A stretch of 64,000 nt of DNA, taken from NCBI RefSeq assembly GCF_000250635.1, contig NC_016940.1:3658501-3722500 (forward strand). The letters are read 5' to 3'. This DNA comes from Saprospira grandis str. Lewin (lineage in GTDB: Bacteria > Bacteroidota > Bacteroidia > Chitinophagales > Saprospiraceae). Positions within the stretch are counted from its first letter, which is position 1, and the number at the start of each line of letters is the position of its first letter. Under the pieces are notes generated by a model. That model did no database searches. It was not told the origin of the DNA and saw only the letters and a program-made list of their open reading frames with translations. Positions 1 through 64,000 of the stretch are shown here, one piece after another. Made by a program: the position numbers and the translations under genes.

Positions 1-143
1 TCGGTATGCCTGAAATAGACAAAGTTGCTGTCTGCTCTCAAAACTCTAGCCCCCACTATTTTACCGTCTTTTTTATAAATTAAGTCTTGGGCTTGGCTGC
101 TCACAGCCAGAAATAAACAGGCGAAGAAGAGGAAATAGCGCAT
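1..143 (-). CDS. Secreted hypothetical protein, N-terminal part only
   Basis: The reading frame starts at the ATG at 143 and runs off the left edge of the window, leaving about 47 residues. It opens with a clear signal peptide (hydrophobic run after MRYFLFF, ending SSQAQ), followed by a segment DLIYKKDGKIVGARVLR. Many Bacteroidota periplasmic or outer-membrane proteins of unknown role begin in this way. The gene is divergent from the membrane-protein gene that starts near 302. The function cannot be assigned from the fragment. Confidence 0.7.
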   Translation of the reverse strand, partial: MRYFLFFACLFLAVSSQAQDLIYKKDGKIVGARVLRADSNFVYFRHT

Positions 144-301
144 CTTTTTAAAATTAGCTGGTGAATGGGATTACCTTTCTTGAACGATAACTAGCATAGT
201 TTGGTGGGAAAATAGGCCGAAAACTATGGATTTTGCCTCTTTCGCCTCAAATTTTTTTCACGGGCTTTTTTGTATCTTGCCCCTAGCTAAAATTTTTGAC
301 T

Positions 302-745
302 ATGAACCGGAAAATGCTCTTTATCGATAATCAGTTTGGCAAAGGAAAAATCCCTAGCCCTATTGCTCAAGTTCTGGGTATTTTTGGCGTTGCGCTACTC
401 ATGATGTTGGCCGGCGGCTTTTCTGGCAGCGCCAACTGGAGCTGGATGGTGGCTGGCGCCATGCTGATGTTTTTTGCCCTAATTAACAGTGTACTCAGTA
501 TCTTTGCAGCCCAGCGCATGCGCTATTATCAGTTCTCTCTTTATGGAACAATGTTCCTGTTTATTGCGCTTGGCGGCCTGGCCCAATTGATTTCTGGCCA
601 AAGTATCTTTGAAGGAGCAGCCGATAACCGCAGCATCTTTATTGTGCTGCTCTTGGCCTATTTTTCGCTGATGGGCTTAGCTTTTATGCTTCGTTCTCTG
701 GCCGATTTTATGAAGGCCAAGGATGAGGAAATTCACAAGAACTAA
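302..745 (+). CDS. Small integral membrane protein, unknown function
   Basis: This protein of about 147 residues has four predicted membrane helices separated by short loops and a charged C-terminal tail (KAKDEEIHKN). An in-frame TTG lies two codons upstream at 296, but the ATG at 302 is the more likely start. No catalytic motif is visible. The next gene starts 8 bp after the stop codon, so the two are probably co-transcribed. I do not recognise a named family. Confidence 0.75.
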   Translation: MNRKMLFIDNQFGKGKIPSPIAQVLGIFGVALLMMLAGGFSGSANWSWMVAGAMLMFFALINSVLSIFAAQRMRYYQFSLYGTMFLFIALGGLAQLISGQSIFEGAADNRSIFIVLLLAYFSLMGLAFMLRSLADFMKAKDEEIHKN

Positions 746-753
746 TTTGATTT

Positions 754-2037
754 ATGCGCTATTTATCGCTCGCTTTTCTCTTTTTCTTGAGCTTGCAAAA
801 TTTGCAGGCCCAAGAGGATTATGTCATTTCTGAATTGCAATATACAGACTATATTTATCGCGATTTTGTGGCCTCCTGCCGCTTTTATCCCGATGATTCT
901 GAGGTCGATTATCCCGTCGTCCAACTCGCTAGCCCCAATAAACTCATTTTAGAGTTTGATGACCTAGATGCCGATAATAAGGATTATAACTACAAAATTA
1001 TCCATTGCAACCGCAACTGGGAACCCTCCGAGGATATCGATGCCCTAGACTATATTGATGGCTTTCAGGAAAATCGATTCTATGAAAGCCTGAGCTCTTT
1101 TGGCACCCGCACGGAGTATCTGCATTATCAGCTAGAACTCCCCAATGATGATGTCAAATGGACCAAATCTGGCAATTATTTGCTGCTGGTTTATCTCAAT
1201 GATGATGAGGAAGACCTGGTCCTCAGTCGCCGCTTTCTGGTCTATGAACCTCAAATGAATGTGGAGGTGACCACCCGCCGCTCGGCCATTCCGCCCTATG
1301 GCCAAACGCATCAGGAACTGAGCTGCCAACTCCAACATGCAGGCATGAATGTGAGCAACCCCAACCAAGATATCAAACTGACGGTGGTCCAAAACTGGAA
1401 CTGGCCCAAAGCCCTCAAAAATCTAGCCCCCACTTTTGTAGAAGAAGAAGTGATCCATTTCGACCGCCAAGGCCAAATCGTTTTCCCCGGCCAAAGAGAA
1501 TTTCGACCCCTCGATATCCGCAGCTTTAGCCACCGTGGTCCACAGGTCCAAAATCTGGCCCGCACCAATGAGGGCTTCGAGCTGCTGCTCTTTCCCGAAA
1601 AAGAACGAAAATATAGCCCTTATCTCTTTACCAACGACCTCAACGGCAAGTTTATCATCGCCTCCTACGATGCCCCCAACCCCGAAGAAAGAGGCGAGTA
1701 TGGCCAGCTGTTTTTCCAATTCAAAAGCCCCGAATATCCCGATGCCCGCATTTTTGTCTATGGCGGCTTCTCCGACTTTCAAGCCTACCCCCAATACGAA
1801 CTAAACTACAATGCCGAAAAAGGCCAATACGAAGGCATCCTCCTCTTCAAAAATGGCTTTTATGACTATGGCTACGGCCTGCTCCGAGATGGAGAAAAAC
1901 AATTGGACCAAGAAGAATTGGAGGGCAATCGCTTTGAAACCGAAAATGATTACTTATTTTTAGTCTATTATCGCCCCTTCGGCGGCCGCTATGACCAGTT
2001 GGTGGCCTTCCAAAAAGCTAGTTCTACACATAGATAG
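754..2037 (+). CDS. DUF5103 / type IX secretion plug-domain protein
   Basis: A 427-residue protein with a signal peptide (cleavage after about residue 19, LQAQ). The layout matches the DUF5103 family, now called the T9SS plug protein family: an N-terminal beta-sandwich region with DADNKDYNYKIIHCNRNW, a central domain beginning near MNVEVTTRRSAIPPYG, and a beta-rich C-terminal part ending in YDQLVAFQ. In Flavobacterium johnsoniae the Plug protein blocks the SprA translocon channel when no substrate is engaged. Family assignment is by recognition of the sequence; the role as a plug here is inferred. Three T9SS cargo proteins are encoded elsewhere in this window, which fits. A GC-rich repeat starts directly after the stop codon. 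Confidence 0.75.
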   Translation: MRYLSLAFLFFLSLQNLQAQEDYVISELQYTDYIYRDFVASCRFYPDDSEVDYPVVQLASPNKLILEFDDLDADNKDYNYKIIHCNRNWEPSEDIDALDYIDGFQENRFYESLSSFGTRTEYLHYQLELPNDDVKWTKSGNYLLLVYLNDDEEDLVLSRRFLVYEPQMNVEVTTRRSAIPPYGQTHQELSCQLQHAGMNVSNPNQDIKLTVVQNWNWPKALKNLAPTFVEEEVIHFDRQGQIVFPGQREFRPLDIRSFSHRGPQVQNLARTNEGFELLLFPEKERKYSPYLFTNDLNGKFIIASYDAPNPEERGEYGQLFFQFKSPEYPDARIFVYGGFSDFQAYPQYELNYNAEKGQYEGILLFKNGFYDYGYGLLRDGEKQLDQEELEGNRFETENDYLFLVYYRPFGGRYDQLVAFQKASSTHR

Positions 2038-2192
2038 TTTTTTGGGGCCTCCCGCCTGCGGCGGGCGCTACGCTTTGGGGCTCGCAAGCCTGCTCGGCCC
2101 CGCGGCGGCAAAGCCGCCTTGGTCTGGCCCTTCGGGCCACCCCTCCGCATCGCTAGGCCGTTTGGCCTGCGGCCAGGGCGGCTTCGCCGCCC
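2038..2192 (+). repeat. Family A GC-rich hairpin repeat, copy 1
   Basis: Reference copy. The head is TTTTTTGGGGCCTCCCGC, followed by a GGGCGCTACG block, a GCTCG..CTGCTCGGCCC block, a variable palindrome (here GGCGGC-AAA-GCCGCC), a GGTCTGGCC..GGCCACC block, and the tail CATCGCTAGGCC, then further hairpins. It begins immediately after a stop codon. Open frames inside it are by-products of its GC content. Confidence 0.9.
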
Positions 2193-2228
2193 AATTTTCC
2201 TCCCCATTTTGCCAAAATCCCTTTCCTC

Positions 2229-4160
2229 TTGAGAACAATTTACCAACCCAATAAAACAGCAGCCTGGCCCTATCTACTGGCTATTTTTGTGATTTGTAGT
2301 TGGTGGATTGCCCTAGGCCATTTTTATGGACCAAAAAAAACAGCAGAAGGAGTTGTTCCAGTTATAGCTGATACTACTTTGGTCCAAGATAGTACACCCA
2401 CCCAAGCTCCAAAACAGTATTTTTCGCCTCCCGCCAATCCCGATTCTAGTTGGGCCCTAGCCTTTAATCACTATCTCCAAAAAACAGCGGAAGAAAAAGA
2501 ATTGGCCCATCTGCAGCAGCTACAAGATAGCGCAGATCAAGCTTGGCTAGCCGCTCAGAAAGCCACTCAGGCCGAAGAAGCCGAAGAAGCCGAACGAATG
2601 CGCCTATTGGCCGAGGAAAAAGAACGGCAGGCTAAGGCCATGGAAGAGCTCGCCCGCCAAGCCATGGAAGAAGCCCAAACACTTGAAGAAGAAATACTGG
2701 CCGAAGAAGAATTTGATTATAGCGACTACAATAATTATATCCCTCGCTACTGGCAGTTTTTGCTACCTAGCTGGATATTCATTTGGTTGTATTTTTGGCG
2801 CAGCCGCCGCAATCGTCGCCAAAAACAAAAGATGGCCGCTCAGTTCCCCTTGGGCCAAAGGCGCCCTTCGGGCGCCCTCAGCCGCGATTTCCAATCTAAA
2901 AGTATAGACCCCAGCTGGCGCCGCCAATTGGCCCAAGAACGCAGCCGCCCCCTCTTGTCGGAAAGCAAAGAACAGGACGTACAATGGGCCGAAGGCTTTA
3001 AGGGCAGCTATACCACCACCTTCCTTAGACGGGCCATCATTCATTTGTTGCGCTGGCGGCAGCCAGAGCTCGCTCGCCCTGCCGATTTTCGCTATTGGTT
3101 AGATGTCTATGATTTGATGTCTCCGCTAGCCGCTGCCCTGCAATGCAGCCTAGCCCTTTGGTTCCTAGATCAAGAACTTTGGCCCTATTTACTTCTGCCT
3201 TTAGCCCTGCTCTCTATTTATTATAATGCCGCCGCCCGTCGAAAATCTTGGGCCAAAAATACATACCTGATCCTAGCCTCCAGCCTAGCCCTAATCGCTC
3301 ATTTCTTCTTTTATCGCAGTAGTTTTGGCTTTAGTGAGCCAGCCCTGTTTCCGGATATTTCAGCTTGGCGCTGGCCGCTGCTGCTGGGCCTGTTTTTGGT
3401 CTTCTGGAGCTGGCTAAAGGGAGGCAAACATCTTTTTCAGAAAACCGTCTGGTTCAATGATGAGAGTTTTGTCAAAACTATCCCTTTCTTTATCGCTAGC
3501 CTATTTTTCACCATCTTTTGGCCTGGGGTTTTAGGCGAAGCCCTACCCACAGGAAGTCTAGTCGCCTTGCTCTTGGCCTTTGTCCTCTGGATCAGTAGCC
3601 CGATGAAAGATGACCGCAAAGCCAAACAATGGCTGCTCTCTGGAGGTACCCTTTTTGGCGGCTTAGTAGGACTCTCTACTTTGCTATTTGTCAATTACAA
3701 TATTTTTGGTTTAGGATTTATTAGCTATAGCCTTCTCGGTTTTCTTCTCTTAGGAAGCTGGGCCTTTTTCTTCTTTCCCAGAATGGAGAATATTCCCGAA
3801 GAACAAAAGCCTATTCCTTGGTGGGAGGACCCCCAAGCTACAATACGAGAAGAGTTGGTCATTAAGGATATGGACCTAGGGCTACAAACAGAGCACTGGA
3901 GCAGTTTTAACCGATTTAAGCGACTAAAAACTATTCGTTTAGTCAATACAGAGCTCAAGCATTTGCCTATCCGAATTGCTAACTTGGCCCAATTGGAAGA
4001 AATGGACATACGCCATAACCAATTGCGAACAATTCCCTCTATCTTCTTTAAACGCCTACCGAATTTGAAGAAAATCAATTTGGCAGGCAATCCCGTTCCT
4101 GCTAAAAAACAGCAGGAATTAAGTCAAAAATACCCCCATATTGAGTTTATTTTTGAGTAG
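2229..4160 (+). CDS. Polytopic membrane protein with coiled coil and C-terminal leucine-rich repeats
   Basis: A 643-residue protein, likely starting at TTG 2229 because no in-frame ATG precedes the first membrane helix. Order of parts: membrane helix at about 13-33; a long Glu/Ala/Lys-rich coiled coil at about 88-160; a second helix near 180; a basic linker; seven or so membrane helices between about 290 and 510; and a soluble C-terminus with about three leucine-rich repeats (residues ~565-635, for example LKTIRLVNTELKHLP and LEEMDIRHNQLRTIP). The repeats sit on the opposite end from the coiled coil, which suggests a scaffold or sensor in the inner membrane. I know of no characterised protein with this layout. 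It is flanked on both sides by family A repeats. Confidence 0.8.
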   Translation: MRTIYQPNKTAAWPYLLAIFVICSWWIALGHFYGPKKTAEGVVPVIADTTLVQDSTPTQAPKQYFSPPANPDSSWALAFNHYLQKTAEEKELAHLQQLQDSADQAWLAAQKATQAEEAEEAERMRLLAEEKERQAKAMEELARQAMEEAQTLEEEILAEEEFDYSDYNNYIPRYWQFLLPSWIFIWLYFWRSRRNRRQKQKMAAQFPLGQRRPSGALSRDFQSKSIDPSWRRQLAQERSRPLLSESKEQDVQWAEGFKGSYTTTFLRRAIIHLLRWRQPELARPADFRYWLDVYDLMSPLAAALQCSLALWFLDQELWPYLLLPLALLSIYYNAAARRKSWAKNTYLILASSLALIAHFFFYRSSFGFSEPALFPDISAWRWPLLLGLFLVFWSWLKGGKHLFQKTVWFNDESFVKTIPFFIASLFFTIFWPGVLGEALPTGSLVALLLAFVLWISSPMKDDRKAKQWLLSGGTLFGGLVGLSTLLFVNYNIFGLGFISYSLLGFLLLGSWAFFFFPRMENIPEEQKPIPWWEDPQATIREELVIKDMDLGLQTEHWSSFNRFKRLKTIRLVNTELKHLPIRIANLAQLEEMDIRHNQLRTIPSIFFKRLPNLKKINLAGNPVPAKKQQELSQKYPHIEFIFE

Positions 4161-4183
4161 GGGGAAAGATTGTAGTTGCAATC

Positions 4184-4304
4184 GGCCTAGCGATGCGACG
4201 GGGTGGCCGTCAGGCCAGACCAAGCGGGCACAGCCCGCGCAGGGCCGAGCAGACCTGCGAGCCCCAAAGCGTAGCGCCTGCCGCAGGCAGGAGGCCCCAA
4301 AAAA
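4184..4304 (-). repeat. Family A repeat, copy 2
   Basis: Reverse orientation; the head abuts the 3' end of the LysR gene at 4307. The variable palindrome is GCGGGC-ACA-GCCCGC. The head hairpin is CCTGCCGCAGG. Confidence 0.9.
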
Positions 4305-4306
4305 TA

Positions 4307-5182
4307 TCAAACTAAAGCCAACTGATCTTGAAAAAACTGCACTTCTTCTAAAAAATATTTGAGTGGGGGGGCAAGGTTGTCTTTTGCCCATTGAAGAAAT
4401 ATCTTACGTTTGAAATTAGCGGCTTTGAGTGGAATAATATGGTAGTTTTTTGGCTTTTTCTCTAAAACGGGAATTAAGGAAATGCCAAGGCCTGCGCTAA
4501 CTAAAGCCCTCGCCATTTCGTCTCCTTTGGCTTTAAATACAGTGTTGATTTTGATTTGGTGGCTTTGGAAGAAGTTTAGAATTTCGTCTCTCTTACTACA
4601 ATTGCTTCGCTCAATAAAATTGGATTGATCTAAGAGGCGAACATCCACCTGAGGGAGTTGGGCGAAAGGGTGGTTGAGTGGAACGGCCAGCCCCAGCGGG
4701 TCTTCTCTAATGAGTTCTTGCTGAACATGCTCTAGAGAAAGAGCCGTTTTGCTGAAAAGCGCATGAATTTCATTCTTTTTTAGCGTTTCTAGCAGCTCCA
4801 TAGCGCAGCTTTTTTCCACCAATTGGACCTCATAGCTTGGGTAGCGTTTGTGAAATTGCTTGATGAGGGGTAGAATAGCCGTAAAATCAAGGTCTGGGCT
4901 AAGGCCTAATTTTAGAACTTGCCGACTTGTTTTTTCTTTAAATGTTTGCATCTCCTCCCAGTTGGCCAGTAGTTTTTTGGCTTTGGGCAAGAGTTCTTGC
5001 CCCTCTGTTGTAAGGAATACATTTCTTTTATCTCTGAAGAAAAGAAGACAGTTGAGCTGCTCTTCCAATTTTTTGATGCCCGAGGAGAAGGTAGACTGTA
5101 CAACATGTGCTCGTTTTGCGGCTAGGGTAAAGCTCTTGCTCTCGGCTAATAGGACAAAGTATTTGACAAACTGCAGGTTCAT
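4307..5182 (-). CDS. LysR-family transcriptional regulator
   Basis: A 291-residue protein of normal LysR length. Residues 1-60 form the winged helix-turn-helix (FVLLAESKSFTLAAKRAHVV, then QSTFSSGIKKLEEQL). Residues ~90-290 form the type-2 periplasmic-binding-like effector domain, with the typical GLGISLIPVLEK stretch late in the protein. It is divergent from a peroxiredoxin gene across a 136-bp gap, the usual arrangement for a LysR protein and its target. It might therefore respond to peroxide. However, the two-cysteine switch of OxyR is not evident (one candidate Cys in ERSNCSKRD), so calling it OxyR is not justified. Confidence 0.92.
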   Translation of the reverse strand: MNLQFVKYFVLLAESKSFTLAAKRAHVVQSTFSSGIKKLEEQLNCLLFFRDKRNVFLTTEGQELLPKAKKLLANWEEMQTFKEKTSRQVLKLGLSPDLDFTAILPLIKQFHKRYPSYEVQLVEKSCAMELLETLKKNEIHALFSKTALSLEHVQQELIREDPLGLAVPLNHPFAQLPQVDVRLLDQSNFIERSNCSKRDEILNFFQSHQIKINTVFKAKGDEMARALVSAGLGISLIPVLEKKPKNYHIIPLKAANFKRKIFLQWAKDNLAPPLKYFLEEVQFFQDQLALV

Positions 5183-5196
5183 GATCTATTTCATCG

Positions 5197-5267
5197 ATAA
5201 CTGTTATTACAATATTCTATTTTGACGATCTAAAGGTATTGCTTTACTTTGCAACAGGCAATATTCT
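5197..5267. promoter_or_regulatory. Candidate LysR operator sites and peroxiredoxin promoter
   Basis: The gap between the divergent genes contains a perfect inverted repeat ATAAC-T-GTTAT (5197-5207) and two direct copies of CAATATTCT (5210-5218 and 5259-5267) spaced 49 bp apart. A TTTACTTTG element at 5243-5251 resembles the Bacteroidota -7 box for the peroxiredoxin. LysR tetramers typically bind two separated sites in such gaps. Binding is inferred. Confidence 0.4.
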
Positions 5268-5318
5268 CTTGCCTAAATTTTATTATTTGGCCTGTGAAGG
5301 GTTTAAAAACTAGAATCA

Positions 5319-5972
5319 ATGAAAAGTTTTCAAGAAAAAATGGCTGCACTCCAAAAAAAATTAGAGGGGAGAATGCCTGCAGATTATATCCAAATTATGC
5401 ATAAGGCCACTGCAGATTTGCGGGCTTCTGGGATTCAGGAGGGGGTATTAAAAGTTGGGGATAAATTTCCCGCTTTCACCTTAAAGAATCAAGATGGATC
5501 GCCTATTCAAAGTGTAGAGATTTTCAAAAAAGGCCCCGTATTATTTACTTTTTATAGAGGTATTTGGTGCCCTTACTGCAATATGGATTTAGGGTATTTG
5601 CAGCAAAATAAAGAAAAGCTAGCCGAATTGGGCGTGCAACTCTTTGCTATATCTCCAGAGCTTCCAGACTTTTTGCAAAAAACCAAACAGCAGCAAAAGC
5701 TAGATTTTGATTTGCTGCATGACTTTAAAAGTGAGTTGGGGCAGGAGTTGGGACTTCGGTTCTCTCTACCCACAGAATTAAAGGCATTATATGCCGATAA
5801 ATTTAAGATTGATTTGGATAAACATCAGGGGCATTCTGATTGGACACTTCCTATGCCTGCTCGTTTTTTGGTGGACCAAGATGGGGTTATTCAATATGTG
5901 GAAACTAATCCTGATTATACGACTCGCCCAGCTCTAGATGCTGTATATGCATTAGATTCTCTTAAAAAATAA
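5319..5972 (+). CDS. Peroxiredoxin-like AhpC/TSA family protein
   Basis: A 217-residue thioredoxin-fold protein without a signal peptide, so cytoplasmic. The N-terminal ~45 residues are helical. The AhpC/TSA domain follows from KVGDKFPAFTLKNQDG. The active site reads FYRGIWCPYC, giving a CxxC pair at Cys84 and Cys87, the pattern of the PRX-like subgroup that reduces peroxides with thiols. The domain ends with the usual PARFLVDQDGVIQYVE strand. It is divergent from the LysR gene and monocistronic, with a strong terminator downstream. Confidence 0.92.
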   Translation: MKSFQEKMAALQKKLEGRMPADYIQIMHKATADLRASGIQEGVLKVGDKFPAFTLKNQDGSPIQSVEIFKKGPVLFTFYRGIWCPYCNMDLGYLQQNKEKLAELGVQLFAISPELPDFLQKTKQQQKLDFDLLHDFKSELGQELGLRFSLPTELKALYADKFKIDLDKHQGHSDWTLPMPARFLVDQDGVIQYVETNPDYTTRPALDAVYALDSLKK

Positions 5973-6020
5973 ATGAAGTTTTTTACCTAGAGAAAGTAGG
6001 TTTTCTGCTTTGTAATGGAA

Positions 6021-6053
6021 AAGCCAGTAACTTTTAAGTTACTGGCTTTTTTT
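6021..6053 (+). terminator. Rho-independent terminator after the peroxiredoxin
   Basis: Stem AAGCCAGTAAC / GTTACTGGCTT, loop TTTTAA, followed by a T run. Confidence 0.9.
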
Positions 6054-6054
6054 A

Positions 6055-6084
6055 TAAAAAGCCCCAACAGTAAACTGTTGAGGC
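6055..6084 (-). terminator. Rho-independent terminator for the 790-residue T9SS cargo gene
   Basis: Read on the minus strand: GCCTCAACAG / CTGTTGGGGC with loop TTTA, followed by TTTTTA. It lies 40 bp past the stop codon at 6125. Confidence 0.8.
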
Positions 6085-6124
6085 TCAAATCAAAAGCGCT
6101 AAGCTTTATAGTTATCCACAGTAA

Positions 6125-8497
6125 TTAATCTAACTTTTGAAGCAAGATGGCTTTTTCTTGGCCCAAACGGAGATAATAGGTTCCTCTTGGCCAATGAGCG
6201 CCAATTTCTAGTTGTTGCTCACCCGCAGTCATCTTTTGTTCGGCCATTAATTGGCCCAAACTATTGTAGACCATAATCATTTGGTCTTGGGCCAGGGGCT
6301 GCTCTAAACGAAGCATAAAAGAATGCTGACTAGGATTGGGATGTAGCTGAATCTTGTTCTGACTCAGCTGCTGAGGCGCCTCAAGGCCAGTAGGAGAGGC
6401 ATCCACCACCGAAAAGAGATCAATAGCGCCCTCGGCAATATGGCCGCCATTGCGGTCAAAAGCCAAAACCTCTATCCACATATTATTGACAGGAGGAAGG
6501 TAATCGGCAATGCGGAAGCTCTGCAGGTTGGTCCAGCCGTTGGTGTTGGTATAAACCGCCAAAACGGCAGAGTTGAGTCCGTTGTGTAGCGTGACGACCA
6601 TGGAATCGTTGGGGCTGCCATTTCCACCGCCATTGTAGAACCAGGCGTAGAAGTTAATATAAGCATCGCCATAATCTAAAACATCAAAATTGGGAGAGCG
6701 CAGAATAACGTCGCCACCATCAATATCATCGCCGCCAACGGCCCCATTATTTTGGTCTCCAGTAATATAGCAAAGCTCTCCGAGGTCAAAATTGAGGTCG
6801 CCATCAGGTGTGGCGGGGCTACCATTGTAGCTAAGGCCCTCAGAGTTGGCGCGGGCCCAATCACCAGAAGTAGCAGTAGAACTGTTGGTCCAGCCCAAAT
6901 CTAGGGCAAACTCATCGCGGTAACCCGGAACCAATTCTGCGGTCAATTGGCCCGTATTGGCATTGATGTTTTGGCTGAGGAGCTTAGTATGATGTCCCCA
7001 TTTGCCTACAAGAATGTCATAGTCATCTTGGAACATGCTAGGAACATTGAAATTCCCACTGTTGTCTGTATTGACGCTGTGGCTGTAATCTGGCGATTTT
7101 AGCTCGACAATGGCGTTGGCAATAGGGTTGCCACTAAGCGAGTCAATGACCTGTCCCGAAAAGCTAAAGGCCTGCATGGGAACCAATTCTACATCTTCCT
7201 GACTGACTTGGCCATGGGCCAAATTGACCGAAATGGTCTTGGGAAAATAGCCTGCCTTGCTAAAGGTGACGCTATAGCTCCCCGCTACGCCATAACCCGT
7301 TTTGTACTCTCCCGTGATGCGAGAGTCATCAAAAACAGCAGTATTATTGATTTCTACCCGAGCGCCAAAAATAGGGTTGCCCGAAATGCTATCCCTGACC
7401 AAACCCTCTAACCAGCAGGCTCTTTGGTAGTTGGCATCAAAAACATAAAGGCCCGTATTGATGTCGGCAGCCAAGATTTTACCCGAACTAAAGAAGGGGT
7501 AAGCTCCCCAGCAACCAAAGAAGCCGCTATTTTGGCCCGTATAAGTATCGTATTTGGCCACTTCCACTAGGTTGTCGGGACGCTGGGCATCGACAACAAT
7601 TAAGCCGTCGGTATAATAAGAGATAATCAAAAACTCATCTTTGACATGCACATTATGCGGAATCACGCCCTCGCCAATGGTTTCATAAGGCTGCCAGCGG
7701 TCTAGTTCTACAATATTACTCATATCAGAAACATCATAGCTACCAATATAGGCATTGGCCCGTTCATCGGTGGTGAAAAGGGTGTTGCCATCATCCGAAA
7801 TCCAGGCATTATGCGTGAAGTTATCGGGGGTAGATTGACTACCTAATGCAATGGGGTTGGCCTTGTTGCTCACATCATAGCCTGTAAATTCTCCCGCATA
7901 AATATCTGAGGTCCAAAGGGTATCGCCTCTAGCATAGACATCATGTGCATAGATAGGAGGCACAAAACCCGCCAAAGTAGGTTGGGCGGGATTGGCATTG
8001 AGGTCCAAAAAGAAAGGCTCTCCATTAGAGATATTACTGCCTGCAATATAGGCGTAGCCCCCCTCATCAATATAGATGTTGTGCGCCCGAAGTAGAGTAT
8101 CGGTATTATTGTTAATGGTCAATTCGGGCTTCCAGAAGTTATAGCTAATGTTGTTGGGCAAGCCCGAAAGGTCAATGATCAACAAACCGTCATTGCCTTG
8201 GTCGGTGGTCACATAGGCATAGTTGCCCCAGGTTTTAATATCGCGCCAGATGGAGTTGGAGCCGCTAATCGTCTGCACTTCTACGGGAGCGGCGGGATTG
8301 GCCAAACTCACAATAGAGGTTTTCTCCTTGGTGCCCATCAAGGCATATTCTACCCCTGTTGTGGGATGCACCCAGCCCCAAATATCATTGCCATCCTCGG
8401 CATAATCAAAATTGGAGAGTAGGTTGAGCCCATAGTTGGTCTGGGCTTGCAAGCCAAACACTAAGGCCAAAAAGGCCAGCGTCAATTTGTACTGCAT
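6125..8497 (-). CDS. Choice-of-anchor-B / LVIVD beta-propeller protein with T9SS sorting domain
   Basis: A 790-residue secreted protein. Residues 1-18 are a signal peptide. Residues ~20-350 are LVIVD-type propeller repeats (for example GLLIIDLSGLPN, GLIVVDAQRPDN, GLYVFDANYQ), as in choice-of-anchor-B proteins. Two carboxypeptidase-regulatory-like beta-sandwich domains follow (GLVRDSISGNPIFGARVEI near 366 and GQVIDSLSGNPIANAIVEL near 448), then a jelly-roll-like region. Residues ~715-790 are a type A T9SS sorting domain (LHPNPSQHSF, VYNSLGQL, PRGTYYLRLG). The protein should cross the outer membrane by T9SS and be attached to the surface or released. The ligand or substrate is unknown. Confidence 0.88.
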   Translation of the reverse strand: MQYKLTLAFLALVFGLQAQTNYGLNLLSNFDYAEDGNDIWGWVHPTTGVEYALMGTKEKTSIVSLANPAAPVEVQTISGSNSIWRDIKTWGNYAYVTTDQGNDGLLIIDLSGLPNNISYNFWKPELTINNNTDTLLRAHNIYIDEGGYAYIAGSNISNGEPFFLDLNANPAQPTLAGFVPPIYAHDVYARGDTLWTSDIYAGEFTGYDVSNKANPIALGSQSTPDNFTHNAWISDDGNTLFTTDERANAYIGSYDVSDMSNIVELDRWQPYETIGEGVIPHNVHVKDEFLIISYYTDGLIVVDAQRPDNLVEVAKYDTYTGQNSGFFGCWGAYPFFSSGKILAADINTGLYVFDANYQRACWLEGLVRDSISGNPIFGARVEINNTAVFDDSRITGEYKTGYGVAGSYSVTFSKAGYFPKTISVNLAHGQVSQEDVELVPMQAFSFSGQVIDSLSGNPIANAIVELKSPDYSHSVNTDNSGNFNVPSMFQDDYDILVGKWGHHTKLLSQNINANTGQLTAELVPGYRDEFALDLGWTNSSTATSGDWARANSEGLSYNGSPATPDGDLNFDLGELCYITGDQNNGAVGGDDIDGGDVILRSPNFDVLDYGDAYINFYAWFYNGGGNGSPNDSMVVTLHNGLNSAVLAVYTNTNGWTNLQSFRIADYLPPVNNMWIEVLAFDRNGGHIAEGAIDLFSVVDASPTGLEAPQQLSQNKIQLHPNPSQHSFMLRLEQPLAQDQMIMVYNSLGQLMAEQKMTAGEQQLEIGAHWPRGTYYLRLGQEKAILLQKLD

Positions 8498-9105
8498 AAA
8501 AAATTGCTTTTCGTTTGATGATGATACTCACTTCAGCCAGAAGCTCAAGGCATTCCGCTTTTAGCAAGTTTGTTTGTTCGTTGTGCTAGTAATCTACTAA
8601 ATGCCGCCCTATTATAGCCTATTTTTAGCCCCCTTTTTGATTTTGATAAGGCCAAGGGGAAGGAGGAGGATCTTGTTTTGGGGCCTCCTGCCTGCGGCAG
8701 GCGCTACGTTTCGCAGCTCGCTGCTCGCTCGGCCCTGCGGCCTGACGGCCTTGGTCTGCGGCTTCGCCGCCCTGCTGCACATCGCTAGGCCTGCGGCCCT
8801 ACGGGCCTGCTATATGGGCCTGCAGGTTGAAACCTACAGCCAATTAACGAATGTATTTTTATGTTTAATGGAGGGTTGAAACCCTCCATAAATAAACATT
8901 TTCAGTCCGTGCTTTATTCTTTGGCGGCTGAGCGGTTTTGGGCCCATGGGCTAAAGCCCTTCTTTGCTGTAAATGATATGGGCCGATGGTTTTAACCTAC
9001 AGCTATTCATAGCATCCTAGGCTAGTCTCCTTCAAAGGGGCTTGATTTTTCTGTTCGATGGACTTATCTTAGTCCTTAACGGTCTAATACCTTAAAGAAA
9101 AATAG
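8498..9105. repeat. Gene-free stretch: repeat copy 3 plus mosaic module cluster 1
   Basis: Family A copy 3 lies at about 8676-8827 in plus orientation, with the variable palindrome GGCC-TGAC-GGCC. It is followed at 8850-9010 by short palindromes of mosaic family B: GGAGGGTTGAAACCCTCC, GGGCTAAAGCCC and a GGTTTTAACC unit. No coding sequence is supported here. Confidence 0.8.
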
Positions 9106-9702
9106 ATGAATAAAATAATAGCTTATCCGAGAATACATGCTTTAGAAGAGAGGAAGATGGAGTATTTAGGTGAAGATGTAGCAGTCGTAAATCAAGAGCC
9201 ATATAAAAAATGGTTTATCAAAGCGCTACCTTCTCGCTTAGAGATCGTGCGTAGGCTAATATTACGCAAAGAACTGGATTACAGTTATGAATCCCTATAT
9301 GAATGCTTTTCTTTTCTAAAGGAGCATTTAGTGAAGCGGGAGACAACTGAAGAAGAAAATTTAAAGCTGAAAGAAGAGCTTCCAGTCTATTATAGAGATT
9401 CATTTGAGCCGCAGAAGTATACGATCTTGAGCCCCACTTATTCTATAGCTTATGATATTGGAATTTATTGGGGAGAAATTATGATTAGGAAGTTTAATAA
9501 GCAATGGAGTATTTATGAAGATGAAGAGGCTTATAAATATGGTTATCCCATAATTGATTTAGAGTCCAAAAGACATAATGTGGTTTTTTGTCCTATTTGG
9601 GTAATGTCAATTACAGCTACAAAGATTGCTCAAGATGATAGTGGATTAGCTGCTTTTAAGGCTTCTGTAAAGACTTGGGATGAAAGTTTTTTAAATGCTT
9701 AA
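9106..9702 (+). CDS. Hypothetical cytoplasmic protein, AT-rich
   Basis: A 198-residue protein without signal peptide or membrane segments, rich in aromatic and charged residues. An N-terminal helical half (EERKMEYLGEDVA, SRLEIVRRLILRKEL, ESLYECFSFLKEHL) is followed by a beta-richer half (YSIAYDIGIYWGEIMIRKF). Size and composition resemble SUKH- or SMI1-like immunity proteins or small accessory proteins, but I see no defining motif. Base composition is lower in GC than the neighbouring housekeeping genes, which suggests an accessory gene. It stands alone between two repeat blocks. Confidence 0.7.
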   Translation: MNKIIAYPRIHALEERKMEYLGEDVAVVNQEPYKKWFIKALPSRLEIVRRLILRKELDYSYESLYECFSFLKEHLVKRETTEEENLKLKEELPVYYRDSFEPQKYTILSPTYSIAYDIGIYWGEIMIRKFNKQWSIYEDEEAYKYGYPIIDLESKRHNVVFCPIWVMSITATKIAQDDSGLAAFKASVKTWDESFLNA

Positions 9703-10244
9703 TTTTTTTGTTGGGAGTAAGGATAACTCTGCTTGGTCTGGCCTTCGGCCACCCTTGCACATCGGTTACTCCCTTTGGTCGTCGAAGACGCCCTAAAGGG
9801 CTTGTTGTGGCCGTTTGGCCTTCGGCCATGGCGGCTTTGCCGCTATCTGTAGCCTAAAGGCCGCAGCCATTCTTGTTGGGCCTTGGTCTTTCTCGCCGCA
9901 GCGGCTTGAAAGCCCCTGCTTTGTTTGTGGGAAGGATATATTAGGTTTTCAGGTCCTGCGGCTTTTAAGCTGCAGGCCAATTGTTGCTGAGGAACCTGCT
10001 CTGCTGTACCTAAATTGGCTGCTGGTTTTAACCTGCAGCCACAGCGAGCAGGCGGCGAAGCCGCCGCAGGCCTAGGGATGGATAGCAGTGGCCGTTAGGC
10101 CAGACCAAGGCGCTGAAAGCGCCGAAGGGCCGAGCGAACAGCGAGCTGCGACACAGCCCGGCCGCCAAAGGCGGCAGGCCCCAAAAAAAATAGCTAACCC
10201 AAATCATTGGATTAGCTATTTAAGTGGGCGAAAACTGGAGTCGA
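9703..10244. repeat. Gene-free stretch: two opposed family A copies (copies 4a and 4b)
   Basis: A partial copy in plus orientation (about 9732-9843) carries a nested TACTCCC..GTCGTCGAAG module around the palindrome GCCCTAAAGGGC. A copy in minus orientation (about 10069-10188) carries the palindrome GGCGCT-GAA-AGCGCC. The interval between them has GGTTTTAACC-type hairpins and no supported gene. Confidence 0.8.
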
Positions 10245-10994
10245 CTAGCGCATACCGCCAGTCACCATAATCGTATCGCCAGTTACATAAGAAGAGAGCT
10301 CAGAGGCCAAGAAAAGGCAAACATTGGCAATTTCTTCGCCTTGACCGAGGCGTTGCAGGGCCGTATTCTTGATCATTTGCTCCTTGAGCTCATCGCTGAG
10401 TTTGTCCGTCATTTCGGTAGTGATAAAGCCAGGGGCAATAGCATTGCAGCGGATACCTCTAGAGCCCATTTCGTAGGCCAAAGACTTGGTAAATCCGATC
10501 ATCCCCGCCTTAGATGCGGCATAATTGGCTTGGCCAGGGTTGCCATTGACGCCCACAATAGACGTAATATTGATGATGCTGCCACTGCGGGCCTTGAGCA
10601 TGGGGCGGGCGGCATGTTTGCACAAATTGAAGACCGACTTGAGGTTTGTAGTCATCACATCATCCCATTGTTGCTCATTCATACGAAGGAGCAGATTGTC
10701 GCGAGTGATGCCCGCATTATTGACCAACACATCGATTTGGCCAAACTCCTTCACAATATCCTTAATTAGTTGAGCCGCCTGATCAAAATCAGCAGCATCA
10801 GATTGGTAGGCAAGGACCTTAATCCCCTCAGAAAGGGCTTCGGCCTCTTTGGCCAAGGCTTCCGCCTGCTCAGAAGAAGAGCGGTAAGTAAAGACCACAT
10901 GAGCGCCTTGTTCGGCAAATTTTTTCACAATAGCGGATCCAATTCCACGAGAACCACCAGTGACTAGAGCCACTTTTCCGGCTAGTAATTTCAT
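10245..10994 (-). CDS. fabG: 3-oxoacyl-[acyl-carrier-protein] reductase
   Basis: A 249-residue short-chain dehydrogenase. FabG uses NADPH to reduce 3-oxoacyl-ACP in each fatty-acid elongation cycle in the cytoplasm. Visible motifs are the nucleotide-binding TGGSRGIG (12-19), NNAG (92-95), and the catalytic Asn117, Ser145, Tyr158 and Lys162 (YAASK). The C-terminus ends in the classic GDTIMVTGGM. Length and motif spacing match FabG better than other short-chain dehydrogenases. It lies 50 bp downstream of murA on the same strand but has its own promoter-like element. Confidence 0.95.
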   Translation of the reverse strand: MKLLAGKVALVTGGSRGIGSAIVKKFAEQGAHVVFTYRSSSEQAEALAKEAEALSEGIKVLAYQSDAADFDQAAQLIKDIVKEFGQIDVLVNNAGITRDNLLLRMNEQQWDDVMTTNLKSVFNLCKHAARPMLKARSGSIINITSIVGVNGNPGQANYAASKAGMIGFTKSLAYEMGSRGIRCNAIAPGFITTEMTDKLSDELKEQMIKNTALQRLGQGEEIANVCLFLASELSSYVTGDTIMVTGGMR

Positions 10995-11017
10995 AGGTTT
11001 CTATTTTTAACTTAGCG

Positions 11018-11025
11018 CAAAGCTA
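11018..11025 (-). promoter_or_regulatory. Candidate -7 promoter element for fabG
   Basis: On the minus strand the sequence reads TAGCTTTG, an exact match to the Bacteroidota TAnnTTTG -7 box, 24 bp before the fabG ATG. A matching -33 box is not clear. Confidence 0.5.
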
Positions 11026-11044
11026 GTAATTTTTAAATCGACTA

Positions 11045-12364
11045 TTATTGTTCGATGCGTTGAATATTGGCCCCAAGGGCATTCAAACGCTCATCAATCC
11101 GCTCATAGCCTCGGTCAATTTGATGAATTTGATGAATTCGGCTATTTCCTTTGGCCGAAAGGGCGGCAATGAGCAAAGAAACGCCCGCCCGAATATCGGG
11201 AGAGGTCATTTCAATGCCTTTGAGCTGAGATTTTCGCTCTAGGCCAATTACGGTTGCCCGATGCGGGTCGCAAAGAATAATCTGAGCGCCCATATCAATG
11301 AGTTTATCGACAAAAAAGAGGCGGCTTTCAAACATTTTTTGATGAATGAGCACGCTACCTCTGGCTTGGGTGGCCACCACCAACAAAATACTCATCAGGT
11401 CGGGCGGAAAGCCGGGCCAGGGCGAGTCATAGACATTGAGGACCGAGCCATCAATAAAGTTTTGGATCTCGTAAATATCTTGGGCGGGCACATGAATATC
11501 ATCGCCTTGGATTTCGAGTTGGATGCCAAAGCGCTCAAAAGTGGGCAAAATATTACCCAACATATCTACCCGAGCTTGCTCAATCGTAATGGCCGATTTG
11601 GTCATGGCGGCTAGGCCAATAAAGCTCCCAATTTCAATCATATCGGGTAGGCAGCGGTGGCCCGTACCATAAAGTTGGTCCACCCCCTCTACCACTAGGC
11701 GGTTAGAGCCCAAGCCCGTAATTCTGGCCCCCATACTATTGAGCATTTTGGCCAATTGCTGCAAATAAGGCTCGCAGGCGGCATTGTAAATGGTCGTCAC
11801 GCCTTTGGCCATACTAGCGGCCATAAGGACATTGGCCGTACCCGTTACCGAAATCTCTTCCATCAGGATGAAATTGCCTTTGAGGCCCTCGGTTTCGAGC
11901 AAAAAGATATGCTCCTCCCGCACATAGCGGTAGTCTACATTCAAATATTGTAGGCCATTGAGGTGGGTATCCATACGGCGGCGACCAATTTTATCGCCTC
12001 CAGGTTTGGGCAAAACCGCCTTGCCAAAACGGGCCAAAAGGGGGCCCATAATCATCACAGAACCCCGAATACTACTGGCTTTTTGCACAAATTCTTGGGT
12101 CTGCAGATAATCCAGATCAATGTTTTCGGCTTTAAAGGTATAGCGGTTGTCGCTCACTTTTTCTACCGCTACGCCCAAGCCTTGCAAAAGCTCAATCAAA
12201 CGGACCACATCCCGAATATTCGGAACATTACTGATGCTTACTTTTTCGGCCGTCAGCAATACGGCACAAATAACTTGCAGGGCCTCATTTTTGGCGCCTT
12301 GTGGGCGAATGCTGCCCGATAGTTGGGCATTGCCCTCTACTAAAAAAGATGCTGATTTAGACAT
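11045..12364 (-). CDS. murA: UDP-N-acetylglucosamine 1-carboxyvinyltransferase, Asp-type active site
   Basis: A 439-residue enolpyruvyl transferase that carries out the first committed step of peptidoglycan synthesis, moving enolpyruvate from PEP to UDP-GlcNAc in the cytoplasm. The N-terminal substrate lysine is present (PQGAKNEA, Lys25), as are the two inside-out alpha/beta domains. The active-site loop reads LPKPGGDKIGRRRMD, so the usual catalytic Cys (Cys115 in E. coli) is Asp124. The codon is GAT at this position. In Mycobacterium tuberculosis and Chlamydia, Asp at this position keeps activity but prevents alkylation by fosfomycin, so intrinsic fosfomycin resistance is predicted here. The gene precedes fabG. 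Confidence 0.95.
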   Translation of the reverse strand: MSKSASFLVEGNAQLSGSIRPQGAKNEALQVICAVLLTAEKVSISNVPNIRDVVRLIELLQGLGVAVEKVSDNRYTFKAENIDLDYLQTQEFVQKASSIRGSVMIMGPLLARFGKAVLPKPGGDKIGRRRMDTHLNGLQYLNVDYRYVREEHIFLLETEGLKGNFILMEEISVTGTANVLMAASMAKGVTTIYNAACEPYLQQLAKMLNSMGARITGLGSNRLVVEGVDQLYGTGHRCLPDMIEIGSFIGLAAMTKSAITIEQARVDMLGNILPTFERFGIQLEIQGDDIHVPAQDIYEIQNFIDGSVLNVYDSPWPGFPPDLMSILLVVATQARGSVLIHQKMFESRLFFVDKLIDMGAQIILCDPHRATVIGLERKSQLKGIEMTSPDIRAGVSLLIAALSAKGNSRIHQIHQIDRGYERIDERLNALGANIQRIEQ

Positions 12365-12411
12365 GTATATGTTTTTTGGAGGTGGCTACCTCTTTTTATA
12401 GAGTTTTTTAA

Positions 12412-12563
12412 TTTTTTTTGGGGCTGCCCCTCCCTTCGGTCGGGTCGGGCTGTGTCGGGCTCGCAGGTCTGCTCGGCCCTTCGCTTTTTCGCTTTGCTCA
12501 AAAGCTCGGTCTGGCGCTTTGCGCCACCCTTTCCATCCCTCAGCCGTTTGGCCCTGCGGGCCA
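12412..12563 (+). repeat. Family A repeat, copy 5 (GGGGCTGCCCC head variant)
   Basis: Plus orientation. The head uses GGGGCTGCCCCTCCC and GGTCGGGTCGGGCTGTG in place of the GCGCTACG block. The variable palindrome has GCTTTT / AAAAGC arms around TCGCTTTGCTC. It separates murA from the RDD gene. Confidence 0.85.
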
Positions 12564-12574
12564 ATTGGACCAAC

Positions 12575-13099
12575 TTATTTGTTTTTCACCCAACGCAAGC
12601 CCGTTAAAAGCTCCGGAATGGCTCTGGCCTCCTTATTATTAGACATAATCACCAAATTGAGGGAAAATAGGCCCAAATAATAAAAGATGTAGAAAGGGAC
12701 GCCACTGCCCTCATTTAGAAAAATAGCCAATATCCCTAAGTTGAGCAAAAAGCCTTTAATGAGCAGCCGCAAAATAAGCTGTTTAGTACTGGCTTTTTCG
12801 CCCTGCATATTCACTAGCCGAAGGCCAAATAAACGCTTGGCCGCAGAAGCTTGCCAGCGGCCTTGTTCCAAAATAAAATGATAGCCTAAGGCAATACCAA
12901 GATGAATAATCCAGATGAAGATAAATTCTGCCTCAGATCTAGAAAACTGCCAGAACCGAAAAATACTCTTATCTAAAGTAGTCTCTTCGATGAGATAAAA
13001 GCTAGTAAATCCGGTAAGGACGGCTAAAAAGACTGCATCAAATAGGAAGGAGGCAATGCGGTGACTCGCTTCTGGGGGGCTAAGAAGGGATTGGGCCAT
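12575..13099 (-). CDS. RDD-family membrane protein
   Basis: A 174-residue protein with four predicted membrane helices. The N-terminal helix contains the RIASFLFDAVFLAVL pattern (Arg and Asp in the first helix) and the centre has AKRLFGLRLVNMQG, both hallmarks of the RDD family. RDD proteins are small inner-membrane proteins, some of them Na+/H+ antiporters; the substrate here is unknown. It starts 12 bp after the ABC-F gene on the same strand and is probably co-transcribed with it. Confidence 0.82.
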   Translation of the reverse strand: MAQSLLSPPEASHRIASFLFDAVFLAVLTGFTSFYLIEETTLDKSIFRFWQFSRSEAEFIFIWIIHLGIALGYHFILEQGRWQASAAKRLFGLRLVNMQGEKASTKQLILRLLIKGFLLNLGILAIFLNEGSGVPFYIFYYLGLFSLNLVIMSNNKEARAIPELLTGLRWVKNK

Positions 13100-13111
13100 G
13101 GGGAATTGGTT

Positions 13112-14980
13112 TTAACTAAGTTCTTCAACGAGTTCCATCCACTGCATTTCTTTTTCGTCTAGCTCTTCTTGGATGGCATTGAGTTCTTTAGATAGTTCTA
13201 CAATTTGCTCGGCGCTCAGGCTGTTATCATTAAAGCCTTCAGAAAGTTTTTGTTTTTTCTCTTCCAGCTTTTCGATTTGGCGCTCTAGCTTTTTGATTTC
13301 TTTGCGTTCCTCTTTAGAGGGGTTTCGGCTTTTTTTGACTTCTACTTTTTGCTTTTCGGCCTTTTTTTCGGCTTCTTTTTGTAGTTGTTCGGCTTTTTGG
13401 GCCTCGGCTTGGGCTAGGCGATAGTCGGTATAGTTGCCGGGAAAATCACGGACCTGACTGCCCTCGCCCAAAACAAAGACATGTTCTACAATGCGGTCCA
13501 TAAAATAGCGGTCGTGAGAAACCAAAAGCACGCAGCCAGGAAACTCCTGCAAAAACTCTTCTAGGACCTGCAAACTAACAATATCTAAATCGTTGGTGGG
13601 CTCATCCAGAATGAGGAAGTTGGGGTTATCCATGAGGATACAAAGCAAATGCAGACGGCGCAGCTCTCCACCACTCAATTTAGAAATGAAGGTTTGTTGT
13701 TTGCTGGGGTCAAATAAAAAGCGCTCCATCAGTTGGGAGGCCGATAGCTTTTTGCCACCATTCATGGGAATATAATCGGCAATATCGCGGACCACATCTA
13801 GGGCCTTTTTATCGGTTTTGATTTGCATATTGGCTTGGGTATAATAGCCAATTTTAAGGGTTTCTCCATGCACCACTTTACCTGTATCGGAGGCCAGATT
13901 TTGGGTAATAATATTGAGTAGGGTAGATTTCCCTGTACCATTTCGGCCAATAATGCCTAGGCGGTCTCGTTTTCTGAACTTATAATCTAGCTTCTCGAAG
14001 AGAACTTGTCCACGATAGCTTTTAGAGACATTATGGAGTTCTAGAATTTTGGAGCCTAGGCGGCTCATTTGGATATCCAGTTCGAGTTCGCCTTCTTCGG
14101 TTTTTTTCTTGGCCTTGGCTTCAATTTGGTAGAAATCATCTACTCTAGATTTGGCCTTAGTGCCCCGAGCTTGGGGTTGTCTGCGCATCCATTCCAGCTC
14201 TTTTTTATAGAGTTTTTTGGTTCGGGCCAAATTGGCGGCTTCATTGGCTTGGCGCAGGGCTTTTTTCTCTAAAAACTGGCTATAATTGCCGGTGTATTTA
14301 AAGAGTTCTTGCTGGTCCAGTTCTAGGATTTGGTTACAAACGGCATCTAAGAAATAGCGGTCGTGGGTAACGGTCAGCAAGGTGATTTTAGCTTGTTTGA
14401 GATAATCTTGCAGCCATTCGATCATCTCGAGATCGAGGTGGTTGGTGGGTTCATCTAGGATGAGGAAATCGGGTTCATCGATAAGGACTTTGGCTAGGGC
14501 CACCCGTTTTTTTTGTCCACCAGAAAGTTGGCCGAGGGGGCGGTCCAGATAATCCACTTTAAGGACCGAGAGGATCATTTTGACCTTTTGGTCATAATTC
14601 CAAGCATTTAGGCGATCCATATCGCTAAGTGCCTGTTGGAGGCGGTCGCCATCTTCTGGATGCTTCATGGCCTTTTCATAGTTGGCCAGGGCTTGCATAA
14701 TAGGGTTGGCCGATTGGTAGACGGCTTCAAAGACGGTAAGCAGGGGGCTCATATTGGGCTCTTGCTTAAGAAAAACGGTTTGAATATTGGGGTGTAGCCA
14801 AACTTTTCCGCCTTCTGGGCTTTCTTCGCCAGCGAGGGTACGGAGCAAAGAGGTTTTGCCCGTTCCATTTTTGGCCACCAAAGCTACTTTGTCGCCTTGG
14901 TTGATATAGAAGGTAATATCGGTAAAGAGGACGCGATCGCCATAGGCTTTATTCAGGCCCTCTACACTAAGGTAATTCAT
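13112..14980 (-). CDS. ABC-F family ATPase, Uup-like
   Basis: A 622-residue soluble protein with two ABC ATPase domains and no membrane helices, the hallmark of ABC-F translation factors. The first domain has Walker A AKNGTGKTS near 37 and signature LSGGQKKRVALAK; the second has GRNGTGKST and LSGGELRRLHLL, each followed by LILDEPTN. A linker rich in Arg/Lys joins them. The C-terminal ~80 residues are a Lys/Glu-rich coiled coil, as in Uup, which binds DNA or ribosomes. It probably acts on ribosomes to relieve stalls. Likely an operon with the RDD gene. Confidence 0.93.
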   Translation of the reverse strand: MNYLSVEGLNKAYGDRVLFTDITFYINQGDKVALVAKNGTGKTSLLRTLAGEESPEGGKVWLHPNIQTVFLKQEPNMSPLLTVFEAVYQSANPIMQALANYEKAMKHPEDGDRLQQALSDMDRLNAWNYDQKVKMILSVLKVDYLDRPLGQLSGGQKKRVALAKVLIDEPDFLILDEPTNHLDLEMIEWLQDYLKQAKITLLTVTHDRYFLDAVCNQILELDQQELFKYTGNYSQFLEKKALRQANEAANLARTKKLYKKELEWMRRQPQARGTKAKSRVDDFYQIEAKAKKKTEEGELELDIQMSRLGSKILELHNVSKSYRGQVLFEKLDYKFRKRDRLGIIGRNGTGKSTLLNIITQNLASDTGKVVHGETLKIGYYTQANMQIKTDKKALDVVRDIADYIPMNGGKKLSASQLMERFLFDPSKQQTFISKLSGGELRRLHLLCILMDNPNFLILDEPTNDLDIVSLQVLEEFLQEFPGCVLLVSHDRYFMDRIVEHVFVLGEGSQVRDFPGNYTDYRLAQAEAQKAEQLQKEAEKKAEKQKVEVKKSRNPSKEERKEIKKLERQIEKLEEKKQKLSEGFNDNSLSAEQIVELSKELNAIQEELDEKEMQWMELVEELS

Positions 14981-15316
14981 TTTTTATCGTAATTTTAGAG
15001 GGCCAATTTACGAAAATTAAGGGAACTTCCTGCTTTGCCAGGGGCCAAAACTATTTTGCGTTTAGAAGCGGGCGCAGCCCGCTGGCCTAGCGATGTGCAG
15101 GGGTGGCCGAAGGCCAGACCGAGCCAGCTTGCTGGCGCAGGGCCGAGCGAATAGCGAGCTGCGGAACGTAGCGCCGAAGAGCGAAGCGAGGCGGAGGCCC
15201 AAAAACAGCAGCGAGCTGCGACAACAAGAACTTTAGTTCGCAGTTCGACGACCAAAGGGAGTAAACGTAGCGCCGAGGAGCGAAGCGAGGCGGAGGCCCC
15301 AAAAAACAAAAATAAG
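14981..15316 (-). repeat. Gene-free stretch: family A copy 6 with nested module
   Basis: The copy occupies about 15068-15306 in minus orientation, with its head 10 bp from the M15 peptidase start. The variable palindrome is GCCAGC-TT-GCTGGC. A nested module carries GAACTTTAGTTC between CGACAACAA and GTTCGACGACC. The head block occurs twice (near 15199 and 15296), the duplication expected if one module inserted into another. Confidence 0.85.
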
Positions 15317-16090
15317 ATGATAAAAACAGTAAGTACCCTTTTTTTACTGGCTATGTCTAGCTGGCTTTGGGGGCAAAAACAAGCGGCCTTAAAGGCCTTA
15401 GAAGCGGCTTATCCCGATGCTTTCTTGGAAGTAAATGAGCGGGAGATTATTTGGAAAGACGGCAGCCGCATGCCCTTTGACGATGGGCGAAAAAAAACAT
15501 TTTTGCAGCTATTGACGGAGCCAGATTTGGAGGATCAAATTGCGGCCATGCCTTATCCTCGAGGTTGGAGCAAGGCGCCTTTGCGTGGGGAAGATCCTGG
15601 TCGGGTGCGTTATGAACCCTTTTTTAAGAAGATGTATGGGGCTTCGGCGGCGGAGGTGCGCAAAAACTTAAAAACCGTAATTTGGTTGCCTAAAACCTTG
15701 GGGGTCAAGTTACAAATGACGGAGGTGAATGGGGTAGCTGATAAGTTGCAGGCCTTGTCTAATCGTTTGGATACGATGCCTCATTTGCATAAATACTTGC
15801 AAAATCCGGGCGGGACCTTTAATTGGCGAAAAATTGCGGGGACTGATAGGCAGAGCATGCATAGTTTTGGTATGACCATCGATATCAATGTGGCCTATTC
15901 GAACTATTGGCGTTGGGCCGTCAAAGGCAATGATCCGGAGGGAAAGCGGATCATTGCCTATAAAAACCGGATTCCGATGGAGCTCGTCCTTTTATTTGAG
16001 GAATACGGTTTTATTTGGGGCGGTAAATGGTATCATTATGACACCATGCACTTTGAATATCGGCCCGAATTATTGCAAAAAATGCCTTAG
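15317..16090 (+). CDS. M15-family D-alanyl-D-alanine carboxypeptidase-like protein
   Basis: A 257-residue exported protein (signal peptide about 1-20, ending WLWGQ). The C-terminal domain has the M15 zinc site: His182 and Asp189 in SMHSFGMTIDIN, and His245 in YHYDTMHFEYRP. It also has the WGGKWYHYD block typical of VanY/M15 peptidases. Such enzymes trim D-Ala from, or cleave within, peptidoglycan stem peptides in the periplasm. The N-terminal ~110 residues have no clear motif. It converges with the AMP nucleosidase gene, and the two coding ends overlap by about 4 bp. Confidence 0.88.
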   Translation: MIKTVSTLFLLAMSSWLWGQKQAALKALEAAYPDAFLEVNEREIIWKDGSRMPFDDGRKKTFLQLLTEPDLEDQIAAMPYPRGWSKAPLRGEDPGRVRYEPFFKKMYGASAAEVRKNLKTVIWLPKTLGVKLQMTEVNGVADKLQALSNRLDTMPHLHKYLQNPGGTFNWRKIAGTDRQSMHSFGMTIDINVAYSNYWRWAVKGNDPEGKRIIAYKNRIPMELVLLFEEYGFIWGGKWYHYDTMHFEYRPELLQKMP

Positions 16091-16860
16091 AATTTGAGGT
16101 GGCGAACGGTCAAGCCATCGTTCATGATTTGCTTGAGCGAGCCAATGCCCATATCGAGATGTTCCTCAACATAATTGGCGGTCACCTTATGGTCGCTGCT
16201 ATCGGTTTTTACGCCTTCTGGGGTCATGGGCATATCGGAAACGAGCAAGAGGGCGCCGGCAGAAATCTTATTTTTGAAAGCCGTAATAAATAGGGTAGCG
16301 GTTTCCATATCGATAGCGAGGCAGCGCATTTTGCGGAGATACTCCTTAAAATCCTCATCATACTCCCAAACGCGGCGGTTGGTGGTATATACCGTACCGG
16401 TCCAATAATCTAGATTGTGGTCGCGGATAGTGGTCGAGATCGCTTTTTGGAGGGCAAAAGAGGGGAGGGCGGGAATTTCTGGTGGAAAATAGTCATTAGA
16501 GGTACCTTCTCCACGGATAGCGGCGATAGGCAGGATCCAGTCGCCCACCTTATTTTTACGGTTGCGCAAGCCTCCACATTTGCCCAAGAAAAGGCAGGCT
16601 TTGGGTTTGATGGCCGAAAGCAGGTCCATGATTGTGGCTGCGTTGGGGCTTCCCATTCCAAAATTGATGATCGTAATACCGTCGGCGGTGGCGGTTTGCA
16701 TGGCCTTGCCTTTTCCTTTGACCTCTACGCCATAGCGGTCGGCAAAAAGCTGTACATAATTGCTAAAATTGGTGAGCAAAATATACTTGCCAAATTCTTC
16801 TAGTGGGGTATTGGTATAGCGTGGGAGCCAGTTTTCTACAATTGCTTTTTTAGTTTTCAT
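16087..16860 (-). CDS. amn: AMP nucleosidase
   Basis: A 257-residue member of the nucleoside phosphorylase fold. It hydrolyses AMP to adenine and ribose 5-phosphate, regulating the adenylate pool. The short Bacteroidota form lacks the N-terminal regulatory domain of the ~480-residue enterobacterial Amn. Visible features are GMGSPNAATIMDLL, LFLGKCGGLRNRKNKVGDWILPIAAIRGEGTS split over the phosphate site, and the nucleoside-binding CLAIDMETATLF. It ends in a 4-bp convergent overlap with the M15 gene. Confidence 0.92.
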   Translation of the reverse strand: MKTKKAIVENWLPRYTNTPLEEFGKYILLTNFSNYVQLFADRYGVEVKGKGKAMQTATADGITIINFGMGSPNAATIMDLLSAIKPKACLFLGKCGGLRNRKNKVGDWILPIAAIRGEGTSNDYFPPEIPALPSFALQKAISTTIRDHNLDYWTGTVYTTNRRVWEYDEDFKEYLRKMRCLAIDMETATLFITAFKNKISAGALLLVSDMPMTPEGVKTDSSDHKVTANYVEEHLDMGIGSLKQIMNDGLTVRHLKF

Positions 16861-16940
16861 TAGCTATGTTTTTTGGTTAAAAAATATAGGGCATTTTTTC
16901 AAACTAATAAAAAAGCTCGGTTTGCAAAAGACTTTTTGAG

Positions 16941-16985
16941 AAAAAAAAAGGCCGTCTTTAATTTTTTCTAAATTAGAGACGGCTT
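16941..16985 (-). terminator. Rho-independent terminator after the HAD gene
   Basis: Minus strand: GCCGTCTCTAATT pairs with AATTAAAGACGGC, loop TAGAAAA, then nine Ts. It lies 10 bp past the stop codon at 16995. Confidence 0.88.
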
Positions 16986-16994
16986 CTAAGGTAA

Positions 16995-17786
16995 TTACTT
17001 CAGTTTGATGAGTTGGTTAGCAATTTTGTCTAGATTAGCCTCATTCAATTCGGGAGCTGGAGCGAGGGGGAAGAGTTGTGCTCCTGCTCTGCTAATAAAG
17101 GCTGTACGCCAGTTGGCCCAAATTGCCCCGGCGATATCCCAACCATGAGCGGCAATCAGCATACAATCTTGGGGTTGGACGCCCATTTTCCTAGCGGCCC
17201 AATCATAAGCATCTGCATGAGGCTTATACTTTCCAATATCTTCTACACTTAGGCGTTCGTCAAAGTAGTCGAGCAATTGAGCATTGGTAAATTGGGTTTT
17301 CACACCAGCATTAGAGGAGTTGGTAAAGGAGACCAGCTTAAATCCGGCTTTTTTGAGTTTAGTTAGTGCCGATTTAACCTCTGGATGAGGGGGTAAAGAG
17401 CGGAGTGGGCCAACAATGGCTTGTTTTGCCTCTTCGGCACTTATGGTTATTCCTTGATTAGCCGCCACCATTTGTAGGGCAGCAGCGCCAATAATGCCAA
17501 AATCCTGATATTGGCGAGCCGAGGTCATCACCAAAGAATACTGTAACATAGTGGTAAACCAAAGAGGAAGCAGGTCTTCACGGTTATTTAGCGCTTTAGC
17601 TACATTTTTGCGCATGGCGGTAAGGTCAAGAAGTGTTTCATTGACATCAAAGAATAAAACTTTAGGACGATTTTCGTTTTTTTCTGTTTGCATATTTTCT
17701 TCTTTTTGTTGAAACTGATTGAGCGAAAGGCCGCCTAGGGCAAGTAAGGTGGAGGACTGCTTGATAAAATTTCTCCTGCTATTCAT
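16995..17786 (-). CDS. Haloacid-dehalogenase type II family protein with Tat signal
   Basis: A 263-residue HAD hydrolase. The core begins with VLFFDVNETLLD; Asp47 is the nucleophile, and FDVNET is the pattern of type II (S)-2-haloacid dehalogenases. Motif II is FTNSS, the Lys is in KYKPHADAY, and the HGWDIAGA block resembles HAWDIAGA of that family. The N-terminus (NSRRNFIKQSSTLLALGGLSL) is a twin-arginine signal, so the enzyme is likely exported folded to the periplasm, which is unusual for this family. The substrate is uncertain; a true dehalogenase role is not proven. Confidence 0.88.
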   Translation of the reverse strand: MNSRRNFIKQSSTLLALGGLSLNQFQQKEENMQTEKNENRPKVLFFDVNETLLDLTAMRKNVAKALNNREDLLPLWFTTMLQYSLVMTSARQYQDFGIIGAAALQMVAANQGITISAEEAKQAIVGPLRSLPPHPEVKSALTKLKKAGFKLVSFTNSSNAGVKTQFTNAQLLDYFDERLSVEDIGKYKPHADAYDWAARKMGVQPQDCMLIAAHGWDIAGAIWANWRTAFISRAGAQLFPLAPAPELNEANLDKIANQLIKLK

Positions 17787-17975
17787 TTATACCTATATTT
17801 ATATTTGTGAATATATCAATTTTAGACTAAAAATTAACCTTGCCGAAATTTTTCAAGGGGTTTACTTTTTTTTTAACGAGTCTAGATAAATTTTAACAAT
17901 TTAGTTTAAATAACCGTTTAGTTAATCTATTTTACAGGGGACAAACCTTATGTTTTACGTTTAGAGACTTAATTT

Positions 17976-19841
17976 ATGCTTAGTCGATTTCCCCTGGCTT
18001 TATTTATTTGCCTGATCAGTAGTTGTTTGTGGGCGCAGCCTTTGTCTAAAAAGGCGATTAAAAAGTTGCCAGCCTGTGATGCGGCCGATGAGTTATTATC
18101 AGCGCATCAGCCTCGAGAAGATCCTTATAAGGGCATGCGGATCCGTTCTTTTTATTTATACATGCGAGATAGTACGGCTTTGGCGATAGATCTGTATTTG
18201 CCTAAAAACATAAAGGCGGGAGATCGTTTGCCGACCATTGTACGGCAGACTCGTTATTGGCGGCGGCCGCAGTTGCGCTTTCCCTTTAGTTTGTTTTCTA
18301 AGGGCTTATTGGGCCGAACGGGCAAGATGGTACAGCGCTTTTTGGATGAGGGCTATGCAATTGTGAATGTAGATGTCCGGGGTTCTGGGGCTTCTTTTGG
18401 GCAGCGCTTGCACCCTTGGAGTCCAGAGGAGCAGGCCGATGGAGCTGAAATTTTGGATTGGATTGTGGCGCAGCCCTGGTCCAATGGCCAGATTGGGAGT
18501 TTGGGCGTTTCTTATGGGGGCACGGCTGCCGAGTTTTTGGCTATACAGCAGCATCCTAATCTCAAGGCGGTGGCCCTGATGTTTTCTTTATATGATGTGT
18601 ATGCGGACAATGCTTTTCCGGGCGGTATTCATAACCGCTGGTTTACTTCTAATTGGGGTGATGCCAATGCCTTGATGGATGCCAATGAGTTGCCCCCAAA
18701 TGCCGAGGCCTACAAATGGTTGATTAAAGGGGTGGCGCCTGTGCGCAAGAAAAAGAAGCAATTGGGCAAGGCGGTGAGTAGCCATGAAGAGAATAAAAAT
18801 GTGCATGAAGGGGCTTTAGAGGTTGATTTTCGAGATGATCGTCCTCGGCAAGGGGCGGGCCGCAAAGTCGATTATTTTAGTCCCCACCATTATATTGATG
18901 CCCTGCGTGCTTCTGGGGTGGCGGTTTACTCTTATAGCGGCTGGCAGGATGGGGCCTATGCCGAGGCGGCCATCAAGCGGCATTTAGATTTGGGGGCGGG
19001 GGCGCATAAATTGATGTTGGGTCCTTGGGAGCATGGCGGCGCCTACAATATTAGTCCCTATTGTCCGTCTTTGGCCCAATTCGATCATGCGGGCGAGCTG
19101 CTCAAGTTCTTCGATTATCATTTGAAGGGGCAAAAAAATGCCTTGGTCCAAGAAGCGCCCATACATTATTATAGCATTGGGGCCGAGTGCTGGCGGGCGG
19201 CTCAAACTTGGCCTCCTGCGGCAGTCGTTTGGGACAGTTTATTTTTGTCGGATGCGGGTTTGCAGCCTCGTTTTGCCCCCTTAAGTGAGCAAAAAATAGT
19301 GGCCGATCATCAGTTTGGTACGGGGAAAGTGAATCGCTGGACCGCCGTGAATGGCAAGGTGAAGAGTCCTTACACTTATGCTGATTGGGCCCAGCGCTCT
19401 GCCTCTTTACTGCATTTTGATGGTCCTCTTTTAGAGTCGCCGCTAGAAATTGTAGGGGAGAGCAAATTGCAGTTGCAGCTACAATCTACCGAAGATTTGG
19501 CCGATATCTATGTCTATCTTTCCGAGCTCAAGGCCGATGGCAGTGTTCATTATATCACGGAGGGCCAATTGCGGGCCAGTCATCGCCCCAAAACTGCTTG
19601 GCAATCGAGCCATTTGCGCAAAGATGCCCAGGCGGTTGTTGCCCAGCAATGGCTAGAATTGCGTTTGCAGCTTTTGCCAGTGGCTTGGCAGTTGCAAAAA
19701 GGCTCTCGCCTGCGCCTTTCTTTGGCCTCTAGCGATAAGGACATTTTTGAGGGCGCTTATACCGATAAAGAATACGATTTGTTGTTCCGCTCGATCCAAG
19801 AGGCCCGCTCTTTTTTGCTGCTCCCTGTTTATCAAGAGTAA
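17976..19841 (+). CDS. CocE/NonD (S15-type) secreted hydrolase
   Basis: A 621-residue alpha/beta hydrolase with a signal peptide (about 1-20). The S15 N-terminal catalytic domain has GYAIVNVDVRGSGASFG, the nucleophile elbow GSLGVSYGG (Ser179), and a late LGPWEHGGAYN with the candidate catalytic His. The C-terminal ~200 residues form the X-Pro dipeptidyl-peptidase-type jelly roll (SKLQLQLQSTEDLADIYVYLSEL, GSRLRLSLASSD). Family members hydrolyse acyl esters, glutaryl-7-ACA or X-Pro peptides; which applies here is unknown. It is likely periplasmic or surface-located. Confidence 0.9.
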   Translation: MLSRFPLALFICLISSCLWAQPLSKKAIKKLPACDAADELLSAHQPREDPYKGMRIRSFYLYMRDSTALAIDLYLPKNIKAGDRLPTIVRQTRYWRRPQLRFPFSLFSKGLLGRTGKMVQRFLDEGYAIVNVDVRGSGASFGQRLHPWSPEEQADGAEILDWIVAQPWSNGQIGSLGVSYGGTAAEFLAIQQHPNLKAVALMFSLYDVYADNAFPGGIHNRWFTSNWGDANALMDANELPPNAEAYKWLIKGVAPVRKKKKQLGKAVSSHEENKNVHEGALEVDFRDDRPRQGAGRKVDYFSPHHYIDALRASGVAVYSYSGWQDGAYAEAAIKRHLDLGAGAHKLMLGPWEHGGAYNISPYCPSLAQFDHAGELLKFFDYHLKGQKNALVQEAPIHYYSIGAECWRAAQTWPPAAVVWDSLFLSDAGLQPRFAPLSEQKIVADHQFGTGKVNRWTAVNGKVKSPYTYADWAQRSASLLHFDGPLLESPLEIVGESKLQLQLQSTEDLADIYVYLSELKADGSVHYITEGQLRASHRPKTAWQSSHLRKDAQAVVAQQWLELRLQLLPVAWQLQKGSRLRLSLASSDKDIFEGAYTDKEYDLLFRSIQEARSFLLLPVYQE

Positions 19842-19921
19842 AGCTGCTTTGCCAGCCACACACAACTTTAATCATCATTTAGGCATCTTTTATCTATACC
19901 TATCTTATACTAAATAGCTTA

Positions 19922-20344
19922 ATGATGATTAGATTTAGCCTCTTGTTTTTAGTTTTATGTTATGCCCCTTCTATTTTGTATGCGCAAAAAGAGGATAGTA
20001 GCGCTAATATTATTGTGGATGGATATCGAGAGCCGCTAACTATAGATGAGTTAATCCCTGAAGTTGTTCGATCAGCGATAGATACAAACTGCTATGATGT
20101 TTTTTTACATAAATTAGACTGTATTAAGCTAGGGATACTGTTTAATAAATTTGATCAATGTGAATCAGGGAGTATTTTTTTGCTTAGGCATATAGATGCA
20201 CCCCAAAAAGTGATCGGTTATGGAGAACTAGAGTCGCTAGAAAACTCTATTTGGTTTTATAGGGAGGAAGATGTTTTATATACCCTTAAAATTGAAGATG
20301 GGAATTATAAAGTGCATGCAAAAGCGTTTAAAATAGAAGGTTAG
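19922..20344 (+). CDS. Small secreted hypothetical protein
   Basis: A 140-residue protein with a signal peptide (about 1-22, ending ILYAQ). The mature part has two Cys pairs spaced through it (NCYDVFLHKLDC, FDQCESGS) and no recognisable domain. The gene is AT-rich compared with the CocE gene before it, and a family A repeat starts directly after its stop codon. Confidence 0.7.
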   Translation: MMIRFSLLFLVLCYAPSILYAQKEDSSANIIVDGYREPLTIDELIPEVVRSAIDTNCYDVFLHKLDCIKLGILFNKFDQCESGSIFLLRHIDAPQKVIGYGELESLENSIWFYREEDVLYTLKIEDGNYKVHAKAFKIEG

Positions 20345-20860
20345 GGGCCTCCCGCCTTCGGCGGGCGCTACGTTTCGGGGCTCGCAGGTCTGCTCGGCCC
20401 TGCGGCGCAAAGCGCCTGGGTCTGGCCTTCGGCCACCCCTGCACATCGCTAGGCCGCTCAGCTGTCTTTTTTCTTTGGGCTATTTTCTTCGGCGGCTGGG
20501 CAGTTTTGGGTCCTTAGAAGCAATGAAAGCGAACAAGGACTTTAGTCCGTCAGTTCGCTCAAGGCTACAACCCTGGGCTTCAGCCCAGGGCAGTAAGGAT
20601 AGCGACTTACTAGTCCCTCAACTTTTTCTTGGGAATTTGGAAAAAAGGGAGGGGAAGAGAGAAGAAGCCTTTTCAGAACTAGTTGGTTTTGGGCCCATGG
20701 GCTAAAGCCCATGCTTGTGGGGCTATGCAAACTGGCGGGCTAAAGCCCTTGTTTGCTATAAAAATGGAAAAGGTTCGCTCCAAGAAAAAACAATAGCTCA
20801 ACTACAACGGTAAAGAAAAATCCCCTCGAAGGAGGAAATGGCGATTTTTTAGATAGAAAC
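20345..20860. repeat. Gene-free stretch: family A copy 7 and mosaic family B cluster 2
   Basis: Family A copy 7 (20345-20455, plus) has the palindrome GGCGC-AAA-GCGCC. Downstream modules are GGACTTTAGTCC, CCTGGGCTTCAGCCCAGG, the string AGTCCCTCAACTTTTTCTT, GGGCTAAAGCCC twice, and AAAAATCCCCTCGAAGGAGG. The same modules recur in other clusters in the same or similar order. Confidence 0.85.
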
Positions 20861-20874
20861 TCCACCTTAAATTA
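20861..20874. mobile_element. Solo IS3-type terminal inverted repeat
   Basis: TCCACCTTAAATTA is identical over 14 bases to the right end of the IS3 element at 45747-45760. No transposase sequence is attached on either side. It looks like a leftover end of a deleted or recombined element. Confidence 0.5.
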
Positions 20875-20906
20875 AGAGCCTCCCGTTGTCTGCAGCTTTG
20901 TTGTGA

Positions 20907-21047
20907 CCGAAACTTGGTTTTAGCATTAAATTTAATAATGACTACGCTTTTCGTAAAGTTTACCATTCTTCTTATAGAGGGACTAAGATATTTGATAGAG
21001 TAATTGATGGTGATAAAAAAGTTTTAAATCGAAGGTTTGGGCCTTAA
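20907..21047 (+). pseudogene. Orphan C-terminal coding fragment
   Basis: An open frame without a start codon that ends at TAA 21045-21047. It encodes about 46 residues ending DYAFRKVYHSSYRG, TKIFDRVIDGDKK and LNRRFGP. The composition is protein-like, not repeat-like. It ends 10 bp before the next gene and starts 33 bp after the solo IS3 end. The parent family is not recognised. A decayed gene tail is the simplest reading. Confidence 0.35.
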
Positions 21048-21057
21048 AAATATAAAT

Positions 21058-22092
21058 ATGAAGTTTCTTTTAGTTTTTTTGATATCTATTCCTTTTGTTT
21101 TGAGAGGGCAGGAGTTAGTTGTAACTCCTGAAATGTCGTTAAAGACGATATCTAATGATACAAACTATTATTCAAAGGTTTCTTTTATATTCGGTGAATG
21201 TAAGTTCATTTCAGAAGTTGTAGAAAAACATCAAGATGTCTCATCACTAGGTATCGATGTGGCATCATTTAGACAACTTAAAAAGTTTTTGTGCGAGTTT
21301 AAGAATTTAGATACATTATCATTAGGGGAATTTACCGATAGAGCTGAAGTACGTTATAAAATACCTAAATGTTTTTCTTCAAAAGGAATAAAGTCTTTTG
21401 AAACTTCTTGGAAGTTTAAAAATCGAAAAAGCATTGAAGAATGGTTGATAGTTAATAATTCATGGACCAATCTATTGATGCACAATCAACATGTAAAAAA
21501 TTCCACATTTCAATATTTAGTAAGATTGCCAAATATTTACGAAATAGCTGTAGGAGGAGATAATATAAAAATGATCAACTTAGATAAAATATCTCCTTCA
21601 CTTAAAGCACTGTATTTAAATACAGATAAAACCATTTACTTCAATACTTTGAACTATAAAGATTCTATATACATTGATGGTTGTAAACTAGATCTAGAAG
21701 ACAGTATAACTTCAAAGTTGTTATTGAGTAAAAGAGTATCTGTAACAGGGTTAAACTTAAGAGGGGTGAAACAATTTTCTCCTGTAATTTTGGAATTAGA
21801 TGATGTCAATTATATAAAGTTAAATTTAGGCGATATTACAGCAACTAATTTAGACATTATGAAGAAAATGAAAGGGCTTAAAACACTCTTTATTTTTGTT
21901 ACAAAAAACGATTTTCTGAAGAATAAGTCATCGCTACTAAATATAAGAATGTTGAAAGGGGTGGAAAGTATTTTTTTTCAAACTTCTACTAATTCAGTTA
22001 GAAAAAAAATCCAAGGATTAGAGAAGAATATGTTTGATCAAATTATTCATAGTTCTTATTACGGGAAGGAGTTGTATTATCAAATTCGATAG
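21058..22092 (+). CDS. Secreted hypothetical protein with irregular leucine-rich pattern
   Basis: The ATG at 21058 is chosen because it gives an immediate signal peptide (KFLLVFLISIPFVLRGQ); the frame is open back to a TTG at 21037. About 344 residues. The mature part alternates short beta-like segments such as LKKFLCEFKNLDTLSLG, PNIYEIAVGGDN and SLKALYLNTD, reminiscent of divergent leucine-rich repeats, but no strict consensus is met. The gene is strongly AT-rich, unlike its neighbours, and is bordered by a decayed gene tail and an IS1182 element. Acquisition by transfer is likely. The role is unknown. Confidence 0.7.
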   Translation: MKFLLVFLISIPFVLRGQELVVTPEMSLKTISNDTNYYSKVSFIFGECKFISEVVEKHQDVSSLGIDVASFRQLKKFLCEFKNLDTLSLGEFTDRAEVRYKIPKCFSSKGIKSFETSWKFKNRKSIEEWLIVNNSWTNLLMHNQHVKNSTFQYLVRLPNIYEIAVGGDNIKMINLDKISPSLKALYLNTDKTIYFNTLNYKDSIYIDGCKLDLEDSITSKLLLSKRVSVTGLNLRGVKQFSPVILELDDVNYIKLNLGDITATNLDIMKKMKGLKTLFIFVTKNDFLKNKSSLLNIRMLKGVESIFFQTSTNSVRKKIQGLEKNMFDQIIHSSYYGKELYYQIR

Positions 22093-22142
22093 TCTTAGGT
22101 GCTCATCCATATCAATAGCCCCGTCTGTATTGATTTGCAGTT

Positions 22143-22401
22143 GGGGCTTCCCGCCTTCGGCGGGCGGTTACTCCCGTTGGTCGTCGAACTGCGAACTAAA
22201 GTTCTTGTTGTCGTTCGGTGGCTCGCTGTTACTTGCTTCGCTGCGTCGGCTCCCGTTGGTCGGGTCGCTCGGCTCTGCGCGGGCTGTGCCCGCTGGGTCT
22301 GGCCTTCGGCCCCCCCTGCACATCGGTTACTCCCTTTGGTCGTCGAAGACGCCCTAAAGGGCTTGTTGTGGCCTGCGGCCCTAGGGGCCTGCTATATGGG
22401 C
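22143..22401 (+). repeat. Family A repeat, copy 8, cut by the IS1182 element
   Basis: Variable palindrome GCGGGC-TGT-GCCCGC. Two nested modules carry GAACTAAAGTTC and GCCCTAAAGGGC. The right end (GGGCCTGCTATATGGGC) is interrupted by the insertion sequence. The sequence after the element (CAATTAACGAATGCA) continues as it does in the uninterrupted copy near 8815-8850. Confidence 0.85.
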
Positions 22402-24259
22402 GGGGCTGTTGAAAAAGACATTAGCTAATTACTTTTACCCAAAAACTATATAGGTATATAGTTGTATAAGTTGTCTATTTTTTGTAAATTTAAGGATGAA
22501 AAGAAAAGCTGTATTTCGCAATAGCCAACAAAATCAGATGAGCATGTTTCCTGAGGATTTAGGAGCATGGATTCCAGCAGATCACCCTGTTCGAGTTGTC
22601 AATCAAGTGATTGAACAAGTCAACTTGAAACGCCTATATGATAGTTATAAAGGTGGAGGAAGCTCATCTTACGACCCGAAAATGATGATTAAAGTGTTGA
22701 TTTATGCCTATTTAGACAACACTTATTCTTCTCGAAAAATAGAAAAAGCCTTAAAAGAGAGTATTCCTTTTATTTGGTTGAGTGGCCGTTCTACTCCAGA
22801 TCATTCTACGATTAGTATATTTCGCTCAAAGCGCCTACAAGGCTTTGAGGGAGAGATGTTTAAAGATATATTTACAGATATCGTTTTGCTACTTGCAGAA
22901 GCAGGTCTAGTTGATTTGCAAGATGTTTATACAGATGGGACAAAATTAGAGGCTAATGCAAATCGCTATACTTATGTTTGGGCCAATCGTTTATCTAGTA
23001 GTAAAGAAAAAATCAGAGAGCGCCTGGAAGGTTTCTGGGCTTATTTAGAAGGCCTGTATAAGTCTGAGGAACAAGAGATTGAGCCCTTAAATTTAGGGAA
23101 AAAGGCTAGCTCAGAAAAGATACAAGAGACTGTTGATAGAATCAATCAGTTAGTATCAGATAAGGAAATAAAAGCAAAGATCGCCAAGGAAGAAAAAAAA
23201 ACTTAAGGGCGATAAATAAATTTGCAGATCGCTATAAACGTTATGAAGATCAGGAAGCTATTATAGATGGCCGTGGAAGTTATAGTAAAACGGATCATGA
23301 TGCCACCTTTATGCGAACTAAGGATGATCATTTAAAAAATGGCCAGCTTAAAGCAAATTACAATATTCAATTTTCGACATCCAATAGAGTAATTACTCAT
23401 TATTCAGTAGAGCGAACATCTTCTGATATGGCCACCTATATCCGTCATTTAGAGGGATTTAAAGAGCGTTATAATTTTTATCCCAAGCAAGTTACCGCAG
23501 ATGCTGGCTATGGAAGCGAAGAAAATTATCTTTTTTTAGAAGAAAAAGGAATAGAGGGTTTTGTAAAGTATGGCTCTTTTTACAGAGAGCATCGAAGAAA
23601 TTTTAAAACAAAAGAGTTTGCGAATGCTAGAAACCTTCACTATGATGAAAAAGGTGACTTTTATATTTGTCCTGTTGGGAAAAAAATAAACCGAATAGGA
23701 GAGACTAAAAAGACACTTCGGTCAGGCTACATTAAAGAAACAAATATATATGAAGCAGCAGACTGTAAGGGCTGTGCGCTGATGGAGCCCTGCTTAAAAC
23801 AGAACTCAAATAAAAAAACCTCTACAAATCGAAGAATCCATAGAACGCCTAATCTAGAGCGATTAAGAGCCAAAGCAAGAAAATTACTTTTAAGTGAAGA
23901 GGGGATTAGAAAACGAAAACAAAGATCAGTAGATGTTGAAGGCTGTTTTGGAGAGCTAAAACAAAACAAAGGCTTTCGGCGACTGATGCTTCGAGGATTA
24001 AAGAAGGTGAATATAGAGGTCGGCTTGCTTGCTATGAGTATGAATATTGCCAAACTAGCAAAGCATAAAGCTCGAACTATGGACGAAGTCTGTCCAAAAA
24101 CATCAAAAACGACTCTTTTTAACAGAAATAACAAAAGTATTGCCGCAAAAAGAGGGTAATTAAGGGGCAAGTATTGCCTTTTTGTAAAAAAATGGACACT
24201 TATTAACATTTTTTATTTTTTTAGTCCTAAAAATGACTTTTGACTTCCTCAACAGCCCC
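22402..24259 (+). mobile_element. IS1182-family insertion sequence
   Basis: About 1.86 kb. Ends share the inverted repeat GGGGCTGTTGA (left at 22402; right as TCAACAGCCCC ending at 24259), followed by a weaker AAG match. The single transposase gene is split by a frameshift. The element sits inside a family A/B repeat cluster, so insertion did not damage a gene. Confidence 0.8.
22496..24159 (+). CDS. IS1182-family DDE transposase, split by a -1 frameshift
   Basis: Two frames together make one IS1182 transposase of about 550 residues. Frame one (22496-23206) has MFPEDLGAWIPADHPVRVV, STPDHSTISIFR and the first catalytic Asp in YTDGTKLEANANRYTYVW. Frame two is open from about 23194 and carries VTADAGYGSEENY (second Asp) and VEGCFGELKQNKGFRR (Glu). 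The junction is a run of nine A at 23193-23201, where a -1 slip (GAA AAA AAA ACT TAA becoming AAA AAA AAC TTA AGG) restores the full protein. This could be programmed frameshifting on A_AAA_AAA, a disabling mutation, or a homopolymer sequencing error. Most IS1182 transposases are single-frame. Confidence 0.85.
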
Positions 24260-24803
24260 CCAATTAACGAATGCATTTTTGTGTTCAATGGAGGGTTGAA
24301 ACCCTCCATAAATAAACATTTTTCAGCCCGTGCTTTCTTCTTCGGCGGTTGGGCGGCTTTGGCCCATGGGCTAAAGCCCATGGTTGTGGGGCTATGCAAA
24401 CTGGCGGGCTAAAGCCCTTGTTTGCTGTTTATTAGAATGCATTATGGGCCGATGGTTTTAACCGTCGGCTCATTTTCATTGCATCCATCTAGTATGGCGA
24501 CTTTTGTTGCTGTGGGTTTTAACCCACTGGTCCAAAACAACAACCGCCAAACAATAAGCGCAAAGAAAAATCCCCTCGAATGAGGGGATGACGATTTTTT
24601 CAATAGCCTAGGGCCTTGGCCCTAGGGTTCCCATAAAATTTATGGGGGAGAAAAAAGAAAATCAAACTACCGAATAAAAAATAACCCTTGTTCAAAGCGG
24701 TAGAGGATTTTAATCCTCTCCGCACTATAGATGTAGAATAGGGTTGTTGTATGGCTGCTGGTTTCAACCTGCAGCCACAGCGAGCAGGCGGCGAAGCCGC
24801 CGC
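24260..24803. repeat. Gene-free stretch: mosaic family B cluster 3
   Basis: Contains GGAGGGTTGAAACCCTCC, GGGCTAAAGCCC twice, a GGTTTTAACC unit, TCCCCTCGAATGAGGGGA, CCTAGGGCCTTGGCCCTAGG, GAGGATTTTAATCCTC and GGTTTCAACC. From about 24560 on, the module order is almost the same as at 53570-53790. No gene is supported. Confidence 0.8.
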
Positions 24804-24927
24804 AGGCCTAGGGGCCTGAAAGGGGGCCGCGCAGCGGCAGACCCAGCCAGCTTGCTGGCGCAGGGCCGAGCAGACCTGCGAGCCCTGAAAGGGCCCGGCC
24901 GCCGAAGGCGGCAGGCCCCAAAAAAAT
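24804..24927 (-). repeat. Family A repeat, copy 9
   Basis: Minus orientation, head 20 bp from the RND exporter stop. The variable palindrome is GCCAGC-TT-GCTGGC, as in copy 6. The head hairpin is CCGCCGAAGGCGG. Confidence 0.88.
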
Positions 24928-24947
24928 AGGATCATTTAAATGACAAA

Positions 24948-27218
24948 TTACTCCTGCAGCTCTTCCCCAAAGCGCAAAATCAAGGCAGGCAAAAGCAATA
25001 AATCCGCTAAAAGGGCCAAAAACAAACAAATACTGGTGTATAAGCCAATGTAAAAGGTGCCCATAAAGCTAGAAAAGAGCAGGCAACTAAAGCCGCTAAC
25101 CAAGATCAAAGTGGTGACGACAATGGCTTTGCCTGTACCCCGAAAACAGCTTCGTAGCGCCTCGGCTTTGCTTTTGGCCTCTTGGCTGGCCAAGCGATAG
25201 GCCGCCATAAAATGGATGGAGTCATCGACCGCAATGCCAAAGGCAATAATGAATAGGATAGAGGTGGAAATCTTGATGTCTACGCCATTCCAGGCCATTA
25301 GTGCGCCCACCAAGGCCAAGGGCAAAATGTTGGGCAAAAGCGCAATGCTCGCCATCCGCCAAGAGCGAAAGAGGTAGAGCATGAGCAGAAAAATAAAGAG
25401 AAAACAGAGCAAGAGCCCATAAAAGACATTATCCGCAATGCACTGGTTGTTGATGTCCATCAGATAGGCAGAGCCCGTCAAGCGATAGTCTATGAGCTGG
25501 TCGAGCTCTTGCTCTCGGATAAATTGGGCCAAGGCCGCATGCCGCTTTTGGGCCTCCAAACTGCCCATATCGGGCATTTTTCCAGCAAAACGCCCCCTTT
25601 TTCCTTGGGGTAAAACCACCAAGGGATAACGCCCATTGGCCAAGAAATTAGCCTCTATTTTTTGGGCCTTTTTCCATTCGGACCGATTCTGAGGTAGCCG
25701 ATAATAGTCCGCCTTGCCCGAATGCGTCATCCGATTGGCCATTTTTAATCGGGCCAAAGGACTAAACATACTCCCCAAACCATAATCCTCCAGTAAATAG
25801 CGCTCTAGTGGGTCCAAAGCCCGCAAAACTGCCGTATCCGACAGGCTTTTACTGCTGTCTCGCAAGATGATTTCCATCTCAAATTGACGGGTTCCCTTAA
25901 ACTCATTTTCAAAAAAACGAGAGTCTACAATCTGTGGGTGCCGCTCACTCAAATCATCCAGGACATGCTGGTTGATCCGCAACTGACTACTGCCCCAAAG
26001 CCCTAGAGCCATCAGCAAAAGAGAACCGATGATGATTTTCCCATAATGCCCCTCTACCCAAAGCGCCAAACGGCCCAATTGCTGCTGCCAAAAGTCGTCT
26101 TTGGCGGCTTTTAGTTGGAAGTTTGCCTGGCTGATCATGAGCAGGGCCGGGAAAAAACTATAGGTTAGTAAAAAGGCATAAATAAGGCCCAAAGCCGCAA
26201 AAGCACCTAGGTTAATCAATGGACTCACATTGGAAAATAGTAGGCTCAAAAAGCCGATAATCGTGGTCCCGCTGGTCAAAATAGTAGCCCGCCCAACTTC
26301 TTTGATGGCCTGCTTGAGCGCTAGCTTTTTGGCCTGCCCGGCCTGCAAGCCGAGCAAAAATTTACTAAATAAATGAATCACATTAGAAATCCCAATAATG
26401 AGGATAATCGTGGGAATCATATTGGAGATAAAGTCTAGCGAAAACCCTAGCCACATCATCGTTCCTAGGGTCCAAAGTACGGTAATTCCTACTACCGAAA
26501 GCGGCATCCAAACGCCCCAAAACCTTCTATAACTAAAGAAAAGGGCAATAATAATGACCAAAATAGAGAGGCCGACAAAGGTGGCTACCTCCTGTCTAGA
26601 CAAGTCGACAAAAGTGGTTTGTCCGTAGCATTTTCCCGCAAAATGCAGGGCCTTAAACTCCTCAAAAGGCTGAATCAGACTATCTATCCGCCCAATTAGC
26701 CGCTTGCAATCTTCATATTGCATGCCTTCTTTTTGCTGCATCAAAATCAAGACAGATTGCTGGTCTTCGGCAAAAAGTTGGCCCAACAAATCGGGCCGCT
26801 CCACCACCTTTAGGCTATCCTGAGCTAGCCGAGCCGCCGAGCTATCTAGGGCCAATAAAGGGCTGCTATTCATCAGGTCCATAAAAGGAACATAGCGATA
26901 AATTTCTTGCTTTGTTGGCCCAATTAGCTGCACAATTTCCTCCAATTGTAGCAAACTATTACTCAAACTATCCACCTCTTTTAGAAAAGCCGGCTGATAA
27001 ATATGTGCCCCCTTGCATTCTACGCCCAACAAAATATAATTGTTATCCCAGCCAAAACGCTCTACATATCCCTCAAAATATTCGGTTTCTTCATGCTCTA
27101 AGGGATAAAAATTTCGCAGGTCAAAATCAAATTGTATTCGGCTAATGATGCCCCAAAGCATAAAAAGGCTAATCAGGGCAGTGGCTAGCAGGATGCTAAT
27201 ATGCTGTTTTTTATTCAA
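24948..27218 (-). CDS. RND-superfamily (MMPL-type) exporter
   Basis: About 756 residues from a likely TTG start at 27218 (LNKKQHISILLATALISLF). The frame stays open further upstream, but those codons are a translated family A repeat and unlikely to be real. Layout: membrane helix 1, a large periplasmic loop (FDLRNFYPLEHEETEYFEGYVERFG), five helices including LIIGISNVIHLFSKFLLG, then the same plan repeated with GIAVDDSIHFMAAYRLA in the second half. This is the 12-helix MMPL/RND plan. Such proteins use the proton gradient to move lipids or hydrophobic compounds. It has no adapter or TolC partner here, in line with lipid-type RND proteins. Confidence 0.85.
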   Translation of the reverse strand: MNKKQHISILLATALISLFMLWGIISRIQFDFDLRNFYPLEHEETEYFEGYVERFGWDNNYILLGVECKGAHIYQPAFLKEVDSLSNSLLQLEEIVQLIGPTKQEIYRYVPFMDLMNSSPLLALDSSAARLAQDSLKVVERPDLLGQLFAEDQQSVLILMQQKEGMQYEDCKRLIGRIDSLIQPFEEFKALHFAGKCYGQTTFVDLSRQEVATFVGLSILVIIIALFFSYRRFWGVWMPLSVVGITVLWTLGTMMWLGFSLDFISNMIPTIILIIGISNVIHLFSKFLLGLQAGQAKKLALKQAIKEVGRATILTSGTTIIGFLSLLFSNVSPLINLGAFAALGLIYAFLLTYSFFPALLMISQANFQLKAAKDDFWQQQLGRLALWVEGHYGKIIIGSLLLMALGLWGSSQLRINQHVLDDLSERHPQIVDSRFFENEFKGTRQFEMEIILRDSSKSLSDTAVLRALDPLERYLLEDYGLGSMFSPLARLKMANRMTHSGKADYYRLPQNRSEWKKAQKIEANFLANGRYPLVVLPQGKRGRFAGKMPDMGSLEAQKRHAALAQFIREQELDQLIDYRLTGSAYLMDINNQCIADNVFYGLLLCFLFIFLLMLYLFRSWRMASIALLPNILPLALVGALMAWNGVDIKISTSILFIIAFGIAVDDSIHFMAAYRLASQEAKSKAEALRSCFRGTGKAIVVTTLILVSGFSCLLFSSFMGTFYIGLYTSICLFLALLADLLLLPALILRFGEELQE

Positions 27219-27867
27219 GGGTATATTGTTTTCTATTTTTGGGGCTTCCCCTCGCTTTGCTCGGGTCGGGCTGTGTCGCAGCTCGCAGGTCTGCTCGGCC
27301 CTGCAGTTTTTTTCGCTTCGCTTCAAAAAACTTGGGTCTGGCCCTTCGGGCCACTGCTATCCATCCCTAAGCCGGGCGGGCTTCGCCCGCCTCTGGACCA
27401 GCTGGTTTCCCCAGATTCGTTTTGCAGGGGCCCAAGTTCGCAAAAATAATAGAGAACTCTGATCCTGTTCGATATTTTGTGTGAACTCCCTTTTTGTAAA
27501 GGCTACTTCTTGGAGCGCTATCTTGAGCCCAAACGTTATTTTATTAGTCCCTCAACTTTTTCTGTGGAGATAGTAGAGAGGAGAATGTAAAGGAAAGGGT
27601 TTTAACCCACTGCTCCAGAAAAATAAAACCAAAACCGCCGAAGAAAAACAATGGCCTGAAAAAATTAGATGAGCGGCTGAGGGATAGAAAGCAGTGGCCG
27701 AAGGCCAGACCCAGTTTTTTTGAGCGTAGCGAAAAAAAACGCAGGGCCGAGCAGACTTGCGAGCTGCGACATAGCCCGACCCGAGCCAAAGGCGAGGGGC
27801 AGCCCCAAAAAAACAGAAATGATCAGAAAATCTTTTACAGTTTGTATATTTGGGAGAAAAGAAAGGC
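27219..27867. repeat. Gene-free stretch: family A copies 10 and 11 and mosaic modules (cluster 4)
   Basis: Copy 10 (27236-27391, plus) has palindrome arms AGTTTTTT / AAAAAACT around TCGCTTCGCTTC. Copy 11 (27675-27811, minus) has GTTTTTTT / AAAAAAAC arms around GAGCGTAGCG. Between them are the string AGTCCCTCAACTTTTTCT and GGGTTTTAACCC of family B. No gene is supported. Confidence 0.85.
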
Positions 27868-29790
27868 ATGAAAAAATGGATATATATGCTGGGCTTTGCG
27901 CTGGCGCTTTTGTTGGTTTATTGTAGTGGGGGAGCAGAAGAAAAGGGAGTTTCGGCAGATCATCGCTTTCGGAATTTGGGAGATTCGGCGACTTATGTGG
28001 GCATGACGAGCTGTCAGAGCTGCCATGGGAATGTGCATCAGAGCTATGTGAAAACGGGCATGGGCAGATCCTTTGCCAAGGCGCATCAGGCCAATTCTGC
28101 GGCAGATTGGGCGGGGCATCAAAGCATATTTGATACGGCTAGTCAATACTATTATCTGCCCTTTGCTCGAGACTCGCAGCTTTATGTCTTAGAATATCGT
28201 TTGGGGCCAGAAGGCGACACCACTCATAAGCGTTTGGAGCAAATCAGCTACATTATTGGTTCGGGGCATCATACCAACTCCCATTTAATCAACCGCAACG
28301 GCTATGTATATCAGGCGCCAGTGACCTACTATACGCAGGATGGGCGTTGGGACTTGGCGCCGGGCTTTGAGGAGGGGCAAAACAGTCGCTTTGATCGTTT
28401 GATTGCGCATGAATGTTTGACCTGCCACAACCACTTGCCCAAGGCGGAGGAAGGCGGGCTGAACAAATACCTAGAAATGCCTGAGGGAATAGAGTGCGAG
28501 CGTTGTCATGGGCCAGGGAGCATTCATGTTAAAGAGAAATTGGCGGGTTTAATTGTAGACACCAGCAAGCAGATCGATTACAGCATAGTCAATCCGCGGC
28601 ATTTGTCGAGAGAGCTACAAATGGATCTTTGTCAGCGTTGTCATTTGCAGGGCGTAGCGGTCTTGAATCCGGGCAAAAGCTTCTATGATTTTAAGCCAGG
28701 TATGCCCTTATCATCGGTCATGCAAGTCTTTTTGCCTCGTTTTAGCAATTCGGATAAGCGTTTTATTATGGCCTCACAGGCCGACCGGCTGCGTTTGAGT
28801 CCCTGCTACCTAAAAAGCGAAGAACTATCATGTATTAGCTGCCATAATCCGCATCATGATGTAAAATCGAGGACCGAAAACCGCTACAATGAAAGCTGTT
28901 TGAGTTGTCATGCGCCTACTGCGCCCAACTTCTGTTCGGTAGAACCCGCCAAGCGTTTAGAAAAGCAAGACGATTGCGTGAGTTGTCATATGCCGAGATC
29001 GGGCAGCATTGATATTCCGCATGTGACCATTACGGACCACAATATCTCCAAGGCAACGGCTCGTTCGGCCATGGCCCTAACCCAAGAAGAGACCGAAGAA
29101 GTAGCGGCCTTTTTGGGTTTAGCTTGTTTGAGCAAAGACTCGCCCAGCAATTTGGATATGGCGAGGGGCTATTTGGCCCTTTACGACAAATTTATGGGGC
29201 AATCAGCCGTTTTAGATTCGGCTCGATACTATTTGGATCAGGAAAAGGAAGAAAATGAATTGCAGCGGCAGACCAAAATTCACTTACTTTTTGCTGCGGG
29301 CCGTTATACAGCCCTAGAAGAGCTAGCCTTGCAGGCCAAGGCAGCGGAAGAAAAAGATGCTTGGACCGCCTATCGTTTGGGCGAGGCTTGTTATCGGCAG
29401 CAGAATTGGGCCAAGGCTTTGCCCTTTTTCAGTCAGGCGGTTGCTTTATTGCCTTACCATTTAGATTTTAGAGAAAAGCTGGGCGTTTGTTATGCGCGTT
29501 TGGGGCAAACTGCCAAGGCCGAGCAACTATTTCAGGAGGTCCTTTTAGAGGATCGCAAGCGGCCCTTGACCTATGCCAACCTAGGCTTTATTGCCGCCCA
29601 AAAAGGCAACTTTAAGCGGGCCCACTACTTTTATGATAAGGCTTTAGATTTAGACCCCCTGCAAGAATCGGCTGTTTTCAACAAAGCCGCTTTGTCAGTA
29701 AGAGAGGGCAATAAGGCAGCTGCCAAAGCCCTTTTGGAACGTTTGGCAGGAAATGCAAAGGCGGCACAGGCCTTGAAGGCGCTGGAGTAG
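27868..29790 (+). CDS. Heptaheme c-type cytochrome lipoprotein with TPR repeats
   Basis: The ATG at 27868 gives a lipoprotein signal (MKKWIYMLGFALALLLVYC, lipid Cys at 19), preferred over a TTG at 27850. The ~640-residue protein has seven CxxCH heme motifs: CQSCH, CLTCH, CERCH, CQRCH, CISCH, CLSCH and CVSCH, all before about residue 385. The C-terminal ~200 residues are tetratricopeptide repeats (AYRLGEACYRQQNWAKALPF, AKAEQLFQEVLLEDRKRPLTY, AHYFYDKALDLDPLQESAVF). It is anchored outside the inner membrane and probably moves electrons in respiration or detoxification of a nitrogen or sulfur compound; the TPRs suggest docking to a partner. Its substrate is unknown. Confidence 0.9.
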   Translation: MKKWIYMLGFALALLLVYCSGGAEEKGVSADHRFRNLGDSATYVGMTSCQSCHGNVHQSYVKTGMGRSFAKAHQANSAADWAGHQSIFDTASQYYYLPFARDSQLYVLEYRLGPEGDTTHKRLEQISYIIGSGHHTNSHLINRNGYVYQAPVTYYTQDGRWDLAPGFEEGQNSRFDRLIAHECLTCHNHLPKAEEGGLNKYLEMPEGIECERCHGPGSIHVKEKLAGLIVDTSKQIDYSIVNPRHLSRELQMDLCQRCHLQGVAVLNPGKSFYDFKPGMPLSSVMQVFLPRFSNSDKRFIMASQADRLRLSPCYLKSEELSCISCHNPHHDVKSRTENRYNESCLSCHAPTAPNFCSVEPAKRLEKQDDCVSCHMPRSGSIDIPHVTITDHNISKATARSAMALTQEETEEVAAFLGLACLSKDSPSNLDMARGYLALYDKFMGQSAVLDSARYYLDQEKEENELQRQTKIHLLFAAGRYTALEELALQAKAAEEKDAWTAYRLGEACYRQQNWAKALPFFSQAVALLPYHLDFREKLGVCYARLGQTAKAEQLFQEVLLEDRKRPLTYANLGFIAAQKGNFKRAHYFYDKALDLDPLQESAVFNKAALSVREGNKAAAKALLERLAGNAKAAQALKALE

Positions 29791-29814
29791 TTCAATTACG
29801 CCTTAAAAAAATGT

Positions 29815-30396
29815 ATGAAAAAGAAAATTGTGATTATCGTTGGGCATCCCGATAAGGAAAGCTACAACTTTAGCTTGGCTGCAGCTTATAAAGCGGGGGC
29901 CGAGCAATCGGGAGCCGAAGTTCGAGAAATCAATATTCGGGACTTAGATTTTAATCCCAACCTAGAATACGGTTACCGAAAGCGGACCGAATTAGAGCCG
30001 GATCTACTCCACAGCCAAGAAACCCTAAAATGGGCCGATCATATTGTTTGGGTGTATCCCGTTTGGTGGGGTTCTGTTCCCGCCATTATGAAAGGCTTTT
30101 TAGATCGAGTGTTGTTGCCAGGCTTTGCCTTTAAGAAGCGAGACGACTCTTTGTGGTGGGATAAGTTTTTTACCGGAAAAACCTCTAGAATCATCTCGAC
30201 CATGGATCAACCTAACTGGTATTATAACTGGATATATAAAGCGCCTAGCCATAATGCCATGAAAAAATTGACCATGAATTTCATTGGCGTGAAATCGGTG
30301 AAAATCACTTCTATTGGCCCTGTCCGAATGTCTAAAGATGCCTTTAGAGCCAATTGGCTCAAGAAGGTAGAGGAACTAGGGCGGAAAAATAAGTAG
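29815..30396 (+). CDS. NAD(P)H:quinone-oxidoreductase-like flavoprotein
   Basis: A 193-residue flavodoxin-fold protein of the KefF/MdaB/NQO1-type family. Visible motifs are the FMN/FAD phosphate loop IIVGHPDKESYNFSLAAAY at the N-terminus, HIVWVYPVWWGSVPAIMKGFLDRVL in the centre, and FTGKTSRIISTMDQP. These enzymes reduce quinones with two electrons from NAD(P)H, limiting radical formation. It lies 24 bp after the heptaheme cytochrome gene and is likely co-transcribed with it. Confidence 0.88.
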   Translation: MKKKIVIIVGHPDKESYNFSLAAAYKAGAEQSGAEVREINIRDLDFNPNLEYGYRKRTELEPDLLHSQETLKWADHIVWVYPVWWGSVPAIMKGFLDRVLLPGFAFKKRDDSLWWDKFFTGKTSRIISTMDQPNWYYNWIYKAPSHNAMKKLTMNFIGVKSVKITSIGPVRMSKDAFRANWLKKVEELGRKNK

Positions 30397-30406
30397 GGGA
30401 GAGGAG

Positions 30407-30440
30407 AAAACTTATTGGGATAATTCCAGTAAGTTTTTTA
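30407..30440 (+). terminator. Rho-independent terminator after the flavoprotein
   Basis: AAACTTATTGG pairs with CCAGTAAGTTT, followed by a T-rich run (TTTTTATTTTTT). Confidence 0.75.
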
Positions 30441-30476
30441 TTTTTTGAGACTTATTTCATCCTCAAAATTTACCCG

Positions 30477-31319
30477 ATGCAAAAACTAAAATGGATTTGG
30501 CTGCCCTTTAGCTTAGCCCTATTGGTCATGGCCTGCGGCGGCGAAAAAACACAAGCGCCCCAAGAAAAACAAACAACGGCCGCTACCACCAACAACCAAA
30601 GCGAGGGCCCAAGCGAAGCCGCCCCCAAAGAAGCGGCCCCCAAAGGCATCCAACTCATAGGAGAGCAGCCAGAAGCGCTTCCCTTTGACCATCAAGAAAA
30701 GGAGTATACAGATGTTTTTGTCTCTTCTAGTCCCGGCCTAGGCAAGGAGCTGCTCAAAATAACCGCCAGCAATAAGCTGATGTATCATTCTAAAAAATAC
30801 CCCAAAGGGGTAGAACTGCAGTTGGTCGCTGGAAAATGGGACGATATGCTGCTAGAAGATCCCAAAAAGGCCCCCGGCTTTAGCTTCCCCGGCCAAAAAA
30901 CGGTCTACAAAGTTTACCGCCCCTGTGGCCCCTGTGGCCTAATCTCTATCAATCCCGACGGAAGCAAACAGGAGTTTAAATCACTCTGGGAGGCCGAAGG
31001 TAGCCGAGGCATGTTCCGCTGCAAAAATGCAGATGGTAGCACCGAATATCTCTATTTCAAAAATGAAGGGAAAAACATTTATTATGCTTCCGATAAACGC
31101 CAGAAGTTCGAAAAACTAATCTCTAGCGAAGAACAACGAACCGATATGGGCGTCTATTACGGCAGTACGGTGCAGTTTCAAGGCAAGCCTCAAAAATATA
31201 TCCTTAGCTATGCCGGGGGAGAAGGCCCCGGAAATCCACCTGCTGTAGAATGCAAAAATCCAGACGGAACCATCCAAAAGTTTGAATGGCTCAATAGCCT
31301 AGATTTTAAAATAGATTAG
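30477..31319 (+). CDS. Lipoprotein of unknown function
   Basis: A 280-residue protein with a lipoprotein signal (LALLVMAC, Cys20) and a low-complexity Gln/Ala/Glu/Lys linker (about 21-60). The folded part has repeated beta-like elements centred on KNADGSTEYLYF and KNPDGTIQKFEW, and a CGPCG turn (VYRPCGPCGLISINPDGSKQ). The recurring NPDG/NADG turns suggest a small internal beta repeat. No known family is recognised. Confidence 0.75.
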   Translation: MQKLKWIWLPFSLALLVMACGGEKTQAPQEKQTTAATTNNQSEGPSEAAPKEAAPKGIQLIGEQPEALPFDHQEKEYTDVFVSSSPGLGKELLKITASNKLMYHSKKYPKGVELQLVAGKWDDMLLEDPKKAPGFSFPGQKTVYKVYRPCGPCGLISINPDGSKQEFKSLWEAEGSRGMFRCKNADGSTEYLYFKNEGKNIYYASDKRQKFEKLISSEEQRTDMGVYYGSTVQFQGKPQKYILSYAGGEGPGNPPAVECKNPDGTIQKFEWLNSLDFKID

Positions 31320-31372
31320 GAGACCGTCTTTCATGTTAGCCTAATTTTAAATTTTATTTTTCAAGAAAAAGT

Positions 31373-31405
31373 CAAAGCCTGATATTTCATCGCTTTGGCT
31401 TTTTT
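31373..31405 (+). terminator. Terminator-like hairpin after the lipoprotein gene
   Basis: CAAAGC / GCTTTG with a 13-base loop, followed by GCTTTTTTAT. Confidence 0.6.
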
Positions 31406-31465
31406 ATTTACATTTGAGCCCCAACTAACTTAAAAGAACATTATATAACTATTCAATCTAAGTAG

Positions 31466-32512
31466 ATGAAAAACCTATCCCTATTCGCTTTCTTGCTTTG
31501 CTTCTCTATGCAAGGCCTTTATGCTCAAGTAGACTTGGCCGCTGGCCTAGAGGCTTATTATCCCTGTAATAACAGCGGAGAAGACCTCTCTGGAAGTACT
31601 GTAGCCCCTAACGACTTGACCGTAGGAGCCGACCTTACCCTAGTGGCCGACCGCTTTGGTAATGCCGATGCCGCTTTTAGCTATGTCAATAATACCACTA
31701 ATGGACGCCTGTATGGGGGCAATTTGGGCGGCGGTGTCTTGCTCGATGAAACTCATTATAGTATCGTTGTTTGGGTCAAGCAGGCCGCAACAACAAATGA
31801 TGGCCGCTTGGTTTATATTAACGGCACTGATATCAGTAACCCTAATGCAGTGAACAGTATAGCACTAGAATTGGCGGGATCTGGCTCTACCGTTACTGTA
31901 GATGCTAGCCAAAATTCAGAAGAGGGAACAATTCCTTGCAGTTCGATCGGATCTGTCTCTTCTGATGTGAATACTATGGATATTGGCGATGGAAACTGGC
32001 ATCTTGTGGCCCTAACTCGAGTCAATGATACCATGCGCCTTTATGTGGACACGGTAATGGTCTCTACCACAGCGCCTAGCCCTAATGTTTGTGGTGGCCC
32101 TAGTCTAGAGTTTATCCAGTTTGGTGCTGCCGGTTTTGGCGATGCTGGAGTAGCCGCTTTTGACGATCCTATGATCTATAGCCGCGCTATCAACGCCCAA
32201 GAGGTGGCCGCTATCTTCAACCTTACTGCTGCTTATGGCAACCCCACACTATCTAATGATATCATCGCCGAAGCCCAAACCGCTTTCCGCCTTTTCCCTA
32301 ATCCTACCCAAAATAGCCTAACGGTTAGCTTGAAAGAGGTGGAGGCCGAACAATACCGCATCTATAACGCTTTGGGCCAATTGGTGGCGCAAGGACAGTT
32401 TGTCGGCCAACAAGAAGAAATTAACACAGCTAGCCTAAACGCTGGCTTCTACCAGCTCGTTTTGCAAACCACTAACGGCCAGCAACTCAGCCAGCAGTTT
32501 GTTAAACAATAA
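31466..32512 (+). CDS. LamG-domain protein with T9SS sorting tail
   Basis: A 348-residue secreted protein. Signal peptide about 1-20 (FSMQGLYAQ). Residues ~25-250 match the concanavalin/LamG-like fold (GLEAYYPCNNSGEDLSGS, HYSIVVWVKQA, GNWHLVALTRVNDTMRLYVD, FDDPMIYSRAINAQEV), typical of carbohydrate-binding jelly rolls. The last ~75 residues are a type A T9SS sorting domain (FRLFPNPTQNSLTV, YRIYNALGQL, LNAGFYQLVLQT). The tail is close to that of the propeller protein at 34366, so both probably travel by the same route. Confidence 0.87.
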   Translation: MKNLSLFAFLLCFSMQGLYAQVDLAAGLEAYYPCNNSGEDLSGSTVAPNDLTVGADLTLVADRFGNADAAFSYVNNTTNGRLYGGNLGGGVLLDETHYSIVVWVKQAATTNDGRLVYINGTDISNPNAVNSIALELAGSGSTVTVDASQNSEEGTIPCSSIGSVSSDVNTMDIGDGNWHLVALTRVNDTMRLYVDTVMVSTTAPSPNVCGGPSLEFIQFGAAGFGDAGVAAFDDPMIYSRAINAQEVAAIFNLTAAYGNPTLSNDIIAEAQTAFRLFPNPTQNSLTVSLKEVEAEQYRIYNALGQLVAQGQFVGQQEEINTASLNAGFYQLVLQTTNGQQLSQQFVKQ

Positions 32513-32540
32513 GATCGATCTCTTCTGATCTAAACTATTA

Positions 32541-32577
32541 GGTCCTTCCTTACCAAGGAGGGACCTTTTTCTTTTTT
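32541..32577 (+). terminator. Rho-independent terminator after the LamG gene
   Basis: GGTCCTTCCTT pairs with AAGGAGGGACC (one G-T pair), then TTTTTCTTTTTT. Confidence 0.88.
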
Positions 32578-32812
32578 GGGGCCTCCCGCCTTCGGCGGGC
32601 GCTACGTTTACTCCCTTTGGTCGTCGAACTGGCGCCCCTATAGGGGCTGGTTGTCGGGGCTCACTGCTGTTTTGGGGCCTCCGCTGCGGCTTCGCCTTGC
32701 GGCGCTACGTTTCGGGGCTCGCAAGTCTGCTCGGCCCTTCGCCGCTTTCAGCGGCTCGGTCTGGCCTGCGGCCACCCCTGCACATCGCTAGGCCAAGGCG
32801 CTTCGCGCCTTT
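32572..32812 (+). repeat. Family A repeat, copy 12, with nested module
   Basis: Variable palindrome GCCGCT-TTC-AGCGGC. A nested TACTCCC module carries GCCCCTATAGGGGC and is followed by a second head (GTTTTGGGGCCTCCGC). It begins within the T run of the LamG terminator. Confidence 0.88.
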
Positions 32813-32907
32813 CTGGACCAGCAATTATCCGCCGCAAAAAGGCCCAACTCCCCCTTATTTAAAGTCCACTAAGCCAATCTTCTTGACAGAGTTCTTTATT
32901 TTTAGGT

Positions 32908-33897
32908 ATGAAAAAACGATTACTTCTCTTCCTCTTTTCTTGCTTGGCCCTAGGCAGTTTTGCCCAAGATAGTAGCCAGCTTTCGTTTTGGCAGCCCGCC
33001 CCAAAATTTCATCGGGGCCGCTTTTGGACCGTAACGGGAACGGTCGGCGCAGGCTATTCCGCCACTTCTTATGCCCTGGCCAGAGCTTGGTACGCCAATT
33101 ACGACCGAAGCTCTTTCCATTTCTTTAATGATAATTATGGCTGGCGACAAATGGATAAAATGGGCCACCTCATGACGACTAACTTTGAGGCCAAATGGCT
33201 GGGCCATTTGTACCATTGGGCGGGAATGCCTAAGAAACAGGCGGCTTGGGTCGGCTTTGGCGGCAGCATGCTCTTTCAAGGTACCGTTGAGCTAATGGAT
33301 GGCTATTCTGAGGCCTGGGGCTTCAGTTGGGGCGATGTTGGCTTTAATACTCTGGGCGCCTCGGCCTATTTGGCCCAAGAACTCTTTTGGGAAGAGCAAA
33401 GAGTGCTCTTTAAACTCTCTGTGCACCGACCCAATTACGCCAATTCCCCCATCTACGCCCGAAACAATCCCTTGGCCGAAACAAGTTTGCAAGAACGAGC
33501 CAACCAACTCTATGGAAACAGCTTTCCCGAACTCTTTTTTAAGGAATATAATGGGCAAACGATCTGGATGTCGGTCAATATTGCTTCCTTTTTGCCCCAA
33601 CGCCCAAAATATCTGCCCCCCTGGCTCAATATCGCCTTTGGCTATGGCATAGAAAACGTCTTTGGGGCCGAGCGCAACCGCTGGTACAATGAAGATTTGG
33701 CCGTTTTTGAGGCCCCCGCCAATTATCCCCGCATGAGCCAATACTATTTATCTCTAGATGTAGACTTTGAGCGAATCCCAACCAAATCTAAAAGCTTAAA
33801 GTCCTTTTTCATGATGCTCAATGTCTTTAAACTGCCTTTTCCTGCCCTAGAATACAACAGCCAAGGACAATGGCGAGGCCATTTTCTCCATTTTTAA
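32908..33897 (+). CDS. DUF2279 (YfiM-like) secreted or outer-membrane protein
   Basis: A 329-residue protein with signal peptide (about 1-19, ALGSFAQ). The central block DKMGHLMTTNFEAKWLGHLYHWAG, followed by FQGTVELMDGYSEAWGFSWGDVGFNTLGA, is the DUF2279/YfiM pattern, a hydrophobic helical domain with conserved His and Glu/Asp. The C-terminal third is beta-rich (WLNIAFGYGIENVFGAE, QYYLSLDVDFERIPT), as in outer-membrane lipoprotein relatives. Function unknown in all members I know of. Confidence 0.82.
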   Translation: MKKRLLLFLFSCLALGSFAQDSSQLSFWQPAPKFHRGRFWTVTGTVGAGYSATSYALARAWYANYDRSSFHFFNDNYGWRQMDKMGHLMTTNFEAKWLGHLYHWAGMPKKQAAWVGFGGSMLFQGTVELMDGYSEAWGFSWGDVGFNTLGASAYLAQELFWEEQRVLFKLSVHRPNYANSPIYARNNPLAETSLQERANQLYGNSFPELFFKEYNGQTIWMSVNIASFLPQRPKYLPPWLNIAFGYGIENVFGAERNRWYNEDLAVFEAPANYPRMSQYYLSLDVDFERIPTKSKSLKSFFMMLNVFKLPFPALEYNSQGQWRGHFLHF

Positions 33898-33976
33898 CAA
33901 AGATATAAGTTGCAAAGCTGCCAAAAACTACTAGCTTTGCGGCCAAATGAAGGAAAGATCTTTTTGGACCTAGAAG

Positions 33977-34125
33977 GCGCTGGCCAGCAGCCAGCGCCTC
34001 GGCTGAGGGATGGAAAAGGGTGGCCCAAAGGGCCAGACCCAGGCGGCAAAGCCGCCGCAGGGCCGAGCAGACTTGCGAGCCCTGACACAGCCCGACCCGA
34101 CCGAAGGGCGGGGCAGCCCCAAAAC
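33977..34125 (-). repeat. Family A repeat, copy 13
   Basis: Minus orientation, GGGGCAGCCCC head type. Variable palindrome GGCGGC-AAA-GCCGCC. The tail side has an extra hairpin (GCGCTGGCCAGC). It ends about 25 bp before the riboswitch. Confidence 0.85.
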
Positions 34126-34159
34126 CAAAACAACTAGATTTTTCCAATTCAAGAACCTA

Positions 34160-34320
34160 AGGGTCTTGTCCAAAAATGGGCAAGTTAAAAGGGAAAAGGG
34201 TGAAACTCCCTTGCTGTCGCGCAACCGTAAAGCCGGATCGCTGCCCTGAGGTTTCCGCCAGAACATCTTCGCGTCAAAGATGGGCGGCTTGGGCCTGCTT
34301 TGTCTGCACAAAGGGGGGCG
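34160..34320 (+). promoter_or_regulatory. Cobalamin riboswitch
   Basis: Conserved parts of the B12 aptamer are visible in order: GGGAAAAGGGTGAAACTCCC (34191-34210), in which AAGGG / CCCTT closes the TGAAACT loop; CTGTCGCGCAACCGTAA (34214-34230), matching the CTGYCCCGCAACTGTAA core; and a B12-box-like GCTGCCCTGAGGTTTCCGCC (34240-34259). A 3' hairpin CATCTT / AAGATG (34264-34281) has a CGCG in its loop that can kiss the CGCG in the earlier loop, as the L5-L13 contact does. The ATG of the next gene is at 34366. Binding of adenosyl- or another cobalamin should repress that gene. The expression platform is not clear. Confidence 0.85.
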
Positions 34321-34365
34321 AGCTGTGTATACTTTGCGCTATTTTTTTATACTTAATCTTTATCT

Positions 34366-35637
34366 ATGCGCTTATTAAGTTTATGCTGCTTTGCTCTTTT
34401 GAGCACTGGCCTTTGGGGCCAAAAATTATTGGTTTTGAATGGGGGCTTGTTTGGCTCGGCCACAGAAACCGCCAATTTGGGCGTTTATGATCCCGCCGAT
34501 GATAGCTATCAGTTTTTGGATAGTATGGGGACCAATTCTGTGCAAGATCTTTTGATTGAGGACGATCAATATGCCTATGTGGCGGCTCAAGACAGTATCT
34601 ATAAATATGATTTGCAAACGGGCGACCGCCTGGCTGCCGCCGCTTTTGGTAGCGTCAGTACCATCAAATTGGGCCTTTATCAGAACAAATTATTGGTGGG
34701 CAATTGGTATGGCAGCAGCTCCGATAATCTACGCATCTTTGATAAAAGCGACCTGAGTTTTCAGAGCTCTATCAGCCAAATTGATAAGGGCGTGAAGGAT
34801 TTTGTTGTGCTTGGCGACACCCTTTATATTGCGCAAAATAGCAGCACCGCTAGCTATACCGATACTTTGGGCTATTTGGCCAAGGTAAATTTGACCGATA
34901 ACAGCTATCTGGGCAATGATACTTTGAGTAGCACAGGCAGCGAGCTAGGCCGCCTATTCAGCCTAGGCGATAGCCTCGTTGTAGGCATCAATAACGAAAG
35001 CAACAGCCTCTCTTATTTGAATATCAATAGCGGACAAAAATGGACGCAGAGCGCTGCCGTAAACTTTCAGGCACCTAGCTATGGCAATGCGGTTCAATTG
35101 GACCAAAACGGCATCGCCTACACCGTTTATAATGGCGCTATCGGCAGCTATGATTTTATCAATAATACCGTAATTGATACGGCTTTAATTCCCTACGCTT
35201 CTGGTGCTTTTGCCCTAGATGCTCAAAATGGGTTTTTGTATGTAAGTCAAGTAAACTTTGGCAACCAAAGCAGCAACACCGGCATTCGCTACAACCTTTC
35301 TGGCGATAGCTTGGGAACATTCCCCGTAGGCTTTTCTCCTGAGGTTTTGGTCATTTGGAATACCCAACTGCTCAACAACTTGACAGAAGTAGAAAGCGCC
35401 ACTTTTGACTTTGGGCTCTTTCCCAATCCTACTAGCCACAGCCTAACAATCAACTTGGAAGAAGCTCAGCTAGGACAATACCGCATTTACAATAATTTGG
35501 GCCAATTGCTAGGGCAAGGACAGTTTTCTGGCCAGCAAAAACAAATTGATGTCCAAAACTTGGAGGCAGGAATCTATCATATCTTGCTAGAAAGCGAGCA
35601 AGGCCAACAATTAACAAAGCAGTTTATTAAGCGATAA
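34366..35637 (+). CDS. BtuG-like (DUF5074/YncE-type) beta-propeller with T9SS sorting domain
   Basis: A 423-residue protein with signal peptide (about 1-19, LLSTGLWGQ). The body is a beta-propeller whose first blade, LLVLNGGLFGSATETANLGVYDP, matches the opening of DUF5074/YncE-like proteins. Further blades are DLLIEDDQYAYVAAQDSIYKYD, GVKDFVVLGDTLYIAQNSS and GAFALDAQNGFLYVSQVNF. In Bacteroides the surface lipoprotein BtuG has this fold and binds vitamin B12 for the BtuB receptor. Here there is no lipid Cys; instead the last ~75 residues are a T9SS sorting domain (FGLFPNPTSHSLTI, YRIYNNLGQLLGQG). The gene sits behind a cobalamin riboswitch. A B12-capture role is inferred from fold plus riboswitch. 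It is monocistronic, with no TonB receptor beside it. Confidence 0.8.
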   Translation: MRLLSLCCFALLSTGLWGQKLLVLNGGLFGSATETANLGVYDPADDSYQFLDSMGTNSVQDLLIEDDQYAYVAAQDSIYKYDLQTGDRLAAAAFGSVSTIKLGLYQNKLLVGNWYGSSSDNLRIFDKSDLSFQSSISQIDKGVKDFVVLGDTLYIAQNSSTASYTDTLGYLAKVNLTDNSYLGNDTLSSTGSELGRLFSLGDSLVVGINNESNSLSYLNINSGQKWTQSAAVNFQAPSYGNAVQLDQNGIAYTVYNGAIGSYDFINNTVIDTALIPYASGAFALDAQNGFLYVSQVNFGNQSSNTGIRYNLSGDSLGTFPVGFSPEVLVIWNTQLLNNLTEVESATFDFGLFPNPTSHSLTINLEEAQLGQYRIYNNLGQLLGQGQFSGQQKQIDVQNLEAGIYHILLESEQGQQLTKQFIKR

Positions 35638-35660
35638 ATCTTAATTGGCCAGCCCCTAAA

Positions 35661-35694
35661 AAGGTCCTTTCTAGTACAGAAAGGACCTTTTTTT
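35661..35694 (+). terminator. Rho-independent terminator after the BtuG-like gene
   Basis: AAGGTCCTTTC pairs with GAAAGGACCTT, loop TAGTACA, then a T run. It lies directly against the convergent MBOAT gene end at 35697. Confidence 0.9.
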
Positions 35695-35696
35695 GG

Positions 35697-37193
35697 CTAA
35701 AACTGAAAGTAGATAAAAGGCGCCACATCAGCCGATTGAAACTGAAAAATGAGCAGAAGGGCCAACAAAAATATTAAGGCCTGAAAGGCCCAGGGCAGCT
35801 GCCCAAAAAAGTGTTGCATATTCTGCTTGTCCCGATCCGAAAACAAATGCAGCAAAAGGGCCAAGCCCAAAAAGACGACCACAGTAGGCCGCGCCATCCA
35901 GAAAGCTTCCCATTGAGCCAACTGCCAATTCGTAAACAAGCGGCCAATCAATAAATTGCTGCCCTCAAAACTGCCCATCCGAAAATAGACCCAAAGAAAG
36001 GCCACAAAATGAAAGTTGAGCACCCAAGCCAAAACCGCCCAAATTTTGCCCTTGGGCCGATTGCCCCAAAGTTTCCAGGCTTTGTGCAACATCAAGCCCA
36101 AACCATGCATGCCGCCCCAAAATACAAAGGCCCAAGAGGCTCCATGCCAAAACCCACCGACCAACATGGTAATCATCAAAAAGAGGTATTGCTTAAGCGG
36201 CCCCTTGCGGTTGCCCCCCAAGGGAATATAGATATAATCGCGCAACCAAGAAGATAAACTGATGTGCCAACGCCGCCAAAAATCCGTAATATTCAAGGCG
36301 CGATAGGGCCGACGGAAGTTGTCGGGCAACTCAAAACCTAAAAGCAAGGCAAGGCCAATCGCCATATCCGAATAGCCCGAAAAATCCCCATAAATCTGGA
36401 TGGTATAGGCATAAATGCCCAGCAAAGCCTCTAAGGCCGTTTGCCCTTCGGGCTGACTAAAGACCAAATCTACATATTGGCCCAAATAATCCGCTAAAAG
36501 CGCCTTTTTGAGCAAGCCCTTCAGAATAAGGAAAAGTCCAGTACCCAAAAGCGCTTTATTTAAGAAAAAAGCCTTGCTGTTGGCCTCTTCTTCCCGAGCG
36601 GGCCGATAATAAATTTTGCGTCCCAATTGGGGCAGAAAATCAATAGCCCGCACAATAGGCCCCGCGACCAATTGGGGAAAAAAACTGAGGTAAAAGGCAA
36701 AATCAAGCAAAGAAGTCGCTACAGGAATCTTTCCCTGCCGCACATCCACCAAATAACTAATCGTCTGAAAGGTGAAAAAGGAAATGCCTACGGGCAAGAC
36801 CAGATTGTCAATCAAAGGATAATCTAAGCCTAAGCCATTGAGGTTGCCAATAAAAAAATTGGCGTACTTATAATAGAGCAAAAAGCTAAGATTGACCAAA
36901 ATGCCCAGGCTTAAGAGTGCTGGCGGCGATTTTTCCTCCTCTTTAGGTGGAAGTATTTGGGCAAAAAAGAAATTGAAGAGGATACAAAAGAGCAGCAAGA
37001 AGAGAAAGCCCCCACTAGAAATATAGTAGAACAGCAGACTAAAGGCCGTCAAATAGGCTAAGCGAGCCGTTTTATGGCCAACCACCAAGCCATAGGCCGC
37101 AAATAAAAGGCTGAAAAAGAAGAGAAAACGGCCGCTATTAAAGATAAAGGGCATATTCTCCTGATAGGTCAGCAGGTCTAAGAGCGCTTGCAT
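35697..37193 (-). CDS. MBOAT-family O-acyltransferase (AlgI/DltB-like)
   Basis: A 498-residue protein with about 11 membrane helices. The MBOAT signature is present: DFWRRWHISLSSWLRDYIYIPLGGNRKG, then the helix with the catalytic His in LVGGFWHGASWAFVFWGGMHG (near residue 360). Related AlgI and PatA proteins move acyl groups across the inner membrane to acylate a polysaccharide or cell-wall polymer. It lies 5 bp after an SGNH-type partner gene, as in alginate or peptidoglycan O-acetylation pairs. The acceptor is unknown. Confidence 0.92.
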   Translation of the reverse strand: MQALLDLLTYQENMPFIFNSGRFLFFFSLLFAAYGLVVGHKTARLAYLTAFSLLFYYISSGGFLFLLLFCILFNFFFAQILPPKEEEKSPPALLSLGILVNLSFLLYYKYANFFIGNLNGLGLDYPLIDNLVLPVGISFFTFQTISYLVDVRQGKIPVATSLLDFAFYLSFFPQLVAGPIVRAIDFLPQLGRKIYYRPAREEEANSKAFFLNKALLGTGLFLILKGLLKKALLADYLGQYVDLVFSQPEGQTALEALLGIYAYTIQIYGDFSGYSDMAIGLALLLGFELPDNFRRPYRALNITDFWRRWHISLSSWLRDYIYIPLGGNRKGPLKQYLFLMITMLVGGFWHGASWAFVFWGGMHGLGLMLHKAWKLWGNRPKGKIWAVLAWVLNFHFVAFLWVYFRMGSFEGSNLLIGRLFTNWQLAQWEAFWMARPTVVVFLGLALLLHLFSDRDKQNMQHFFGQLPWAFQALIFLLALLLIFQFQSADVAPFIYFQF

Positions 37194-37198
37194 CTCGC

Positions 37199-38068
37199 TT
37201 ATTTGTTGAGTTCTAGAATACGAACCGAATGCCCCAATGCCCGCTCTGGTAATAGGCTATCTAATTCGGTTTTTACATAGGTTCTTCGTTCTGATTTGGT
37301 CAAGGGCGGCCAAATCCAGCAGTGATTTTTATAGGCACTTTGCTCGGCAAACCATTTTAAATAGGCCTTGGCCCAAATGACACTAGCCTTTCGAGTGGGA
37401 TGCGCCCCATCGCTTTTGCGGGCCAACTGATCGCGCAACTCAATAGAAGGGTAGTAGCAGCTATCGCCAATTTCTTCTTTCAAAATCTGGTTAAAGCCAT
37501 TATCCTCTTTCCAGTTGGGCGGGCCAATCCAAATAAAGGGAATTCCCTTGGCCTGCGCCTTGATGTCTTTGATATAAGGCCGCCGATCTTCTATATTTCT
37601 AAAGAGGGTTTCATTTCCCCCCACCGAAAAGAAAATAATATCGGGCTGATAGTCTTTGATTAACTCCTTGAGCTTTTTCTTTTTGCTCCATTGGGTCGTA
37701 TGCGAGCCATACCAAATACAGCTAATGATTTGATGTCCATGAGCCCTAGCTTCCTTTTTGATCGTTGCCTTAAAATGCTCAATCATCGAATCGCCAGCCA
37801 ATAAGATATATTTTGAGCTGCTATCTTGCTGACTTTTGGCCGCCGTTTTATCTTCTTTTTGCTCCTCCTCTTGTTCCAAACTATCGTTTTTTGACCGAGA
37901 GTCGGGAATATTTACTTGCTCTTCTACTTCTTCATCTTGCAGCCAGGCTCTTAGGCCAGGCGCATCAAATGAAATGCTCCAACTTGGCGGCAGTTCTATT
38001 TTGGCCAAGGCAAAAAGGCCCAGCCAAAGCAAAATCAAGATGCCCAAAATTTGCCAATAATACCGCAT
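37199..38068 (-). CDS. Membrane-anchored SGNH-hydrolase-like acyltransferase partner
   Basis: A 289-residue protein with one N-terminal membrane helix (about 5-25) and an acidic, Gln/Lys-rich linker, then an SGNH domain. Block I is LLAGDSMIEHF (Ser94), block III is FSVGGNETLF (Asn152), and block V is SDGAHPT (Asp220, His223), so the catalytic triad is complete. Proteins of this kind beside MBOAT genes (AlgJ/AlgX, PatB) complete the acyl transfer in the periplasm. It lies 1 bp after gpsA and 5 bp before the MBOAT gene. Confidence 0.87.
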   Translation of the reverse strand: MRYYWQILGILILLWLGLFALAKIELPPSWSISFDAPGLRAWLQDEEVEEQVNIPDSRSKNDSLEQEEEQKEDKTAAKSQQDSSSKYILLAGDSMIEHFKATIKKEARAHGHQIISCIWYGSHTTQWSKKKKLKELIKDYQPDIIFFSVGGNETLFRNIEDRRPYIKDIKAQAKGIPFIWIGPPNWKEDNGFNQILKEEIGDSCYYPSIELRDQLARKSDGAHPTRKASVIWAKAYLKWFAEQSAYKNHCWIWPPLTKSERRTYVKTELDSLLPERALGHSVRILELNK

Positions 38069-38069
38069 C

Positions 38070-39116
38070 CTACAAAAAGTCTACATCTACCGCATAAGGG
38101 TAGGTCATGAGAAAATGAATGGCCCGCTCTAGCTCCATCCCCTTAAACACCACCCGATGCACAATTTCAAAAATGGGGCTATTGATTTCTAGGGCCTGAC
38201 AAAGCTGGTTGATAATCTCCAAGGTCCGAAACCCCTCTACCATATCGCCATCTGCGCCCACAATTTCTCGCATGGGCGTTCCTTGGGCCAAAGCCACTCC
38301 CGCCTTATAATTTCGACTTTTGGTCGAAGAGGCGGTGGCAATCAAGTCGCCAATTCCGGCCACACCCAAAAAGGCTTTTACATCAGCCCCCATGGCTTTG
38401 CCAATATGAATCATCTCCGAAAGTCCACGAGTGACCAATAAGGCCCAAATGTTCATGCCTAGTCCCTTTCCGCCCAAAAGTCCAGCCGCCAAAGCGACCA
38501 CATTTTTTAAGGCACCCGCTAGCTCGGCGCCCAAAATATCATGGGTGCCATAAACCTGAAAACGAGGGCTGCGCAAGGCCGCCTGTCCCATCTTAATGAC
38601 TTCGGTATATTTGCTGGCAATGAGGGTAGCCGCTGGCTGATGTTCCTGAATTTCGGAGGCCAGGTTAGGGCCAGAAAGGCAGCCCACCCGACAAGCCAAA
38701 CTCTCCAGTTCAATCAACTGGCTCATGGTTTTAATATGCTCAGGCTTGATTTTTCCTTCCTTAGGTGCCAAAGAACTATCCAAACCCTTGGTGGCATGAA
38801 TCAAAAAGTGTTGCGGATTGAGCAAGGGGCCCAATTGCTGCATCATATTTCTAAAGCCCTTAGAGGGAACCACCGGAAAAATGAGCTGGCAATCCTTGGC
38901 GACTTCTTCCAAAGAGGTCGTTACCCTAATTTTGGGCGAAAGCTGGGCATATTCCCCTTTTCGAGCCTGCATTTTCGCCTTATTTTCCTCTCTGCGGGTA
39001 TAAATCAGAATATCCTCCACATTTTCAGCCAGCAAACCCGCTATGGTTAGGCCAAAACTACCGGCCCCCACTACACCTACGGCCTGCTTAATCTGTATTT
39101 TTTGATACTTACTCAC
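38070..39116 (-). CDS. gpsA: Glycerol-3-phosphate dehydrogenase [NAD(P)+]
   Basis: A 348-residue cytoplasmic enzyme that makes sn-glycerol 3-phosphate from DHAP for phospholipid synthesis. The N-terminal Rossmann motif is GVVGAGSFGLTIAGLL. Further family blocks are FLIHATKGLD, CLSGPNLASEI, the catalytic Lys in LAGALKNVVALAAGLLGG, and GVAGIGDLIATASSTKSRNY. It heads an operon with SGNH and MBOAT genes, an uncommon pairing that links it to envelope polymer modification. Confidence 0.95.
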   Translation of the reverse strand: MSKYQKIQIKQAVGVVGAGSFGLTIAGLLAENVEDILIYTRREENKAKMQARKGEYAQLSPKIRVTTSLEEVAKDCQLIFPVVPSKGFRNMMQQLGPLLNPQHFLIHATKGLDSSLAPKEGKIKPEHIKTMSQLIELESLACRVGCLSGPNLASEIQEHQPAATLIASKYTEVIKMGQAALRSPRFQVYGTHDILGAELAGALKNVVALAAGLLGGKGLGMNIWALLVTRGLSEMIHIGKAMGADVKAFLGVAGIGDLIATASSTKSRNYKAGVALAQGTPMREIVGADGDMVEGFRTLEIINQLCQALEINSPIFEIVHRVVFKGMELERAIHFLMTYPYAVDVDFL

Positions 39117-39531
39117 GAGTATTTATTTTTTCTGCTGTTTTTGGGGCTGCCCCTTCCGCTGGCTTGAAAGCCAGCGCAAAGCGGTATCGCTTTGCGAAGA
39201 TATACAAAATGAGGGTTGAAACCCTCATGAATTATCGGTCGGGTCGGGCTGGGTACTCCCGTTGGTCGTCGAACTGGCGCCCCTTCGGGGCTGGTTGTCG
39301 CAGCTCGCAGGTCTGCTCGGCCCTGCGGCGGCTTTGCCGCCTGGGTCTGGCCTGCGGCCACTGCTGTCCATCCCTCAGCCGATGCGGCGATTCCGCCGCC
39401 AAAGGCATTTTTATGATATAGCGGCTAAAGCCGCTACTTGGACCAAAAGCCCCTTTTCTTAGGGGCAAAGAAAAGCCATTTTCTGGCAACTTAGACAGAA
39501 AATGGCTGAATATTCTTTTTGAGGCCCTTAT
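39117..39531. repeat. Gene-free stretch: family A copy 14
   Basis: The copy spans about 39138-39398 in plus orientation, with its head 22 bp from the gpsA start. The variable palindrome is GGCGGC-TTT-GCCGCC and a nested module carries CCCCTTCGGGG. A GAGGGTTGAAACCCTC unit of family B is inserted near 39211-39226. No gene is supported. Confidence 0.85.
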
Positions 39532-40167
39532 TTAATCTTCTTCCTCATCTTGGCGCTCCAACTGAAAGCCCGTTTGGCGGAAGGCATAATCTAGGGCATC
39601 TTTCATGCTGCCCGTCGTCTTCAATTTGTCAATGTCAATGCCTAGGTCCACAATAGTTTGAGAAACCGCAGGCGTAATACCCGACAAAATAGAGCGGCAA
39701 CCCATCAAGCGAGTCGCTTTGGCAATTTTAATAAAATGATTGGCCACGAAAGTATCTACTACGGTCACCCCAGAAATATCTAAGATGAAAATTTTGGCCT
39801 GACTACGGGCAATTTCATGCAAAACCGTATGCAGTACATCCTCCGCCCGCTTAGCATCCATAAAACCAACCAAAGGAAGTAACAAAATACCCTCCCAAAG
39901 CTGGGCAATAGGCGTCGACATCTCGAGTAGCGCACCTTCCTGCTCACGGGTCAAACGCTCTAGCTCTTCATTCTGAGACTCTAGCTCAGAACGACTAACT
40001 ACAGAAGATTCTAGTTCCTCTGCTAACATATTGATACCTAGAGCAATTGTGTTTAGTGGGTTGTCAGACTCATCAACTAGGGCCTTTTGTGAAAAGTCAA
40101 GGCCAGCCATTCCACTAATGACTTCAATGAGGTTATTTAAGCGATCTTCATCGTTAAGAAAGTCCAT
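39532..40167 (-). CDS. RsbR-type STAS-domain regulator
   Basis: A 211-residue cytoplasmic protein. Residues 1-60 resemble the N-terminal segment found before sensor domains in many Bacteroidota (GMAGLDFSQKAL, NTIALGINMLAEELESSV). A short coiled coil follows, then an RsbR-like STAS domain from STPIAQLWEGILLLPLVG. The two phosphorylation-site positions of RsbR (Thr in DITG and in TGI) are Ser132 in DISGVTVVDT and Ser162 in LSGITPAVSQ. RsbR proteins form stressosomes that release an RsbT-type kinase on stress. No RsbS or RsbT is seen here; two further small STAS-like genes lie upstream. Confidence 0.85.
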   Translation of the reverse strand: MDFLNDEDRLNNLIEVISGMAGLDFSQKALVDESDNPLNTIALGINMLAEELESSVVSRSELESQNEELERLTREQEGALLEMSTPIAQLWEGILLLPLVGFMDAKRAEDVLHTVLHEIARSQAKIFILDISGVTVVDTFVANHFIKIAKATRLMGCRSILSGITPAVSQTIVDLGIDIDKLKTTGSMKDALDYAFRQTGFQLERQDEEED

Positions 40168-40251
40168 CTTTATGTTGTTTTATGGCCAGAAGGCCCTTGT
40201 AAAACCCAAGGTAACAAAACTAAATAAAAAATGCTAAATTTTTATACTCCT

Positions 40252-40662
40252 TTAGAGCTGTTTTAACCAGTCAATCGCTTTTTCTTCATTGGTGAAAAGC
40301 CTAGTTTCTTGATCTCCTTTTAAGGTGCCTAAGACAAAATTACCAAGCATTTTAGAAAGTTGGCTAGAGGTAATTAGTGCAGTACCTTTAATATAAGGAG
40401 AGAAGCTTTTTGCTTCTGCACTACGCATATACTCTCTAGTCTCTTTAGCAATTCTCCGCACTTTAGAAAAATCGACAAGTATTTTTAAGGGCCTGTTTTC
40501 TTGAATAGACAGCTCTTTCAAATAGAGATAACTGCTTTTCATATGCTCTAATTCTAAGGGAACATTTTCTTGTTCTGAATTTAAGTATATGAAATTATCG
40601 GATGTTCTATAGTACTTTGTTGGGCCAATAGTTTTGAGTAGTTCTAGCTGTTCGTTGTTCAT
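40252..40662 (-). CDS. SpoIIAA/STAS-like small protein, paralogue 1
   Basis: A 136-residue protein related along its full length to the next gene upstream. Shared features are the start (LLKTIGPTKYY), a central beta strand LKILVDFSKV, a helix after it (AKETREYMRS) and the identical ending EEKAIDWLKQL. The alternation of strand and helix and the DFS turn are like SpoIIAA-type STAS folds used in Bacteroidota signalling. Function unknown; it probably works with the RsbR-type protein next to it. Confidence 0.72.
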   Translation of the reverse strand: MNNEQLELLKTIGPTKYYRTSDNFIYLNSEQENVPLELEHMKSSYLYLKELSIQENRPLKILVDFSKVRRIAKETREYMRSAEAKSFSPYIKGTALITSSQLSKMLGNFVLGTLKGDQETRLFTNEEKAIDWLKQL

Positions 40663-40749
40663 CAGACTTTTTAGTATTGTTCAAGGGCCAAAACTAATGA
40701 AACGATTTTATTAGAAGAATGAACTAGCTGTTAATTTTAGACTAATCCT

Positions 40750-41157
40750 TTAAAGCTGTTTTAGCCAGTCAATCGCTTTTTCCTCAGTAGCAAAGAGCTT
40801 TATTACTTGTCCTGTAACTAAAGTCAAAAGAAGATTCCCTAATAACCTAGATAAACTATTAGAGATCACAAGCGCTGTAGCTTTGCTGTTTTCGTGAAAT
40901 TGACTTACTTCTTTAGAACGAAGATGTTTGCGCACCTCTATAGGTAAAGAGGGCATTTGGTGCAAATTGACAAGTACTAAAAGTGCTTGTCCCTGAATTT
41001 TGGCTTGCTCCTCTAATAAAAGTAAACTTTCATCAATGTCTTTTACTGTTAAGCTTTTTTTTGACGCGTCAAATTTGGCATAAATAATTTTATCTGGCCG
41101 CAGATAGTAATCTATAGGCCCAATAGATTTTAGACGGATGAGTTCTTCTGTCATCAT
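40750..41157 (-). CDS. SpoIIAA/STAS-like small protein, paralogue 2
   Basis: I place the start at 41157 (MMTEELIRLKSIGPIDYYL), which aligns with the paralogue; the frame is open to 41235 but that extension has no counterpart. About 135 residues. It shares LKSIGPxxYY, a strand ALLVLVNLHQ and the ending EEKAIDWLKQL with the gene downstream. The two are about 87 bp apart, so they are a tandem duplication on the same strand as the STAS gene. Confidence 0.72.
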   Translation of the reverse strand: MMTEELIRLKSIGPIDYYLRPDKIIYAKFDASKKSLTVKDIDESLLLLEEQAKIQGQALLVLVNLHQMPSLPIEVRKHLRSKEVSQFHENSKATALVISNSLSRLLGNLLLTLVTGQVIKLFATEEKAIDWLKQL

Positions 41158-41233
41158 AATTATTTGGGGATTGATGTTCTTTCCGCTAATGTACATTTTT
41201 TTAAATAAAAAAAAATAGTATTTGTTGCCAAGC

Positions 41234-41274
41234 ATAAAAAAAAGCTCAAAACTATTGCTTCGAGCCTTTTTAGA
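41234..41274 (-). terminator. Terminator-like hairpin
   Basis: Minus strand: GGCTCGAAGC and GTTTTGAGC pair with two mismatches, then TTTTTTTT. It lies between the repeat after the fucose operon and the STAS genes. Confidence 0.5.
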
Positions 41275-41309
41275 CCATAAAGTTTAATATTTCCTTAAGC
41301 TTTTGCGAA

Positions 41310-41611
41310 GGCCGACCGAAGGGAGGCCTGGCCTAGCGATGTGTAGGGGTGGCCGAAGGCCAGACCGAGCTTTTTGAGCAAAGCGAAAAAAGCGAAGGGC
41401 CGAGCAGACCTGCGAGCCCCGAAACGTAGCGCCGACGACCGAAGGGAGGCGGAGGCCCCAAAACATCTGCGAGCCCCGACAACCAGCCCCTATAGGGGCG
41501 CCAGTTCGACGACCAAAGGGAGTAAACGTAGCGCCGCAAGGCGTAGCCGCAGCGACAACAAGCCCTTTAGGGCGCAGTTCGATGACCAAAGGGAGTAACG
41601 CCCCAAAACAA
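41310..41611 (-). repeat. Family A repeat, copy 15, with several nested modules
   Basis: Minus orientation, head about 20 bp from the fcl stop. The variable palindrome has GCTTTTT / AAAAAGC arms around GAGCAAAGCG. Two nested modules carry GCCCCTATAGGGGC and GCCCTTTAGGGC, and three head-type blocks are present. Confidence 0.88.
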
Positions 41612-41632
41612 CAACAAGAAACAGCGGCCAAA

Positions 41633-42538
41633 TTACTTTCTGATCTGCGGATAATTTTCTTCAAACCAGCTAATCGTTTTCTTTAGGCCCTCATAAACGG
41701 GCGTAAATTGAAAGTTGGGCAGCAGCGACCGAATTTTACTGTTATCGCTGGGTTTACGAAACTGCCCATCGGGCTTGTCGCTTTGCCAAATGAGCTTGCC
41801 CTTAAAGTTTAAGAGCTCGACAATCATTTCGACCATTTCTTTGATAGAGACCTCCTCTGAAGTAGAGAAAATCAAAGGTTCGGCTTCGGTATAATTGCTG
41901 ACCGCCCAGTCACTAAGTTGCGCCACATCTTCTGAAAAAATGAACTCTCTGAGCGGTTTGCCCGATCCCCAAACCGATAAATCCTCGCCTTTTTCACGGG
42001 CCAAAAAGCAGCGATGAATGAGGGCAGGCACCACATGTCCATTCTCCAAATCAAAGAGGTCGTTGGGCCCATAAATATTGGTGGGAATGACCGAAATATA
42101 CTCCAAACCATACTGCTCCCGATAGGCCTGCAATTGCACATCGACCATGCGTTTGGCATAGGCGTAGGCATCATTGGAGCGGTGTGGGGGACCCAAATGG
42201 ATCTTTTGCGGATCGAGAGGATAACTCACTTGGTCGGGAAACACACAGGTGGACAAAAAGGCCAGCAATCGCTTGGTTCCATGCAGTCGAGCGGCCTCAA
42301 TAACATGGGTGTTCATCAAAACATTTTCTCGAAAGAAATCTCCTTTTTGATGCATATTGGCCCAAACTCCACCCACCTTAGCGGCGGTATGAATGACCTC
42401 CTCGGGCTTTTCTTTTTCAAAAAAGGCATTAACGGCCTGCCAATCGCCCAAATTGCAATCTTTGCGGCCAATTTTTAGGTCGGCCGGAATAGCAGAACCC
42501 ACCATGCCCGTGCCGCCAGTCACTAATCGTTTTGCCAT
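41633..42538 (-). CDS. fcl: GDP-L-fucose synthase
   Basis: A 301-residue extended short-chain dehydrogenase that converts GDP-4-keto-6-deoxymannose to GDP-L-fucose with NADPH. Motifs: VTGGTGMVGSAI at the N-terminus, the FLSTCVFPD strand, and the catalytic YAYAKRM (YxxxK). The stretch IPTNIYGPNDLFDLENGHVVPA is typical of Fcl. It lies 3 bp after gmd, which makes its substrate, so the pathway is complete. Confidence 0.94.
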   Translation of the reverse strand: MAKRLVTGGTGMVGSAIPADLKIGRKDCNLGDWQAVNAFFEKEKPEEVIHTAAKVGGVWANMHQKGDFFRENVLMNTHVIEAARLHGTKRLLAFLSTCVFPDQVSYPLDPQKIHLGPPHRSNDAYAYAKRMVDVQLQAYREQYGLEYISVIPTNIYGPNDLFDLENGHVVPALIHRCFLAREKGEDLSVWGSGKPLREFIFSEDVAQLSDWAVSNYTEAEPLIFSTSEEVSIKEMVEMIVELLNFKGKLIWQSDKPDGQFRKPSDNSKIRSLLPNFQFTPVYEGLKKTISWFEENYPQIRK

Positions 42539-42541
42539 AAC

Positions 42542-43537
42542 TTAACTGCGGATATTAGGATTTTTCTCATAGAAATCAAACCAGTGATCGACCATCTCGT
42601 CCATCATCTGCTCAAAGCTATATTCGGGGGTCCAGCCGAGCAATTCTTTAGCTTTGCCAGCATCTCCTTTTAGGTCGTGCAATTCTTCGGGGCGGAAATA
42701 GCGCTCAGAAGTCGTCAGCTGCGTCTCGGTATCCAACCCTAAGCGATCAAAAACATAATCGACTAGATATTGGACCGAATGCGAAATGCCCGTAGCGCAA
42801 ACAAAATCATCGGCCTGCTCATGCTGCAAAATCATCCACATAGCGCGCACATAATCCTTGGCATGTCCCCAATCTCGGGTAGCCTGCGTATTGCCCAAGA
42901 CCAATTTATCGGTATAGCCCAATTTGATGCGTACCGCTTCTTTAGCTACTTTATTTGTTACAAAATTAACTCCTCGTCTAGGTGACTCATGATTAAAGAG
43001 AATGCCATTAGAGATATACATTTTGTAAGAGTTGCGATAATTGCGGCAGATATTATAAGAGAACACCTTGGCACATCCATAAGGCGAAACTGGGTTCATG
43101 GGCGTTGTTTCTCTTTGGTAGCCATCGGCATCGATATTATTGCCAAACATCTCCGAAGAGCTTGCTTGATAGATGCGGGCATCGGGGCAAGTTAGGCGGA
43201 CGGCCTCCAGCAAATTCAGGGTACCCATACCCGTCACCTGAGCCGTATAAATAGGCTGGTCAAAGCTAATGCGAACATGAGATTGGGCGGCCAAATTATA
43301 GATTTCGCAGGGCTGGGCCTTTTGCAAAACCTGAATCAACGAGGCCATATCGAGCATATCGGCATAAGCCAATTTTAGGCGCTCGTGTCCATAAATATCA
43401 TTGAGGCGATAGGTTTGGTTTTCGGCAACAGAATTTCGTTTGAGGATTCCCCAAACTTCATAACCTTTATCAAGGAGAAACTCGGCCAAATAAGAGCCGT
43501 CTTGTCCGTTAATACCCGTAATTAATGCTTTTTTCAT
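42542..43537 (-). CDS. gmd: GDP-mannose 4,6-dehydratase
   Basis: A 331-residue NADP-dependent dehydratase producing GDP-4-keto-6-deoxy-D-mannose. Visible: ALITGINGQDGSYLAEFLL (coenzyme loop), IYQASSSEMFGN, the catalytic YGCAKVFSYN (YxxxK), NHESPRRGVNFVT and NTQATRDWGHAKDYVRAMW. Somewhat shorter than the ~370-residue E. coli protein. It supplies fcl for fucosylated surface glycan. Confidence 0.95.
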   Translation of the reverse strand: MKKALITGINGQDGSYLAEFLLDKGYEVWGILKRNSVAENQTYRLNDIYGHERLKLAYADMLDMASLIQVLQKAQPCEIYNLAAQSHVRISFDQPIYTAQVTGMGTLNLLEAVRLTCPDARIYQASSSEMFGNNIDADGYQRETTPMNPVSPYGCAKVFSYNICRNYRNSYKMYISNGILFNHESPRRGVNFVTNKVAKEAVRIKLGYTDKLVLGNTQATRDWGHAKDYVRAMWMILQHEQADDFVCATGISHSVQYLVDYVFDRLGLDTETQLTTSERYFRPEELHDLKGDAGKAKELLGWTPEYSFEQMMDEMVDHWFDFYEKNPNIRS

Positions 43538-43554
43538 GAGACGCTAACTTAACT

Positions 43555-44310
43555 TTAGTGTGAAATTTTACCTCTTTTGATGGCCTGCCCAAAGATTTGA
43601 ACATGCTCCCAAAGGGTGGGGAAGAGGCCAAAATGCTGGCGAAGAATATGGAATCGCTCAATCAGAGAAGCTCTGCGGTTTCTGGCCGAGAGTCCCCCTT
43701 TGAGAAAGGAACAAAGCACCGTTTCGGTATCTCGAAAGCTTTTGGCTTGTTGGAGCGTACGGATCGACCAATCGAGATCGGCCACTAGGCCATAATCCTC
43801 AAAGCGGTAATCGGTCCAAATATCTTTATGCGGAAACATCGCCTGATGGCAAATCACCATCCCATTCCGAAAGCTTTTCCAGCTCAACTCCTCTGGGGAG
43901 GGATGCTGTTTATGCCAAGGAATTTCGGTCCCGGCTTCATCCAGTACTTTCACTCGGCCATAGACAAAATCTTCATTTTGTCCAGCCGCAAAAGCTTGGC
44001 TGAGGGTAGTGGGTTCTAGGGCCAGATCGCCAGCATGCAAAAACCAGACATAATCGCCAGTGGCGTGTTTCATGCCCTTATTCATGGCATCATAATTATT
44101 TTTGTCTGGCTCCGAGAGCAAAAAATCCACCTGCTCCCCATATTGCTCTACAATCTTCAGCGTATTATCCTTACTGCCCCCATCAATAATGAGGTATTCC
44201 ATATTGGGATAATCCTGCGCCGCCACCGATTCCATGGTTTGGGCCAAAACCGCTTCGCAATTATAAGCTACGGTAACAATAGATATTTTGGGTAGTTCCT
44301 TCTTTTCCAA
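43555..44310 (-). CDS. Family 2 glycosyltransferase (WcaA-like)
   Basis: A 251-residue cytoplasmic GT-A fold enzyme. The start SIVTVAYNCEAVLAQTMESV, YLIIDGGSKDNT and the nucleotide-binding WFLHAGDL are the WcaA-like GT2 pattern; the usual DxD is the AGD position here. It heads an operon with gmd (17 bp) and fcl, so it may add fucose or a neighbouring sugar to an exopolysaccharide or glycoprotein. Confidence 0.88.
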   Translation of the reverse strand: MEKKELPKISIVTVAYNCEAVLAQTMESVAAQDYPNMEYLIIDGGSKDNTLKIVEQYGEQVDFLLSEPDKNNYDAMNKGMKHATGDYVWFLHAGDLALEPTTLSQAFAAGQNEDFVYGRVKVLDEAGTEIPWHKQHPSPEELSWKSFRNGMVICHQAMFPHKDIWTDYRFEDYGLVADLDWSIRTLQQAKSFRDTETVLCSFLKGGLSARNRRASLIERFHILRQHFGLFPTLWEHVQIFGQAIKRGKISH

Positions 44311-44398
44311 ATGTTCGCTGTATTAGATTCTCGCAAATGTAAGAAGCCCTAAGCATAAGTAGGGGAGAAATGCCTAAAATATTTTGTGGGGGAGGGAT

Positions 44399-44512
44399 TT
44401 GGGGCGTTACTCTCTTCGGTCATCGAGGACAGACAAAAGTCCTTGTTGTTGCAGTTTATTGTTATTTAGGGGCCTCCGTCTCGCTTCGCTCGTCGGCGCT
44501 ATGCGCCTACCC
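44399..44512 (+). repeat. Family A repeat, partial copy 16
   Basis: Only the nested module (GTTACTC..GTCATCGAGGAC, palindrome remnant GGAC..GTCC) and a second head (GGGGCCTCCGTCTCGC) remain. The copy ends just before the IS3 element, whose insertion may have removed the rest. Confidence 0.65.
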
Positions 44513-44581
44513 CAATGCTTAAACAGAAAGTCCCTTAGTTTAAGGTGGAGGTTCTTCAGGGAGGGGAGCTAGCTCCCCTCC

Positions 44582-45343
44582 CTAGAGAAGATGCTGAAGA
44601 AAAATATCTTGAGGAGTTTTATATCCTAAAGAACTATGAAGCCTGTGATTGTTATAATAATTAAAATACTCTTTAAGTCCTTTGTGTAAATCTAAACCAT
44701 TTTCATAAGCTCTCAAATAAATATGCTCATATTTTACGGACCACCATAATCTTTCTACAAACACATTGTCTAAGGCTCGGCCTTTCCCATCCATGCTGAT
44801 CTTAATTCCTCTGTTGAGCAACTCAGACGTAAATTCTAGAGAAGTAAATTGGGCTCCTTGATCAGAATTAAATATTTCTGGCTGCCCCCATTTCCAAGCT
44901 TCGTCCAGAGCCTCTAGACAAAATCGCTTATCCATGCTGTTCGAAATCCGCCAGCTCAAAACATATCGACTATACCAATCCATGACAACGGTTAAGTACA
45001 TAAAACCCGCTTGCATAGGAATATAAGTAATGTCAGTTGCCCAAACTTCATTTGAACGGCTCACTTTTAGGCCTCGAAGTAAATAAGGGTATTTCTTATG
45101 GCTTTTGGCTGATAATGAGGTATTTGACTTAGGTAAAACAGATCGAATATTCATCTTTTTCATCAAGCGAGCAACTCGTTTTCTATTGCAAGTCAAGCCG
45201 GAGGCCCTTAAATACTCGGTCATCCTAGGGTAGCCCCATTCTGGATGTGACAGATGAAACTCGTCAATTTTACGCATCAGCTTTAAGTTTTCTGCACTTT
45301 CGCCCACAGCTTGATAGTAGTATTTTGATCGGGAAACCGACAT
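44582..45343 (-). CDS. IS3-family transposase OrfB (DDE integrase domain)
   Basis: 253 residues from its own ATG, but the frame is open upstream to the A run at about 45425-45433. OrfB is thus expected to be made mainly as an OrfAB fusion by -1 slipping on A_AAA_AAA. An HTH_21-like segment (HPEWGYPRMTEYLRASG) is followed by the rve core with Asp104 (WATDITYIPM), Asp161 (FNSDQGAQFTS) and Glu197 (DNVFVERLWWSVKYE). The second Asp and the Glu are separated by 35 residues, the D(35)E spacing. Confidence 0.93.
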   Translation of the reverse strand: MSVSRSKYYYQAVGESAENLKLMRKIDEFHLSHPEWGYPRMTEYLRASGLTCNRKRVARLMKKMNIRSVLPKSNTSLSAKSHKKYPYLLRGLKVSRSNEVWATDITYIPMQAGFMYLTVVMDWYSRYVLSWRISNSMDKRFCLEALDEAWKWGQPEIFNSDQGAQFTSLEFTSELLNRGIKISMDGKGRALDNVFVERLWWSVKYEHIYLRAYENGLDLHKGLKEYFNYYNNHRLHSSLGYKTPQDIFLQHLL

Positions 45344-45410
45344 TAACTCACATTGCCGAGCTATGCTAAGTCCTTCTAATACTGCTATTTGGCTCAGTCT
45401 TAAAGCTTCA

Positions 45411-45698
45411 TCACATTCCTCTATATTTTTTTTTAAGCCAGTCTAGCTCAAACTGCAACTTGCCTATTTGCTCATATAAACGGGCTTCTTTTTCTTCATC
45501 AACATCCACTTTGGGCCCTCGCTTTTTTTCATAAAGCAAAAAACTATTGGCCAAAAGCTCTTTCTTCCAGGCCGATATTTGATTTGCATGTAGCTCATAT
45601 TTTGTCGCTAATTCTGCCAAGGTCAATTGCTCTTTTAGCGCTTCTAAGGCTACTTTTGCCTTAAATTTAGAACTGAAATTACGACGCTTCTTTCTCAT
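45411..45698 (-). CDS. IS3-family OrfA (transposase helix-turn-helix protein)
   Basis: A 95-residue protein: HTH_Tnp_1 domain (NFSSKFKAKVALEALKEQL, ELATKYELHANQISAWKKEL), then a leucine-zipper-like helix. It ends at TGA soon after a run of nine A, where -1 frameshifting leads into OrfB (NIEECDEALRLSQIAVLEGL..). It provides end recognition and regulation of transposition. Confidence 0.92.
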   Translation of the reverse strand: MRKKRRNFSSKFKAKVALEALKEQLTLAELATKYELHANQISAWKKELLANSFLLYEKKRGPKVDVDEEKEARLYEQIGKLQFELDWLKKKYRGM

Positions 45699-45774
45699 CT
45701 CTTTTGTAATTTAGTGCTTCATTATACGACTTTTTTCTTTCGTTTTTCCACCTTAAATTACTGTCCTAATTTTG

Positions 45775-45914
45775 GGGGTAAGGGCACTACGTTCGGCAGC
45801 TCGCTGTTCGCTCGGCCCTGCGCAAAAACAAGTTTTTGCTTGGTCTGCGGCTTTGCCGCACTGCCTACCATCGCTAGGCCAGTCGCTTCGCTCCTTTGTG
45901 GCGGCTGTGCCGTT
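45775..45914 (+). repeat. Family A repeat, copy 17
   Basis: The head is degraded (GGGGGTAAGGGCACTACG). Variable palindrome GCAAAAA-CAAG-TTTTTGC. It lies between the IS3 element and the end of the DUF262 gene. Confidence 0.82.
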
Positions 45915-45989
45915 TGTTTGTTGCTAATTGGACGATTAAAGAAAAGCCTATAAGCAAATACAAGCTTATAGACTTTTCTCTACAATTCA

Positions 45990-48026
45990 TTATCGATCTA
46001 GGAATAAAAGACCTCGAAGTTTTTCGTCATCTTTTGCGAAGTCAATATCTAATTCTTGACCTTCATCGGCATATGCATTAAGTAAAATGTATTTCCAGAT
46101 TTTGATTCCTCGTTTGGCAAAATCTTCTTTAGTACAGTCAATAATATCTTCGTAACCAGCTTCAGCTAAAATATTCTTTTTATCTTCTATGGATAGAGCC
46201 GATCTAAATTCTTTCAATTTATCACCAGTGAGGTAGTAGTAGTTGCCTAGGCTGTAATGAGCTTTAATACTTTTGTTAGCGGTCTTCCAGTTTGCATCAT
46301 GTAAGTCTTGTTCATTATAAAGCTGTACGGCTTCGCCATTTTCGGCTAAGTTTAGTTTTTCCAAACCTGAAACTTTTTCTTCATAATAGAAGCGACTAAG
46401 GATATGGGACAGTTTGTTGTAACTTTCATATCCAGACTCATTGCGAAAACTCTCTTCTAGACTTAACTTAAGTTGGTTATATCTTAGATATCCATTAGGT
46501 GGAATCACCCAATCAGAGATTACTTTTGTCATATGCTGGTCAATATCATTAACTCTTCTCTCCTTGAAAGATTTGGAATTGAGATTGTCCATTGAGATTC
46601 TACAATTATAGTAATGAGATGCTAGGTTTCTAAAGTGGCTGCGTCCAGTAAAAGAACGGCGTCCCGATACTTTGTAGATTAGTAGAGTGAAGGCTTCTAA
46701 TATTTTTAAATACTTCAGAGCTCCATCTAAGCCATTTAAGTCCCGTTCTTCCTCAATTGCCATAAAGTTAGCTAAGAAAAAAGGCGTAAAATTGCTATTC
46801 TGTAAATCTATAATCCGTTTTAATCGAACAAAAATCTCCTTACTATAATTTGGAAACAAAATCTCACGATCTTTATCATTCCAAGCATCTTCAGGATGAC
46901 GGATTAAGTACCAAAATCTAGCTGCACGCTTTAGTGAAAGTGCATAGTGACTAATTTTGTCAATCATTTCGCTGCCGCCTGTAGGGAAATCCAACTCTGC
47001 AGGAAAATTCTTATCGACATCAAATATTACATCAAAGAGCGCTTTTTTATAAGGCTCTTTCTCTTTTGAAAAAGAATCTGTTGCAATCCAATGGTTATTT
47101 AGTAGGGCATCATCCGTTTCAAATAACCGAGGGTGTTTACCCAGTAGCTCATAAATTTTTGTCCAACTACTATTGACTACTTTAATTGTAGAGTTGACTT
47201 TTTCGTCACTACTAGCAGCTACTTGTGTCTTAAGAGAGCACAAATAGAGTAATCTATTTTTGAGTTTTTCTAAATTTGATAAAGCTTTTCCTCGACTATT
47301 AACTGTTTCAAAAATCATGTGAGTATTTAACTCAGAATCAATTTCTCGAAAGTCAAATTTGAGGTGATTCATTATTAACTGACAATAGGCTTGGAATTTA
47401 TCTTCAGTGTCAATATGAGAATCAACTTTGGTTCGCCAAAACTTTTTAGCCATGTCTAATTTCTCTGCATATACACTAGCTTGAACAGTAGTGGGTATAT
47501 CTTGAAATATAGTTTTGGTAAGATATTCATTTAAAGGGTTTTCACTGTAGTATGATAATTTAAATTTTTTTTCATCATCATTCATGATGAATAAATTAAG
47601 ACCAAACCCAATGTATTCTCCTTGAAGTGGTTGTCCATTAGCTGGATTCTTTAGAACATATTTAGACTTATTACCTCGCTCGTACAAGGTTAATAAAAAT
47701 ATAAGAATGCTTGTTAGGCGTTGTTGACCATCTACTATATCATAAACTTTTAGGCTACTCATCCCCCCCCACCATTTTTCTTTCCAGATGAGTGGATATT
47801 TATTTTCATCAACACAAGTGACCAATAAAGACCCTGTATAATGGTAAAAATTTTCCTTTTTTTTATCTCCTTTTTTATGGTATATTCTTTTGTATAGCCT
47901 ATTTATGTCTTTCCATAGGTCTTCTAAGTGTTTTTCTTTCCAGCTATAGCCTCTTTGGTAGTTTGGAATAGTGAAAAGTCCTTCATCTAATACTGATCGG
48001 AGTGTTTTATACTTTATATCACTCAT
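45990..48026 (-). CDS. DUF262 (GmrS/SspE-like) protein, third gene of PARIS-like operon
   Basis: 678 residues. The N-terminal DUF262 domain has both hallmarks: IPNYQRGYSWKEKHLEDLWKDI (from residue 20) and YDIVDGQQRLTSILIF (from 95); this ParB-like fold binds or hydrolyses nucleotides in GmrSD, BrxU and SspE defence proteins. The C-terminal half is DUF1524-like in outline (HYSLGNYYYLTG near 605, FAKRGIKIWKYIL near 650), but I do not find the usual HIxP His-Me nuclease motif, so nuclease activity is doubtful. It starts 3 bp after the DUF4435 gene. AT-rich, unlike housekeeping genes around it. No DUF262 gene is part of PARIS as I know it, so the trio may be a variant. Confidence 0.85.
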   Translation of the reverse strand: MSDIKYKTLRSVLDEGLFTIPNYQRGYSWKEKHLEDLWKDINRLYKRIYHKKGDKKKENFYHYTGSLLVTCVDENKYPLIWKEKWWGGMSSLKVYDIVDGQQRLTSILIFLLTLYERGNKSKYVLKNPANGQPLQGEYIGFGLNLFIMNDDEKKFKLSYYSENPLNEYLTKTIFQDIPTTVQASVYAEKLDMAKKFWRTKVDSHIDTEDKFQAYCQLIMNHLKFDFREIDSELNTHMIFETVNSRGKALSNLEKLKNRLLYLCSLKTQVAASSDEKVNSTIKVVNSSWTKIYELLGKHPRLFETDDALLNNHWIATDSFSKEKEPYKKALFDVIFDVDKNFPAELDFPTGGSEMIDKISHYALSLKRAARFWYLIRHPEDAWNDKDREILFPNYSKEIFVRLKRIIDLQNSNFTPFFLANFMAIEEERDLNGLDGALKYLKILEAFTLLIYKVSGRRSFTGRSHFRNLASHYYNCRISMDNLNSKSFKERRVNDIDQHMTKVISDWVIPPNGYLRYNQLKLSLEESFRNESGYESYNKLSHILSRFYYEEKVSGLEKLNLAENGEAVQLYNEQDLHDANWKTANKSIKAHYSLGNYYYLTGDKLKEFRSALSIEDKKNILAEAGYEDIIDCTKEDFAKRGIKIWKYILLNAYADEGQELDIDFAKDDEKLRGLLFLDR

Positions 48027-48029
48027 ATT

Positions 48030-49202
48030 CTATGCTGATTGTTCGTTTATAAATTGTTTGTAGTTTTCTTCCAAGAAATCCTTGATGTCTTGGGGGAAGA
48101 TTCTTTCTTGGTGGAAGTAATAGGTTAAGTTATTTGTTATTCCCGCAGATTTGGGAGTCAAAAATGCCAACGGTTGCATGGAATTAACTCTGTCTTTTTT
48201 TATAAATTCTCCAATAAGGTACTTGTATAAGTATTGATTTTCTTTACCTTTAAATATGCTTAAATAGCTTAGATCTGATGTTTTTTGTAGAATAGTTTCA
48301 TATTCATTTTGTATTAGTGTGCTGTTTGGATGTGACTTGTTTTGGGAAATAATTGAGTTGAGCTCATTTAAATTAGGGTAGGCATTTTTAAAAGCATTGT
48401 TAATACTTTCTTGACTAGCATTGGATAATAACTCTTTGTATATAGTGGGCTTTTTTTTGCTGTCTTCATCCTGTATTTCTACCTTTATTTTATGCTCAAC
48501 TTCTAATTTGTGTTTTAGAAGTTGAAGAGATCCTATTTTTCTGATGAAATTGAGTACTTGCTCTCCCTCTGATTTTAGAGGAGCTATTTTTGAGGAGAAA
48601 TCATCTCGACTCAAAAGCTTGCAGCCTGCTATTATTTTTTTATTTTCAGTTTTAGCATTAGAATTCTTCATAGTGTAGTATTCCCTAATACGTTCTAAGA
48701 GACGATCAAAAGTACTTCCTTTAATATTAGGCAATGTTTCTAGAAAGTAGCTTTCAAAGGAATAGTATTTTGTGAGAAATAAATTTCTAGCTTTAGTCGA
48801 CTCATCAATGTAGGATATATCAGAAGAGGTTTTTAACTTGTGGTTAAGTGTACATAATAGTTGATCAAAATCTCTATCTACAAAGTGCATATAATAAATT
48901 GTATGCTTTCCAGAATATTTAGCTGGGTTTTTTTTGATTGTTTTGTGCAATGCAAGGTTTTCAGCTTTACCAGAGCTAATTAAAAAACCAACATCTAAAG
49001 TGGATAGTGATTCAATTTTATTGCAAAATATTTCGTGAACAAAAGGTCTATAAAAAGGGATATCATCTATTCCCTCGACAACACATATAATTTTATATGA
49101 ACCTTTTGTGATGGGTTGAATATTGTATTCAAGATCAAAAATAGCTTTTCTTGCGGTACTTTGGTTTCTAAAAGTATGAGCTTGTTTGTCTTTTGTAGTC
49201 AC
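48030..49202 (-). CDS. DUF4435 Toprim-like protein (AriB-like)
   Basis: 390 residues. The DUF4435 signature is clear: IICVVEGIDDIPFYRPF (Glu43, Asp46, Asp47) and YYMHFVDRDFDQLL (Asp109, Asp111, Asp113) make a Toprim-like acidic site, and KYYSFESYFLETLPNI follows at the family position. In PARIS, the DUF4435 protein AriB is a nuclease held by the ATPase AriA; it is released when phage anti-restriction proteins are sensed and then cuts host tRNA. It lies 13 bp after the ATPase gene, in the AriA-AriB order. The C-terminal ~200 residues are helical and longer than I would expect for AriB. Confidence 0.82.
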   Translation of the reverse strand: MTTKDKQAHTFRNQSTARKAIFDLEYNIQPITKGSYKIICVVEGIDDIPFYRPFVHEIFCNKIESLSTLDVGFLISSGKAENLALHKTIKKNPAKYSGKHTIYYMHFVDRDFDQLLCTLNHKLKTSSDISYIDESTKARNLFLTKYYSFESYFLETLPNIKGSTFDRLLERIREYYTMKNSNAKTENKKIIAGCKLLSRDDFSSKIAPLKSEGEQVLNFIRKIGSLQLLKHKLEVEHKIKVEIQDEDSKKKPTIYKELLSNASQESINNAFKNAYPNLNELNSIISQNKSHPNSTLIQNEYETILQKTSDLSYLSIFKGKENQYLYKYLIGEFIKKDRVNSMQPLAFLTPKSAGITNNLTYYFHQERIFPQDIKDFLEENYKQFINEQSA

Positions 49203-49215
49203 TTTGACTTAGGTT

Positions 49216-50505
49216 TTAGATAGGTGAATTAGTTTTAAATCTATTTACTCCCCATAAATAACTATCGTAATCCTCTGTGATTAGAAAAGGGGAATGACTG
49301 GCTAAAAAGATACCTACTAGTTTTTTATTAAGTATACTTATTGACTCAGTAGGTTCAACTTCTTCTACCAAATGGTCTTTTGTCAGCTCATCAAGTGATT
49401 TGATAAAGGACTCCTGCCAGTTTCCGTTAAACGAAATCTCTGGCTCATCAATGACCATATAGATACGCTTTTCTTTGGCATATATTAACGGAATTAAGAA
49501 GGCAAGCAGCTGTTTTTCTCCTGAAGAAAGCTGGTTAAATTGTTGGAGCACATCTTCTTGAAGCTCAGTAGTCTCTAAGCTTATTTTTGATAAAAGACTA
49601 GGGAAATAAGTTCCTAAAAGTTGCTTAAGTAAGGCACTTCTTTCTTCAGCTTGTTCTTCACTTAGGATAATCTGTTGATAAAGTGGCTCCCCTCCAAAGT
49701 TAATTACCTCCTCATAGCTTAGATGATCAATATTATCAGAGGTTTGTCTATTTTGGTTTTTACTGTAATATTCTTCTAGCTCATCACCTATAAAAGATTG
49801 GATACTATTCTCTTCAAAGTCTTCATTTGCATCTTCTGTATCTTCAAAGTCTTCACTTAGATTTTCTTCTGGAGAGATGAATTTAGAGTACTTGTTAAAG
49901 ATAGCTGTAGCTAGACTGCCTTTTAGACTTGGAAACACTTCAGAAAAGGAACGTTCACTCTGTCTGTATGTAGGATAGTATAAGATCAGTAAACTGTTTT
50001 CCTTTGACAAGGATAGTTTTTGAGTTAATTGTTTATCTAGTTCGAGGCGTTGTGTTCCTTCTGCATGAGTAAGGATCTTGTTTATAAGGTTTGGCGGAAA
50101 GTCATAGCTTTCTGTAAGAATGGCTTCATATTTTATAAGGTATTGCTTGAGTGTAAGTAGACTCCCTGCTTTTTGCTTCTCGTAGTTGTGTACTATTTCT
50201 TGCCAGCTATCATTTGATCTGGGTTGTTCTTTTAAGAAAGCACTTTGTAAAGCATCCTGATTTACATTAAGATGATTACTGTTAAACTGTAATGTAGAGT
50301 CATCTTCGAACTGCATTTCTGCTGACTCTACAGATAAAGTTTGAAGTATTTCCCATTGTCCAGTAAGAAATAAGTAAAAGCTTTTTAATACACGACTTTT
50401 ACCTTCTCCATTACTCCCAACCAGCATTAAAGTGTTTTTAATAAAGGGGAGGTTGACGAAACTAGGTCCACCTTTAAAATGGACTGAAAAGTGTTTTATG
50501 TTCAT
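49216..50505 (-). CDS. AAA/ABC-type ATPase (AriA-like), first gene of PARIS-like operon
   Basis: 429 residues of the AAA_15/AAA_21 ABC-ATPase type. Walker A GSNGEGKS (30-37), signature SSGEKQLL (from 327), Walker B IYMVIDEPE (Asp353, Glu354) and H-loop LASHSPFL (His404) are all intact, so it should hydrolyse ATP. An unusually acidic insert lies near 215-250 (repeated DFEDTEDANEDFEE). Such ATPases act as the sensor-scaffold in PARIS, Septu and related defence systems. It is followed at once by DUF4435 and DUF262 genes. AT-rich composition and the nearby IS3 element suggest horizontal acquisition. Confidence 0.87.
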   Translation of the reverse strand: MNIKHFSVHFKGGPSFVNLPFIKNTLMLVGSNGEGKSRVLKSFYLFLTGQWEILQTLSVESAEMQFEDDSTLQFNSNHLNVNQDALQSAFLKEQPRSNDSWQEIVHNYEKQKAGSLLTLKQYLIKYEAILTESYDFPPNLINKILTHAEGTQRLELDKQLTQKLSLSKENSLLILYYPTYRQSERSFSEVFPSLKGSLATAIFNKYSKFISPEENLSEDFEDTEDANEDFEENSIQSFIGDELEEYYSKNQNRQTSDNIDHLSYEEVINFGGEPLYQQIILSEEQAEERSALLKQLLGTYFPSLLSKISLETTELQEDVLQQFNQLSSGEKQLLAFLIPLIYAKEKRIYMVIDEPEISFNGNWQESFIKSLDELTKDHLVEEVEPTESISILNKKLVGIFLASHSPFLITEDYDSYLWGVNRFKTNSPI

Positions 50506-50639
50506 GATTTGTTTAGTGAAAATAACTAACTAATGATCTTACGCCATGTAATATAGTGTTTTCTTCAACTGTCTCCAAATAAGAACATTTTTTGTGGTAA
50601 GTATGCTTAGAACTTATTCGGAATACATCTCCCAAAAAC

Positions 50640-50670
50640 GGCCTAAGCATACCGCTTAGGCCATTTTTTT
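50640..50670. terminator. Bidirectional terminator-like hairpin
   Basis: A perfect 9-bp stem GGCCTAAGC / GCTTAGGCC with loop ATACC. It is followed by ATTTTTTT on the plus strand and GTTTTTGG on the minus strand. Confidence 0.75.
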
Positions 50671-50754
50671 GCCCGCAGAACTACTCTACAATCCATATCA
50701 GCAAGAAACAATAGACTAAAAACTTCAGCATAGCCTAGTTGCTTTTGCAAAAAC

Positions 50755-50978
50755 AGCTCCTTGCCATCAGCAGGATCTAATTATTTTGTGAGGATAGCTC
50801 CTTGTCACCTGCAGGGAGTAATTATTTTGTGAGGAGAGCTCCTTGTCACCTGCAGGATCTAATTATTTTGTGAGGATAGCTCCTTGTCACCTGCAGGGAG
50901 TAATTATTTTGTGAGGAGAGCTCCTTGTCATCAGCGAGATGTAATTATTTAGCGGGAACAGCTCCTTGTCTTCTAAAA
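50755..50978. repeat. 41-bp tandem repeat, about 5.5 copies
   Basis: Units start at 50755, 50796, 50837, 50878, 50919 and 50960, each with AGCTCCTTG. The middle units alternate between two versions (GGATC..GAGGAT and GGGAG..GAGGAG), so there is an 82-bp higher-order period. Edge units are more diverged. The period is not a multiple of three and all frames are closed by TAATTA or TGA. Each unit holds a CCTGCAGG palindrome and CTCCT..CAC / GTGAGGAG arms. Confidence 0.9.
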
Positions 50979-51100
50979 GGGAGCCTGCTCGCTAAAAGAA
51001 GTCCCGATTTGCAGAAGAATGCAGACCAAAACTGCCGAGCCGAAAAGCCTAAAGAGAAGAAAAATAGCTTTTCCTCAATAACTAAAGCCGTAATTTTATA

Positions 51101-51131
51101 AAAAAAGTAGCTCTAAAAGTTACTTTTTTTA
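51101..51131. terminator. Bidirectional terminator-like hairpin
   Basis: AAAAAGTAGC pairs with GTTACTTTTT (one G-T pair), loop TCTAAAA, with T runs on both strands. With the hairpin at 50640 it brackets the tandem-repeat locus. The rest of 50506-51210 has no supported gene. Confidence 0.7.
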
Positions 51132-51140
51132 TCCTGGGCC

Positions 51141-51169
51141 TTGACTTTATCATTTGCCGACTGTATATT
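51141..51169 (+). promoter_or_regulatory. Candidate promoter for the 322-residue protein
   Basis: TTGACT (51141-51146) and TATATT (51164-51169) are 17 bp apart, close to the E. coli sigma-70 pattern, which is not the usual Bacteroidota consensus. The start codon is at 51211. Confidence 0.35.
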
Positions 51170-51210
51170 AATAACGTTAATGTATTTCTAAGTATTTAAA
51201 GCCCAAAATT

Positions 51211-52179
51211 ATGGACGATTTAGTCAGTTGGTCTCAATTGATCAATTTTTTTATTAGCAGTACCAAGAATTCTAGCCGAAAGATGTATCTACTCGCCTCC
51301 GATCATTTGCGCAAGCTAGAGTCGATGGCCAGCCAAGACCCTTTTTTAGAAGATTTATGGTTATTTTTATTGCCCTATTATCAGGCTTTTGTGGCCCAGT
51401 ACCGCAAAACGAATCAGGATCGTATAGAAGGCGCACAAAAGACGGCTGATTTTACAGAGAAGATAAATCTGCTGTCTTCTCGCTTGATTCGCCGCTGGGA
51501 TGCTCAAATTCAGCTGGTCTATGATATTGATGACAACCGATATAAGAAGTTTTTTCCCTACGGAAGAAAGCCTTTTCACCGAGAAACTTATGAGTTACGG
51601 ATTGAGGCTGTCCTCAGTTTAGGAGAACGCCTATTGGCCGAGCCCCAACTTCAGCAGCTGGGCCAAACGGTTTTGGCTTTTGGCCAGCAATTGCAGGCTT
51701 TGCGTATTCAGCAACAGGGGTTCAAGGCTTATAACTCGGTTAATGCTAAACGCTTAGAAAAAGAACGACTGCAGTTGGCCCAAGGGTTGTATGCCGTATT
51801 TTGTCGACTTAAAGGATACTACTATCAGGAACTACATCAGGTAGAAAAATTCTATAGTCTGCATTATTTTCGAGCAAAAACCAAAACTAAAGCCGCCTCT
51901 AGCCAAGAAGAGCGAGTAATTATGCTAGATTTAGCCCCCCATAGCCGCTTGGCCCAATTTCAAGAGCAGCTAAAAGGAGGCGAGGAAATCCATTTGCGCC
52001 ATATTGAGGGGCCTAGCCTAAAGTATTATACCTTGGCCCATGAAATGGACCAGCCCACTCAAATAAAAGATTTGCCTCCTTTAAGTCAGCAAGCTCTAAT
52101 CGTTCCAAAAGGCCACCGTCTTTTGCTGCTAGAAAATGATCAGCCACTGCCCGCTAAACTGCAAATAGAAATAGTATAA
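51211..52179 (+). CDS. Hypothetical helical cytoplasmic protein
   Basis: 322 residues, no signal peptide or membrane segment. The first ~230 residues are predicted almost entirely helical, with long amphipathic runs (RLEKERLQLAQGLYAVFCRLKGYY); the last ~90 residues are beta-rich (ERVIMLDLAPHSRLAQF, GHRLLLLENDQPLPAKLQIEIV). Gln-rich. No motif or family is recognised. The ATG at 51211 is preceded by a promoter-like pair and a long AT-rich leader. Confidence 0.75.
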   Translation: MDDLVSWSQLINFFISSTKNSSRKMYLLASDHLRKLESMASQDPFLEDLWLFLLPYYQAFVAQYRKTNQDRIEGAQKTADFTEKINLLSSRLIRRWDAQIQLVYDIDDNRYKKFFPYGRKPFHRETYELRIEAVLSLGERLLAEPQLQQLGQTVLAFGQQLQALRIQQQGFKAYNSVNAKRLEKERLQLAQGLYAVFCRLKGYYYQELHQVEKFYSLHYFRAKTKTKAASSQEERVIMLDLAPHSRLAQFQEQLKGGEEIHLRHIEGPSLKYYTLAHEMDQPTQIKDLPPLSQQALIVPKGHRLLLLENDQPLPAKLQIEIV

Positions 52180-52262
52180 GGGAGTGGCTCGCTGTTTTGA
52201 TGGCTGGCTTGATAAAAAACAACTAGCGTACAGATATATATCTACCTAAATTAGAAAAATAT

Positions 52263-53006
52263 ATGATTAGGATAAAAGGCTGGTTTATAAGACTGATAGC
52301 ATTACTCTTGCTAGGGGCTTGTAGTTCAAAAAACGATAGGCCTAAAGAGGACTACTTAGCATTTTATCTAGAGCAAAAAGAAAGTTATTATAGTTTTGCC
52401 CCTAGTCAAATTAACCTACGAAAAGTAGACTACTATACTCCAAGGGATAGTGTTAGTGCTCTGTTGTGCTCAACTATTCCTAGTTTGTCTAAGGAGTGTA
52501 TAGAGAATATAAATGAAGTAGACTTTGGAGAAGGGAAGAAAGTTTATGAAGTGCTGTTTTGTGCTGATTTAGCCTCTTCTTTAGGTGGAGCCGCTTGTGT
52601 AATTCCTTTGGCATCAGGCGAAACATTGGTCTTAGTTAGTTCTGATAAGGTATACTACTATGGGGACTCAATAATCCTTAGTAGGAATGTTTTTCGGAAT
52701 AAGTCTTATTTATATGGAGTACACTTGCTGGATGATCAAACAAATGTTTTTCATTTAAATTCCTTTTCCTATATCTATGAGGACTGTTTTGAGTGGAGCA
52801 ATGAACCCCAAACAGTTAATTTTGAGGATGGAGTTTTAAGGCTAAGCTCAAGATGTGAGTTAACGTTTAGCTGTGATAGTAATCATGCCGAATTTTATCC
52901 CACTAAAATGTTTAAAAACCTACTAGAATATAAAGTTGATATGGAAAACCAATATAAAGTTGAGCTTAAATATGGCCATTGGAGCTCTTCCTCTCTAAGG
53001 AAGTAG
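52263..53006 (+). CDS. Lipoprotein of unknown function
   Basis: 247 residues with a lipoprotein signal (IALLLLGAC, Cys20). The mature part has four further Cys in the middle (LLCSTIPSLSKEC, LFCADLASSLGGAACVIP) and strands rich in Tyr and Ser. No family recognised. AT-rich; it looks like an accessory gene. A family A repeat begins 6 bp after its stop. Confidence 0.72.
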   Translation: MIRIKGWFIRLIALLLLGACSSKNDRPKEDYLAFYLEQKESYYSFAPSQINLRKVDYYTPRDSVSALLCSTIPSLSKECIENINEVDFGEGKKVYEVLFCADLASSLGGAACVIPLASGETLVLVSSDKVYYYGDSIILSRNVFRNKSYLYGVHLLDDQTNVFHLNSFSYIYEDCFEWSNEPQTVNFEDGVLRLSSRCELTFSCDSNHAEFYPTKMFKNLLEYKVDMENQYKVELKYGHWSSSSLRK

Positions 53007-53011
53007 AGCGA

Positions 53012-53163
53012 TTTTTTGGGGCCTCCCGCCTTCGGCGGGCGCTACGTTTCGGGGCTCGCTGCTCGCTCGGCCCTGCGCGGGCTGCGCCCGCTTGGTCTGG
53101 CCTACGGCCCCCCCTGCACATCGCTAGGCCGTTTGGCCTTCGGCCATGGCGGCGAAGCCGCCT
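53012..53163 (+). repeat. Family A repeat, copy 18
   Basis: Variable palindrome GCGGGC-TGC-GCCCGC, tail hairpin GGCCTTCGGCC and GGCGGCGAAGCCGCC. Confidence 0.9.
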
Positions 53164-53782
53164 GCTGTTCATAGCCTAGGGACAAGCCCCTAGGCTAATC
53201 CCATGGAGTCAGCCCTAAAGGGCCTCAAATTATGATTTACGGCTTTGCTCTGTTGTGATTGCAGAGAAGGGCCATATCCAAAGGCCCTCGCAGAGGGCTG
53301 TCTGAAAAAGCTAGCCTAGGGGCTTGTCCCTAGGCGCAGGAAAGGGCAGATACAAGATTTTAATATTAGTCCCTCAACTTTTCTTGGACCTTTTAAAAAA
53401 GGAGGAGGAAAAGAAAGCGTCTTTTAGCGGTTGGGTAGTTTTGGGATCATGGGCTAAAGCCTATGCTTTTGGGCCTATGCAAACTGGCAGGCTAAAGCCC
53501 TTCTTTGCTGGAAAATGGAAAAAATTTAGCTCTAAGAAAAACAATAACCGTCCAACCACAACCGCAAAGAAAAATCCCCTCGAATGAGGGGATGACGATT
53601 TTTTCAATAGCCTAGGGCCTTGGCCCTAGGGTTCCTATGAAATTTATGGGGAAATAAAAAACCAAAACTACCGAAGAAAAAATAACCTTTGTTCAAAGCG
53701 GTAGAGGATTTTAATCCTCTCCGCACTATAGATGTAGAATGGGGTTGTTGTATGGCTGTAGGTTTCAACCTACAGTTAAAAG
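53164..53782. repeat. Gene-free stretch: mosaic family B cluster 5
   Basis: Modules in order: CCTAGGGACAAGCCCCTAGG, CCCTAAAGGG, a second CCTAGGGGCTTGTCCCTAGG, AGTCCCTCAACTTTT, GGGCTAAAGCC, TCCCCTCGAATGAGGGGA, CCTAGGGCCTTGGCCCTAGG, GAGGATTTTAATCCTC and AGGTTTCAACCT. The last four match the order at 24565-24770. No gene is supported. Confidence 0.82.
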
Positions 53783-53914
53783 GGCCGAAGGCCCGTCGGC
53801 CTAGGGGCCTGAAAGGGGGCCGCGCAGCGGCAGACCAAGGGCGAAGCCCGCAGGGCCGAGCAGACCTGCGAGCCCTGTAAGGGCCCGGCCGCCGAAGGCG
53901 GCAGGCCCCTAAAA
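53783..53914 (-). repeat. Family A repeat, copy 19
   Basis: Minus orientation, head directly at the aspartoacylase-like gene stop (53918). Variable palindrome GGGC-GAA-GCCC. Confidence 0.88.
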
Positions 53915-53917
53915 AAA

Positions 53918-54877
53918 CTACTTCAAAATGCCCAAATGCAAAATGCGGCCACCAGAACTATTGACCGGACTGACGCTTTTGCCAATGATAATACCCGCCT
54001 GCGGAGCGCGATACTCCGCAATGCGATCGCCAAAGATGTTTTCCTGATGCGCAATGAGCTGCCCCTTTTCAATATAATCGGTCACTTTGGGGTGAACATG
54101 CAAAAGCCCGCCCTTGCGAGTGTAAATCCATTTGGAGGACTGACAAACGGGAATGTTGGCCCCCTCCTGAGATTCATAGGCATGATCGAACATATTGAGC
54201 ATGGCCAAAACATTGTAAACGCCCTCGAGACTTTGGGCAATGATGGCCGGCTGAAATACATTGGGGTTGCCCAACTCTAAGGTGATGGCAGGAATCCCAA
54301 TTGCCTCGGCCGCCCCTCTTAAGGTGCCATTGACGGCGGGGTTGTGCAAGATAATCTGCGGGTTCTGCCGACGAGCCATTTCAGCACTGACCTGATTGCT
54401 CATGTCGGCCCGAATGTAATAGGAGTTGATGCGGCCAAAACTAGCCGTATGAAAATCAATGAGATAGTCGACCTGCTCTACAAATTTGTGGAAAAAAGCA
54501 TAGGCATAGGCCTGACTCACATTGCCCCGAGCTTTGCCCGGCATAATGTGGTTGAGGTCTACATTGTCCTGAAACCGACGGCGTTTTCGGAGAAAAGAGG
54601 GAATATTGACCACAGGCGCAGCCAAAATGGTCCCAGAAAGTTGGTTGGGGTCTAGCTCTCTAAATAGTTGCTGAATTACGGGAATCCCGTTAATCTCATT
54701 GCCATGAATGGCCGAACTTAGGCCCAATATAGGCCCAGGCTTGGCGCCCTGCGCCACAAAAATGGGAATAGACAAAGGGTCGCCAAAGCCATCGGAGGTA
54801 AGGCTGAGCCAAAAGCGGTAGATCTTCCCTTTTTCTAGAAGATCCAGATCGAGTTGCTTGATTTTAGCTGCTTTCAT
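53918..54877 (-). CDS. Succinylglutamate desuccinylase / aspartoacylase-like zinc hydrolase
   Basis: 319 residues, cytoplasmic, of the AstE/ASPA branch of the M14 fold. The zinc site begins with AIHGNEINGIPV (His58, Glu61), and a later DFHTASFGR gives the third ligand. DLNHIMPGK and the late beta-domain (GLLHVHPKVTDYIEKGQLIA) are also typical. It would hydrolyse an amide bond on an acylated amino acid or amino-acid conjugate. It is the last gene of a three-gene operon and overlaps the preceding ATP-grasp gene by 1 bp. Relatives pair with RimK-type ligases in amino-acid conjugation operons; the substrate is unknown. Confidence 0.88.
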   Translation of the reverse strand: MKAAKIKQLDLDLLEKGKIYRFWLSLTSDGFGDPLSIPIFVAQGAKPGPILGLSSAIHGNEINGIPVIQQLFRELDPNQLSGTILAAPVVNIPSFLRKRRRFQDNVDLNHIMPGKARGNVSQAYAYAFFHKFVEQVDYLIDFHTASFGRINSYYIRADMSNQVSAEMARRQNPQIILHNPAVNGTLRGAAEAIGIPAITLELGNPNVFQPAIIAQSLEGVYNVLAMLNMFDHAYESQEGANIPVCQSSKWIYTRKGGLLHVHPKVTDYIEKGQLIAHQENIFGDRIAEYRAPQAGIIIGKSVSPVNSSGGRILHLGILK

Positions 54878-55845
54878 TAAATAGAATCAAAGTAGTGAAT
54901 AAGTCCCTCTATCGTATCGTTTAGGGCCGCTGCTCCCGCAGGAGCAATGCCGCCAATACTCAAGGTGTTGAGTTCGGACAGTAGGCGCTGGCCATCTGCC
55001 CCCATCAGGGTATCGAGCCCATACAATAAGATGCCTTTTTCCTGAAGAATAGGGTGGAGGGCGGCCACCATGGCTTTTTCTTCGGGGCTAGCCTGACTGG
55101 CTTCGGCATGTCCGCCCTGTGCCACATTGCACATCCAAGAATCTTTGGCCGGAAAACGCAGGGCGGCCGTAATAATTTTTCCATTACAAACGACAATGCG
55201 CTTGTCGCCCTCGGCCACTCGCTGCATATACTCCATGCCCAGATAATCGAGCTCCTTTTGTTGGCTGGCCCATTCGGCATAGGGTTGTTTGTTGTTGCCC
55301 TCCCAAACATAATCGTCGAGAATGCGCAAAACGCCCTGTCCGCCATAGTTGAGCAAAGGCTTGAGCACAATTGGAAAGCGAGCCTTAAAGGCCTCTAATT
55401 CTGCCAAAGAGCGAATTCTTGCCATCGGCGGGCAATGCTCAGCAATCTCTAGCAAAAAAGCTTTGGAGCTGGTTTGCAAAATCCCCGAAGGGCGGTTAAT
55501 AATTCGTTCTTCTGGAAAAACCTGCCCCAACCACTCCAAAAAACCATCGGCTAGGGGGCGGGGCAGACGAAGAAAGATAAAATCATAATCACTCAATTGG
55601 CCGGAAAAGCTAGGCGCAAAACAGCTTTGGTCCTCCCTAAAGGCAAAATCCGCCTTTACTTCGGCCAGCTGCAGTTGCTGGCTACTCATCTGATAGAAAA
55701 AAGGGGCATTTTGGGTCAAGGCTCTACTCGCTAGATGCACCGCCGCTACCTTAGAATGTTGGCTAAGGGTTCGGGCCAAACCATAAAGAGAGTTGGTCGC
55801 TGTATGGCGACTAGGATCCGTGAGGATGAGGATTTTATAAGACAT
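54877..55845 (-). CDS. GshB/RimK-like ATP-grasp ligase
   Basis: 322 residues. N-terminal Rossmann-like half (YKILILTDPSRHTATNSLYG), then the ATP-grasp half: FPIVLKPLLNYGGQGVLRI (nucleotide Lys and Gly-rich loop), DKRIVVCNGKIITAALRF, and the Mg-binding LLSELNTLSIGGIAPAG near the C-terminus. Layout is like glutathione synthetase GshB but the sequence is divergent. It should join an acyl phosphate to an amine, forming a peptide-like bond. Middle gene of the operon, 3 bp from the 481-residue gene. Confidence 0.87.
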   Translation of the reverse strand: MSYKILILTDPSRHTATNSLYGLARTLSQHSKVAAVHLASRALTQNAPFFYQMSSQQLQLAEVKADFAFREDQSCFAPSFSGQLSDYDFIFLRLPRPLADGFLEWLGQVFPEERIINRPSGILQTSSKAFLLEIAEHCPPMARIRSLAELEAFKARFPIVLKPLLNYGGQGVLRILDDYVWEGNNKQPYAEWASQQKELDYLGMEYMQRVAEGDKRIVVCNGKIITAALRFPAKDSWMCNVAQGGHAEASQASPEEKAMVAALHPILQEKGILLYGLDTLMGADGQRLLSELNTLSIGGIAPAGAAALNDTIEGLIHYFDSI

Positions 55846-55848
55846 AGA

Positions 55849-57294
55849 TTAGTGTAGAATTTGGTTGAGGAGCTGGCTGTCGTTGTTTAGCGATTCAAAT
55901 AGCTTTGTACGCATCCGCCCTTTGCTGTTGAGTAGTGTGCTGGCCATTTTATCAATGGCAATCATTGAAAGTGTGGTCTGAATGTAGGCTTCAATCAAGT
56001 CATCTAGACCTACCCCCAATTTATTAAAGTCTCTGCGGTCCATCAAAATCAAACGGTTGGTATCGCTGTCCCAACCCCCATCTTCTCGCTTGATCGAGAG
56101 GTTGGTGCCTAGCATGCCCCAAGAGTCGGTCCCATCAATGAGTTCTTGGGCCAAGGGGAGGGCCGCTCGACGAGCATAGACGCAAAGCGGGCGAATTCCG
56201 TCTGCGGTGGCCTGAACCATTACGCGAAGATCAGCCACAAAGCTTTGTCCTTTGGCATTGGGCAAGGTGCCCACATGATAGAGTTTTCCCAATTTACTGG
56301 TCGAGCTCCAGTTGTAGTTACCAATCAAGCTCTGTACAATAAATTGATCGTACTCAAATTCTTGCGCCATGAAATCATCTAGCTCTTTTTGGCTCACAAT
56401 GGTATAAACACCCTGCCCCGCATTGCTATAAGGCACCTTGATCACGGCTTGTCCACCTAGTTTGCGGACCCAAAGCGGAATCTCATTCTTAGAGACGTCC
56501 CAAATGGTTTCGGGCGTAAGGATATTGAGGCCCGAATCGGCAATTTCTGAGTTGTAAATGTCGTAGGCTTTGGCGGCCACCATTTTGTTGCGTCCACCAG
56601 CCAAACAGGCAATAGACGGATTGAGAATTTTGGTCTTGCTATAAATCGGCAGACGGTCCCAAGGCCGCTGAGTGAGGTAGCGGAAAGCCGCCCGAATGGG
56701 CTGCCAGTTCCCCTCTGCATCTCGAACTTCCATTTGGGCATCCACAAAACGAACCGAGGGATCGGGATCATCTTTGGGAAAAGCCACATAATAGACCTTT
56801 TCTTGCATCACATCGGCCATAGCAGCGGCATAGCCAGAGGCTTCCATGGGGTTTTTGTCATAAATAACGGCCAAACCTCCCTTTACTTTTCCTCTTTTGA
56901 GTAGGGGGGCAAAGGTTTTTTCCATGAGTAAACGATAACCGCCTTGCTCCTGAAAATCATCGGTCAGGGGCATAGATTTTTGGCCAGAGGGACAAGAGTT
57001 GGTCTCAATCACCACCATTTTGCGGTTCCCCTTTTCGGTGGTCACATGAATGAGGTCGGCCCCCGCCCAGCGAAACTGCTGCGGCTGATAGTTGAGAATG
57101 GTCCGCAAGCTATCGTAGCTTACTTTGGGGTGAATATGGCAATAGCGTCTTAAAATCCGCTCCTGATCTAAGTTCAAAAAGAAGTTCACCATAGGGTGAA
57201 TGGTCGCATTTAATGCTTTGGGATACCAGTGTCTGTCGGCTTCAAAATGGCCGGGCTGAATGATTTGGGCAGCTTGGCTTTTGGGTATAGACAT
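55849..57294 (-). CDS. Divergent ATP-grasp-like protein
   Basis: 481 residues, first gene of the operon. The early block [21 protein letters not shown] looks like the metal-binding E-x-N part of an ATP-grasp site placed near the N-terminus, and [27 protein letters not shown] near 280-305 looks like the nucleotide lysine and Gly-rich loop. This inverse order suggests a circularly permuted ATP-grasp. The later [23 protein letters not shown] is distinctive. Family is inferred from these motifs, not recognised by name. Tight coupling with a second ATP-grasp and an amidohydrolase suggests synthesis and turnover of an amino-acid conjugate. Confidence 0.72.
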
Positions 57295-57430
57295 ATCTTA
57301 ATGAGGGAATTAGATGCAATTTGTCTTGAATTGCAGCATGAAGTAATGATTTCCGCATTGAAGATGCAGCTTTTCCCCTAAAGTCAAATTTTTTTGCCTC
57401 TTTTTTTGAAAATGTTTTTTTTTAGTGCTG

Positions 57431-57722
57431 TTTTTGGGGCCTCCCGCAGCAAGCTGCGGGCGGTTACTCCCTTCGGTCGTCGAACTGCGCCCTAAAGGGC
57501 TTGTTGTCGTTTATTCCCGTTGGTCATCGAACTGGCGCCTCTTCGAGGCTGGTTGTCACAGCTCGCTGCTGTTTTGGGGCCTCCCGCAGCAAGCTGCGGG
57601 CGCTACGTTTCAGGGCTCGCAGGTCTGCTCGGCCCTGCGGCCTGACGGCCTTGGTCTGCGGCTTCGCCGCCCCCTTTCACATCGCTAGGCCGTTTGGCCT
57701 TCGGCCATGGCGGCTTTGCCGC
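57431..57722 (+). repeat. Family A repeat, copy 20, with two nested modules
   Basis: Variable palindrome GGCC-TGAC-GGCC (as copy 3). Nested modules carry GCCCTAAAGGGC and GCCTCTTCGAGGC; the head CCCGCAGCAAGCTGCGGG occurs twice. Confidence 0.9.
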
Positions 57723-58261
57723 CTGCTATTCGTCGCCTAGGGACAAGCCCCTAGGCTAATCCAATGGAGTCAGCCCTAAAGGGCCTCAAATTATGATCTA
57801 CTGCTTTGCTCAATTGTTTTTGTAGAGAAGGGCCATATCTAAAGGCTGGTTTTGCTTTTTGGGTTTTTTAAAAAAAGGAGAGAGGTAAAGAAAGTATCTT
57901 TTAGTGACTGGCTGGTTTAGGGCTGAGGCTTAATGGGAAGCTATGAGTAGAAAAAGCGAACAAGGACTTTAGTCCTTCAGTTCGCTCAGTTAATAACCCT
58001 GGGCTTCAGCCCAGGGCGGTAAGGATAGCTGCCTGTTAGTCCCTCAACTTTTTCTTGCTAGTTATGAAGGGCGGGAAAGAGATAATAGAGAAGAAGCCTT
58101 TTCAGAACTAGTCAGTTTTGGGGCCATGGGCTAAAGCCCATGGTTGTGGGGCTATGCAAACTGGCGGGCTAAAGCCCTTGTTTGCTGATCTGGCCTAGGG
58201 AAACAGAAAATCCCCTCGAATGAGGGGATGACGATTTTTTCAATAGCCTAGGGCCTTGGCC
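57723..58261. repeat. Gene-free stretch: mosaic family B cluster 6
   Basis: Contains CCTAGGGACAAGCCCCTAGG, GGACTTTAGTCC, CCTGGGCTTCAGCCCAGG, AGTCCCTCAACTTTTTCTT, GGGCTAAAGCCC twice, TCCCCTCGAATGAGGGGA and CCTAGGGCCTTGGCCCTAGG. No gene is supported. Confidence 0.82.
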
Positions 58262-58402
58262 CTAGGGTTGGCCGAAGGCCAAATCGGCCTAGGGGCCTGA
58301 AAGGGGGCCGCGCAGCGGCAGACCAAGGGCGAAGCCCGCAGGGCCGAGCAGACCTGCGAGCCCTGTAAGGGCCCGGCCGCCGAAGGCGGCAGGCCCCAAA
58401 AA
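58262..58402 (-). repeat. Family A repeat, copy 21
   Basis: Minus orientation, head 10 bp from the ybbR-like gene stop. Variable palindrome GGGC-GAA-GCCC; nearly identical to copy 19. Confidence 0.88.
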
Positions 58403-58411
58403 AGAAAAAAC

Positions 58412-59413
58412 TTAATCGACCTTTGCACTATCTTGGGCCATCAGTGTTTTGCTACGGATGATGTAATCGACCTTTTTGGGTTGATATTGTAAGTAGCTCA
58501 CCGATTTGGGCTTGCGCTTCAATTGTAGGCGAATGCTCTTGTTTTGGGTGGGATCAATTTTGGAGAAATCGGCAATAATTTCAAAATCTCTAGCCGATAA
58601 ACGATCATAATCACTAAGGCCAACAATGCAGCTAATTTCGACCTTTTTGGGCAAGAGGACCAGCAATAAACTGTCTGGAATACCCTTTTTTTGTATCTCC
58701 ACCGCCAAGCGTTTTTCCGTGGTGGGCTCTACAGTGGCAATCATCTTGACCTCATTGGGTTCAAAGCGGACATTGCTGTTGGGATGCGGCTTGAGGCGCA
58801 CCGTTTGAATGAGGCTAGAATTTACCTTTTGTTGGATGAGCGGGACGGTGGGCCAACTCTTAATTTCGCTGACTACAGAGGCCGGCCCATGAATTTTTAC
58901 CGTGGCGGGCTGTAGTTGAATCTCCGATTTGAAATGATGCTGAGGAGCCAACTCCAGCTGATTATCTAGGACCAGAGGAATCTCCTTTTCGGCAGGGGCT
59001 TCGGGCTGCAATTGAATAAAATCGGGGCGAATTTCTAGAATTTTGATATCATCGCTCAACTGTCGACTAATTCGACTTTTGATATTCATCGCATTGAGCG
59101 TCTGGGGATTATCATCATGGATGTTGAGGTCGAGCACAAACTCTCCTCTAGAGAACCAGCGTCCGAGCAGATCCCAGCCGCTAGCCTCCACATCAATATC
59201 GATATTATCGGGTGGGGGCAAACTGAGGACCTTATCTTCGGGCAGTTTGTATTCTAGGGCAAAGTTGAGGGTGCTTCGATAATTGTAGGAAAGTTTGGTA
59301 AAGAGCCAAAAGATGAAGGCAATACCAATGCAAATCATCAGTATTGCCCGATCGGTCTTCAAGAAGGCCTTAATCTCTTGCCTATTTGGCATCTTTGGCA
59401 TCTTCATCGCCAT
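58412..59413 (-). CDS. YbbR-domain (CdaR-like) membrane-anchored protein
   Basis: Up to 333 residues: a short cytoplasmic start, one membrane helix (ILMICIGIAFIFWLFTKL), then YbbR-like beta domains (EYKLPEDKVLSLPPPDNIDIDVEASGWDLLG; KEIPLVLDNQLELAPQHHF; RLAVEIQKKGIPDSLLLVLLPKKVEISCIVG). In Gram-positives CdaR-type proteins regulate a diadenylate cyclase; the role in Bacteroidota is unclear. Several in-frame ATGs lie within the end of yajC (59413, 59407, 59401, 59392), so the start is uncertain, but coupling to yajC is clear. Confidence 0.85.
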   Translation of the reverse strand: MAMKMPKMPNRQEIKAFLKTDRAILMICIGIAFIFWLFTKLSYNYRSTLNFALEYKLPEDKVLSLPPPDNIDIDVEASGWDLLGRWFSRGEFVLDLNIHDDNPQTLNAMNIKSRISRQLSDDIKILEIRPDFIQLQPEAPAEKEIPLVLDNQLELAPQHHFKSEIQLQPATVKIHGPASVVSEIKSWPTVPLIQQKVNSSLIQTVRLKPHPNSNVRFEPNEVKMIATVEPTTEKRLAVEIQKKGIPDSLLLVLLPKKVEISCIVGLSDYDRLSARDFEIIADFSKIDPTQNKSIRLQLKRKPKSVSYLQYQPKKVDYIIRSKTLMAQDSAKVD

Positions 59414-59726
59414 AAACAGCTTGTGTCATATCTTTAGAAACGGCTTCTCTTTGGATGGTAATCATTGTTTTGGGAGCAATGATCAGCTCAATAGTATTTT
59501 CGGTAATATTGGCAATGCTACCATGTACACCACCCATAGTGACCACTTTTTGGCCTTTTTTAAGTGAGCCGAAGAAGCTTTTTTGTTTTTTGCGCTCTTG
59601 CTGTTGAGGGCGGATCATCAAGAAATAGATGATGATAATGGCCCCAAAAATGAAGAGAAAATTGCTTATCCAGCCTACATTGCCAGAATCGGCAGCCTGC
59701 CAAAGGAATAAAGAGAACTTTTGCAT
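59382..59726 (-). CDS. yajC: Preprotein translocase accessory subunit YajC
   Basis: 114 residues with the typical single N-terminal membrane helix (IFGAIIIIYFLMIRPQQQERKKQ) and the small cytoplasmic KOW-like domain (LKKGQKVVTMGGVHGSIANIT). Associates with SecDF in the inner membrane. It overlaps the ybbR-like gene downstream and follows the DUF1573 gene by 20 bp. Confidence 0.94.
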   Translation of the reverse strand: MQKFSLFLWQAADSGNVGWISNFLFIFGAIIIIYFLMIRPQQQERKKQKSFFGSLKKGQKVVTMGGVHGSIANITENTIELIIAPKTMITIQREAVSKDMTQAVYGDEDAKDAK

Positions 59727-59746
59727 AATATTAGCTTAATAAAAAA

Positions 59747-60220
59747 TTAGTTAGCCACATTGGCTCGTATTTTCAAAACAGTTTTGTTGGGGATGGTATT
59801 GGCGGTAATATACACATCTTTTTCTTGGATGCCTTTTTTCCCTGTAGAATTAAATACTACCCGAATTTCGCCGGCTTCGCCGGGGGCCAAAGGCTCTTTG
59901 GGCCATTGCGGGACGGTACAGCCGCAGTTGCCTCTAGCATTGGTAATATTGAGTGGCGATTTGCCCGTATTCTTAAACTTGAAGACATGTTCTACAGATT
60001 CGCCCTCTTTGATTTCGCCAAAATCAAAGGCCATTTCTTCAAAGACCATTTTGGCCGCCTCATTGGGGTCCAAGGGCTTATCGGCTGAAATAGGGTTGTG
60101 GTAGAGTTGTGTTTTGCCCAAAGGTTTGCTGTCCTGCACATCCTGTGCAGAGGGCATATCTGCCGAGGGAGTTTGGCAGGCGCCCAAAAGCAGCAGTAAG
60201 GGAAATAGCAGTTTTTTCAT
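59747..60220 (-). CDS. DUF1573 lipoprotein
   Basis: 157 residues: lipoprotein signal (LFPLLLLLGAC, Cys15), short linker, then a DUF1573 Ig-like domain with EEMAFDFGEIKEGESVEHVFKF split over two strands, TNARGNCGCTVPQWPKEPLAPGE and VFNSTGKKG. Common in Bacteroidota beside yajC. Function unknown. Confidence 0.92.
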   Translation of the reverse strand: MKKLLFPLLLLLGACQTPSADMPSAQDVQDSKPLGKTQLYHNPISADKPLDPNEAAKMVFEEMAFDFGEIKEGESVEHVFKFKNTGKSPLNITNARGNCGCTVPQWPKEPLAPGEAGEIRVVFNSTGKKGIQEKDVYITANTIPNKTVLKIRANVAN

Positions 60221-60280
60221 AGTCTATAGATCTTTGGTCCAGTGATTTGAGGACGAGGCCGGAGCCTCGCCCCCAAGATT

Positions 60281-61537
60281 CTATTTAAAGAGAATAAATT
60301 CTACACGTCGGTTTTGAGCACGGCCTTCTTTAGTATCATTAGAGACCAAAGGCTGGGTCTCGCCAAACCCTTTGTGAGAAAGTCGACTAGCCGAAATTCC
60401 TTCTTGGATCAGGAAGTCATAGCAAGCCTTGGCGCGTTCTCTAGACAAAAGCAGGTTATTGCTCGTTCCGCCCAAGTTGTCGGTATGTCCCTGAATCTTG
60501 AGCTGATGCTCGGGATAGCGCTTGAGCAAGTCGGCCATCTCTTTGAGTATTTCTTTAGAGCTAGGCAACAAAACGGCATTGCCCGTCTCAAAGTGTACCT
60601 CTTTCATGGCCCGATCCAAGATGTCTTGATCGGCTTTTTTGATTTCGGGACAACCTTGGTTTTCTTTGGGACCAGCTTCTTCGGGGCAGTTATCTTCCTT
60701 ATCTGGAATCCCATCGCCATCGCTATCTGGGCAGCCCTTGAATTCGGCTAAGCCAGCTTGTTCTGGACAATCATCTTCCTTGTCTGGAATCCCGTCGCCA
60801 TCGGTATCGGGACAGCCATTAAACTCGGCCAAGCCCGCTGTTTGGGGACAATCATCCTGCTCATCCGTAATGCCATCTCCATCGCTGTCTTTGGGGGGAG
60901 GGGGAGGCGGAATCGCCTTCTCTTCCTTTTTGCCCAATTGGAATACAGCACCCAGCCCTAGGGCAAAGTTTGACTTTTGCGTAATCAAGGAAGCTCGGTA
61001 TTCGGCTTGCAGCTCTAGGCTGATCTTATCGTTTAGAGGAACTTTTGCTCCCAAGCCCAAAGGAATTTGCAGGTCCAGGGGATTATCTTCTCGCTCTGTC
61101 ATATAAACAGGGGCAAGTCCCGCCAAAATATAAGGTTGTACAGCCGCCTTTTCAGAAAGGATATAGCCATTGGCAAACTTATAATGGCCCTGCAAATCTA
61201 AGCCAATCCCTAACTCATTGGGATGGCTGCGCTCTTCGCAAGGGGTCGTGACACATAAAATTCGACTATCCTCATGGTAGGCATCAATAGCGCCCAAACG
61301 CAAGCCCGCCGATAAATTAAAGGAGGGATTCAAGTAATAGCGATAAGCCAACTCCCCCCCAAAGGTCCAATCTTGAGGGGCCAAAAACCGATCTGTACGC
61401 ATTTTATGCGACTCATCTAAAGAGACATAGTCATGGGCCAATACTTTGGCCGAAATAGCATGCCGCTGCTCGGCAGATTGGGCAAAAAGCCCAGCATTAG
61501 CCAAGAGCGCAAAAAATAAAACAGCGATTTTTTTCAT
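60281..61537 (-). CDS. OmpA-family protein with thrombospondin type 3 repeats
   Basis: 418 residues: signal peptide about 1-19 (LFAQ), an N-terminal beta-barrel-like region to about 205, a Pro-rich hinge (KAIPPPPPPKDSD), three Asp-rich type 3 repeats (DGDGIPDKEDDCPEQAGLAEF), and a C-terminal OmpA domain (IQGHTDNLGGTSNNLLLSRERA, GFGETQPLVSNDT, NRRVEFILF) that binds peptidoglycan. The calcium-binding repeats span the periplasm. It sits between nusB and the DUF1573 gene. Confidence 0.93.
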   Translation of the reverse strand: MKKIAVLFFALLANAGLFAQSAEQRHAISAKVLAHDYVSLDESHKMRTDRFLAPQDWTFGGELAYRYYLNPSFNLSAGLRLGAIDAYHEDSRILCVTTPCEERSHPNELGIGLDLQGHYKFANGYILSEKAAVQPYILAGLAPVYMTEREDNPLDLQIPLGLGAKVPLNDKISLELQAEYRASLITQKSNFALGLGAVFQLGKKEEKAIPPPPPPKDSDGDGITDEQDDCPQTAGLAEFNGCPDTDGDGIPDKEDDCPEQAGLAEFKGCPDSDGDGIPDKEDNCPEEAGPKENQGCPEIKKADQDILDRAMKEVHFETGNAVLLPSSKEILKEMADLLKRYPEHQLKIQGHTDNLGGTSNNLLLSRERAKACYDFLIQEGISASRLSHKGFGETQPLVSNDTKEGRAQNRRVEFILFK

Positions 61538-61554
61538 AAGGGGAAGTGCTTTGA

Positions 61555-62490
61555 TTATTTATCTAAAAGACCTCGACCTTCCTTATTGATGCGGCCCTCT
61601 TTCTGTAGTTCCTGCATCAGGCGGTCAAGAATGCCATTAATAAAGCGTTTACTTTTGTCAGTACTATAAGTTTTGGCCAAATTAACATATTCGTTAATAG
61701 TCACCTTGGTCGGAATAGAAGGGAAATAAAGGAACTCGCAAAGGCCCATCTTCATCAAGGTCATATCAATAACGGCAACCCGATCTTCCTGCCAGTTGTT
61801 CAAACGGCTGGCAATCAATTCTGTCAATTGCTCTTCTTTGCGCAATACCAAATAAAGTAGTTCCTTGCCCAAATCCTCCACAAACTCAGGGTTGGGCTTT
61901 TGGCTCAAGAAAAACTCCTTATTATCGGGCAAAGCACGCAAAGAACGCTTAATGGCCCCATAAATAAGCGATTCATCATCGGGCCAAGTCGGAAAATAAT
62001 CCGTCATCTGCTCCATAAAGACCTCATCCTCTCGCATGCACATATACAAACGAACCAAGGCATACTGATGCTCCCGAATTGGCGTATTCTCCATTTCGCG
62101 GTAGCTCTCGTAATATTCTTCTGCAGTAAATTTCTTAAACAAACGACGAACAGTGTCCTGGTCTACCATCTGCAAAATGCCTTCTTTCTTAATGAGCTTC
62201 TGAAAAGCCTCATTTTCTCTGATCGCAGCAATGACCGGATTCTCATATAGTTTTCTAGACGCTTTTTTGTCTAGCTCTGTAGGGACAAATTTGTTGCTCT
62301 TGATTTCATAGTCCTTGCGGCTAAAAAATGCAATCTGCGTAATATAATGTACGCTGAGCAAATACAGCCGATAACTCTCCTGTACGGCTTTCAAAAAATT
62401 GCGCTCGGCAACTGCGGTGTTGTCTTCTTTTACAGACTGCGCATAAAGGGTCTGCAATACCTTAATCCGGATGTTGTTTCTACTTAGCAT
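61555..62490 (-). CDS. nusB: Transcription antitermination factor NusB, long form
   Basis: 311 residues, twice the ~140 of E. coli NusB, as usual in Bacteroidota. The N-terminus (NNIRIKVLQTLYAQSV) and the C-terminal third (REEQLTELIASRLNNWQEDRVAVIDMTLMKMGLCEFLYFPSIP in pieces, then KVTINEYVNLAKTYSTDKSKRFINGILDRL) are the NusB fold; the middle is a family-specific insert. NusB with NusE binds boxA RNA in rRNA transcription. It heads the run nusB, ompA-like, DUF1573, yajC, ybbR. Confidence 0.93.
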   Translation of the reverse strand: MLSRNNIRIKVLQTLYAQSVKEDNTAVAERNFLKAVQESYRLYLLSVHYITQIAFFSRKDYEIKSNKFVPTELDKKASRKLYENPVIAAIRENEAFQKLIKKEGILQMVDQDTVRRLFKKFTAEEYYESYREMENTPIREHQYALVRLYMCMREDEVFMEQMTDYFPTWPDDESLIYGAIKRSLRALPDNKEFFLSQKPNPEFVEDLGKELLYLVLRKEEQLTELIASRLNNWQEDRVAVIDMTLMKMGLCEFLYFPSIPTKVTINEYVNLAKTYSTDKSKRFINGILDRLMQELQKEGRINKEGRGLLDK

Positions 62491-62631
62491 TATTGTGTTT
62501 TGCCAAAGATGATGGTAAGAACTTTAAGACGAAAGCCCCGCTTGATGTCAGGACCTCCTAATTTTTCCGCTAAGGTACAAAATCTATCTAAAAGAAGAGG
62601 AGATTTTAAGGCCGAGCTAACTATAGGCCCC

Positions 62632-62670
62632 AAAAAAAAGGTGCTAAGCAATCTTTGCTTAACACCTTAG
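62632..62670 (-). terminator. Rho-independent terminator upstream of nusB
   Basis: Minus strand: AAGGTGTTAAGCAA pairs with TTGCTTAGCACCTT, loop AGAT, then eight Ts. It ends a transcript from upstream, not nusB itself. Confidence 0.85.
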
Positions 62671-62790
62671 ACCTAACTTAACTAACTTTGTAAGAACTTT
62701 TTCAGGAGGTATAAAAAGAAGCTTTTTGTGCTTCTTGTACCTTTATGACTCTATTCCCGTTTTTGTTACCCTCCAAAGGCAAGTTTTTTT
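62632..62790 (-). ncRNA. Candidate small RNA or leader between the YceI gene and nusB
   Basis: A ~150-nt stretch on the minus strand lies between the YceI gene terminator and the strong terminator at 62632. It contains GGAGGGTA that can pair with TACCTCC, an AAGAAGC / GCTTCTT hairpin within, and no start codon. A TGCCTTTG (62774-62781, one mismatch to TAnnTTTG) could be its -7 box. No known RNA family recognised. Confidence 0.3.
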
Positions 62791-62800
62791 AAAAAAAATA

Positions 62801-62837
62801 AAAAAAAAGCCGCTAAGCGGTTGGGCTTAGCGGCTTA
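62801..62837 (-). terminator. Rho-independent terminator after the YceI gene
   Basis: Minus strand: AGCCGCTAAGC pairs with GCTTAGCGGCT, loop CCAACC, then a T run. Confidence 0.9.
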
Positions 62838-62862
62838 AGTAGTTGGAAATTAGCAAATTGGC

Positions 62863-63513
62863 TTATTTTGCAGCCAAGCTAATTTTTAGCCCCATTTCGT
62901 CAGCAATGAGGTCGTCTTTCTTTCCTTCAAAGTCAATACCCCATACAGAACGCTTGATTGTGAACTGAGGAGTGCTCGCTTTCAAACCAGCATCGTCTAG
63001 GCTAACATTGGCCGGAATAGTTACGCTCTTCTCAATGTCGCGCATTTTTAGGTTGCCCTCAATGCGGTGAGTTACGCCCTCTTCCCCTTCTACGGCTTCT
63101 ACCGAAGTAATGGTGAATGTAGCAGTAGGAAATTTCTCTACCTCAAAGAAATCATTGTTCTTCAAGTGGCCTTCTAGGTCCTCTTTACCAGAACCAGCCT
63201 CCAAATCCAATACATTGATGCTGGCCATATCCAACACAAAGCTACCGCCAATAAGCTGACCCTCTTTTAGCTGCAATTCTCCAGACTGCAATTTCATGTC
63301 GCCATTGTGGCTGCCCGATACTTTGTTTCCTACCCACTCTACTTTAGAGCTGGCCAGATCTACAGCCAATGTCTTGGCCTCGGCAGCTTTTTCGGTATCT
63401 ACAGCTTTGGCCTCATTAGCCTCTACTTTCTCCCCTTCAGGAGCCTCTACGCAAGAGGTTACTACAAATCCAAGGGCCATCATCAAAAATAAGCTGCGAA
63501 ATAGTGTTTTCAT
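62863..63513 (-). CDS. YceI-family lipoprotein
   Basis: The ATG at 63513 gives a lipoprotein signal (MMALGFVVTSC, Cys21) and is preferred over the upstream frame start at 63561. About 216 residues: a Glu/Ala/Lys-rich linker, then the YceI lipocalin-like domain (SSKVEWVGNKVSGSHNGDMKL, GSFVLDMASINVLD, HLKNNDFFEVEKFPTATF, FTIKRSVWGIDFEGKKDDLI). YceI folds bind polyisoprenoid-like lipids; here it would be membrane-tethered. Confidence 0.92.
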   Translation of the reverse strand: MKTLFRSLFLMMALGFVVTSCVEAPEGEKVEANEAKAVDTEKAAEAKTLAVDLASSKVEWVGNKVSGSHNGDMKLQSGELQLKEGQLIGGSFVLDMASINVLDLEAGSGKEDLEGHLKNNDFFEVEKFPTATFTITSVEAVEGEEGVTHRIEGNLKMRDIEKSVTIPANVSLDDAGLKASTPQFTIKRSVWGIDFEGKKDDLIADEMGLKISLAAK

Positions 63514-63615
63514 AAGTCTTCTAAATTTGAATTGTTTTGCTAGAATTAACGAACTTGACAAACAGCAGGCCGAGCAAATAGTTTTATATCCCTCGACTTT
63601 ATTTGTTGCCTATTG

Positions 63616-63623
63616 CAAATATA
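63616..63623 (-). promoter_or_regulatory. Candidate -7 promoter element for the YceI gene
   Basis: Minus strand reads TATATTTG, an exact TAnnTTTG match about 100 bp before the start codon. The -33 box is not clear. Confidence 0.4.
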
Positions 63624-63717
63624 AGCATTGTTTTGACAATTGATGTATAGACATCTAATTTTCTCAAAAAAATTATTTTCCTCAGCCAAAAGGGGAGGAC
63701 TTGCTGTAGTGGATTGA

Positions 63718-63854
63718 TTTTTTGGGGCTGCCCCGGCCTTTGGCCGGGTCGGGCTGTGCGGGGGCTCGCTGCTCGCTCGGCCCATCGCTTTTTTTCGCTT
63801 TGCTCAAAAAAGCTCGGTCTGGCCTGCGGCCACCCCCTACCATCCCTCAGCCAA
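63718..63854 (+). repeat. Family A repeat, copy 22
   Basis: GGGGCTGCCCC head type. The variable palindrome has GCTTTTTT / AAAAAAGC arms around TCGCTTTGCTC. Confidence 0.88.
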
Positions 63855-63862
63855 GGCCCGCG

Positions 63863-64000
63863 CTAATCTTCTTTTTGGCTCTTGCGCTTCTCTTCCCGTA
63901 TAAAGGAGCTTTCATAGGTGCAGTAGCGCTCATATTTGGCGGTATTGACGCCCTGCCAAATATCTTTGCCTACCTGGCCCATTTTGAGCATCTGCTCATA
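63863..64000 (-). CDS. C-terminal end of a hypothetical protein
   Basis: Open for 45 residues from the right edge to TAG at 63863. It encodes YEQMLKMGQVGKDIWQGVN, KYERYCTYESSF and the basic tail EEKRKSQKED. Mostly helical and charged. The start lies beyond the window and no family is recognised. Confidence 0.65.
   Translation of the reverse strand, partial: YEQMLKMGQVGKDIWQGVNTAKYERYCTYESSFIREEKRKSQKED

Follow-up and report, generated by a model that had tools for sequence, protein, structure and literature searches.

How PARIS-type defence switches acquire new triggers is an open question, and a locus of the marine bacterium Saprospira grandis str. Lewin bears on it. Within the 64,000-nucleotide stretch of DNA analysed here (the window), genes for an AriA-like ATPase (gene 1) and a divergent AriB-like TOPRIM protein (gene 2) are followed by a gene for a DUF262 protein (gene 3), which raises the question of whether the third gene could supply such a trigger. 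In PARIS itself, as these sources describe it, an AriA hexamer holds AriB and frees it on an anti-restriction trigger, and AriB cuts tRNA (PMC11455837; PMC12409363). Searches of the open-licence literature turned up no description of a PARIS pair accompanied by a DUF262 gene.

Results

The three open reading frames are intact, lie on the minus strand and are separated by gaps of 13 and 3 bp, as confirmed by their translations, which contain all of the motifs named in an earlier note on this DNA (GSNGEGKS, DEPE, ASHS, VEGIDD, FVDRDFD, YQRGYSW and DGQQRLT). The trio is AT-rich, as that note had claimed, with a GC content of about 31–38% against roughly 43–50% across most of the window, and the two neighbours it had named, an IS3-type transposase gene pair and a 41-bp tandem array, are present (Table 1). 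Both were rejected as members of the unit because neither aligns beside the trio copy of a related genome; the alignment of the window to that copy ends at 50724, short of the array.

Table 1. Features of the trio and its surroundings, in window positions.
Feature	Position	Strand	Description	Basis
Gene 1	49216..50505	-	429 aa, AriA-like OLD/ABC ATPase	ORF translation, Pfam, PADLOC, PDB
Gene 2	48030..49202	-	390 aa, GTG start, divergent AriB-like TOPRIM protein, presumed toxin/effector	PADLOC, hhalign, AriB profile
Gene 3	45990..48026	-	678 aa, DUF262/GmrSD_N protein without HNH nuclease motif	Pfam, alignment, dN/dS
Gene 3, last 189 residues	45990..46559	-	degenerate or replaced HNH (DUF1524) region	alignment, hhalign, HMMER
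Exchanged block	48130..49415	-	last ~65 residues of the ATPase and TOPRIM residues 1-357; ends approximate	comparison with S. grandis DSM 2844
Stretch absent from same-species genome G433	44426..53014	.	trio, IS3 element, tandem array, two further ORFs	
IS3-type transposase gene pair beside the trio	44582..45698	-		Pfam rve, HTH_21, HTH_Tnp_1
Tandem repeat	50755..50970	.	41-bp unit, 5.3 copies	

Gene 1 has the ATPase motifs in full (Walker A GSNGEGKS, signature LSSGEK, Walker B VIDEPE, H-loop ASHS); its top PADLOC model is AriA, at 57 bits, and it matches AriA in the PDB over residues 324-375 (E 0.00097). Gene 2 is more divergent. AriB is its sole good PADLOC model (27.2 bits, E 9.4e-7; 26.8 bits for the allele in the related genome), and hhalign aligns it to 15 AriB-like proteins over 92 columns with a probability of 97.9 and an E value of 4.9e-13. 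A home-made AriB profile, run with the HMMER filters off, gave 49.4 bits for gene 2 of the window and 37.3 for the other allele, compared with at most 12.3 in 200 shuffles; with the default filters gene 2 of the window went unreported. AriB was unmatched when gene 2 was compared with the PDB. When 375 Bacteroidota genomes were searched with gene 1 only, an AriB-like gene lay directly behind the ATPase in all three other genomes matched at E<=1e-8.

The earlier note had called genes 1 and 2 AriA and AriB, and had labelled the latter DUF4435. That label has to be dropped, as a Pfam search at E up to 1 left gene 2 without any family, and one at E up to 10 found no DUF4435 in the other allele, so that the kinship of gene 2 rests on the PADLOC AriB match and the profile comparisons. 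The Pfam families expected for genes 1 and 3 (AAA_15 and AAA_21; GmrSD_N) were found. The published PARIS rule, as given in its source, is AAA_15 at 32 bits or AAA_21 at 27 bits with an adjacent DUF4435 (PF14491) at 27 bits (PMC9122126). Gene 1 exceeds both ATPase thresholds (47.9 and 47.4 bits) and gene 2 lacks the DUF4435 match, and formal membership of PARIS was rejected on that ground. The broader identification stands in a weaker form: from the AriA and AriB models and the paired arrangement of the nearest ATPases, genes 1 and 2 are very probably a divergent PARIS-type pair. The TOPRIM acidic residues of gene 2 (E43, D109, D111) are kept in both alleles despite the distance between them, and the effector therefore looks active.

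The DUF262 domain of gene 3 is intact (Pfam GmrSD_N, 103.3 bits, E 2.5e-29), with YQRGYSW and DGQQRLT kept; DGQQR is present in both Saprospira copies and the N-terminal active site is fully preserved. GmrSD_C was detected in all three of the homologs examined, neither Saprospira copy gave a match to it at E up to 10, and EHxxP, given as the DUF1524 nuclease motif (PMC12707154), is missing from both copies. All 50 untruncated homologous sequences other than the two Saprospira copies keep the E-H pair of the HNH half, and both of those copies have lost it, the changes being E568Q, H569L, P572E and N604L relative to 24/24 aligned homologs and N609S relative to 23/24. By the marks of a GmrSD-type IV enzyme, gene 3 thus has the DUF262 domain with DGQQR and lacks the DUF1524 domain with EHxxP. 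The proposal of a DUF262 partner of GmrSD/BrxU type holds for the N-terminal domain and fails for the nuclease, and, judging from these substitutions, gene 3 is very probably without HNH nuclease activity. It resembles a restriction enzyme that lacks the residues for cutting, and may therefore sense infection or act as bait instead of cutting DNA.

S. grandis DSM 2844 carries the trio at the same chromosomal site, and genes 2 and 3 are again 3 bp apart there. Over its first 361 residues gene 1 is 96% identical in the two genomes; the end of gene 1 and nearly all of gene 2 are a different allele, 31-45% identical (31% for gene 2 over residues 1-357), and the flanks of this block are about 92-100% identical in DNA. 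The best explanation of these alignments is that recombination swapped the toxin allele and the adjoining ATPase tail and left the ATPase body and the DUF262 gene as they were. That the exchange took in the ATPase tail points to a contact region of toxin and ATPase, and two toxin alleles swapped in this way between constant flanks make a clean natural experiment. Gene 3 did not vary along with the toxin: its copies, beside two different toxins, are 97% identical. In a further genome of the same species the site is empty, the whole block given in Table 1 being missing.

The three-gene order that the earlier note expected to recur was found in only one other genome, of the same genus and at the same chromosomal site, so that the expectation was barely borne out; no trio was found in other genera among the genomes and loci searched. 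Gene 2 had no matches in plasmids, phages, viral contigs or 394 further Bacteroidota genomes; among 366 genomes of the order, two more matches, both weak and partial, scored 20.5 and 18.2 bits. A scan of an 84,980-species collection, which used two strict peptide patterns only, returned S. grandis DSM 2844 as its sole match. Across 175 loci, in which all ORFs of at least 80 aa were searched, including with the AriB profile, a DUF262 gene and an AriB-like gene occurred together only in the loci covering the two Saprospira trios; the profile detects 18/20 and 23/30 AriB loci, so some absences may be misses.

Such a distribution fits ordinary neighbours, that is, a self-sufficient divergent PARIS pair that shares a defence island with an unrelated DUF262 gene following it. 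Bacteroidota commonly carry AriA-AriB pairs that lack DUF262 (AriB match in 31/395 genomes; a DUF262 gene in 0/20 of the loci extended), and AriB is absent beside gene 3 homologs in 15/15 Bacteroidota loci. Homologs of gene 3 in general are mostly solitary or lie within other systems such as BREX, where the nearest plasmid relatives of gene 3 sit between pglX and pglZ or just before pglZ. Independence also fits the exchange, in which the toxin changed and gene 3 beside it remained the same. It fits poorly with the 3-bp spacing in both genomes, with the co-inheritance of the trio at one site, and with the loss of nuclease residues in precisely those gene 3 copies that follow a toxin gene, and we regard ordinary neighbours as rather unlikely, if a serious contender.

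Gene 3 is under purifying selection. Between the two Saprospira copies dN/dS is 0.105 (42 synonymous and 19 non-synonymous changes; binomial p 1.6e-16 against neutrality), with 0.054 for residues 1-490 and 0.33 for residues 491-678 (p 0.037). The last 189 residues, which we describe from alignment as a degenerate or replaced HNH region, could instead be a different domain with its own activity, making gene 3 a second effector. HMMER with the family profile scores them like shuffles, and Pfam and PADLOC are empty for the region at E up to 10. Against this, hhalign finds the region co-linear with the HNH region over 161-162 columns, with a score of 29.0, above both the 22.2 of the reversed sequence and the highest value from 100 shuffles (23.6), at a probability of just 9.7-24.7%; a second effector therefore seems doubtful. 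Gene 3 might also be read as a restriction gene decaying into a pseudogene, in view of its faster C-terminal part and the loss of otherwise conserved residues. This reading is very improbable and largely refuted by the overall dN/dS and the full-length frames in two lineages, together with the constraint on the C-terminal part alone and the preserved N-terminal active site.

Discussion

We lean towards the view that the three genes form one working system, because the 3-bp gap is kept, the trio occurs together at one site in two lineages, and a third lacks it together with the rest of a block. Against it stand the lack of a trio outside Saprospira and the usual occurrence of gene 3 homologs alone or in other systems. 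More specifically, we suggest, at roughly even chances, that the trio may be a PARIS-type abortive-infection operon in which the toxin can be exchanged and the DUF262 partner is nuclease-dead. Whether gene 3 would be the sensor or bait of the system is about equally balanced; DUF262 proteins without DUF1524 are reported as required in Menshen and Dazbog defence, which gives a DUF262 partner of this kind a precedent (PMC10952713).

In the model that we propose, the AriA-like ATPase would hold the AriB-like TOPRIM nuclease inactive. Gene 3, with its nucleotide-binding DGQQR domain and without HNH residues, would recognise an infection cue (phage DNA or an anti-restriction protein from the phage) and pass it on to the ATPase, and the released nuclease would stop growth by cutting nucleic acid, as AriB does with tRNA. 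Complex formation, which protein senses what and the toxin target are the parts that we infer. The earlier note had imagined a DNA-modification sensor joined to the PARIS switch; the loss of the HNH residues suits a sensor-plus-switch arrangement better than that note knew, and falls short of proof.

A bolder form, improbable in our judgement, is that the non-cutting restriction-enzyme relative might be an integrated decoy, baiting phage proteins that disable GmrSD enzymes, such as injected T4 IPI, with capture tripping the PARIS-type toxin. Each half has a precedent, as anti-restriction proteins are reported to trigger PARIS and T4 IPI to inhibit GmrSD enzymes (PMC12707154). In a second bold form the dead enzyme would itself report modified phage DNA. 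With a third gene for a nuclease-dead restriction enzyme, the locus would allow a direct test of a decoy or adaptor route to new triggers, limited in that the two genomes known to have the arrangement belong to a single genus.

Comparison with known systems

The trio resembles PARIS in having an ABC/OLD ATPase followed by a TOPRIM protein, with AriA and AriB as the best PADLOC models and the TOPRIM acidic residues kept; it differs in that gene 2 fails Pfam DUF4435, in the extra DUF262 gene 3 bp behind gene 2, and in the swapping of the toxin allele within an otherwise constant locus. Menshen (NsnA-NsnB-NsnC), compared here by its description, likewise pairs a predicted OLD nuclease with a DUF262 gene that lacks DUF1524 (PMC10952713). 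Gene 1, however, matches the PADLOC NsnB model weakly (E 0.0034, first 200 residues), far below AriA, and no Nsn model appears for gene 2 in the full PADLOC list or for gene 3 among the matches listed. Compared with GmrSD, BrxU and SspE, which combine DUF262 with DUF1524, gene 3 lacks the EHxxP nuclease motif, but it is a full-length relative of these proteins with an intact DUF262 domain, at 103 bits.

Assignment of the three genes

The three reading frames of the trio (gene 1, an ATPase; gene 2, a TOPRIM protein; gene 3, a DUF262 protein), their spacing and the motifs quoted for them in the earlier note were all confirmed in the window sequence, as were the AT-richness of the region and its borders, an IS3-type pair on one side and a 41-bp tandem array on the other. 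The proposed kinship with the anti-phage system PARIS (AriA-AriB) held in part: AriA was the best PADLOC model for gene 1 (57 bits, with Septu PtuA behind at 49 bits) and PADLOC AriB matched gene 2 (27.2 bits for the window allele, 26.8 bits for that of Saprospira grandis DSM 2844, G395), but the formal DUF4435 rule failed, gene 2 matching no family in Pfam. NCBIfam likewise gave it none, and the PDB no relevant chain.

Gene 1 scored above the cut-offs of both Pfam AAA_15 and AAA_21, and a short part of it matched the solved AriA structure (E 0.00097). When gene 1 was searched against 375 Bacteroidota genomes, three others, G121, G084 and G306, gave matches at E<=1e-8, and in each the gene immediately following the ATPase is AriB-like, as recognized by DUF4435 (E 7.2e-23), AriB (E 1.2e-10) and a custom AriB profile (60.7 bits), respectively. 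The two Saprospira alleles of gene 2 aligned in hhalign with 15 AriB-like proteins from Bacteroidota (probability 97.9, E 4.9e-13) over 92 columns that cover VEG..D, a DxD motif and then a YS.E motif. With HMMER filters off, a profile of these 15 proteins gave the alleles 49.4 and 37.3 bits, and 200 shuffles at most 12.3; with default filters the DSM 2844 allele was reported but the window allele was not. We take gene 2 to encode a divergent AriB-like TOPRIM nuclease.

Coordinates of the trio, neighboring features and other AriA-AriB pairs
Feature	Location	Remarks
Gene 1, AriA-like ATPase	window 49216-50505 (-)	429 aa
Gene 2, divergent AriB-like TOPRIM protein	window 48030-49202 (-)	390 aa
Gene 3, DUF262/GmrSD_N protein	window 45990-48026 (-)	678 aa
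41-bp tandem array	window 50755-50970	5.3 copies, upstream of gene 1
Terminator-like hairpin	window about 50610-50660	upstream of gene 1; GGCCTAAGC...GCTTAGGCC then T's
322-aa ORF	window 51211-52179	no Pfam match
GC-rich dispersed repeats	window 53010-53130, 45783-45880, 57572-57691	many others
Second AriA-AriB pair of the window genome	G000:C1:383294-383956; locus L048:7145-9371	Pfam DUF4435 32.9 bits
Further AriA-AriB-like pair, DSM 2844	L094:4249-7991	405-aa gene ahead, same strand
AriA-AriB pair, G121	L039:5868-11092	HsdR-like type I restriction gene 3 bp on

The HNH half of gene 3

Pfam GmrSD_N matches gene 3 strongly, and its N-terminal motifs are intact by comparison with 24 full-length homologs (14 from Bacteroidota genomes, 3 from plasmids and 7 from viral contigs). 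In the HNH half, the residues E568, H569, P572 and N604, present in 24/24 homologs, are Q, L, E and L in gene 3, and N609, present in 23/24, is S; the DSM 2844 copy shares this loss. The loci examined contain 54 distinct homologs that are complete and have DGQQR; 48 of them carry an EHxxP-type motif, the six others being the two Saprospira copies, L129 and L142, which stop before the HNH region, and L168 and L169, which keep E-H and the N-rich stretch and have lost the proline. E-H is thus kept in 50/50 untruncated homologs from outside Saprospira, a count in which one gene was entered twice (L141 = L148) and several near-copies are included.

Pfam GmrSD_C was found in 3/3 homologs tested and, at E up to 10, in neither Saprospira copy. 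The last 189 residues of gene 3 alone scored no better than shuffles in HMMER. In hhalign they aligned co-linearly with the HNH region over 161 columns with a score of 29.0, whereas 100 shuffles reached at most 23.6 and the reversed sequence scored 22.2; the probability of this alignment was only 24.7%. Together these results suggest that the HNH domain has degenerated or, with lower probability, has been replaced by other sequence. That gene 3 is a pseudogene can be rejected: the window and DSM 2844 copies differ by 42 synonymous and 19 non-synonymous changes, which gives a dN/dS of 0.105 (p 1.6e-16 versus neutral change); for residues 491-678 it is 0.33 (p 0.037).

Distribution and an exchanged block

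The three-gene order, for which the earlier note proposed a survey of other genomes, recurs in DSM 2844, but in no further locus: across 175 loci examined, DUF262 and AriB-like genes occur together only in those covering the two Saprospira trios. AriB matches were found in 31/395 Bacteroidota genomes, and none of the 20 AriB loci that were extended, among them that of the second PARIS pair in the window genome, held a DUF262 gene. Gene 3 homologs occur in 16/395; no AriB-like gene lies near them in the 15 genomes other than that of the window, nor in the 29 of 30 viral loci where the DUF262 ORF was found, nor in 8 plasmid loci. The second pair of the window genome (4.4 Mb, two contigs) is a more ordinary AriA-AriB, with a further AAA_15/AAA_21 ATPase gene behind it.

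The trio of DSM 2844 adjoins the glycosyltransferase and dehydratase genes that also neighbor it in the window. Between the two genomes, identity is 97.5% for gene 3; for gene 1 it reaches 95.8% in residues 1-361 (346/361) and 44.6% in the rest (29/65), and for gene 2 it is 31.3% in residues 1-357 (106/339) and 93.9% in the last 33, DNA identity falling abruptly at ~49415 and rising at ~48130. The simplest account is that one block, the toxin gene with the ATPase tail, was exchanged by recombination in the flanks, and we infer that this tail is the toxin's docking site. Since synonymous divergence is as low in the trio flanks (0.087-0.112) as in the neighboring glycosyltransferase gene (0.100), and higher in the next gene (0.305), the stretch may itself have moved between lineages.

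Another genome of the species, G433, aligns to 44425 and resumes at 53015, with nothing of the trio in between, and the ATPase is present in 2/6 genomes of the genus (one of the six only 63% complete). GC-rich repeats of ~100-130 bp, dispersed throughout Saprospira genomes, also border the insertion. The hairpin is kept in DSM 2844 and the tandem array is absent beside its copy; DNA related to the 322-aa ORF occurs at two further sites in the window genome and in 3/5 other Saprospira genomes searched.

Possible role and comparison with known systems

In PARIS, three AriB stay bound to six AriA until anti-restriction proteins free AriB, which then cuts tRNA (PMC11455837; PMC12409363, excerpts). 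Excerpts of PMC10952713 describe DUF262 proteins that switch a DUF1524 nuclease through nucleotides and contact with modified DNA, and report that Menshen and Dazbog require DUF262 proteins without DUF1524; inactive nuclease domains in BREX-related systems are proposed to be nucleic-acid sensors (PMC12839542, excerpts). By analogy, gene 3 would most likely act in recognition, handing its signal to the AriA-like ATPase, and the TOPRIM protein would be the sole active nuclease; from sequence, the cue could be either DNA or a GmrSD inhibitor.

The Menshen precedent makes a DUF262 protein beside an OLD-type nuclease less new. At the G121 locus, too, a PARIS pair is linked to a gene of restriction type. 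Compared with PARIS itself, the trio is PARIS-like but falls outside the formal DUF4435 definition, and it adds a DUF262 partner, predicted to be nuclease-dead, and an exchanged toxin.
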